The position numbers and the translations under genes are program-made. From positions 6,143,001 through 6,207,000 of the forward strand of contig NC_092674.1 in the NCBI RefSeq assembly GCF_964355755.1: a DNA stretch of 64,000 nt, in the 5' to 3' direction. The notes beneath the pieces were generated by a model. It had not been told where the DNA came from and made no database searches. It saw only the letters and a list, made by a program, of their open reading frames with translations. Each line of letters begins with the position of its first letter. Positions within the stretch are counted from its first letter, which is position 1. Below are positions 1 through 64,000 of this stretch, one piece after another. The DNA is from Antedon mediterranea (lineage: Eukaryota > Echinodermata > Crinoidea > Comatulida > Antedonidae).

Positions 1-717
1 CAGAAATAAAAACTCAATTACAAAATGTACCTGTGAGGTATTTACTATGTCTGTTTTATTTATCTTGTAGGCAGCTTTTACAAATTGTTTTTTTCCAGTA
101 TCATAAATTATGGTCTGAGTGTAAAAGTATGGATTACTATGTTTTAAAAAGTAAAGCTTTTGACCCAGATTTTAGTGTGTATTCCTCTGGGAACAAGAAA
201 ATGTTATTTAATTAAACTACATGCAAATCTATTTGTATTTGAACTATTAACTGTTGAAATAATTGTATTTTGACAAGTTTGTACAGTATTGAGAAATAAT
301 CAAATTAAGAAAAATATAATTTAATAGTTATGTCGTAAATGGGAGAAATCCTATTTTAGTGTGATTTTCTGTTGCATATAACATTTTTTTCAGAAATAAA
401 ATGATCAATCAATCAATCAATCAATCAGACTAGAAGTGAGAATACTTTAGGCTAAACCCCAACTAACTTATTCTTTTATTTACACAGTAGGGTAAATAAA
501 AACAAATGTTACTTTTAAATCAATGATTTGTTAGCCTTTACTATTAGTATTAGCAATTGCAATGTACCAACAAGAACTTGATTGATGACTTATTTTTTTT
601 ATTTATTTTAGTAAAATAAGTCACATAGCTCAAAAGTTTAATGAACGAAAGTAAATGCTCAAGTCAACATTATTCAACGTATAGTGTGATACATGAATTG
701 GTTTAAAGGTTAAAAGT
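1..717. other. No gene recognised
   Basis: AT-rich sequence with an ATCA run (about 401-427). Upstream exons of the growth factor gene may be here or before the window; none could be supported. Confidence 0.5.
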
Positions 718-751
718 GTGGATGGCAAATACTTTTTATCTATCCCTTTAA

Positions 752-1140
752 AAGTTGACAAAAACTTGGTTGGTGACAACAAATTTTTTAGTGACAAAAA
801 CTTGATTGGTGACAAAAACTTGGTTGGTGACAAAAAAATGGTTGGTGACAAAAACTTGATTGGAGACAAAAACTTGGTTGGTGACAACAACATTTTTAGT
901 GACAAAAACTTGATTGGTGACAAAAACTGGGTTGGTGACAAAAACATGTTAGGTGACAAAAACTTGGTTGGTGACAAAAATTTTGTTGACAGAAATTTGA
1001 TTGGTGACAAAACTTGGTTTTGACAAAAACTTATTTAGTGATAAAAATTTGGTAGTGAAAAAAACTTGGTTGTTAATAAAAACTTGATTGTTGAAAAAGC
1101 TTGGTAGGTGACAAAAACTTGGTTGGTAACAAAAACTTGG
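752..1140. repeat. 18-bp minisatellite
   Basis: Tandem unit near TTGGTTGGTGACAAAAAC, about 18 bp, about 20 degenerate copies that decay to the right. Because 18 is a multiple of three and the unit has few stops, it yields spurious open frames on both strands. Confidence 0.9.
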
Positions 1141-1313
1141 AGTACTGTAGGTGATATATGTTATGGATAGATGACAACATAAAATAATTTTTTTTTAAAG
1201 ATTAACAATAAAGTAAATATTGATATTTGTCATAAATTCATTATTGTATCAATTCAATATTAGTGAGATAACATAAGATTGTGAAGTTAATTATACTTTC
1301 TCTTTTTGTATTA

Positions 1314-1341
1314 GATGATGATGATGATGATGATGATGATA
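1314..1341 (+). repeat. GAT microsatellite encoding poly-Asp
   Basis: Eight or nine GAT/ATG units start right at the splice acceptor of the growth factor exon and encode the acidic run before its cystine knot. Confidence 0.85.
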
Positions 1342-4300
1342 AACCTGAAATTACTGAATTACCAAAATGTGATCCGAGGGCTACAGTAGTAGAAGTACCA
1401 AAGGACGACCCAAATGTTTTCTTTTATCCTCCTTGCGTGGAGTTAGAAAAATGTAGTGGTTGCTGCACTAGTGACCTTTATGAATGTACAGCGGTAAAGA
1501 GTAAACCGGTTGTTGTTCACGTAATTGTAAGTTGACCAATTATTGTTTTTTTGAATTTTTTTCCCTTCCTTCTTTTGTCGTGCTTTGCTATTAAGTTGTT
1601 ATCTTAGCAGCCATCTCTTTACTAAAATTTCATTTAGTTTGTATTCGTTGTTTGTAAAAGATCACAGCGGTGTTTTTCTTTCCCAGAGGCGGGATTAGAG
1701 TAGAGATGTTTAAACAAGCCCGTGGCATAGGATTTACAATCCAAGAAGCCATCAATATTCTTTACTTCAGTCACCTAATCTTTCAATATTTGCTTTACCC
1801 TTTTCCTGCGTAATCATAATCTTTCTGGTGTATTTGTTTGTTAAGTGCCAAATATAGTCACATTATCGCTCTATTATTTACTTCTAACAAGACAGTTTTC
1901 TGTGGAATTATTTTGATATGAAATATAAAACTTATAAAATTAGTTGTGAGTGATAGACATTGCTATATAATCACACTTGAGTTTTTAGGGGACACCTTTA
2001 TGACCACTATTCCTCATAACGTCGTCGCAAAGTTATTTTACCAATCGTATGTGTTGGATCATAAGATCTGTTTCTTGTGATTGGTCAACTTCCTTGTGGT
2101 GTTGTGCCTAAGTTGTTGCGTTGTGTCCAAGTGGAAAACCAAACTTAGGTCAGCCTTTGTAATATAATCAGTTTGAAGTAATGAATGTAATGTATTTAAC
2201 AAAGGCCAGCATGCTGAAATACTAGTAAAAACAAAAATTGATTGTAAAATAAAAATAAAGTTGTAACAAACAGATTTACACAAAAAAAGCATAAGGCTCT
2301 GTCTACACTATCAAACTAGTTTGAAAAAAAGTGTGATGTGCCCAAATATGGTAGTGATATGCCTAAATATGGTAGTGATATGCCTAAATATGCTAGTGAT
2401 ATGCCTAAATATGCTAGTGATATGCCTAAATATGGTAGTGGCTTGATAGTGTAGACAGAGCTTAAGAGGAGGTTTATTCTAAACTTTTATTCTGTGTGTC
2501 TTGTACAGGTATACGGATATTTATCAAATTCTGGAAACTTAAAAGAGCCCTATCCTATAACGATGCAAGAGGACGTGAGTTGTGAATGTTTATGTAAGGT
2601 ACAAAAGAAACATTGTAATCTCAACATCCACCAATATACCCAGTGTTCCTGTCAATGTATAGCAGGCAGACAGACATGCTCAGAGACTATGTACTGGGAT
2701 GCGCAGACGTGTAGTTGTATATGTCACGCGACCCCACAACAAAGGTCAGTATGTTGATAGAGCTTTTACTCCTAAAGGCCAATTTACAGAGTGGAGCGGT
2801 AACGGTAAGCAAAAAAAACACGTAGCTTGTCCCATGTATAATCTGTATCTATCCCAAGTTGAAACCGCCTGTCCTCTCCGCGTTGTGTATAAATAATCTA
2901 AAGGAGTTATCGTTACTGCTCGTCTAACTTTTAAGCTGCATCTTTTGGTCACTTAGATTAATTTTGGTTGATTATCATTCAGGGTAAAAAACTATCTCGA
3001 TCTATTGGATCAACAAAAAATAAATGTTTCTCTTCTACCTCGAAGTAGTTTGCATCAGGGAACAATAATAATAATAGTAATTTTTGGGTGGGACTGAAAC
3101 CATGACCTCCATAAAACTAGCCTGGCGTTGATGATACCTCTAGACCACCGCTGATCAATAGGGTTTGAATTCAAGGAAGCTGCAGGATAATAATTTAATA
3201 ACTACTTTGAAATAGCTTTCTAGGAAGCTAAGGTGTCACCTTTTTTTCAGGGTACAACAAATATCTAACCAGTTTTTTGTTGTATTGTATTCTGTCTGTA
3301 CATTTAATTTGTTCATTAATTACTTTTTTATTTGTTTTAAGTTTTTGTTTCCATTCTTTGTTTGAAGTGTGCCACTGATGGAAAGATGTTGTTTCCAATT
3401 ATTAATAATAATAATTAATAATTAATAATTGGTCTTTTTATATAGGGGTGTCCCCTGAATAGGAGTGTCCTATGGATGGGTATTTGCATCTCTATATTCT
3501 TTCATGTTTATGCTCTATTGCTGCCTTGTCTGTGGTGAGGCATCAGCAAAAAAGTCAAATAAATATTCTCTCTCATAATTTCCTTATGAATACCTGTTGA
3601 TAATGGATTTAAATATTGTGTACATTCTCAGTCATCTAAAGGTTACGTTTACATGCTTCAATGATTTATAATAAATTTCTATCCCAGATACAAAAGATCA
3701 TTAAACATTGTTTGAATAAAAAGACATGTTTTAAATACTTTTTAAACACCTTCTGCATTTATAGGTTGATTTTTATAGGTTAACTCGTTGAAACACCCGG
3801 AAGTTCAGTTTTCAGTAACAATTTTTCTCCCCACCCACCTAAATTTTTGAAATATCTACATGCAGTACAATCTTTTCAGTCAATATTTATTGATTAATGT
3901 ACAAAACTTGAAATTGATTTGTTTCTGCTATTTATAATAATTCAATAAATTAACTTTATCTTAAAACTTCTGATCAAAGCCATTATTTGATTTTTGATTT
4001 GATTGTTTGTGAATTATTTTTGTGAATCGTAATACCCTGTAATGTTCTTGCAAAAATAAATGTGCTTTGGTAACGGTAAACAGTTAATATGACTACATTT
4101 TATCTCTCTATATACATAGATTGGGAAATGGTACGCATGAATACCGATTCATGTATGCATGTTTTGTAAATAGATAGTCGGCTGGTAGATTATTATCGTC
4201 TCCTCACCCTATTTCTTACTTTTAGACATTGAGGAATGTATGTTGTGTTAAAAGTATAATTACAGGCATGTTTGCTATATATTGAATAGGTGTCATAATT

Positions 4301-7300
4301 GTATATGTTCATCTTAATAGCCAAAGAAACATAGTCTTAACTCTCCATCTGAAGCTCTGTCTACACTATTAAACTAGTTTGACAAAAAAGGTTAAATATG
4401 GTAGTGATATGCCCAAATATAGTAGTGATATGACATCATGTTCATAATATGGGCACGCCACATTTTTTTGTAACATAAAGTTTGACAGTGTAGACAGAGC
4501 TTGAAGCTTGCATGTACAGTATGTAATAGCAGGCAAATGGCCTAGCAGTAAAGGCAGGGGCCCAGTACCTAAAGTGCCAACAGTGTATCAGCAAGGGTTC
4601 GAGGCTGACTCTCTCCAGTTCTAACAACACTTTGATAAATACTATCAACCGTAATGCAGGTCCAGTGTGCACTTTAAAGAACCGAGTTGATTATTTGAGA
4701 TGAGTAGGGGGTTATCCTGGTGAACTGGTTCACAAAATAGCCCCTGTATCAGAGAATTACCACTATTAAGTCAGTGATTAATTTTCTATTGGTAATCCTT
4801 GGCCATATGTGCCTAAATAAAAAAAACAAAATTGAGGTTGTATTATCAATGTGATAGCCAGTGAACGTTGTATCTAGGTTTGGCTGACTGCTATTTCAAC
4901 CCCATCATATTTGATACTATAGCAGTGATAATGAATCCACTTTAATGTACAGTATGAATAAAGAAAATACAGTGGGAAAATAAGCACAAAGCTGGTCATT
5001 ATAATGAACTACCACACAGGGCTAACAGGATCAAGGGAACACATAATCTGATTTGCATTTAAATTACTCTTAAGCTTGTTATTTTTGTCTAACTTTTATT
5101 TAAAAGGATTTTTAAAGGGTGTTTTAAATAAAGGGAACACCAAGTAAATGATGTGTGAAAATACAACTTTACATAATTGATTAATTTTATTTTATTTGGC
5201 AGTGGATTTTTAATCGCAAAATTACAAACAATGTTATAGTGTTAAACTCTGTCTACAGTAGCAAACTAGTTTGACAAAAAAAAAGGTGCGATGTACCAAA
5301 ATATGGTAGTGATGTTCTCAAATACGGTAGTGATATGACATCATCATGTCCATATATGAGCACATCACATTTTTTTTGTCACATAAAGTTTGATAGTGTA
5401 GACAGAGATTAAGGATTATCTTTGCAGTTACGGTTATAACAAGAAGTTATTTGTGTTTTTAAAAAAAATCATTCATGAATTTTGTTTGATTATTTCTGCT
5501 AGGGACATTGCACCTTTGTAGGTTTGTGGTTTGGCATCTGTAAATCAGAAATTTAAAGGTGGGCTTTAAACTACTGGGTTATACAGTATCTATTGTAATT
5601 TATTTTACTCACTGGAAAAATAAATTACACTGCTGTAATCATCATAAATTGATTGAATTTTATTTTGAACAAATGCAATTTAAACTTTGTGACACGTCTC
5701 CGTTCAGGATCATTTAAACTGATGAATACACACATTATATCTTTATCTTGTCACTATATCTAATGGTTATGGTGTCACTAATAATGGTTAATGCTATTCT
5801 TTCCTTTGAAATAATTGACGAGTCTGTGACTATACCTTTATTGATACAATTTTTGGCTAGCCTTTAGTGGAGTGAAAAGTTTAGCATGAGAAATTGAGTG
5901 TTCTATAGAATACGATGATTGACAGAGATATCAAAAAAATATATCTCTCATACTCGTAAATATATTCACAATAAAACGTCAAATTGTGCGGCCGGTTTCC
6001 TGTTTGAAACATAATGGATGTGGTAATGAGTTCAGGTGAAATCATTAAAATTGAATTTATGTTCTGTATTTCAATTATAGTTCAATAGTGAAGATGTTTG
6101 TATAAGTTATTAGCTTTCTTTTGTACTGCCGGATATGCTGTTTAGTTCCCCATAGATGTATGTTGATGTCAAATTATTCTAGGTTAAGTTACTCTTGCAG
6201 TTACTACTGCAGCTACTGCAGTCGTATACTATGTTTAATCTTTAACTGATTTTAAACTTGTTTAGCAAGTTTTTGTTGTACTGATGATAATGTTTATTGC
6301 ATTGACTGTCTTCTTAAGCAAACTAAAATCATATACGCATTAAACAAACAATAGTTACTGCAGCTACTGCAGTAACTATTTTGAAGTTATTTAGCAAGCT
6401 TTTTTTACGTACTTATACTGTTTATTGCAGTGACTGTCTTTCTACATTACAGTAAAATCATATACTGTACGCTATTGCATTAAACAAATATAGTTACTGT
6501 AGTAATATCACATGTCTTTTTAAAACTTGGCCCTAGCCCTTTTTGGCTTAAGCCTTGTCTACACTATCAAACTTTATGTGACCAAATGTGATGTGCTCAT
6601 ATATGGACATGATGATGTCATATCACTACCATGTTTGGGCATAAAACTACTATATTTGGGCACTTTTTTTGTCAAACTAGTTTGATATTGTAGACAAGGC
6701 TTTACTTGAGATTCCACACATAAACAATGATTCTAACAAGTTTTTTTCTTTTCTTTTTTACTTTATGTGGAACAATAAAATGAATAAATATAGTTACTGC
6801 AGTAGAATAATTTTGACATGATTCTTTGGATGGGAATTGCGTGGTTAACCCGGTGAAGTTTAGGTGAAAATCATAAAAGTGATTGAATGTTCTATATTCA
6901 CTACATCATTCATGAACCTTACTCCACTTTGGTACCTCAAATTACAGTACATCTACACTACAGTATATCACATTTCTTTGTGAATATAAGTTATATGAAA
7001 TTGACATTCTAATTATGAAGTTCATGCGCAAGTTAATATTAATGTAATCGGGTTATGGTAGTTAAAATTAAAGAATTGAAGAAAAGGTCAAATTGTGTCA
7101 TTCGATCATTCTGATTGGCGGTAAAAGTCATTAAACATTATTCAATGTTCTTTTCAAATTCTTTTCAATGCTTCTGTCAAAACAAGTATTAAAATGGCAA
7201 AGTGGGTTTAGTTCAAGAAACTAGTTCTGAGGTGAAAATTATTGTGGTGTTGTGGTTGTGAAAAGGGTGTTAATTACTGAACAAGTCATTAAATGTTTTG

Positions 7301-10300
7301 TAGAAAGAGAGAAATTTATTTTTGGTGATCTATAGGTGAATAGGAGATTTCAATGTACTATAAGAAGACAAAATTGGGTTACTGAGATATTAAGTTACCA
7401 TACCACCATTATTTTCTATAAAGCTAAATTACAGTTACATTAAATTACACAGAGAAGTGGTAAAAATACCTAAAAATATCAAACAAAAATACAGAATCTA
7501 TGTTATGCCATCCTTATGACTATTTGCATAAAACGCGGAGTAGACGGGCGGTTGTTGAATACAGATTCTACGTGGGACAAGCATGTAGTTTTTTTCTGCT
7601 TACCGTTACCGCTTGTTTGTGTAAATTGTTCTTTATGCATTTTTTGAAAGGTTTGCTTATATTTTGATTTTTACAAATTTGTTACAATGACCTTGGGAAT
7701 AAGTTTCTGTTTAGACACGCTCAATTAACCAGCTATCTTTTTTAAAAAAAGGGATTTATATTTTCATATCAAAATTTATTTAGTTTAAATATTTTCAGGG
7801 TAGAATTATTTCAGTGCCTTTTCTAGGCATCTTAGTAATCTAACTCTTTTTAACTTAATAAATTACAGTGTATGTATATGCCATATAATGGTTCCAAAGC
7901 TGATAAATTAACAAGAGACTTCTCTGGAATTAACTACAGTGGAACCTATATTAAGGGGACACCTTCAGGACAACAGTGTCTCTTAATAGTCTTAATGGGG
8001 TGTCACTTAAATAGGAGTTGGCTGTAGTGTTAGAATATATATTTTACCTTTTCACTTCACATTAAACTTGTCCCCTTAATAGGGGAGGCCCCTGAATAGA
8101 AGTCCCTTAATTAGGATTGGCCGTAGTGTTATCAACATATATTTTACCTTTCCAGTTCACTTTAAAGTGTCCCCTTAGTAGAGGTGTCACCTGAATAGGG
8201 GTCTCACCTGAATTGGGGTGTCCCTGAATAGAAGTGTCTCCTTAATAGGGGTGTTACCTGAATAGGGGTGTTACCTGAATAGGGGTGTTACCTGAATAGG
8301 GGGGGTTACCTGAATAGGGGTGTCGCCTGAATAGGGGTGTCGTCTGAATAGGGGTGTCGCCTGAATAGGGGTGTCGCCATAATAGGGGTGTCGCCTTAAT
8401 AGGGGTGTCCCAAACACTGAGGTTCTACTGTAATTCTAATGATAAAATAAAAATCATCTCCAATTTCTAGACTAGCAAAAATGATAGTTTCAGAACAATT
8501 TTCTTGCATAAATAAAGTCCACTTATTTTTGTATGTACTTTTTATTTACCATAGAATTTGCGCTAAAAAACGGCAAGTATTTGATGAGGAACTATGTCGC
8601 TGTGATTGTAAAAGACACGCCAGAGAACGCTGCCAGTCACCTAGAGTATTCAACGAATTTAAGTGCAAGTAGGTATTTCATTATTCGTTTTTAAAATTCA
8701 TAATTTATGTTAAATCATTTTAACTTTATTTTACTTACTCTGGACGCACCTTCATTCAAGAAGTGTGCCACTGTTTCAAAAGTGTAGCTTCCAAATAAAT
8801 TATTATTATCATATTTAGCATATTTTACACTCATATATTCCTTTTTCTATTTTTTTTCTGTCATACGTATCGATTCGAAGTAACCATCTCTTTTGCAAGC
8901 AATTCTCTATTATTTTTGACACAAAACAGCTGCCAATTTTTCCCCCAAAAAATAAAATATATACTTAAAAGTAACTTTTTTTGGCCATCACCTGAATAAA
9001 CTTACAAAAAGTATTTTGTCTGGCTAGAACCGTTTACAATAACATAAGACATACCATAGATCAAGCTTTATTTAATACCAATAATGGCTATAATCTACAA
9101 GATTATGATTTTAGTTCTTGATGCCGGGTCAGCAAGTTTGCGCACGTGACTTGCCCGATCTATATTACTATAGCTTTATCATCAAATATTATACTTCCAA
9201 GGGTAAAAGTATTTAATAGTTCAGACAGGATTAAATAATTGACATATTAGAATAGCTTCTCACCTGCGAGGAATTCCTCTGTGGTTATTTGTACGTGGGT
9301 TTTTATTAAATATTTATTAAAGGATAGAGAGTGATTACAGTATTTCTTATGAATGTCGATGAATTTTTTTTGTACATCATTTAAAAATCTTGTAGTTCAT
9401 ATTATATCATATCACATTTATTCAATTAATGAAAACTCTAACAATAAACAATATAAACAAATAAAGATGTCATTAATTTGGATCAAACTTAGAGGCCAAG
9501 TTATATTGAATGAATAGAATTTTAAAATACTAATATCTTAATTTCTTTCAAGAAAGTTTGATTAGTTTAATGTAATAAATCCAACTAGGAAAAAATACTT
9601 TAAAAAATCAAAATGCTGTTGATATCAGTTTCTGGATATACTGTTTAAATATAATAAGCAAAAGTCTAAATCAAAACCTTAAACAGCTAATTTCATTCAT
9701 ACAGTATAATAATAGAGTAGTAGAACACTTCCTTACAACCATATTTCAAGGGACACAACACCCCTATTAAGAGGACACTCTCTTGTCAAACGAACAGCAG
9801 GAAATACATGTTTTAACACTACGGCCAACCCCTATTCTAAAGAAACTTTGTTTGACCCCAAAAGTGTCCCTTTAAAATGCCTTCCTCATCATGGGCACAA
9901 GACATACAAATCAGATATACTTAAAAGTGTGGTACGGCAGACAATTTAAATAAATCGTTTGTGGGTGGAAACTTACTGTAGTAATACAGTTAACCTTACG
10001 TTTACATTTCTTTTGTTAATGAAACATTAAACCTCTATTTTGTGTTACTTAAAACCAATGACATCATCCGTCGTAAGCTGTAAGTTGTTAGATTTCAGAA
10101 AGGGAATTAATAATTGAACGACCAACATCTGTTTCTAGTGCTCCGCATGAATGACGTATCGGCAACATGAGAAATCTTAGCATTATTAAAAGTAATAAGA
10201 TTATATAAATCCCAAACAATTATTGCCATATTAGATTTGTTTATTAGACACATAGTAAGTGATATTGTCAAAGAAGTTGTCAGAAAGACCTGCTTGTTTC

Positions 10301-11006
10301 ATAAAACATATGATATAAAGTTTGTTGTACACCATGTATATTATATAGTTCTGTTGAGTTTCTCGACGTTGCGATCAATATACTTTGATCGTCTGTATAT
10401 AAATTGATCGAAACGTCCAGAAACTCAACAGTTCTTTTCAGAACTGTATTTATATGTCGTGTACCGCTTTATATCAACATATTGATTTCGCCATGCAAAC
10501 CTTGAAACACAATTTATTACAATATATCTTGTAATTTATGTGAATTAGGTATAAGGAGCTTAATACATGCATCATCCTTTGGATAGAAATGACATTATAG
10601 ATTCCTGGTGACTACTTGTATATATCGGTCATATTAATCTTCGCCCGGTAGGGCCTAGTATCGCCCGGTAGGGCCTGGTATCACCTGGTAGGGTTTTATG
10701 ATATAAAATGATGTCAGGGTACATGTTATTAAGACGCTTTAGTTGTAAATTTAACTTGACAATGAATATGGATTAAATAAATAACGTTTTATTCATGAAA
10801 TATCATTCAAATAATTTAATTAATATACAAATGTTTTACATAATTGCAGGTGTGAAGATGTGTTACCCAGTAAGACAACAAGTTTAGCGCAAGTGCACAA
10901 ATGTCTACCAACTGTGTGTCCGTTGGACGTTAGCTTCAACCTTCAATCATGTCAATGCGACGAATCAGAAACAGAATTGAACAAATATACCACAAAGTCT
11001 CCCTAA
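1315..11006 (+). CDS. PDGF/VEGF-family growth factor, 3' part (four exons)
   Basis: Secreted cystine-knot growth factor that would bind receptor tyrosine kinases of the VEGFR/PDGFR type. Exons: 1315-1526, 2509-2744, 8555-8668 and 10850-11006 (TAA at 11004-11006). All have AG/GT borders and matching phases. About 239 residues are in the window. The first exon opens with a run of eight Asp. It then gives the full eight-Cys knot: CDP, PPCVELEKCSGCC, YEC and CEC. The RCSGCC-like core is closer to PDGF, but the tail holds repeated CxCxC units (CSCQC, CSCIC, CRCDC, then CKCED and CQCDE), as in the C-terminal silk-like region of VEGF-C/D and some invertebrate PVFs. Signal peptide and propeptide exons were not found and probably lie before the window. 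Family assignment is strong; the PDGF versus VEGF subfamily is left open. Confidence 0.88.
2294..2463. mobile_element. CArG-box palindromic MITE, copy 1
   Basis: Type copy of the family. Terminal inverted repeats AAGCTCTGTCTACACTATCA and the complement enclose tandem ~20-bp modules (CCAAATATGGTAGTGATATG); the other arm usually has CCATATATGG. Here five modules are present. It has no coding capacity. Nearby direct repeats suggest a TA or TTAA target site, not resolved. Confidence 0.9.
2772..2896. mobile_element. Short MITE family B, copy 1
   Basis: Shares GCGGTAACGGTAAGC, GTAGCTTGTCCCA and ATCTGTAT with copies at 7530 and 46009. Ends are GTTTACACAGACGAGC-like inverted repeats. It sits just inside the intron after the second growth factor exon. 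Confidence 0.65.
4352..4502. mobile_element. CArG MITE, copy 2
   Basis: Both inverted repeats present (GAAGCTCTGTCTACACTATT ... TGTAGACAGAGCTTGAA); two modules between them. Confidence 0.88.
4530..4815 (+). mobile_element. tRNA-derived SINE, copy 1
   Basis: tRNA-like head with a box-B-like GGGTTCGAGGCTGACTC, then a body with TGCACTTTAAAGAACC and GTAGGGGGTTA shared with copies at 31850, 54013 and 61214. Confidence 0.75.
5244..5410. mobile_element. CArG MITE, copy 3
   Basis: Left end diverged (AAACTCTGTCTACAGTAGCA), right end intact (GATAGTGTAGACAGAG). Confidence 0.86.
6200..6510. repeat. CTGCAG-rich palindromic repeats
   Basis: Several TAGTTACTGCAGCTACTGCA-type palindromes, repeated at 6197, 6350 and 6490 and again near 6790 and 12,040. 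Their nature is unclear. Confidence 0.5.
6550..6702. mobile_element. CArG MITE, copy 4
   Basis: Ends AAGCCTTGTCTACACTATCA and GTAGACAAGGCTT: matched compensating changes in the two inverted repeats, so this is a distinct subfamily. Confidence 0.88.
7530..7635. mobile_element. Short MITE family B, copy 2
   Basis: Inverse orientation to copy 1: GTGGGACAAGCATGTAG and GCTTACCGTTACCGC are shared. Confidence 0.65.
7938..8437. repeat. Dispersed 'GGGGACACC' repeat with embedded minisatellite
   Basis: Starts with CAGTGGAACCTATATTAAGG and ends with GAGGTTCTACTG. Between about 8168 and 8410 the terminal motif AATAGGGGTGTCGCCTG is tandemly amplified about 14 times at a 17-bp period. Confidence 0.8.
10336..10463. 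repeat. Inverted repeat / long hairpin
   Basis: CTGTTGAGTTTCTCGACGTT pairs with AACGTCCAGAAACTCAACAG about 50 bp later, and pairing extends into GATCAAT on the inner side. Could be a small MITE. Confidence 0.65.
10636..10697. repeat. 21-bp tandem repeat, three copies
   Basis: Unit near TATCGCCCGGTAGGGCCTGG. Confidence 0.8.
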
Positions 11007-11347
11007 GCCTTAAATTATTGCTAATATATAAAACAATTGCTGTTTTCCATTTGAAATAATGTACCCAAAATAGTGGTAAAATGTACAGAAACTATCATGG
11101 TATATACAGTCGGAAGTGTCCGAACTAAGAGACGCAAGTTTGCTTAAGTCAGGGGTCAGCAAGATTTTTAGAAGCGTCGAAAAAAAAGAGAGTGAATGGG
11201 CCGCTTCATCACAAATTTCATGACAAGACAGCACACCCAGACAGCATACTTTTTGCCCTGTTTAATTATCTTATATAATTAATGAGTAAGAAAAATGAAT
11301 GGATTGTATACCATAGCAGACATGTCTAGAAGCTCTATGAGATATTA

Positions 11348-11852
11348 GAGAGGTTTCGCAATCTTACGAATACGATAACGAAAACGGATACGTCACGCAC
11401 ATGTATTCGTTTTCGTAAGCCATAAAAAATTCTGTTTCGCATGGCAACGAAATATTGAGGCGCGTCCAAAATATGACTGCGGTAAATTTGAGCGAAGCGC
11501 AGGTACGTGTTGCTTGGTGCTTGGCTGCCTAGGCCTAGCGTAACATCAAAGCGAGTGAGGACTTTAAAAACTGCTATTTATCAAAATTGACTTGGCATTT
11601 TAGTAAATTACTTTAGTAAATTACTTTCAATAAATCTATAATTATATTATAATCATGAATCATTCCTGATTCAAATGCAAAATGTGCAAATAGATCAAAA
11701 ACTATACTCGTTTTGTAGTTACGAATATGACTGGTGATATTCGTCAACACGAATACGCTTTACGAATATGAAATGGGGATCAGCTCAAAAGTTTCACAAA
11801 TGTATGACGTATCCGTTTTCGTTATCGTATTCGTAAGGTTGCGAAACCTCCC
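11348..11852. mobile_element. MITE family C (TA-flanked), copy 1
   Basis: About 505 bp. Ends GAGAGGTTTCGCAATCTTAC and GTAAGGTTGCGAAACCTCCC form inverted repeats that continue through ACGAATACGATAACGAAAAC. TA flanks both ends. Internal CTAGGCCTAGCGTAACATCA is shared with copy 2. No coding potential. Confidence 0.88.
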
Positions 11853-12189
11853 TATTAATGACAGACAAATAAACACAAACAGGAAGAAGATATGACATCA
11901 ACAATATAGCTTCAGGGAAGGGCTGAACAGTTTCAAGTGCCAATGTTACAAGAATAAACATAGAAATACTGTAGCAACTGTCAACTACCGCATTTTATTT
12001 GGAGAATTGTTGTGTGTTCAACTATTTCAGAAACAAAATTTAGTTACTGCAGTTACTGCAGTTGAGTAATTTTGACATAATCCCATATGAATGAATATAA
12101 GTTGATATATTTAATAAATTTATCTACTTTTATACTTTGCTGCTCCATATATTTGCAATTCTCTCAGTTATATTTTAGTTTTCTGAATC

Positions 12190-12525
12190 CGTCTAAAGCC
12201 TTGTTCGCACTGGACTTGAAAAATGGTAAATTTAATCATGGTAGCTTTACCCAATGTCATCGGAAGATTTGACCATCGTTCGCACTTGGATATTTTCAGT
12301 TAGTTTTACTGTAATTTTACCAAAATTAAACCCTGATGTTAAAAACAAATTGGCATGTTTTGGATGGACTTTTTAGCTCCGTGGTTAGTTTTACTGGCAG
12401 TGGTCAGTAAAAGTAATTATTGGAATTGTAGCCAGTGTTTAGATGGATATTTCTTGGTCACTTTGGCCGGCGACTCGGTTAATTTGACCAAATTAAGTCC
12501 AGTGCTTAATCCATTTCTATTAAAT
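12190..12525. mobile_element. Possible MITE with GCACTGGACTT ends
   Basis: TTCGCACTGGACTTGAAAAA near the left and AAATTAAGTCCAGTGCTTAA near the right are inverted. Imperfect; only one copy in the window. Confidence 0.45.
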
Positions 12526-12767
12526 TAATGTAAACACATTAAACCCTGTCCAGCTATCCTACACTAACAGTTTATGTTGTATAGTAATTCCAAATGGCAT
12601 TAAATTATGGTGTATAAGTTATCTGATTATATGTACAGTATTTTACTATCTGTACAAATGGTTTTCATTTAAGAATAGCAAACCATACTGATTTTGTACA
12701 TTTTTTATTATTATATATTACATTTTATGCTAGTTTTAAGTTTATATTCCAAACATTCTGCAGCTTA

Positions 12768-12916
12768 AAGCTCTGTCTACACTATCAAACTTTATGTAAT
12801 GTGCCAATATATGGACATGATGATGTCATATCACTACTATATTTGGGCATATCACTACCATATTTGGGCACATCGCACTTCTTTTGTCAAAGTAGTTTGA
12901 TATTGTAGACAGAACT
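12768..12916. mobile_element. CArG MITE, copy 5
   Basis: AAGCTCTGTCTACACTATCA to GATATTGTAGACAGAACT, with CCATATTTGG modules in the reverse orientation. Confidence 0.88.
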
Positions 12917-12967
12917 GTTGACATTTTCACAAATTGTTTGGTTGTGTACTTCTCCGCATCTAATGCC

Positions 12968-12985
12968 GGGGGGGGGGGGGGGGGG
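12968..12985 (+). repeat. Poly-G tract
   Basis: About 18 consecutive G. Likely length-variable and prone to sequencing error. Confidence 0.9.
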
Positions 12986-13559
12986 TGCAGTGTCCATGAG
13001 TCAAACTCTCTCAACATTTAGTGACGATAAGAAAAATGTGTAGACAAGAGAGATAAGCATAAAACAAGATACTTTTTAAAATTTTATAATGATTTTAATG
13101 TGACTTAAAATTATGTGATGTGTAATGTTCTATGAAATCATTTATTTAATTGATCTATTAAATTTTAAAAAAGATCTTGTTTTTTGACATAGGGAAATGT
13201 ATATCCTAGGTCTAAATGAAACCTACTAGAAATGTTACCATCAACAGAAGTACTATTCTGATTGTCGTTCCATTAACTATTCCAAATAATAAATAGCATT
13301 TAGTATTTATTATTAATACAGTCAACTCTCCCAAAACCAGAATTTTATTTTTTCACCAATAAGTCCCAAATATATTTTTACTATTAAAGACACATTCCGA
13401 ATACCAGACCTTCTAGGTACCGTATTCACTAATCACATATTTTCCTTAACTATTAAGTATTTCACTTTAACTCAATAAATATTTAAGTATTTTCCTTAAA
13501 TTGTATTCACTTAGATAGGAGATATTTTTAATATTAATGGTGTTTCCCTTAGCCTAAGT

Positions 13560-13735
13560 GTGATTGGTGAATACAGCCACTGACATATTTGGCCAGCCCA
13601 AAGGTGTCTGGTATTGGGAGAGTTAATGGTATAGACATTTCTGGCCAGCCCAAAGGTGCCTGGTATTGGGAAAGTTAACTGTATAGACATTTCTGGGCAG
13701 CCCAAAGGTGCCTGGTATTGGGAGAGTTAACTGTA
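13560..13735. repeat. About 60-bp tandem repeat, three copies
   Basis: TTTCTGGCCAGCCCAAAGG and GGTATTGGGAGAGTTAACTG recur three times with a spacing near 60 bp. Confidence 0.8.
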
Positions 13736-14197
13736 TTGGTTTTTTTTTTTTAACAATTTAAATCCTGCCTTGACTGATTTGTGACATACTTTTTTACTAA
13801 AGAGTGATAAAGTTATTTATTTCTTGATTTTAATGAAGTTGTAAATGTTATATTCCTAAAGAGCCTCAATATTTAAGATAAATAAACCAGGTTATTTGTA
13901 TTTATTTAATGATGGTATAGTCATGTGTGTACCATTATGTTTGTTCTGAAATTAAAGGCAACATCAGGGTTAGAACCACATTACTAATTTATATTTTGTT
14001 GGCTGTATATCATTTAGAATTTATGTTCTGTGCCTGATATGTTTATATATATAAAAGTATCTCTTGGGAGATCCCGCTTAAAGAATAAAAGTACTGAAAA
14101 AGATGAGGGCAAATCAATTAGAGTTCTGGTGCACGTGCGTAAAATTAAGGGACTAGTGCTGTTTCGTTAAAGAGTCGCTATCCAATCGACCATGAAA

Positions 14198-14271
14198 GCA
14201 CCAGTGGTCTAATGGTTTAGGACATCTGTATATCAAGCAGAAGGTTCCGAGTTCGAATCTCGGTCAGGGCA
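14198..14271 (+). tRNA. tRNA-like sequence, possibly a pseudogene or SINE head
   Basis: 74 nt with a paired D arm (GTCT/GGAC), anticodon stem TCTGT/GCAGA with loop ATATCAA (anticodon ATC, reading Asp GAT) and T arm CCGAG-TTCGAAT-CTCGG. A T5 run follows at 14274. The acceptor stem is poor (GCACCAG against TCAGGGC: three Watson-Crick pairs and one GU), and A34 is unusual for Asp. A degenerate tRNA or a young tRNA-derived repeat is most likely. Confidence 0.4.
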
Positions 14272-14504
14272 ACTTTTTCTCATTCTCACAGATTTTCTCA
14301 TCTTTATCGTTTCAGATTAATAATTATGTAGGTTCAATTAAATGGTGGTTAGTGCTTCTGATAGAATAACTTATCATAAAGCATGATTCCACTTGCATCT
14401 GGTGTCCAGAAAAATGTGAAGAGTACATGTAACTGCATCCATGCTGTGCAGTACATGTACTATAAAAAAACAAATAACTCATACAGCACAATTGAGTTTT
14501 TCTT

Positions 14505-14617
14505 AAGCTCTGTCTGCACTATCAAACTAGTTTGTGATGTGCCCAAATATGGTAGTGATATGATCTTCGTGTCCATATGTGGACACATCACATAAAGTTT
14601 GATAGTGTAGACCCGAG
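14505..14617. mobile_element. CArG MITE, copy 6 (short)
   Basis: AAGCTCTGTCTGCACTATCA to GATAGTGTAGACCCGAG; a single CCAAATATGG module and a diverged CCATATGTGG. Confidence 0.86.
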
Positions 14618-15888
14618 TTTCAGACACTGTAAGTGGGGTTGCTTGTTTGTCCAATCATAAATGCATAAAATGTAATCAATGTCTTTTCAATTTCAACAAT
14701 ATTTAATGAGGGTGGTCCATAATTTTAGGGACCCTCAGAACAATACAATTGAAAAAAACTATATGAATATAACAGTTGACAACAGTAAAAATTAAAACAA
14801 ATAATTAGAATGTCAATAAATAAATAAATACAGTTAATACTTTTGTGTACATGAGGTATTATTCATACAAGATACAAGAAAAATTCATATAATTATAGAG
14901 GGCCCTATGCTTAATTTATGTACATTTTTTTTCTTTTAAATTATAGCTTTTCATAGCACACAGTTCAAAAGACTAAAGCAAATCGGATCATCTTTACAAG
15001 ATGTAAGTATATGTGGGGTTTTAATTCTATACTACAGTACAACCAAAGCATTTTGGAATAATGGTATAAGAGGGTCTGTAGGATAGTTGTATAATGCAGT
15101 AAAGCCTCTCTATTTTAAATAATACAGCCAAAACCTGTTTAATCGAGGGACACCCCAATTAATAAGGGTAACAATTCGCTCAAACCAAGACAAATAAACA
15201 GAAAAAAACTCGCATTTAACTACAGTATAATTATTTATTATTTTTGCTAAAATATAACACTATACAAATACAAAACTATGCAAAAATACACGAGTAAGGT
15301 TATTCTGTTTATGTCACTAAATAAATAAGTACGTTTTGCTAAATAAAAACTTGTTAACTATCAAAATAAGGATTTCTCGTTTACTAATTTAAAAATACAA
15401 ATTTACTATAAATTACATTATTAATGTTTAAAACTAAAAATTTAACATATATAAAAAGGTTACAAAAATATAACCACCCTTTTAAAATACAGTTAATTTA
15501 TTTTTTCACACACAATTCACAATTGTAAAACTTTTAAACCTTAAAAAAAAATGATTTTAAAATGTTATAGACGTCACACACAATTCACAAGTACTGTTTT
15601 AAATTACCATATTAAAAATTAAAATTAGCAACAATTATTTATTACATGTAATATATTGTGATATATTTCTTAATTTGAAAATATTTTAAATAATCAGTTT
15701 CTGTTTTAATAGCATGTTAAACACTTTTACAAAATCTAACATTTTGGCAAAGTACTTAACCATTTCACATTAACTTTTGAATACATTTAGATAAGGCAAG
15801 AACAAATGATTTGAAATTCGATATTTTTGTATAAAAATCATTTTATATTTAACCTTTGATTTAAATTGTTTTTGTTAAACAGATTCAA

Positions 15889-18800
15889 CTATAAGGACTG
15901 GCAGATTGTACGCACATTCCACGGGAACAAGAATGCGGAACGGTCTTCCGTAGGTGACGTGGAGTCGTCGATGAAGACGTCATCTGTGACCGGACTGGTA
16001 CATTCAGAATTGTCATCAGAAGAACTATGAAAAACAATAAAATGTCATATCACTACCAAATTTGGGCATATCACTACCACATTTGGACACATCACATCAC
16101 TCACACAGTATAGAAAAAAATGTTATGGTAGAAAACATCCCTTCTTTGGGAAATCTCTATACACTTTCCTGTGAAATAAATTAAGGGGGAAATATGTTTT
16201 AAACATTTTAGTTCCTGTGGGTTCTAATACATTCTATTACATGAACACTTCCCTGTAAAAATGAACAAGCCAATAGAGAGGTTTCGCAATCTTACGAATA
16301 CGATAACGAAAACGGTCACGCACACATATTCGTTTTTCGTAAGCCAGTAAAAATCTGTTTCGCATGGCAACGAAATATTGAGGGCGCCGTACAAAACGTG
16401 ACTGCGGTAAATTTGAGCGAAGCGCAGGTACGTGTTGCTTGGTGCTTGGCTGCCTAGGCCTAGCGTAACATCAAAGCAAGTGAGGACTTTAAAAACTGCT
16501 ATTTATCAAATTTACCTGGCATTTTAGTAAATTACTTCAGTAAATTTCTTTCAATAAATCTATAATTATATTATAATCATGAATCATTCCTGATTCAAAT
16601 GAAAAATGTGAAAAATAGATCAAAAACTATACTCGTTTTGTAATTACGAATATGACTGGTGATATTCGGCAACACGAATACGCTTTACGAATATGAAATG
16701 GGGATCAGCTCAAAAGTTTCACAAATGTGTGACGTATCCGTTTTCGTAAGGCTGCGAAACCTCCCTAATATATATTTTTTACACTATGGCCAATTCAGGG
16801 GACACCCCTATTGAGCTCTGTCTAAACTATCAAACTGTGATGCTGATGATGTCAAATCCATACCATACTTGGGATGTCACTACCATATTTGGGCAATTCA
16901 CACTTTTTTTGTCAAACTAGTTTGATAGTGTAGACTGATAGTGTAGAGTCTATAAGAAAACTCAATTGTGCCGGGTCTCAAACATTGCTGGGTTTCAAAG
17001 GTGTCCCCTTAATAGGGGCTCTATTGTATGTATGAAATCTAACCTTTCTGCAGTGATTGACTCTCCATCAGACGTCCTTAAAAGTGGCGGTTCATTTTCA
17101 GGTATTGGCGGAAGATGACACGCTGTCATACAACTCATGCGTATCTGCTTTGCTGTTCGCATCGACACCGTCCATGACAGTTTACTGTGAGGGCGCTTGC
17201 ATTCAGGTGATGCGTAGATGTCAAGAAAATCCCTCATTAAGGACTTACATTGTAGTAATTCACTATCGGACATCTGGTAAGGATGAAAAAAAAAAACACA
17301 ATTGTTTTAAAGAAACAAAAATTACGAAGAGGTAGAAATATAAACTAGGGTACATCAGCATGATGTTAGGGGGCAGGGTGGATAATTTGCTTTCCATGAC
17401 TAAAGCTCGGTTCCCACTAGTAGACGCAGCGCAAGCGACATTTTGAATAATCTATTACTTGCATTGCATCCTAGTGAGAATCAAGATTTAACAAGTTCTA
17501 TAAATTACCTGCTTGTTGTTTTGGTACAGTAAACGGTAAATTATACGATAGATTAATCTGCGCATAGGCCTACTTGTATAGTATACACCATTCCATTTCA
17601 TATTAAGCTCTGTCTACACTATCATACTTTATGTGATAACAAAATGTGGACATGATGATGTCATATCACTACCATATTTGGGAATATCCCCATCATATTT
17701 GGGCTCATCACACCAAACTACTGTAGTTTGATAGTGTAGACAGAGCCTTAGAGCCAGTTCACTTACACGTGTATGGAGTTGTAGAGCTAGTAGACACCTT
17801 GTCCATTCACGTTCAGCCGGGTTACAATGAACGCGAGCAAAATCTGCCAACTCGTATGTTAATAATGCTAAAGCTTTTACAGAAGACTGCAAGATAAAAA
17901 ACAAATTCTAGTGTAATTGATCGCACATTCTTCATAAAAAGGAGATCTTAAAATTCAAAATATATATTCAAACATCAAGCTGGCAAAAAGAAGATGGCCA
18001 AACCATAGAGGGTGCTATACTTTTTTTTTTAATTCATCCAAAAACAGATGTTTTTGTAAAACCAAAACAAATTTCACACAACTCCCACCATTAACAGGAG
18101 ACTTAGGAGGTCTGGTAATAAGCCGCCCGTCATACGTATATTAGACATTGGATTACTGATCGTGAGATCGTGGTTCGAATCAAATTTTCTCCGCATTGCT
18201 TGTATCTTTAGGCAAGATACTTCAATTTGCCTCTCTCCACCTAGGTGTACAAATGTGTACCTGGTAAGGTCAAGACACATTGCGATGATTACTAGCTGCA
18301 TTATGGGAGTATGTTTTCAAATTATCTTTTGTTAATCATTTCGGAAATTCATTGCTTGTTTTACAAAAATATGTAACAATACATAATAAATAAAATTAGT
18401 AAAAATTTAACCAAAAAAAATGAACAGGGTAATAATGTGCTATGTAAGTTACCTTTGAGAATGATTATTCATGAAAAAGGGTGCTATAGAAATTATTATT
18501 AATTATTCCGAGAATCAGGCCTGGTCTTTTTAAAAATGTAGGTGTGCTACAAATTGCACTCCTCAATACATTCAGGGGTGCTGTAGGTGTGCCGTTTGTA
18601 TTTTGGTGTGTAGAAGTTTACCAAATTTAAGTGTGTTGTAAATCACACTCCTCAAGGGCAGCTTAGGAGTGTGATCGCACTCGCTCACCTCAAAAGAAAA
18701 AAGCCTGATAAATGTTACATTACCTTATAATGAACAAATGCAAAATGGCACATGGATGCTTCTAATTTTCTCGTAATCCTGTCCAAAAACTCCTGCCACG

Positions 18801-21026
18801 TGTTTTTCTGTATATTCATTGCGTTGTTTGATTTACAAAATGAATGATAGATCTGCAGAAAGGTGTTTGAGTTGGTACCCTGAATGTCGAACTGAAGCTT
18901 TTCTAAAATAATACGTTCCATACGCGAGAGGTCGCTTAGAGATGCCCTGCATTGGCCGATGCGTAGTAAATGTTTTGCACACATATGATTCTAGAAATAA
19001 AAATTAGGTAAAGCTCTGTCTACGCTATTGAACTTGTTTGACAAAAAAAAGTGTGATGTGCCCAAATATGGTATTGTATGCCTAAATATGGTAGTGATAT
19101 GCCCAAACATGGTAGTGATATGCCCAAACATGGTAGTGATATGACATCATGTCCATATATGGACACATCACATTTTTTGTCACATAAAGTTTGATAGTGT
19201 AGACAGAGCTTAAGAGAAGTTTAATAGATTTATTTAGTTTACAATTTGCCAAAACTGTACACTTCAATATCATTCTAGTACCCTATATAGAATGATCTGT
19301 TATAATTAAATATAGTACAGCCTTTTTTCAGTGTGAACATACCTTTGGTTCTTCTATTGTCTTGACTGCCATGTAAAAACAACATGTACTCACACACATG
19401 ATATGATGAGCTCGGGCCTAAACAAATGAACAAAAATATTCAAAAACAACATTTACAAACACATAAGATATGATGTGATGAGCTTGCGCAAAAAAAAAAT
19501 GTCTAGGGGTAAGATTTTCATCAACTTTCATTAAACATTACATTTTTTCTATAGCGCCCTCTATTATTTTTAATTTGTTTAAATTCGGTTTACACTTGAT
19601 GCTTTGCTGATGCAATTGTCAGAAAAGTTATGCAGTAAACAAAATTAAGGGCTATAGAGCCTTGTTATAACCTCCAATACTTTGTAAAATGAAGGAAATA
19701 TTTTTTTCTCTAGGTTTGATTGAAGGAAGTAAATGTATAATATAATTTATGCATACATGAATGGTTTTATAAAGTATGCAGGAAATGAGACGGAAATTGT
19801 TTATTTGCGAACAAATAACATTTTCTACTACAAACATTTATAGAAATACTTTTAAAAAAAGCTGCATTATGCAAAATGAAATGTAACTATTTTTGTTATA
19901 AGTAGAACCACCTTGGGACATCTCTATGAGGTGAGACGGAAGATTAATGTGCTTTGCCACCAGCGTATTAAAGGGACACTTGTTGGGTCCCGAAGGTGAA
20001 GGTACTCAGTAGCATAGCACAAAGGCCCCTGGTTTAGGAATGCTGGAGCCCTCTGGCGTTTTTAGGCCTTTTCGCATATTTGAATGCCTCTGGGCACTGC
20101 TCAGGGGCCCCCATAAGCCCCGGGGCCTCTGGGTTTAGCCAGTGAGCGCTCATAGCAATTACGCCACTGAAGGTGCCCCATAACAAGAGTTCTATTCTAC
20201 CGAAAAGGGAATTATTTTAATAATTTTTAAATTCTTTCAGTGCTATGGATGCTTACTTTAACAATTGATAAAAATCTTCCCATAATGTTCACCGCCTGGA
20301 AGAATGTTTCAGGAGAGAGTTTGTAGAAACGGTTTAAGCAACGAAGTCTGTCAACCACTTTGATGTACAAGTCTATTGTCAAGTCACCAGATTTCTAGAA
20401 AAGTAGATACAGTAATAATAATATAAATGTTAATATATTTTTTCTGCACCTTCAGACAGTTATATTCAATTACCACGCGGTAGCTTATTATATAGCTCTT
20501 CGGCTGAAAAAATTAGGTTATTTGGAAACGCGGACTGGACATGCACACACACACCCAAAAGCACATCTGGGAAAAGACAATCTACATAAACATATGTTGA
20601 AAAATATTAAGATGCATGTAGACAGTAGATCGTCAGATGAGCGGCATTTTTTTGCTGTGTTAAGGGCCTTTCACACCTGTTCCGGCGAATCGAACGCCAA
20701 TGTTTCGTTTTCACAACGCTCCACGCGGCCAAGCACCAATCGATATGCGCGTAGCCGCGTAAAAACGAAACATTGACGTTCGATTGGATTTGCCGTCGCC
20801 GGACCGGAACCATGCCGGAGCAGGTGTGAAAGGCCCTTTAGGATGGAAAATAGAAGATTAATAAAAGTAGCCCCACATCATGCGACCCCACATTTAAATA
20901 AAATGAATGAAGTTAAAATACCTTGTTTGAAAATTGTAAATAACCTATGTGTGGGCTATATTTTTCTTCAGATTTTAGAGCTGAATGAAGGTCATTTAAT
21001 AGTTGATCTATGTAGGTGGCTGCCAT
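15889..21026 (-). CDS. CCNG2: Cyclin G (pro-orthologue of CCNG1/CCNG2)
   Basis: Atypical cyclin. In vertebrates cyclin G proteins restrain the cell cycle and recruit PP2A; that role is from the family, not the sequence. Coding exons on the minus strand, 5' to 3': 21026-20922, 20394-20257, 19417-19343, 18990-18724, 17886-17767, 17273-17044 and 16024-15889. They sum to 1,071 nt (356 aa; human cyclin G2 is 344). The first five are phase 0. The start ATG has a good context (AAGAAAATGGC). The cyclin box runs from exon 2 (SPETFFQAVNIMGRFLSIVK) through exon 4 (LSRMERIILEKL). Exon 6 carries the cyclin-G-specific LSWTVSMRTAKQI and HLPPIPE. The C-terminus (AFLFPWNVRTIC) resembles the cyclin G end. It is convergent with the growth factor gene and divergent from cyclin I. 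The symbol reflects synteny; a pre-vertebrate gene is equally related to CCNG1. Confidence 0.93.
16042..16100. mobile_element. CArG MITE fragment, copy 7
   Basis: Only internal modules remain (GTCATATCACTACCAAATTT, GGCATATCACTACC, GACACATCACATC). It abuts the last cyclin G exon. Confidence 0.65.
16276..16765. mobile_element. MITE family C (TA-flanked), copy 2
   Basis: About 490 bp, closely similar to the copy at 11348 over its whole length. TA at both flanks. Lies in cyclin G intron 6. Confidence 0.88.
16785..17035. repeat. GGGGACACC dispersed repeat interrupted by a MITE
   Basis: AGGGGACACCCCTATTG is separated from the matching AGGTGTCCCCTTAATAGGGG by the CArG MITE at 16813, showing that the MITE arrived later. 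Confidence 0.7.
16813..16936. mobile_element. CArG MITE, copy 8
   Basis: GAGCTCTGTCTAAACTATCA to GATAGTGTAGACTGATAG; inserted into the repeat above. Confidence 0.85.
17605..17748. mobile_element. CArG MITE, copy 9
   Basis: TTAAGCTCTGTCTACACTAT to GTAGACAGAGCCTTA, in cyclin G intron 5, about 20 bp from the donor of the preceding exon. Confidence 0.88.
18095..18510 (+). mobile_element. tRNA-derived SINE family 2, copy 1
   Basis: Box-B-like GTGGTTCGAATC, then CTGCATTATGGGAGTAT and a terminal GTGCTATAGAAATTATTATT. The middle section CTAGCTGCATTATGGGAGTA recurs at 55,475. Confidence 0.55.
18522..18710. repeat. Dispersed repeat D, copy 1
   Basis: About 185 bp nearly identical to 52,583-52,767: GTGTGCTACAAAT, CACTCCTCAATACATTCAGG, GGTGTGTAGAAGTTTACC and GTGATCGCACTCGCTC shared in order. 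Complementary ends (CTTTT ... AAAAG) suggest a MITE. Confidence 0.8.
19011..19211. mobile_element. CArG MITE, copy 10 (long)
   Basis: AAGCTCTGTCTACGCTATTG to GATAGTGTAGACAGAGCTT with four or more tandem modules; the longest uninterrupted copy in the window. Confidence 0.9.
19985..20175 (-). repeat. Dispersed repeat E, copy 1
   Basis: Inverse of 39,535-39,705: GGGCACTGCTCAGGGGCCCC, GCGCTCATA and ACGCCACTG are shared. Confidence 0.65.
20662..20839. mobile_element. GC-rich palindromic MITE
   Basis: AAGGGCCTTTCACACCTGTT at the left pairs with CAGGTGTGAAAGGCCCTTT at the right; inner arms (AACGCCAATGTTTCGTTTT / AACGAAACATTGACGTTCG) also pair. In cyclin G intron 1. Confidence 0.85.
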
Positions 21027-23546
21027 TTTCTTGCTTCAGTGTTTATCCAGCAAACTATCTGTAAAATACAGTAAAAACAGTGTTTGATATCAAAGAATTA
21101 TTTTTAGATTTCTAGCAAACACTGATTTAAACAATTTGTTTAGGAGCGCACATTTAGCAGAACAAATAAGCCTATAGAGGCCTAGGCCTATATGATGGTT
21201 GGTTTTCTACTGTAAAGAAATGTGTATACAAAACATGCATTTGCATAATTAATTGAACCAATTAAAGGTCCAACCCCCAGCAAGTAATTAAATGTATACC
21301 AGAATAATACTATTACTAGGCCTAGGTCTATACTATAGTAACACTAACAGATAGCCTAGTCTAACCCAATTGGAGGTAATATACCTCCATCTAGGCCTAT
21401 ACTATGACTATGGATATGATGATGACCTGACCAGAGCTAATGAAATCAATAAAGAGGCCTAATAACAACTAGGCCTAGGCCTAGGCCCGGTAGGCTACTA
21501 ACTAGCCTAGCTAGGCCTCTAGCTAGGCCTACTAGTGTTCCTGCATACTTGGTCATTATTTATTGCAATTCAACTAACCAAAATACTACTTTATTTAGCT
21601 ACACCTATATAATAGAAGGAAGCAATTTGTAGCTAGGCCTAGGCCTGCAGCTATCGTGAGAGCGGGAAGAATGTCTACAAACAATGTTCACTTCGTCGAC
21701 GGTGTCGATCAGCTGCACGCAGTAGTGTGTTGTTTACTGCTGGACCAACTTCCCTCTTTAAAACAACAAAGAATTTGAACTGCGCGCCTTTTCTGGATCG
21801 TTGGCAGAAAACCAATGAAGCGAATCTCTTTTGCATAATTTTGCCAAATGCCAAATAACACAAACAGACGCATTTTAGATTTAACCGCTTAGTGTCAACA
21901 TGAATTTATGCGTACAAATGTTTATATAAATCTTACAGATATTGAATATCACATTGAAATTAACTGAATTGTAGGATGTAAAAATTACACTTTGTCAAAT
22001 TATTTTGACTTTAGTCTGGAACTATTTTTTTGCGGTTTGATACAAATAAGGAAGGTAATCGGTGACTATTGGACCAAACAAAAACGTCACTCGTCAGCTG
22101 CTGTAATTACTTCGCAATCCTTCGGAGGCTAAACATCAAATTTTTTTTCAATAGAAATTTTTCATTTTTTTCTGTTAAATAAGATGTACAAAATGTGTTA
22201 GAAGATACTGGTATTATTTGTGAAGCTTAGTGCTCACACTAACCTAACAAACCAATGGTTTTGTTTCTTTTGTGAGTGAGAGGTAAGCAATTTCTTTTCT
22301 GCTGTTCAGGGTTGGGTTTGACAGCTGATCTCGACAACAACCGAAATGGGGTCAACCGTTTTGTTTGATAAACAAGAGGCCTAGCTAGCTAGGCGTATCT
22401 AGGGCGTAGGCTATATTTTTCACTTTGTCTTGTGTTAAAATTGCGCAAAATGTTCAGTTTATTATGAAGCTTATGTCCTACTACTACTAACTGCACAGGC
22501 CTATTTTTTTCATTCGTACAGGAAACAAACAATTTTGATGATTTAAAAATGATTTGATCCTATCTAGCCTATGACTCGGAGGCCTATTAGGCCTATTTGT
22601 ACTGACTGTGTACAACAGCTTAATATTATAAATGTATATTCCCCAATTTGAAATTCACAACAATATATTTGTATTATTTCAAATTTACAAAATGGGGATG
22701 AATATTTTGGTTACATTAATTATTATTTGTCAGTGTTCTATTCTACTCTTTATTTTAATGAATTATTTTAAACCACCTGTAACTTTTACATTATATTTAT
22801 AATTTATACACCTACCTTTGGAAACATAATTATTAATAATTAATATTTTCTCATAGTGCTTATGTAAGCCGTTTTGCTTAATAATATTGTTTTCAGTTTC
22901 TTGCCTGTACTTGTTGATGTCATGTCCTCAATTGTTTGTTAAGCAAACAACATCCCTTTGGCCCCCAATATAACTGATGCAATGGAAATGAAAGAATAGA
23001 TTGGCAATATTTAGGTCAAACAAAAATTCCCTATGACTGAGTCAACTTTAATTTCACCAGAGTATTTATAGCATAATTCTAGAATAAAAATGTCTATTCT
23101 TGAATGTTCTTTGGTTTGTAGGTGTGGTATAATTATTTATAGTGGTTAAAAATGGTGGTTTAAAATATTCATTGTGATTAACCTTGCTATCTTTGTATGC
23201 ATTGTTGTAAGCCTATTAATTATTATTTTTTGGGAAAGTTTGTGGTTCATAAAAAGAACACTTCTTTAGACCCTGAGATGTTTTTGTACAGGGCTTAATA
23301 GTAATTACACAAACAGGGAAATTAGAATGAATTTACAGTAGTTTTCTAAAAATATTTTAGTATAAAATATACCAAATTTAGTTTTTATTGCAAATAACAA
23401 TGTATATTTCCATATTTGTATCACCATTTTTAAAGTGATATTTTCAAAATTACCGTCCATGGTGAAAACATTATTACAACAATAATTTGATTTTTTTTTC
23501 TTTAAGGTCCTTTGTGTAGTTGTGTGTGGTGGTGGTTATCAACAAA
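21027..23546. promoter_or_regulatory. Shared divergent promoter region of cyclin G and cyclin I
   Basis: This 2.5-kb interval separates the two start codons (cyclin G leftward, cyclin I rightward). It is unusually rich in AGGCCTA palindromes (about 21,179-21,648 and 22,376-22,600) and has a relatively GC-richer core near 21,640-21,880. It contains TTGTTTAC, the FOXO consensus, at 21730-21737. A splice-acceptor-like TTTACAG on the minus strand near 21,060 suggests an untranslated first exon of cyclin G; a TTTAAG near 23,506 suggests the same for cyclin I. No transcription start can be placed. Confidence 0.55.
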
Positions 23547-26500
23547 ATGAGGATGCGCAAGGTTTTTGATGTGAGGAGGTTACAAGGCATGTTGGAGAAA
23601 GAGATGGAGAGAGAAGAGAAACTTTGGGTACCATGCCTTACCAACCTTGATGATTCTGATGTAAGTTTAAACATAATGTCAAAAATGGTTTTAAGAGGAT
23701 CATCTTCTACCCTTTAAAAAATAGGGGATCATCTTCTACCCTTTAAAAAATAGTGGATCATCTTCTACCCCTTAAAAAATAGTGGATCATCTTCTACCCC
23801 TTAAAAAATTGGGGGTCATCTCCTACCCACGACAAAATAGGGGATCATCTCCTACCCTTAAAAGTAAGGGGAACTCCTTTAATTTTTAGGATATTCTTAT
23901 TTTTATCCGAGAACTCGAGGCAGTGCACTTATTATTTTATTTAAATTGTGATGTATTAAAGTCAAGTTAGCTTCTTTCTTTTGGGCATGTTATTGCTATA
24001 AATTGATTATTATTATTTCATGGATGATTGTTCATCTAATTGTCTCGTTAGACAATAACAATTATCTTACACATGATTGCATCATATTATAAGTAATTCG
24101 ATTTCACTAGTTGATTTGCTTCTGATTGTAAATCTTGAAATATTTTTACCACCTTTTTCTTGAAAATCAAAATTACTATTTACGCACCACAAACTAATTG
24201 TACTGTACCATATTATGGTGAGGTTGGTAAATAATCCCACCCCAATAATTTTCTAAATTTTGTATCTAGGCTTACTCTTACTATGCTCCGTCACATACAG
24301 TTAGTTTTTTCTGGTATAATATTAATTTGAAATTTGCTATACTATATTTAGAAATTATATTGTTTGTGTAAATTCTATGAAGTTGATTTTTTTATAATTA
24401 TGCAAATGTTTTTCTATGTAACTTTGTAAGAATGATGAAATTGTGATTTTGTTAGTTTTCTGGTTGAACTGTTTCAATATCCACAAGAATTTATGTTTTT
24501 GAATAAAATGAATAGAATTATAACAATACAACACACAGTAGTAACTGTGGCTGGGTTTCGTTTCTGTTATTTTCATATTATTATTATTTTCTTTGTGTGC
24601 AGCCAAGCCAGCCAATGAGTGGCAGGTGGTTGTCACATGACCGCTGTAGCTTGAATACTGGATTATTATATACTTCCCCAAACAATGCTTTTAGTATCAA
24701 TCTACGTCACATGCATCTTGACTTTTTATCTCTTATCTGATTAAATATGAATGGTCTACTCTTTATGTCATAAAATATTTAAAATATTATAGAGTCAGAG
24801 TATTAATAAATGAAATTACTGTTCATGAAATTGATACCAGATTATAAAACATGTTTTTTCTGCATTAATAATTTAATAAAAAAAAAAAAAATTTTAAACC
24901 AACTAATTTTTTAATGTACAGCAAATTATTTCTGCCAATGTAGAATACTTGGTATATGTACAGTACTGGTAAAGTTCTGTCTACACTATTAAACTAGTTT
25001 GACAAAAAAAGTGTGATGTGCCCAAATATGATAGTGATATGACATCATGTCCATATATGGGCACATCACAATTTTTTTCACATTAAGTTTGATAGTGTAG
25101 ACAGAGCTTAATACAAAGAATAGTCTGTTTACATGGCCTTCCACAAAAACAACAATGAAAGTGTATAAAATTCTCTGTAACCACACTCTGTATTGCCTTA
25201 TTAGTGTTGTAGTATACCACAGTCTAGTCAGGACTTGACAAACCTTCCCAAAGGCTAATTTCAGTTTTTTCCACCTTAACCTCACATGACCTAGTAATTA
25301 AATGTTACAGTACAATCATTAACAGTGTTAATTGTGTATTGTTGAATTTTGTAAAATCACCTAAATTAAATGTCGTGTATTGTACGTACTGTTAGACTTC
25401 CCCGCAAGTCTGTATTATTTGTAGTTTGATTTTTGTCTGAAAATTGTGAGCTGAAGTACAGTATTATACGTATGAAATGCCATATGTGTCAAAATATTTC
25501 TCTTTATTAATTACAGTCTAGTACCTAGATTTACGTACTGTATTATAATTTTTTTTTTTTCACAAAATTCAGCAATAAAATTATGCTTTAAAAAATGTGG
25601 ATAGCTACATACAGCAATTAATTTAAACTATACTTCTTTTTATATTTTATTTATTTGATAGGATAAGTACATTACTATGGATGATCGTGATTATGCTGTG
25701 ATGTGGTTATATGAAAAGAATGCCGTGTTTGAGTTTTACCCGGAGACTCTCGTACACAGTATCAATTACTTGGATCGCTTCCTCAGTGTTATGAAGGTGA
25801 GTTTTTAGTGGTTTCAAATTCATAATGTATGCAGGGCTCGAAATTCACGCTAGCAAACTAGCATTTTGCTAGTAGATTCTTGATAATTGCTAGTTGAAAA
25901 TTTCATAACTAGCAAATGTTTGCTAGTGTAATTTTTGAAAAAATACGTACTTTTTAGCTTAGCCACGCTAGCCGCCAATCGCTATGTCGACAACGGCTAA
26001 TAGGAACCAATTTGGTGAAAACAATTGTTTCATTTACACGCCGCCAATTTACGTCAAGGAAACGCGAATAGCACCGTGAATCATGTGGTAGCATAGTTGT
26101 TAACGATGTGCATTATATTAACAGCAAGCTTTTCCCCAACACAAAAGCATGTTCATTTAGTACGTCGCTAAGGATTACATCATCAGTCACCTGATTACAG
26201 AATACGCGATTATCAATTTAGGGATTTAACGAAATAAATATTTTGCCTACACAGTGGTCGAAGCGCGTATTTAATAGATTCGTAAATAGTAAACACCCCC
26301 CCTCCCACTTAATGGACTCTTCCAATTTTGGAGAAGAACGTCTCCTCGGCACACCACGAGGTCCTGTTGTTTGTGCGATGGATTTTCTTACGCCTATATT
26401 GTTTACCTGTGGAATTAAATTACACACACTTTCGCATCACAACTTTAATTACTGATTTTACATAGCAATGAGCAAAGGATTCATCAAAGAAAAATACGTT

Positions 26501-29500
26501 GAATAAAAATTCACTTAAGAAATGCCGTAAGCTGTTTTCAAACTATTGATCAGCCCACTATTTATTCCAACATCATTCATGCCTCTCGTGCGATAGGGAA
26601 TTTCCTGGATAGAGACGAGTCGAGCGCGAGAGACGGCGGAGTGAGGCGGGCGTAGCTTGGGACGGATTAGTTAGGGCCTGCCTACCAATTTCGCTCGGTG
26701 GCAATTAAATTTAATGTTTTAATTACGTCTGGATATAAACAATATAAAACTCAGTTTTGTCATCGGCAATAATATTTTATACATAGGCCTAGTCAATTTT
26801 GTTCCGCTTCAAATTTTAAAAGTTTCGACCTAAAAAAAAGTGGGCCGAAACGTCTCGGGACGAATCGTCCATAGGCCGAAACGCCCTTGATTTGGCTAGC
26901 ATGAAAGCATGTCTTGATCTTTTTTTAATTTGGCTAAAAAGGGTACTACTACTACTACAGCTTTGCCTAGCTAGCTAAGCCTACACCTAAAAGCTAGGTC
27001 TAGGTCTACACCTAAATAAATTCAGATTTGTGTAGAATTTAACTATTTTACCGAAAAAAAATTGTGATTGCTAGTTATGCTGCTGATTTTGCTAGTTAAT
27101 TTTTTTACAACTAGCAAAGTTTGCTAGTCGAAAAAAAAGTAAATTTCGAGCCCTGGTATGATACAAATTTTGCAATATCTTCAGTTTATCAGTGGATATT
27201 TTCTACTCTCACAATTATTGGGTTTAATCCCATATCCCATGTTTTGCCTTTAGAGCCATGTTTCTCAACAGGGTATTGCTAAACTGCTTAAACCTCGCGC
27301 CAACCTCGCACAAACCCTCAAGACCCTGCTCAAACCTCCTACAAACCAATTTTGATTAGATCTCAACTAGAACTATGAACAGAGACAATTTATGAAGAAA
27401 AAATAAAATTTCTGTAAGTTTGTCTGTTTCTAGGTGAAAAACTTCAATTTTTGGGAAAATTACAAATTTCACTAATCATGAATAATATAAACGAAAACCA
27501 CTTTAAAAAAAGGTGCTCTTCTTTTACACGCCACCTATGGTATACGTGCAACCCACAATGATTAATCCACCATTATCATGTTCTTTATGTTAGTACTAAT
27601 TGAGACGTGTTTACCTGCCTGTCATAGCCAGGTATACTCTATTTACATTGTCAAGTGATCCACTTCAGTCACAATGACTTCAAATTTATTGACAATTTTA
27701 GATTTTAATATTAACAGATTGGAATAATTGAAGTATTAACTTATTATCTAAAAGTGGAATTTTGACATTTGTTTTTAAAAGTCAAAGCGATAATTAATAT
27801 TGAATGTAAGCTCCAATAATTGTCTTTGTCATATTCAGCATATGTCATTTTAAATACTTTATTGTCTAGAATTTACTAAATATTAATTTCATAACATATA
27901 CAGTACACTTATTAATACTGTATTTGTTTTACATTTATAAAGAATACTTAAAGATGTACTGTATTGTATTGTCCCCCAAAAACACGAAAAATGAAGATTA
28001 ATTTTTTTAAATACTTTAAATAGGCCATTTCAGAATTTTTATATAGTTAAACACTTCGGTAGAAAAAATAATTTCAGTGGGACAGTATATTTATAAAAAA
28101 AACTAGCCCTCTTGAAATATAAATTGAAACAAATGAATAAAAAATATACCATTGCTCTATCGATGTTCATTTTAATTTAACACAGTGCCTACGTTTATTC
28201 AATGTTATATTAGTGTATTTATGTTGGCTACCCTCGATCACAGAATATCTAAATCAGAGGAATACACTACAGGCAAATAAGCATTCTTTACCTGTGGTGA
28301 AATGACAGGGATCCAATTAGCTACAATTGGGCCTGCCTTGTAAATGGTTTCATAATGTATGCACCTTTAAAAAAATATGCTGAGATTGTAATGTAAATGG
28401 ACAGCATGTGTCACTATGTTGAAGGCTACAATTTATGATTTAAAGAGTAATCTTCTTATGTGATAGATGTCATATACTGTAGTAAAGATGGGAAAATGTT
28501 CTTAGTTCTGTATTCAAAATAGTGAAATGTTTGCAATTAAAATACCCTATTAAAAATATTGTTTTTATACTGTAAAGCCCAAAATGTTGCGATTTTACAA
28601 TTCCACTATTTCGCGACCTAAAAATATTGTTTTATATTGACAACATTAAACAATATAATGAATAGCGTTGTTAGATTAAAAAAAAAAAAGAAGTATATTA
28701 TAAAAATTTAATGAAATATATATACTAATTTATTGTTATTTGCATTGAAAATAAATGCTCATTCATAATATATTCATGTAAAGAACAGGAAAAGGCCTAC
28801 TTTTAAAAATGCCTACCGTATTCTTGGGTTTAGTTTTGCTTTCATTTAGAAGAAGGCAACAAAAGAAAAAATATTTAATCGAGTAGGAAATATTAGTAGG
28901 ATTTATAACATAATTGATACAATACCGTAATAATAATATTCTCAGTATTCTAAATACTGAGTTTTAATGTGTTTCTTTTTAGGTTCACCCAAAATATATG
29001 ATGTGTATAACGGTTGCCTGCTTGTACCTGGGTAGTAAAATGGTGGAGGAAGATGAGGTAAACATTTTTTTTTTATTGCTTTGCTCTGTCTACACTATCA
29101 AACTTTTTATGTGACAGAAAAATGTGATGTGCCCATATATCAACATGATGATGTCATATCACTACTATATTTGGGCATATCCCTATAATTTGCTCACTTC
29201 ACACTTTTTTTGTAAAAAAAAAAAATAGTGTAGACAGAGCTTTACAAATTGGTGTCATCAAAGTTTTATTGACGTTTTATTAAAATTTAAAAAAAACTCT
29301 TATTTTCATCCAGTCTATTTTAAACCATAAGTATTTTGTAAATAATGAGTCAGATTTTTATTTATCTGATAAAATGTAAATAAAAGTTAGTGATTAGGTA
29401 GTTAACCAAATATGTTAAAACGATAACAAAACAGAATAGTTCATTGTTGTAAAGATGTTGTCTGTTCAAAATCATGTAAGCGTATAGGTTTTTGTTTTCT

Positions 29501-32500
29501 TCCTGGTATGACGTATTTGATTGAATCCTGTTGTGGTTTTTTACGGAAAACATAAATAGGTGTGTATTGTGTCCGTAGGATTTCCTACCCACTGCTTCAA
29601 CCCTAGACCAATAATACACAAGTAATACATCAGATCTTATCTACTGTACAGCACACAACACTAATCCTATGAGTGTTCATATTTGCCCGGTAAACAATAA
29701 AATATTATTTCTGTGAGATAGTGCCTGAAGGTCGTGTCTCTTGTGAAAAATAATCTAAATATGGAATATTCTGGAGATAAAGGGGGTTGGGGAGGGGGAA
29801 GAAAGCTAAATTTCGCATTTCCAACGTAATTTGAGCAATGATAGAACAACTTAAGTTTTTTATCCTAGTGGGATATCAGCTTAAAAGTATATCTTAACCA
29901 ATAACCCAAACCCATGGATGTGTTCTGTTATCAGTAATAACCCTACTTTTCAACTAGAATATTCTCTAATGCATGCAATGATTGCATTACAGGATGTATA
30001 AACCAATTTAATTAATTAGTCTTGGTTACTTCATTTAATTAATAAGGTTCACTGTCCTTGAAAATGATACAGTATCTACTGTATTATCACTTAGTATTAG
30101 GTTTTACAATCTTGTTTTTATCTAAAATCTGCATAGTTAAATTCTGAGTTAATTCTTTCCATGTCAGTGATATTTTAACAAAGACTACTGTACAGTATCT
30201 TATACTACAGCACTATTCTTCATATCATCATAAACGCCGAACATCTTGCGACACACATAGCACTCTTAACAAGAGCGATTACTGCCCAGAGTGTGCATAG
30301 ACTTTTAATTTTCCGATCGTATGTTAACATACATACCTATAATTCGTCAAAGTGACGAATTAAATTCTAGTTTAATTATATTACTGTACATTACATTATT
30401 GTGTATGTAACTGACATTACATTGAATTTCTGTGTTTTTCTTACTCTTCCATACTATTGTCTTACTTACATTCCATGAATTACTGTACTTGGGAAGTTAT
30501 TAGCATTCTGTTTTTCCAATTATGCTTCCTTATTCTTTGTTTTTATTCCAATATACAATCTTCCCTGTTTGCAATCCACTTGGCTTGCTACTTATACTAT
30601 AGATACCAGTAATTGTAAAATTACAGATTTCATATTGAAGCTTCATGCATGGTAAACCAAAAAATCATTATTACAGTACTTCCTCATATTTTTGGAAAAA
30701 CACCACAGAAAAATTATTTATGGTTGTTTTATTTTGTCTATTTTAGGATGTACCCTTGACTGGTGACCTAATACGCGTCAGTAAATGCGGTTGTTCTGTA
30801 TCAGAAGTCCTACGAATGGAACGCACAATTCTAGACAAACTCAACTGGGATATGCACGTTCCGACATCCCTTGGATTCCTTCAAATTGTAAGTGCGTTTT
30901 CTTCGGGTGACATTAAAATATTTAATCTCAGTGAAATGTCATGTGCATATACAGTACTATATAATCCCTTATTTTAACCCAAAATATGGAGATATGCATG
31001 GACATACAGTCCTATATAGTCTATTCCAAGAATAAAGAACCAAATTAATTTCACCAAACACTAAAGTAGAATACAATGAATTTTTATTATGAGCCTTTGG
31101 TTTGAATGTTATAAACTTTAATGTAAGATTTCATAATAAACTTGCTTTATGCGAAGGTCTTGGTTAAATTGGATGGCATGGATTTCCATATTAAACAACA
31201 AATTGGTTTGGAAGATGTGCTTATATATCATGCAAAATGATTTCTGGAGGGGCTTTTATTCTTGTACGAGTTTTTATCATCATGACTAAAAATTCACAAA
31301 AAAAGAAATGTCAAAATTCACCAAAAAAGAAATGTCAAAATTATTTATAATTAAAATAATTATTTTAATTTTGTTTTTACAGTTGCATGCTCAGCTTATT
31401 GAACACCATCCACAGCTACTCAATGGTTTAGGTCACATGACCGCCTCTCGTCACCTCTCCATCTTGACCACGCGTCTGATCATTAGTCTGGGCAACGGAG
31501 TACTGTCCCAGTACAGTGGATCAAACATTGCGGTCAGTCTGCTAAGCCTGGAGCTTGAAAGGCTCACACCAGCCTGGCTGTCAATCATAATTATGTTGCA
31601 AGACACAGTCAAGGTAGACACACTTCCTAGTTCAGGCTTAAGCTCTGTCTACACTATCAGCTAACTAGTTTGATTAAAAAAAGTGTGATGTGCCCAAATA
31701 TGGTAGTGATATGCCCAAATATGTTAGTGATATGACATCATCATGTCCATATATGGGCACATCACATTTTTTTGTCGCATAGTTTTATAGTGTAGACAGA
31801 ACTTAAGGCTTATTTTAGTGACATTTAGTTAGTACCTACTATCACCTAATCATGTCTTTTCGGATAAGGACTATAAACCTAGTACATCTTTCGAGACGTT
31901 GGGCGTTATCCCGGTGTACTAGTACACACACAGTCACTGTCACTCACATCCACTGATAATAACTGGGCCCTCTGGTCGACCAGTCTTTTACTAAAGAAGT
32001 TACCCAGTTTAAATAAATAAAGAATAAACAACTTTTGAAAACCCCATAATAGGGGAAACTTTCCTGTGAAACAAACAAGGGTTTTAGCACAGCCAATCCA
32101 TAATCAGAATTTCCTAAAGGTGTCCCCTTAATAGAGGCAAAGGTGTCCCCTTAATAGAGGCTCTACAGTAGTGTATTTGACTATTCCCTTGTGGGACCCA
32201 TCTCTGATTAAATTACTCATGTTTTTATGTCAGGGCCACTAACTAAAAGTTGAATTGGTACTGGGTGACAAAGCTTATTTAATATAAAATGAGCTTAAAT
32301 AGAGTTAAAAGTCCTAAGCTGGATAAACATTGTCTCTTTTTGTTACACAAATTGAATAGAATTACCATTTCAAACAGTGATATAGACCTGCATTAATTAA
32401 TCCTTCTAATTTTGTCAAGGATACATGGAGGTCCCATTTATTTTTATTTAATAAAAGACAACCAATATTTTATACAAATTATGTAAAACACCACAAAGGC

Positions 32501-33130
32501 TAACTTTCTATATTATTCTACAAATTGTCTAACCTTGGCAGTATCAAATTTAAATTTACATAATATTGTAATAATGCACATTTTCGTGACGATGCATCAT
32601 TGTGTACAATGGCAGCCTGTTGGTCTTATGAGTAACAGTTTAAATTGTATGTCTGTTGGTATTAGACCAGTCACTTCATATCACCAAATATATCGTTAGG
32701 TTATCTAGGTATGACGTTATCATGGGATAATAAGGCTACCATAAAACACAATATTGTATCCCTGTGTAGGAGTGTCAATTGGTTGCTATTGTTTCAATGA
32801 GTTTAAGTAAAACAGAGGTTTTGTTGTTTTTTTTTGTTACAGGTGGAGAGCCAAGACCTAATCCATTGTCGTGAGGTGATAAGCCACACCCTTATGGGCT
32901 ACCCAACCACCAATGCAGTGTACTACTGCATAAACCCACCATCTGTCATTGATAAACCTGCTCAACAAGACCTCAAACAGGCCAGCATCGACCTTGACGA
33001 GGTCTTCGACAGCATTAAGTTATTATATGAAGGTGGATGGGAACGAAATCGACCAGACACCTTAGAACAGCAATGCAAAGGCTCTAACATGTCGCCATGC
33101 CCACCACTCCAGACAGTTAGGCCTGTTTAG
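23547..33130 (+). CDS. CCNI: Cyclin I
   Basis: Atypical cyclin of the G/I group; the vertebrate protein is linked to CDK5 and cell survival. Coding exons: 23547-23660, 25662-25796, 28983-29057, 30747-30887, 31383-31613 and 32843-33130, all phase 0, giving 327 aa (human 377). The N-terminus (MLEKEMEREEKLW) matches the cyclin I start. The cyclin box includes FYPETLVHSINYLDRFLSVMK, VHPKYMMCITVACLYLGSKM and VLRMERTILDKLNWDMHVPT. The C-terminus keeps the cyclin I signatures FDSIKLLYE and SPCPPLQ close to the stop, which decides it against cyclin D. The start chosen is the ATG at 23547; an in-frame ATG lies at 23520, but an acceptor-like tract ends near 23506, so some 5'UTR may be spliced. Intron 1 holds a 29-bp minisatellite and intron 2 a 1.3-kb transposon. 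Confidence 0.94.
23690..23880. repeat. 29-bp minisatellite in cyclin I intron 1
   Basis: About six copies of a unit near GGATCATCTTCTACCC plus TTTAAAAAATAG, starting 30 bp after the exon 1 donor. Confidence 0.85.
24972..25109. mobile_element. CArG MITE, copy 11
   Basis: AAAGTTCTGTCTACACTATT to GATAGTGTAGACAGAGCTTA; in cyclin I intron 1. Confidence 0.88.
25832..27155. mobile_element. 1.3-kb non-autonomous DNA transposon with CAGGG ends
   Basis: Starts CAGGGCTCGAAATTCACG and ends GTAAATTTCGAGCCCTG, with subterminal CTAGCAAA repeats. Flanked by GTATG on both sides (25827-25831 and 27156-27160). The ends recall hAT elements, but a five-base flank does not fit the eight-base hAT duplication. No transposase frame. 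In cyclin I intron 2. Confidence 0.85.
27945..28097. mobile_element. Repeat F (TTAAAGATGTA...GTCCC), copy 1
   Basis: CTTAAAGATGTACTG and ATTGTCCCCC at the left, GTGGGACAGTATATTTA at the right; related to the copies at 55,593 and 56,713. Confidence 0.5.
29081..29242. mobile_element. CArG MITE, copy 12
   Basis: TTGCTCTGTCTACACTATCA to ATAGTGTAGACAGAGC, starting 24 bp after cyclin I exon 3. Confidence 0.88.
31640..31804. mobile_element. CArG MITE, copy 13
   Basis: AAGCTCTGTCTACACTATCA to ATAGTGTAGACAGAACTT, 27 bp after cyclin I exon 5. Confidence 0.9.
31850..32015 (+). mobile_element. tRNA-derived SINE fragment
   Basis: Matches the body and tail of the copy at 54013 (TTCGGATAAGGACTATAAAC, CATCTTTCGAGAC, GGCCCTCTGG). 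The tRNA head is missing. Confidence 0.7.
32038..32172. repeat. GGGGACACC dispersed repeat
   Basis: AGGTGTCCCCTTAATAGAGG occurs twice in tandem, ending GGCTCTACAGTAG. Confidence 0.7.
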
Positions 33131-33380
33131 ATAACTTTACAGTACCATGAAAAAAATTGTATAATATTTATATGATAAAAACGTATTGTATAGTTCAGTA
33201 TTTATTATTAGTTTATAGTGTAAAAAAAAGACAAAAAAGATGTATTATGGAAGATCCTTGTATAGTTCTTGTATAAAAAAAATGTGTATGATTATTTGGG
33301 ATGATGTACATAGACAAAATATAATGTATAGACTGTTACATATACTTTATGCATGATCTTTAGTTTCTCTGCATAGTTTT

Positions 33381-33386
33381 AATAAA
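33381..33386 (+). terminator. Candidate cyclin I polyadenylation signal
   Basis: AATAAA lies about 250 bp after the cyclin I stop in AT-rich 3'UTR-like sequence. It is the best-placed hexamer before the piggyBac-like element at 33674. Confidence 0.4.
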
Positions 33387-33673
33387 TGTATCATAAACTA
33401 ATAATAATATAATCCTTTATCTAGTTAAAACCTGAACAATTATTTTAGTGATTATATGTTGCATATTCTATACGCATTATGTTGTGAGTTTGGATGATAT
33501 GCTACTGCAGTGTTGTCAAATCATAGACTTATATTATATATCTCTATGTTCAAATGTATTTAAAGTTTACTACTCTATTTTAAGTTTTCACCTATTTAAA
33601 CATTTTATTATAATCATGAGTTCAAGGTAATCGATAGATTTTTCTCTACGATTGCTCTAATTGGTTCATTTAA

Positions 33674-34515
33674 CCCTTTCACTGCGGATACCCGGTACTA
33701 CCGGGTATAAACAAACGTCGTTGAAATACGTATACCCGGTAATACCAGGTATCGGCAAAACAATTATTTAATCGTATTTGCCTATAATATATGGCACCCT
33801 TTATATTCTTTCGATGAACTTGAATCATTTTGGAAGTCATTAAAAAAATTTCCCAGCAAAAAAAACGTCCCTCTATAGTTGTATTATCGTCTTGAAAATA
33901 ATGCGCCCTCTATAGTTAATTATATATAGTATAGTATCATATAATAGTATTTCTATCTTGGAAAGTTGTTTTGAGTAGCGTAATAGCGGCCAATTTGAAA
34001 GTAACACAAATTTACCAGCCCCAATAGGGCAACATCGTGTTTATCACAACACACACAAAAATTCTGAAACACTAATAGTTAGTTTTTGTACTATAGTGAA
34101 TTATTGGAAACTGTCATTATTTTCTTGATTTCGCCCCAAAACTTTTATTTGTGCATAATTTTTATAAAACAATAAAAATAATTTAATTTTTTTTAAATAT
34201 TTTTATTTGTTATACGTATCTTCATCAATATCCAGTTGGAAAAACGTATTCCATAAGAATTTCTTATAGAAAATATAGTTTTTATCATTGAATAGATAAA
34301 AAACTTGAAATCCAAAATACCTGTAATGACGTCATCAATATGCAAATTACTTTTTTTTTATACCTAACTGTAAACTAACCCTTTGCCCATCACACACCAC
34401 AAAAATAATTACACAATTATCTCAATTAGTATTTTTTTGCAATTTATTAAAATATATGTTTTTCTTAAATATATATTACGCACAGAGGTGGGAATAATGC
34501 GCCGCAGTGAAAGGG
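33674..34515. mobile_element. piggyBac-like MITE with TTAA target duplication
   Basis: About 842 bp. Inverted ends CCCTTTCACTGCGG and CCGCAGTGAAAGGG, each flanked directly by TTAA (33670-33673 and 34516-34519). TTAA targeting with CCC ends is the hallmark of piggyBac. No transposase frame. Confidence 0.85.
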
Positions 34516-36699
34516 TTAATCAATCGTTTGCAAATGAAGAAATTCTATTGGATAGATTCTTGTTCTAACTATCGATGCTGTTTATTTATCATAACCAAAA
34601 CAATACTTTTTTTGTAAGATAGATATCATACCTTTTATGTATGTATATAATTTTTATTAAAAATAATATATATCATCTCTAATTTAAGATCAGGGACAGA
34701 GTATTTAAAGGCGTAGATTATACTTTGAGATGGTCTTTTATTGGAGGTATGGTGGGCTTATTACAACATGTTTGTTTTCGCAACCTACCTATTAATGTTG
34801 GTCGTTTTTATTGTTTCATTTAATGATAGTTAAATCGTAAAATTTATTTTATACCTCAAAAACATGTTGTCATTGTCATGCAAGTTTTTAAATTTTTTTA
34901 ACACCAAGCAATAAATGTCGCCTGTGCATTCCTATTTGTTTACATTACCAATGTTATAATAGTAGTAGTATAGTATCTCTATGCATACATCTGCACAGTA
35001 AGCTTTCCAGAACCGGCACCCTTGGACTGGTCCAAAACTTCTGCTTTTCAAATGCATTTTAAATAGCATGATAACGTTCGAAAAACCTTTGTGTGTTTTG
35101 GGAAAGTTGACTGTAGATAAAATACATAAAGAAAAATATTGTTTTTATTAAAATTGAAGTCGTGTGTTCATGCTGCAGCATTATGTTATGTGATTTGAAT
35201 GTTTCTTTTTTTGACGAAGTAAGCATATTTAATATAATTATTAAGTCTTTGTTTTGTCAATCTACTAAAGATTACCAATTTCTCTCGGTAATGAAATATT
35301 ACTTACCAATTATTATTGTTTTGTGATCTGTAATATTCAGTTAAAACTGCTATTTAGGCCCTTAGTAGGCCAAATGTCACTTGCCCTTTCACACTAAATT
35401 ATTATCACCTTATATTATGCACTAAATAATATAATAACTGTATATTAATATGCATTTCCAAAGCTCACATCATCACATATGATTGTCAGTATTACTAATT
35501 TATGTAACAGATTATAGTTTTATATTGATCATTTTTGTAGATCCGTTTATTATTTTGTAATGATTTGTCAGTCTTGTTTTTTTTGTAATGGTATGCACAC
35601 AATTCCTCCATAGCACAATTGATCTAAAAGGCATATTCTTTTAAACAAAATCATTGTTTTTATTTCTGAAATGTCAATACTGGTTTGTCTTTCTATGTTT
35701 TTGCTGCACCTAGTAATGCTGGTATCGCAGGTGAAATGCATAATTTGTTTTAATGTACTTTTCTTCACCTATATCATTGTGTTCAATAAAAAGTGCAACA
35801 GATAAAAATAAAAACTGTTTTCTTTTTTTTATTTACAGTATCTGTTTTTTATTTCAAAAGGTGCAGACAAAAAAAAATTACACAGCAGTAATTATCATAC
35901 TCATGCCACTGTACACGCCCAGTTTGGAAATAATAAACAGTGATTGGTCTACTGTTGTCTATCAACTGTTTCTATTTTTAGAATAAGTCTTACAGCGCCA
36001 CCTATACGTACAGACTTTGAAACCATTTAGCAGGCTGTTTTTGATTGGTCAATATTGTTTATTGAAATAAGCAGTCATTAAAATATTATAGTAGTAGTTG
36101 TATTTTTAATTTCCTTACTAAAATACTTTATTTTTAAATATACAAATGTGAGTAATTGTATAGAAATACTTTTATTTTCATGATTTAATAAGAAATACAC
36201 ATTTTATGTCGCTAGCCATGAAATAACAATTGACCAATAAGAGTCATTGAGACATTGGTTGGTCAGATACGCTAATAAATAAAAACATTCACACGTGTGC
36301 TGGAATTGCAGAAAGCGTGTTGTTTACTGGGAATTCGAGCATGTGGTAGGTATGTACCTCACATCTGTGTAATTGTAAGTAAAATGAATGCATAATTGTA
36401 CATGATCTTTATGTAATGTATTAACATGATAAAGTTGAATCATTTTGGTCACTAAAATTTATGAAGGTTGTTATCGAAAAGTCTGATTCTAATATTGCTG
36501 CCATGCCACGATATCCCATTTTTTTTTCAGTAGTGAAATTGACGTTGTTGTCAAAGATAGTCTGATTGGAAGAAAAGGCTAGAATATATGGTGGCTCCAC
36601 GTTGAAGAATGGGACGATTAGAAATGAGCCTTATGTTTTAAATTTCCATTTTACACAATTTTACTGATTTAATTTATTATAATTAACCATCCTGTTAAC

Positions 36700-39600
36700 A
36701 TGATGCGAAGACCATCGAAGCTTGAACCCATTGACGAATATCTTTCTTCACATGGTTTATACCGCAAAATAACAGCAAAAGATGGCTCATGTTTGTTTAG
36801 GGCTGTTGCAGAACAAGTAAGTCAACTTGTTAATTGCAATGATTTAATTTGTGTAATGCTATATTATTCAATATATTTTATAGTTTTAATAGAATAATAA
36901 AGTTTGTAATCAGGAATAAATTCATTTCCACATCCAGAAATATGATTTTATGTAAAATTTCCACCATGCACATGGTTGACCCCACCGACCCACCACTAAA
37001 CTCTAGGCTAGGCCTAGGCCTAGTACAATTTTTTTTAAATAAAATATGTTTAAGTTAGGCCAAATAAAAAATATTCTTGTTAAGCGTCAAACCTCTGAAA
37101 AAATTTCAGGAGAGGGAGGAATTTAAAAAATTTAATTTTCACTTTCCGATTTTAATAGGTCATTGACATTGAATTATGCTACCATGTTGGAAAAAAAAAA
37201 TACACCGCTCTATTAAAGCATGAACAAATGAATCCCTACAAGAAAACCATTTAATGCAATAAAATTGTTCTTGTACACCTGTGATTTGAATTTATCGTAA
37301 TTTTTTGTCATGAAAAAAAAAACAGGCAGCTTAAAAATCAGTGGAGGGCAGTGATGCTAACAAATATATTTTTTTTGGCCTTACAATATATACCACTCAG
37401 ACCTCCCAACTCTCCTAAGAATTGCGAGCATCTCCCGATGTTTTGTCATTTCCGATGCTATCTTGCTAAAAATACAATTGGATAAACAAACAAATATCTT
37501 TAGATTTTTCTAAGCGCCCCTCTACAGAACTGTATCAACAAGGCTAATTAATTTGTTATAAATATCTTTACAGATTTTTTATACCCAGGCACAGCATATG
37601 GAAGTTCGCTTATCTTGTATTAATTTTATGATGAAAAAAAAAGAAAATTTTAAGCCTGTAAGTACTTCTGGTTAAACAAATTTTCATAATTTATATCTAC
37701 AAAATTACAAATGGTTACATAACATAAATTTATTCATCATGTTATTAATTTTTTTTTTTTTTTTTCTAGTTTATCGAATGTCCTTTTAATGAATACATAT
37801 CACGATTGAGAAATCCTTATGTAAGTTTTTCTTTTTTCACCTACTAATTTAGCATATAGGTTCAACATTACTTGATGATAGCTTAATTCATAGGAATTAA
37901 CATTGACTGAGACATCAGGCATTTTTTAATATAATATAATCATAATGTTCTGTTTTTGCGCTACAGGAATGGGGAGGTGATGTTGAAATTTCAGCTTTAT
38001 CACTACTTTATGAGTGAGTTTCATTAATATTTGTAAAAATCGCTATAATTTTAATACACAATTTTACTAATAATTGATAATTAATATATTTTTACTATTA
38101 TAGAGGGAGCTATATATGAATTTTTCCACTGACATAAGCTCTGTATACACTTCCAAACTAGTTTGACAAAAAAGTGTGATGTGCCCAAATATAGTAGTGA
38201 TATGACATAATCATTTCCATATATGGGCACCTTTTTTTGTCGCATAAAGTTTAATAGTGTAGACAGAGCTTAAGTGCATATTAAGTGTTATTTTTACCTA
38301 TAGATCCTAGGATTAAAAATTAAAAAAAAAACAGTAAAAGTCAATCTAATTTTGATACAAAATTTAATGATCAAATGAGAGATTGTGGTTTTGTAAACCA
38401 TAGATGAAACATCGATCTGTCATATGATGGTTCCCAATTGTTGATCATTTTTTTGTCATTATATTTTGTATTGAAATTATATAATAAACTTTTAATTTAT
38501 AATTTTTAAACACGGTTTTTTGTAGACGTGATTTTGTGATATATGAGGAAATAGGGAAGCCACCAGTTGAGGCAACCCAAAATGGATTCGGCAAGCAGGT
38601 GTGTTTTCATTATTTAAATTTAACCACCTGTAATTATACAAATCTGTAATCGGATGTAGTATTGGCGAATTAGCTGGGTAGTAAGATGCTAGTCTTCAAA
38701 TCAAAATTTCGAAATAAAATCTCATTTGTACAAAGATTAGGAACTTTACTTTAGGTATAAGCTTCGAAAAAAAGTAATTTTTTCTGAGCAATACATTTTC
38801 TTTTTGATAGATTGTGCTTTGTTTTACACATGGTAACCACTATGATAGCGTATTCACAAAACAATTTCAAGATGTTGCAGCAATTTGTCAAGGTAACTAA
38901 GAACATAGCTCAAGAATTCAAACTTTAAAATCTAATGTTCTATGACATACAAAATATCAACTTGCGTGTATAAGTGTACACTGTTTTTTTATGAGTATTC
39001 TTGTTACAAGTAAACTCAACACTGGCAGCCAACATAAAATGAATGGTACATTATTTAGAAGATTTCAGTTAAATGTTATAATCTGTATTTGTATTTGTAT
39101 AGCGCCAAATTGATCAAAGCGCTTCACATTGTAATACATTGGAAACAAGTAAGTTTTACGGCCTTTCTTAAATAGATCTATCGATTGTTAGAGGATTCCA
39201 GAAACTTACTCCAAATTTGGAGAAAGACACGCCTTTCAAGGCAGTCCTCCAACCTGTTGGGATCATTTCACGACGCGAGACCACGCTTCACACAATTAAT
39301 AACAATTTTTTCTACTTATCATCACTAGCTGTTGTGTATGAGATGCTGTATAAAGATGTTTTCAAACTACACGATAAAGTTGACGAGGCGATTGATATAC
39401 TTCGATATCCAAACCGAATTCCATTCCCATGCGAGCAAGATCACGAAGGTTCTCCTCGACAACAAGAACATGAATTTGAAAGTTCAGGAGAGGTGTTTGA
39501 TAATAGAGGATTTGAAGTGGTAAGGAGTGCCTAATGTTTATGAGCGCTTACGGGGGCCCCTGAACAGTGCCCAGAGGAAAAAACGGCATTAAAATATGTA

Positions 39601-42600
39601 GAAAAATGGCTAAAAATGCATGAGGACGCCAGCGTTAGAGAGCCACTTAGGGTTCCTAAGCCAGGGGCTCAGGCCTCTGCGTTACGCCACTGGTGGTAAA
39701 ACAAAAGAATATGAATATTTCATCTGGGTAGGCTCTGTGTATGATTTAACTAAAGTTTGGTTCCCACTTGGAAGCAATGCAAGGATGTAAAAATGTATAA
39801 TGTTGCATGCAGGGCCCCAATGAAAACCAGTTTAAAACTGTTTGGGTTACCCTGGGTAAAGAAATGTAATAATTATAAAAGTGCAACGCAAGTAATATGA
39901 CTGATCACAAAATGATTGATCATCTGAAATGTCACAAGTGTGACCCAAGGTTAACAATGCATGTCACTGTAAAGCACTATCCAACTAGTTTGACAAAAAA
40001 AAATGTGATGTTCCCAAATATGGTAGTGATATGACCAAATATGGTAGTGATATGACATCATCATGTCCATATATAGGCACATCTCATTTTTTTGTCACAT
40101 AATGTTTGATAATGTAGACAGAGCTTTACAGTGCATTCAAACACCAGATCACCAGTTTATACATGATTCACTAATAGTTAATTAGTTATTTTTGTTGTAG
40201 AAGAGAGAAAATAAACGACGTCCACCCTTCCCATACAAAGTTATAAAGTCATTAGATCCAGAGATATATAGAAATGTTGAATTTGATACATGGTCAGATT
40301 TTAAAAAGCGTAAGTATTCTTGCCAACTTCTAAGTACTGTATACTTCTTATGATATAATAATATTTATTATTTCTTAAACCTGTTTTCTACTGTATTGAC
40401 TTTTCATCTGTGTAATCGGTAAACTCTGGAACCTTAAGCTCTGTCTACACTATCAAACTAGTTTGACAAAATAAAGTGTGATATTCCCAAATATGGTAGT
40501 GCTATGACATCATCATGTCCATATATGGGCACATCACATTTTTTTTCCACATAAAGCCTAGACAGAGCTTTAGACAGAGCTTTATACAGAGCAGATGCAG
40601 GACTTTAAAATAACTTGGTGAAAGAGAGGAGTTGTAATAATTTTAAAATGAAGAGCAGAACTACTAAGCTATTGTCCCATCGTTCGCATTGTAACAAAAT
40701 ATAGGGGTAGGGGCCAGCCACGCCTCTCAATGTGTCCGCCTATGCAAGAGTACCATAATGTTTATTTAATAGTTTCAAATAGGCTTAACAAAATGAAAAT
40801 GTCTTGCTTTAATAAGATGGCTAGTAAAATACTTCAAGGCCATAGCAAGAGGTTAAAAAGAGACGAGGCAAAGATGCTTTAAATATAATTATTAATATAA
40901 AATATGACTACTCTTGCATTTGTATACAGAAAAAACTTTTTTTCTTATAGAGCAACAACACCGAGAATATCTTATTTCTGCTGGGATGCAGTATGCTCTT
41001 GGCGACAAATGCTTAGTAAGTGAATTTTATGAGTTCTGTTATGTGAGGGAGAGTGATGTTGATAAAGAATAGTTCATAGTGCTGTTAACACTACCGGGAA
41101 AGTCTGTGGATTTGGAAGACAGGCTTCAAAGAAAGTCAAGTCAAGTATCATTTATTGTCATTTGTTTTAAGAAAAAAAACATAGAAATTCTGTTTGCTCT
41201 GTTGGCGGAGCACAATATTCAACGGACACAACACAAAGGTTCAGTTACCTAAATATGATGTGTTATGTTTGCTATTTAATAGCATTATTTTTTAAACTAT
41301 TTCTTAAACTATTTCTTTAGGTACATTTAGATGATGCATCAAAATTCTACAATGCCCATATCCAAGACGTGTCCTCTTCAAATGGACCAGTTACAGTTTT
41401 TATCGAAGAAATGGGCGAAAAGTAAGACAAAAAGTGTTACATTGGCATGTTTTGGTTTTTCCTCTGTTCTTGAATATAAAAAACTACCAATACTTACAAT
41501 TATTAAAATGAATTTTATTTACAATATCAGAGGTAATTATTAATAAATAATTATTTTGCAACCTTTACATACATTTGCTCTTTTATGTAAATATGATGAT
41601 CTATTGTAGCTGTGTCTTTGCTTATTTTATTTAATGTATTATATTATTTAGCTTTCATTAATTGCATGTTCCCTGCACACATCCTTTTATTAGTACCTAA
41701 TTATATTAGTATCAAATGTATTATTTGACTCCTTTTTAAATACCATTATTTACTGCATATTCTCTAGTAGATTTATTAAGGAAAATTAATTGCATAGCAC
41801 TATGCCAAGACTACAATGCAACACCGCTTCGCTTCTGTGAAATTGGGGCTGTAGCATAAGCTATCACAGCACTGTTTATAAGCAGGCACTATGAATATAA
41901 ACAATGCATTACTTCGTACTGACTAATGTAGTGTTGTGCAATCGAACATTCCACGATATAGCATACTAACAATACTATATCAACTTATGTCTAAGTTACT
42001 AAAAGCGTTAAGTTAAAATTATACTATAGAAATTGCAGTAAAATAATATCACTATCCCCCCCCCCCCCATGCTAGCTTCCTGCATGCTTTTCCTTTTGTT
42101 TAACAATAGTTCCGCTATTATTTTGTGTTTGCATGTTTTGTGGTAGATGCACTGTACCAATTAAAAATCTACGTCCCCTGAACCAACAACCTCAATCTTA
42201 CAAATGTATTTCTCCTAGAAGCTTCAGGAACCAATCAGGCCACATTAGTAAGTCATGTGATAATCCTTTCTTTTTTTTGGCCTATGGAGTTTTCAAATAA
42301 ATATCATCTTTTAATTGAAATATAATTTGAATAATGATTTATACTTATTAAAAAAATAATAATGATGATAATGTATATTGTTATGCACAACTATCTTTAT
42401 ATTGTTACGACCACTTTTGGCCGAAATACTTAAATAACAACAACGACGTTTGGAACAAATAATAGCCAACACTCAAAGTACTATGCAAGAAGCACAAGCA
42501 CAACAAAACTATAATATATACCGTCTCGTGAGTCAGTCCTTCTCTTGTCTCACACATCCAACACAGCTTTCTAAAATACCGTGCATCACAATGCTCCCTT

Positions 42601-45600
42601 CTGATTCGTCCACTTGACCACCGGCGACTTGATTCATTTGCATGTGACACCTGATTATCGTCACACTATCGTCAACAATATTCGTACAGAGCATGCAGAT
42701 AAAATAGTACATACATTAGTATCACATTTGGCTTTCATCTTTAACCCTTCCTGTACCTTAAAAGCTTTTTAATTAAAATTAAAATTATAGAAATGAATTT
42801 AATTATATAAATTAATTATTATAAATTAAAATTAGAAAATACATTGAGGTTTCATTGTTGTATATAACAATGAAAGTTTTATTTTATTAAAATGGTTTTT
42901 GCCTCTAGGTCCCCATCTTCGCATTTTAAAGAGAGGGCGGTTTTTGAGTGATAGTGTCTATATTTTAGGTGAAGATCAGCCGCCTTACCAAGACCAGGGC
43001 GTAAGAGAGGAGAAATACTCGCCTTACAAGCAAGGAGCACCTAGATATCTCTCACCATACAGGTATACAAAGATTGATAGAGGGAGGCACCACAAATTGA
43101 AATACTCATTTACTGCATTTTGGTCTTTTTTCCATTAACCTTAAAATAATGATTTAATAATCATTTAATAGTTAGTCTAGTCTAATTTATATCCCTCCAA
43201 CCCAAATCTTTTTATTGAATTTTAACAAACATTCTCCTTACCTACTAATTTGTTGATAATTTCTGTTCTGTTTTTGTTTTTCTTGTTTTGAGTTAATTAT
43301 TGCATGCTTGCATCACAATAATATAATCGTTTTCTTTTTTCAACTCATAATATTTAATTGATCAAAAATGTAGATAGTAGACGATTATAATTAATATATA
43401 CATTTATAAATCTTTTTTCTTTTTTTCTCTAATATAATATTTGATTGATAAAAAATGTAGATAGAAGACAATTATAATTAATATTCATTTATAGAATGCG
43501 GAGAGGTGTACATTACAATCGGCAAAGGACCTACAGCCAAGGAAGTGATGTTGACGAACATTTGTTGGTTGATAGTTCAATGTATGACCTTCAAGATGAC
43601 GACGGACAGCCATCTTTCACACCCATGCCCGTAAGTAAATACTGTAAAACCTCGAAAAGAAGCTCATGGGCCTTTTTTTTAGTACACTTGGGTGGGCTTC
43701 TTTTTGAGATGAGCTTTTCAAGATTATTTTTGGTGACATATGGGGTACTATAGGTAAATACTGTAAAACCTCGAAAAGAAGCCCATGGTCTTCTTTTTTT
43801 AGTACTCTTATGTGGCCTTTTTGAGAGGGCTTCTTTTCAGGATTATTTTGGTGACCTTTCGGGTACTTTCAGGAAACCACACCCTCCCTACACTAACATG
43901 ACTCAATGAACTGGTTTATTAATAAATAAATAAATTGCAAAATATCTTTATATATAAATTTAAGTAAACTATAATAACATTGCTAATTATTTGTAGGTAC
44001 ATGTTCATCAAAATGGACCAATGGATGGAAAGTCTGGGTGTTGGGGTAAAGTGCGGAGAAGAGGACGCACAACATTACCCATGAATCATCCCAGAAACAT
44101 GGTACATGATCACTATGGCGACCACTTCATACAACCATGTGGTGAGTTTCATTTATGTTATGTTATTTTAAATGTTATTTCATATGGATGCAACAAAGTT
44201 GAAAGCTCTGTCTACACTATCAAACTTTAGGCGACAACAAAATGTGATGTGCACATGGACATGACGATGTCACAACACTACCATATTTGGGCATATCACT
44301 ACCATATTTGGGAACATCACAATTTTTTTGTCAAACTACTTTGATAGTGTAGACAGATCTTTAATGTCATAGTGTATTCAGTTTTTTATATCAATTTAAT
44401 TTTAAACTGATTTATTTTTCCTTTTTAGATGTGCAAGTAGATGATGATATGTATGAAGAACAAGGTACTGTACATTGTTGTGTTCCTACTGTTAAATATT
44501 TCAGTGTCTGTAACTTCTTTAACTAGTGAATTTTTGTTTCTTGATATAAAAATAAAAATGCTATACAAATTTTAAATTATGACACTGTCTACACTATCAA
44601 ATTTTATGTGACAAAAAAAAGGGATGTGCCCATATATGGACACAATGATGTCATATCACTAAATGCAAGTACATCACACTTTTTTGGGTCAAAAGAGTTT
44701 AACCAACCTAAAGCTCTGTCTACACTATCAAAGTTTATGTGACGATGTCACTAGCATATTTGGGCATATAACTATCATTTCTTGGGTCCAAATAGTTTGA
44801 TAGTGTGGAAAGAACTTTAAAGTATGCTATCAATGTTTCACTTGATTTAAATAATATAAATCTCATTTTTCTTTTAACAATTAGTTATTGATGATGGTCA
44901 ACGTCCTCAATTACACCGAAGAAAGGTAAAAGATGTGATTTCAAAATTGTACAATTTATGTTAGAAACTTTGACTTACAAACTATGCATTTCATTTATAT
45001 TTGCAAATGCTTTCACATGGATCTTTGAAAGAGCACTTCTTAATCAAGGTTTGGTATCGTTGGGTGGGAAGCAAAATAATCTGTATTAGTACTGTACTAT
45101 GAATTAGTTCCTAAGCACGATGTTTGTGTAAAGCGCTGTCTACGCTATAAACTAATTTTACAAAAATAGTGTGATGTGCCTAAATATGGTATTGATATGA
45201 AAACATCATGTCGATATATGGGCACATCACATTTTTTTTCACATAAAGTTTGATAGTGTAGACAGAGCTTTACAGGAGACACTCTATATTATATCGATTT
45301 TGTCACTATGTTATTGTATGCTTGATTTTTGTTGTGAAATTGTGTATTATGCAGTATTTACTTTTGTATTTGCTTGTTTGTAGGTTGTTTTGTGTTCGTT
45401 GTTTGTGTAAGTATGTAACATGTATAACAAAAATGTGTTAACTACCACATCCTAAACTTTATTGTTACTTTATTGTGGTTGAAATGGCTGTTGAAAAATA
45501 ATAACTTAACATTTAATCCATTTTTATTCCAGACACCATCACCGGCTCAAGATATACCCCATAGTAACATGCAAGAGGGTCATTTTGTGTGTGCCGACCC

Positions 45601-48002
45601 GAACTGGAGCGATTCAAACTCCAGCATAATGGAGGACAAAATGCATAAATCTATTCACAGTAACGTAACACCACCAAATATGATACCTGTCAACAATCAA
45701 CCGTCAGTAGCTGTTGGAATTCCTTTCTGCCCTATTATGTTACCAGGTAATATGGCCTGGAATGAATACATCATCATCCACATCCACCTATCATATCTTC
45801 AGTTTATTTAACATGTTGCACACAGTTAGGGAGGTCCGAAGGTTTAAAATGATGTCTCTATTTATTGAGGTGCCCTATAAACTAAAGACCATCACCAGCT
45901 AATGGAAAATAAATAGCCTAGGCAATGATGATTTTTAACCCTTTTATTGGAAAAACAAACCCCTTGTAAAAATCCTGATTATGAGCATGCACGTGACAAA
46001 GGGCTTAGGGCCAGTTTACACAGACAAGCAGTAACAGAAAACAAAAATACAGTATGCTATTTATACAGATTTAAGGTGGACAAGCTACGCTGTTTTCCGC
46101 TTACCGTTGCAGCTCGTCTGTGTAAAAAACTATAATACTAGTTCAGCCAACTGTGATACGTACCATTTATATTTAACATTATATTACTTATTATATTATC
46201 TAGCAACTGATAACTTAACAGGTCCAGTAAATATAGCAGCTGGAAGTTCAAGAGATCAAGCCGGTTCTGATCTACCACTAAATGGTAAGCTGAACCAAAT
46301 ATTAAATAAGAAGAAACAAGAACAAACTAAAGTTGTATAACTAATACAGTAGAACTCCTTGTTAAGAGGACACATTCGGGACCCAACAAAGCATCATCCA
46401 ACAGGGGTTGACTGTTGTGTTAAAGCATAATATTTTTACTCTAGTTTGTTTCACGAGAAAGTGCCTGTAATAAAGTTGCCTATAAATATGTTCTAGGATA
46501 TATTCACAGGGCTCTAGCCACCAGTATGGTTGGTAAAAATTCGACTGGACCACTTTGTCAAAGACTAGGCCTGACCTGTGGCAAGCACACAGATTGTTCC
46601 CATTGGTGCAGTACATTAATACCATTGTCTGTTGCAAGAATAGTTGTATACATTTGGTATACGTAATGGAAAATAGGAAATAATTGGAAATAATATTTAT
46701 GTGGTTACTTTTTTTGTAGATGTGTCCACCTTAAGATTCTTTTATAATTTAGGATTTGAGGTAGGTGTGTTAATTTTTTATCTGAATTTTTAAAATTATA
46801 TGGTTGACGTTTTATTGGTATTTTTGTAAAGTTCATTCTGCTAATTACTTTTTGACATTATCTATTTATATATTTGTTGCATCATCTATTTATTTACAGT
46901 ACTATCATCAAGTTTGTATATACCAAGCGCAACGGCAACCAGCCAAGATCCAGGGCCCTGAGATTATTCAGTATCCCATACATTACCAGACCTTTCCTCC
47001 ACCTGTTCCTCCACATCATCAGATGCAGATGCCTGCCCAACAGATGAGGCCAGCAGTGATCCCGAGAATGCCGTACCAGGAGGGATCTCGGTGCCGAAGC
47101 TCCTCTCTAGGTAGTATTATATCTGAAGAAGAGTTTGAAGGGAGGAGGTCGTATGCTAGAGCTAATGGTATGGAATTAAGTGTGGTGTGTGTTGTAGGGC
47201 GGGAAACAGCTTAAAATAATACTTGAAAAAAAAATTATTATATTATTATAATATTTAAGATGATAAATTGTGTTATATACAGTAGCATGTATATACAGTA
47301 TTTGTAGATACCTTGTGAGCTCAACTCCCCCTCTATTGTTGACCCACCACCCCAAAAGACTTGACCCACCATCTGAAAGACTTGACCCACCACCCCAAAA
47401 TACTTGACCCACCACCCCAAAAGACTTGACCCACCATCTGAAAGACTTGACCCACCACCCCAAAATACTTGACCCACCACCCCAAAAGACTTGATCCACC
47501 ATCCGAAAATACTTGACCCACCACCCTAAAAGACTTGACCCACCACCCCAAAAGACTTGGCCCACCACCCCAAAAGACTTGACCCACCACCCCAAAAGAC
47601 TTGACCCACCATCCCAAAAGACTTGACCCACCACCCCAAAAGATTTGACCCACCACCTGAAAAGGCTTGCCCCAAGTTCTGTTTAAGTTACGAATTTAAA
47701 AATGTATTTCAGGTATGTTACCATCTGAAGCCTATTACCAAGAACAAGGGTTTGCTAAACCACCACCCACAGTCACTACCTATCTACCGGTAGCACAACC
47801 AATGCCTCCGATGCCAGGTACACCACATATGCAGATGGCTGCCCTCAACCTTGATACTCCGCCGGTCACTCCAGCAGCGTACCAATACCCAATGGTAGGT
47901 CCTCGTCAAACTGCACCAACACAACAGTATATATACCGTAGTCCGACAAAACCGAACCCACAAATGCGTGGTAAAAACGTTAATGGATTTATAGTTGTCT
48001 AA
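36700..48002 (+). CDS. OTUD4: OTU-domain deubiquitinase, OTUD4-like
   Basis: Cysteine protease that cleaves ubiquitin chains; vertebrate OTUD4 is also RNA-binding and found in stress granules. Exons: 36700-36816, 37574-37657, 37770-37820, 37967-38013, 38526-38598, 38811-38892, 39329-39519, 40201-40309, 40951-41015, 41321-41421, 42147-42247, 42909-43062, 43495-43630, 43997-44141, 44429-44464, 44885-44925, 45533-45746, 46204-46284, 46720-46760, 46900-47167 and 47713-48002. They total 2,427 nt, in frame, 808 aa (human 1,114). The OTU domain has Asp28 and Cys31 ([14 protein letters not shown]) and His134 (HGNHYD). A Tudor-like segment follows (YRNVEFDTW to VFIEEMGEK). The tail is low-complexity and rich in Arg, Pro and Gln, with the conserved [10 protein letters not shown] block. 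Small exons in the middle (15-16 especially) are the least certain. The same-strand neighbour is ABCE1. Confidence 0.92.
38136..38271. mobile_element. CArG MITE, copy 14
   Basis: TAAGCTCTGTATACACTTCC to GTGTAGACAGAGCTTA, in OTUD4 intron 4. Confidence 0.88.
39085..39240 (-). mobile_element. SINE/LINE 3'-tail fragment
   Basis: GTATTTGTATAGCGCCAAAT and CAAAGCGCTTCACATTG read in reverse are the GCGCTTTG ... GGCGCTATACAAAT tail common to L2/CR1-like elements and their SINEs. Ends about 90 bp before an OTUD4 exon. Confidence 0.55.
39535..39705 (+). repeat. Dispersed repeat E, copy 2
   Basis: Inverse copy of 19,985-20,175; starts 16 bp after the OTUD4 exon 7 donor. Confidence 0.65.
39971..40126. 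mobile_element. CArG MITE, copy 15
   Basis: Left end decayed (TAAAGCACTATCCAACTAGT), right end AATGTAGACAGAGCTTTA. Confidence 0.82.
40436..40570. mobile_element. CArG MITE, copy 16
   Basis: AAGCTCTGTCTACACTATCA to CCTAGACAGAGCTTTAG; the TAGACAGAGCTTTA end is duplicated. Confidence 0.88.
43631..43870. repeat. About 119-bp tandem duplication at an OTUD4 donor
   Basis: GTAAATACTGTAAAACCTCG starts at 43,635 and again at 43,754, each followed by AAAAGAAGC and GATTATTTTTGGTGAC-type sequence. The first copy begins four bases after the exon 13 donor. Confidence 0.8.
44203..44362. mobile_element. CArG MITE, copy 17
   Basis: AAAGCTCTGTCTACACTATC to GATAGTGTAGACAGATCTTT, in OTUD4 intron 14. Confidence 0.88.
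44580..44700. mobile_element. CArG MITE, copy 18 (decayed)
   Basis: TGACACTGTCTACACTATCA at the left; the right end is degenerate and runs into copy 19. Confidence 0.75.
44711..44818. mobile_element. CArG MITE, copy 19
   Basis: AAGCTCTGTCTACACTATCA to GATAGTGTGGAAAGAACTTT, next to copy 18 and short (108 bp). Confidence 0.82.
45131..45270. mobile_element. CArG MITE, copy 20
   Basis: AAGCGCTGTCTACGCTATAA to GATAGTGTAGACAGAGCTT; GTA and TAC flanks mirror each other. Confidence 0.86.
46009..46132. mobile_element. Short MITE family B, copy 3
   Basis: GGGCCAGTTTACACAGACAA to GCAGCTCGTCTGTGTAAA; the best-preserved inverted repeats of the family. Confidence 0.75.
46343..46475. repeat. GGGGACACC dispersed repeat
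   Basis: ACAGTAGAACTCCTTGTTAA, GACCCAACAAAG and GTTTCACGAGAAAGTGCC are shared with the copies near 9,740 and 32,040. Confidence 0.65.
47338..47672. repeat. 22-bp minisatellite in the last OTUD4 intron
   Basis: About 15 copies of GACCCACCACCCCAAAAGAC plus TT. Variants (ACCATCTGAAAG) recur in a higher-order pattern. It ends about 40 bp before the terminal exon. Antisense frames rich in Gly, Trp and Val are artefacts of the unit. Confidence 0.92.
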
Positions 48003-48904
48003 GTCGAGAGATTACTCTCTAAAAGTAACTGCCATTTTTTGCGTATTTAAATATTCCAGAATTGTTTCTGCTTCAATTATTGATACGCCTGCGATTGTAA
48101 CCTTGATTGAAAATATTGATATTTTAACAAATATTTTACATAGAAATTAAAAATAATTCAGTTTATATTGTTTTGTTCCTTTTAGAAGATTTTTCAATTC
48201 TTTGGTTTTTGAAATTATATTCTTCCAAGTTTGGTTTATAAATGAATATATTTGTGTTCAAAGAAATGATAAATTATATTTGAGAAAAATTTAATTAATT
48301 GGTTTGTATTGAAAATGAATATTGAAAAAATATGGTATTATATTATTATTACATATTCGAAAAATGCAAATTGTTGATGCTTTAACATATTATTGCAGAT
48401 AGATTTATATAACTTTTCAATGACATTTTAAATCTCTGAAATATTCAATTAAGTTCAATTATTTTACTTAAAAAAATAATACTTTTCACTAATAAAAAAT
48501 TAGATGGCAATGTTTTTGATCTGATAACAAAAGATTTGCTAAATTTGATCTCCAAATAGTTTGTTAGTTGATTGTTCAAAGGTTATATTTTTACCAAAAA
48601 TCTTAAATCAATTCAATTAACCATAGTGCAATCAATAGACCAATTTATATTTTTGAAAATTGAATGAAGTTATTTTTTCACAAGTTTTTAGATTTGTGTT
48701 CTTATATTTCATAGATTTATTAACATGGTTAGGTCTGTTTATTTCTGAAATGCGTTTCAAATATAAGTATGTGCTTTCAAATCAAATAATTGAGTTGATT
48801 AAAACCAAAAGATAATTACATTGATAGAAATTCATAAATATTCTGTAACTGAATTGTGTGATCTGTGCGTGAAAGAAAATGTGGATGTTATACTTATTTG
48901 ATTA

Positions 48905-49229
48905 ACCTCTGTCTACACTATCAAACTGTATGTGACAACAAAATGTGATGTGCCCATATATGGACATGATGATGTCATATCACTACCATATTTGGGCACA
49001 TTACACTTTTTTGTCAAACTAGTTTTATTTTTTTTTCTCTTTCGTAGGTTTAGCCCACTTTTATTAATTATTTCATTCCATGACAAAGATATACAAAGAT
49101 TAAATATTTAAAAAATGTGTTTATAGCATGTATGTACAATATGGTTATAAGAGATATCTTTTTAAAACATAGCATAATTGGTTATATTGGCACATACCCA
49201 AACTAGTTTTATAGTGTAGACAGAGCTTT
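48905..49229. mobile_element. CArG MITE, copy 21, split by an insertion
   Basis: ACCTCTGTCTACACTATCAA at 48,905 and GTGTAGACAGAGCTTTA at 49,229 are the two ends; 49,029-49,198 is foreign. Confidence 0.88.
49029..49198 (-). mobile_element. 170-bp retro-insertion inside a MITE
   Basis: Flanked by an exact 14-bp duplication CAAACTAGTTTTAT (49015-49028 and 49199-49212). Begins with a T-run, as a poly(A)-tailed insert in reverse. Source unknown. Confidence 0.8.
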
Positions 49230-50582
49230 AGGATTATTCTGATAAGATTATTCTCATTATTATTATGTTTTACATTGAGTAATGTTTGAGAGGTGTGTGT
49301 TTTAAAGTGAAGTTGATGTAATACATTGTGATACTGATTGGGGAACAAACCCCACGAAATTATCTTACAAGTATCTTATAAAATGTGATATGTTAATGGT
49401 TGCCTAGTGTTACCTGTCAAGGTTTTCCATTAGATCAAATACCTTTCTTCTTCGCATTCTGGATGTTCCGTTCATCAGGACATAAACGATCTAATAACGC
49501 AAATTAGTATATAAATAAAATGTATCTATAGCAAATATCTTATGGCATAGAACTGCATTCATATTTTAACGTTTATTGTATAAACTATTTCTTTGTATCA
49601 CAATACAATCTATTGTCAAAATATAGACAACATGGAAATTAAAATATATGTTTAAAATAAATATGTAAATTAATTTTGTATGAAAGAAATGTTATGTTTA
49701 GAAAAATGTTTGTCCTTATTGTAAAGCAAAGGTGATGATTTATTTTGTAAGGCATTATCAAAAGCAATGTGGTGTTAAATAAGTGTGGAACTTTAAAGAG
49801 GAAATTCTTACGCATATATTTGTTATGGACTGCTGTGTGTCGTCCTTGGAATATTGAGAAAATTGAGTAAAAAAATTGTATATTCTTCAGAGTGTAGTTT
49901 AAGTGAAGTAACATAGTTTTGTGTAAGTGAAATGAAAAAAAAATGCAAAAAACAATATTTTGGTAATGAAAATAAGAAAAAGATTTATTTTTGTAGTATT
50001 GTAGTCCAAAGAATCAAAACAGTATTTGTTTGTCAGTGTCCAAAAGAATTTAAATATTGTGTTCCTGTATCAAGTGTGTTTAAGAAAGATGTATAGTGCA
50101 CCCTGTTTTTTTAAGTCTTGCACAAAAACATTTTTATTATATTTATATAAAATATACATGATATGTATGAAGGTGTTTCTTAGAATTTGCATATGCAAAT
50201 ATTTATACCTATGCTATGTTAAACATTGGCTTACACTGTATAAATATCTATGTATAAAATTTAAATATATTGAAAATATGGGTTAAATAAGTAAAAAAAA
50301 CAGGGAAATTGTATGGAATAACTTGTATTTTGTTTTTAAAAAGAAATTGTCAGTTTTGTTAAATGTATGGTTGAATCAGAAGATATATTTGTTGTTTCGT
50401 AATGCACCTCTGTAGAAAAAATATAAGTACGAGAAACTACATTTCATACATGCAACTTCCGATATACATTGTGTCTATTGTACTGTGTATGTAGAAGTTT
50501 ATCTTATTTTTTTTTAATTATCAAATCAGAAACATTTTCCTTACTTTTGTTAAAAAATGTATTTTTATTTTGTTTGAATTCT

Positions 50583-50698
50583 CTGTAAGCCGTGAAGTTC
50601 AGCATCGTGAGCAGATAGATTATGGAGATGAGAAAAACATCTGTAAGCCGTGAAGTTCAGCATCGTGAGCAGATAGATTATGGAGATGAGAAAAACAC
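50583..50698. repeat. 58-bp perfect tandem duplication
   Basis: Unit starts CTGTAAGCCGTGAAGTTCAG at 50,583 and again at 50,641; the two copies look identical, so it is recent. Confidence 0.92.
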
Positions 50699-51480
50699 TC
50701 CACATTTTACCAGCTTTTACCAGGTTCTAGGTTTTACAGACAATTTTAAATATTACTTTTCAGATTTTTAAAACAAATGTATCAAAGGCTTAGTAATTAT
50801 TTTTTTCTGTACAACAATACATTTTAAATATGTATTTAATTTCATGTGATGTTTTACAAACCGACTTAACAGTGAATTGGGCTATTCCTGTTTCTGTATG
50901 CTCTATCCATAATTATACTGTAGGCCTACACCGAAGCATAGAACTACATAGAATAATAACTAAATTTACTGTATTCAATGTAATATTGATTAATAGATTG
51001 TTAAAAATTGTACTGAAGTAAAATTAATGGTAGATCATTTTTAAATTGTATTTAGTATTTAAAATGTGTTTATTTGCCTTTGTTAATTTGCTTTTTTTTT
51101 TTTTTATAACTTCACGTATTGTATTGTTTTTTGGTCACAGTATATATTGTTATTGACTGTGTATTATTGTGTCGTAGCGCACATATGTTTCTCACTGCCA
51201 AATGACATCAAAGTAATAATAATTATATCTAATCTATATGACACTTAGGATCAAAGAATTGTTTAAAACTCATTATATTGCTCAATTCTATAAATGCAGT
51301 CACAATTATTTGAAATAAACTGTCATTCAATTTCCACAGCACTATAATACTGTGTTGAACTGTTTGTACTGTGTGTCAATCAATGTATTGTGGTCTATGC
51401 GTAGAGAATTAGAACTTTTTAAACAGATTTAAAACATATATATTTACATAATTATACTGGCACATTATCCAGTACCTACT

Positions 51481-51580
51481 TATAAAGTCAAGTTATGAGA
51501 GAAAAGACAATATAGGGGGCGGTATTTACACGTGTCTTTTTGATGGTGGAAGATCTCCATCCTGTCAGGGATCGAGCATT
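51481..51580 (+). other. Probable non-coding first exon of ABCE1
   Basis: A GTAAGT donor begins at 51581 after GCATT. The matching acceptor is TTTCACAG ending at 52262, with untranslated exon 52263-52285 leading to the ATG in CATCATCATGCC. The transcription start is not visible; the left edge is arbitrary. Inferred from splice signals only. Confidence 0.4.
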
Positions 51581-52285
51581 GTAAGTCAATTAAATATTAC
51601 ATTTTGTTGTGAAATAACTTTTTAAATTGGAATCGCTTTTGCGTTAGTTGTTAGTCGGATAATCCGTGGTCAGCATAATTTGTTCAATGATATTGTTTGA
51701 CAGTGATAAACGTTTGTATTTATTCAATGTTCACGAACATATTGTTTCACTTTCTGTATGTAGGCTAGCCGCGGCCTAGCTTGATGGCCTCTCTGTTATA
51801 GGCCTAGGCTACCCCTTGTTGACCCAGCTCCTTTTAGTCCGACTACCCTACTAGGCCTAGAAGCAAGTTTGGTAGCCCTAACTACTCTAGTCTTCTTTAT
51901 ATCAAAGTGATCTGGGCTAGCCTATGCCTAGTCTGGCTTACAATTTAACTACTTAAAAAATAACATTGAATTTCTAAAAATTAATTATTAAATTTATTAG
52001 GCCCCCTAGTTTTATTTATTAGTTAGGCCTAGACTAGTAGGAGGAGACTATTTTATACTTATGTCATGTAGGCATAGAATTGGAACTACAGTATTTAATT
52101 AAACAAATTTGAACAATGGTTAAAATTGTACTTGTATCACTACAGGTTTTATCTAATATGTTGAGCTACAATTGCCTATTTCAAATTACTGTATATTGTT
52201 TTTTATTTTTAATACAATATTTGATATGTGTTTTTAATTATTAAAGTACCTTAATTTCACAGGAGATAATTAGGTCATCATCATC

Positions 52286-63224
<10,939 letters not shown>

Positions 63225-63227
63225 GAG

Positions 63228-63312
63228 GGCAGCAGACATAACATCATATAGAGGGCAGCAAACATAACATCATATAGAGGGCAGCAAATATATCAGCATA
63301 AAGAGGGCAGCA
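63228..63312 (+). repeat. AGAGGGCAGCAAACATAACA tandem in the ABCE1 3'UTR
   Basis: About four units of 26-30 bp starting a few bases after the ABCE1 stop. Confidence 0.85.
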
Positions 63313-63689
63313 AACAACATAAATTAATTGATGCTGATAGAAATTATCATTCAATGAAATTTTGCAACAACTGAAATTATGTTGTAAAGTTGATTCTAAT
63401 GGAAAACCAATGTTGGACCTATTGACGCTGAAGTGTCAAAGGTTATATTTTATTTTGTGTAAATGTTCTTGGAACTAGGTTCTAAGAGTGTCTGTGGTGA
63501 ACCTTTTTTTGGTATCTGTTACTTGTATATAAATCTATAGATAAGCACTAGATACAAATTACTCTATGGTGTGTACACAATTTGATGAAATCAACCAGAT
63601 ATTTAGCTAAGAAAGTCTACAAGTAGTATCCCCATTTTACACTTTCTCTGGGAAAAAATTAGAAACAAGTGTTTCTCAACTGATTTGTG

Positions 63690-64000
63690 TCATATGGGGT
63701 CTATATATCCACCAAAAAAAAGTTCCAGCTCATCTGGCCTGGGGAAAGCCGCCATTTTGGATTTTCAAAATGGCCGCCGTAAAATACAGGTTTTTGCTCA
63801 TATCTCCTCTTCTACATCATGCATGGAAATGATTTTGGTGGCAAAATGTATGTTTTGAGGGTCAAGGAATCTAAATACAGCATTTTGAAGTTCACTCAAT
63901 GACCGCCATCTTGTTTTTCAAAATGGCCGCCTTAAAATACAGATTTGTGCTTATCTCAGCTTCTGTATCATGTATAGACATGATTTTGGTGGCAAAATGT
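63690..64000. repeat. About 153-bp tandem repeat with AAAATGGCCGCC
   Basis: CAAAATGGCCGCCGTAAAAT at 63,766 recurs at 63,919, and ATGATTTTGGTGGCAAAATG recurs with the same spacing. The array runs out of the window on the right. Confidence 0.8.

Follow-up and report, generated by a model that had tools for sequence, protein, structure and literature searches.

The divergent cyclin G and cyclin I genes of Antedon mediterranea, found in the 64,000-nucleotide stretch of DNA analysed here (the window), are sister paralogs, and we put at roughly 75% the probability that they represent an ancestral G/I pair that arose by inverted tandem duplication and was then inherited, possibly with a common promoter block between the two genes. 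If the pair is old across bilaterians, it would date and orient the duplication behind cyclins G and I, which are poorly understood atypical cyclins, and would offer a simple test of whether it is inertia or a common promoter that keeps neighbouring paralogs together. The presumed roles of the two cyclins are unaffected by the finding. A search of open-licence papers found no description of the CCNG2-CCNI pair, and an earlier description may exist.

Gene models and protein identity

An exon-by-exon rebuild confirmed a divergent pair of two complete, intron-rich genes on opposite strands, with 2,520 bp from ATG to ATG. The first-pass annotation had placed a leftward cyclin G and a rightward cyclin I with about 2.5 kb between their starts, and the rebuilt models bear this out; its outer limits (15889 and 33130) and spacer limits (21027 and 23546) were exact to the base.

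15889..21026, minus strand: cyclin G coding part, 7 exons, 356 aa (GT-AG model, single open frame)
21026-20922, 20394-20257, 19417-19343 and 18990-18724, minus strand: cyclin G exons 1-4
17886-17767, 17273-17044 and 16024-15889, minus strand: cyclin G exons 5-7
21027..23546, no strand: intergenic spacer, 2,520 bp, without self-similar repeat
23547..33130, plus strand: cyclin I coding part, 6 exons, 327 aa (GT-AG model)
23547-23660, 25662-25796 and 28983-29057, plus strand: cyclin I exons 1-3
30747-30887, 31383-31613 and 32843-33130, plus strand: cyclin I exons 4-6

All internal junctions of both genes have AG/GT borders, and both frames close. The start codons of cyclin G and cyclin I are supported by in-frame stops directly upstream of each ATG, and no further coding gene was recognised between the two ATGs (21027-23546).

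Both proteins match the Pfam Cyclin_N domain (PF00134), cyclin G with an E value of 1.8e-13 (50.8 bits against a cut-off of 23) and cyclin I with 5.1e-24 (84.9 bits), and a structure search returned cyclins A2 and D1 as the closest solved structures. The assignment to cyclin G or cyclin I relied on working versions of the human CCNI, CCNG2 and CCNG1 sequences, the lengths of which (377, 344 and 295) are as expected. Against these working references, the leftward protein scored 155 and 146 bits with CCNG1 and CCNG2 but only 97 bits with CCNI, whereas the rightward protein scored 226 bits with CCNI and 117 and 109 bits with CCNG1 and CCNG2. The alignment of the latter with the CCNI reference covers the full length, reaching residue 324 of 327 and taking in the C-terminal SPCPPLQ motif. 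Identities to the human references are 33-35%, which is the level of divergent orthologs. In a small tree with the same human working sequences, rooted on two other cyclins of the A. mediterranea genome, cyclin I grouped with human CCNI (support 91/93) and cyclin G with human G1/G2 (67/73), so that tree support for the naming, the G clade included, is moderate. These comparisons, which depend on the working human references, give good reason to pair the leftward gene with CCNG1/2 and the rightward gene with CCNI.

Nothing in the pair differs notably from the cyclin G/I family as described (PMC3923393; PMC3238295, TF101007): the Cyclin_N domain and the clustering of G with I are found here as well, and the Lys-Glu pair in the cyclin box can be read from the alignment in both proteins. 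Human CCNI has been reported to bind and activate CDK5 (PMC6971155).

Common ancestry of the two genes

Whole-genome protein searches gave strong matches to cyclin G and cyclin I at this locus only, and each gene is single-copy in the 354-Mb genome. Past its own exons, the top match of each protein was exon 4 of the other (E values of about 0.002-0.003, 42-44% identity), and the two are mutual closest paralogs in the genome. They also have introns in common, all of them phase 0: three lie at identical alignment columns, and the positions of a fourth differ by one column in a gappy region of the alignment. This agrees with published work in which cyclin I invariably groups with cyclin G and the ancestor of the two splits after Nematostella, later than the cnidarian branch (PMC3923393), and in which bilaterian cyclin G and cyclin I are listed as separate genes, each doubled in vertebrates (PMC3238295, Table 5).

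We infer the inverted duplication event itself. In an early bilaterian, an inverted copy of a single ancestral G/I-type cyclin gene would have been placed beside the original, after which the head-to-head copies would have diverged to become cyclin G and cyclin I. The present ambulacrarian and, in a looser form, humans would then have inherited this layout. In the present animal, both genes are predicted to start from 5' noncoding exons within the 2.5-kb spacer, where a single promoter block at about 21.6-22.3 kb, or two close neighbours, would send polymerase leftward into cyclin G and rightward into cyclin I.

On the human side, we take CCNI (minus strand) and CCNG2 (plus strand) to be adjacent and divergent in 4q21, the same arrangement as here, but with starts presumably about 80 kb apart compared to 2.5 kb between the ATGs of A. 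mediterranea. Humans presumably also have second copies, CCNG1 and CCNI2, which we take to lie elsewhere and far apart on 5q, in contrast to the single copy of each gene found here. Because the host is an ambulacrarian, the comparison with human spans the deuterostomes. Adjacency ever since the duplication would then follow from the gene order of two species, of which the human one is assumed. A probe of macrosynteny with human chromosome 4 gave a mixed picture, with NUP54 on contig C5 (a weak match) and ANAPC10 on C4; a search for SDAD1 was without match, and the controls were equally silent. The argument here makes no use of this probe.

Since cyclin G and cyclin I are sister paralogs that would stem from one inverted tandem duplication, their adjacency and orientation need no constraint at the origin; only the persistence of the pair, unlike its origin, still calls for explanation. 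Ancient metazoan microsyntenic and bidirectional gene pairs likewise keep an old adjacency for a very long time. Unlike unrelated neighbours that regulatory elements hold together, the partners here are paralogs and their adjacency has a simple origin.

The spacer and its predicted promoters

The spacer is free of dispersed repeats and is essentially unique in the genome except for short arrays of TAGGCCTA. Self-similar repeat makes up 13% of the cyclin pair's own span, and other repeat-free kilobases of the window lie at 26-28 and 33-37 kb. The palindrome TAGGCCTA occurs 19 times in the window against 0.56 expected (about 34-fold over-represented), with 8 of the 19 copies in the spacer (21183-22588) and 4 just upstream of ABCE1, and 98 copies were counted in loci totalling 214 kb, part of which overlaps with the window. 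Copies of a dispersed MITE-like element, the core of which is CTCTGTCTACACTATCAAACT, lie at 2267-2478, 6524-6732, 19020-19220 and 48902-49107 and at other sites; the element is found in cyclin introns and is absent from the spacer.

Four features in the spacer bear on where transcription might begin.

21059..21060, minus strand: predicted splice acceptor AG of cyclin G, top 1.3% of all AGs
21551..22250, no strand: CpG-rich block, observed/expected up to 1.17 with CpG-poor flanks, a candidate promoter region for both genes
22280..22288, plus strand: candidate donor GAG/GTAAGC of a cyclin I 5' noncoding exon (exon end 22282, score 11.4)
23505..23506, plus strand: predicted splice acceptor AG of cyclin I, top 0.7% of all AGs

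The two acceptors score similarly to those of verified exons and would place the exon starts at 21058 for cyclin G and 23507 for cyclin I, 32 and 40 nt before the respective ATGs. Because strong acceptors directly precede both ATG exons, 5' noncoding exons are probable for both genes, and with such exons the true starts would be nearer each other than the ATGs are. A donor with a score of 11.4, like the candidate for cyclin I, is expected 0.12 times on each strand of a 2.5-kb stretch; the spacer yielded no strong donor that would serve a noncoding exon of cyclin G. Bidirectional promoters are usually taken to have transcription start sites within about 1 kb of each other; here the ATGs are 2.5 kb apart and the predicted starts lie inside the spacer. 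Both promoters are thus probably within the spacer, where a single CpG-rich block at 21.6-22.3 kb may hold them.

Of the 32 CpGs in the spacer, 25 are located within 21640-22420. Comparable CpG-rich blocks make up 36% of the window, and for this reason we rejected the block as proof of a promoter. FOXO (P=0.25) and CCAAT (P=0.30) motifs occur in the spacer at chance levels. The single spacer occurrence of GCGGGAA, with P about 0.05 among six patterns tried, was likewise rejected as evidence.

Persistence of the pair and its surroundings

The first-pass annotation had concluded from the conserved orientation that the genes share a regulatory region or that a constraint prevents their separation. 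A shared promoter block is plausible in the present genome, as predicted from the layout of the spacer, but a constraint does not follow, as one inverted duplication suffices to explain the arrangement. The assumed human spacing and the assumed separation of CCNG1 from CCNI2 argue against a shared promoter being obligatory. A broader version, in which the founding inverted duplication left this pair as a relic throughout the bilaterians, with one shared promoter block still driving it in slow-evolving invertebrates and the promoters later separated in vertebrates, strikes us as tentative and somewhat unlikely.

It is also possible that selection holds the pair together, with a shared bidirectional promoter or enhancers coordinating cyclin G and cyclin I so that breaks are harmful. 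The 2.5 kb between the ATGs, the spacer that is repeat-free despite the repeat content of the pair's span, and the predicted noncoding exons that point from both sides into one CpG-rich block are all consistent with this. We nevertheless regard it as unlikely, as the window holds equally repeat-free sequence at 26-28 and 33-37 kb, regulatory motifs occur in the spacer about as often as chance predicts, and the human spacer and the separated vertebrate sister pair, both as assumed above, show a different pattern. In addition, Drosophila keeps cyclin G and is not known to have cyclin I. That the adjacency in A. mediterranea and human is independent or coincidental is highly improbable: one genome was tested and the human order is assumed, but the genes are sister paralogs with common introns and the same relative orientation, and the chance adjacency of two single-copy genes on 18 contigs is negligible. 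Inheritance from one inverted duplication remains our preferred reading.

Several neighbouring genes were also recognised. Left of cyclin G, on the plus strand at 1272-2757, is a PDGF/VEGF-domain gene with CXCXC repeats. Beside cyclin I, an OTU-domain gene and ABCE1 lie on the plus strand at 36673-63000 of the window, with a weak PDB match for the former and a match of 4.7e-76 for the latter. The OTU-domain gene reads to us as OTUD4, which its exons further along, at 39.3 and 40.9 kb, seem to resemble, and we take OTUD4 and ABCE1 to be neighbours in human 4q31 as well, making them a possible second conserved pair.

A GH6 search, which bore on a tunicate affinity of the host, gave no match, with controls that were silent too, and no COX1 was found in the genome. 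A search with an Antennapedia-type homeodomain located an apparently complete Hox cluster of 12 genes on C2 at 7.83-8.21 Mb; of the two posterior genes at its end, one has the opposite orientation (7848416, minus strand). We read the posterior homeodomains as ambulacrarian Hox11/13 types and find both Hox4-like and Hox6-like genes in the cluster, and on this reading the host is an ambulacrarian.
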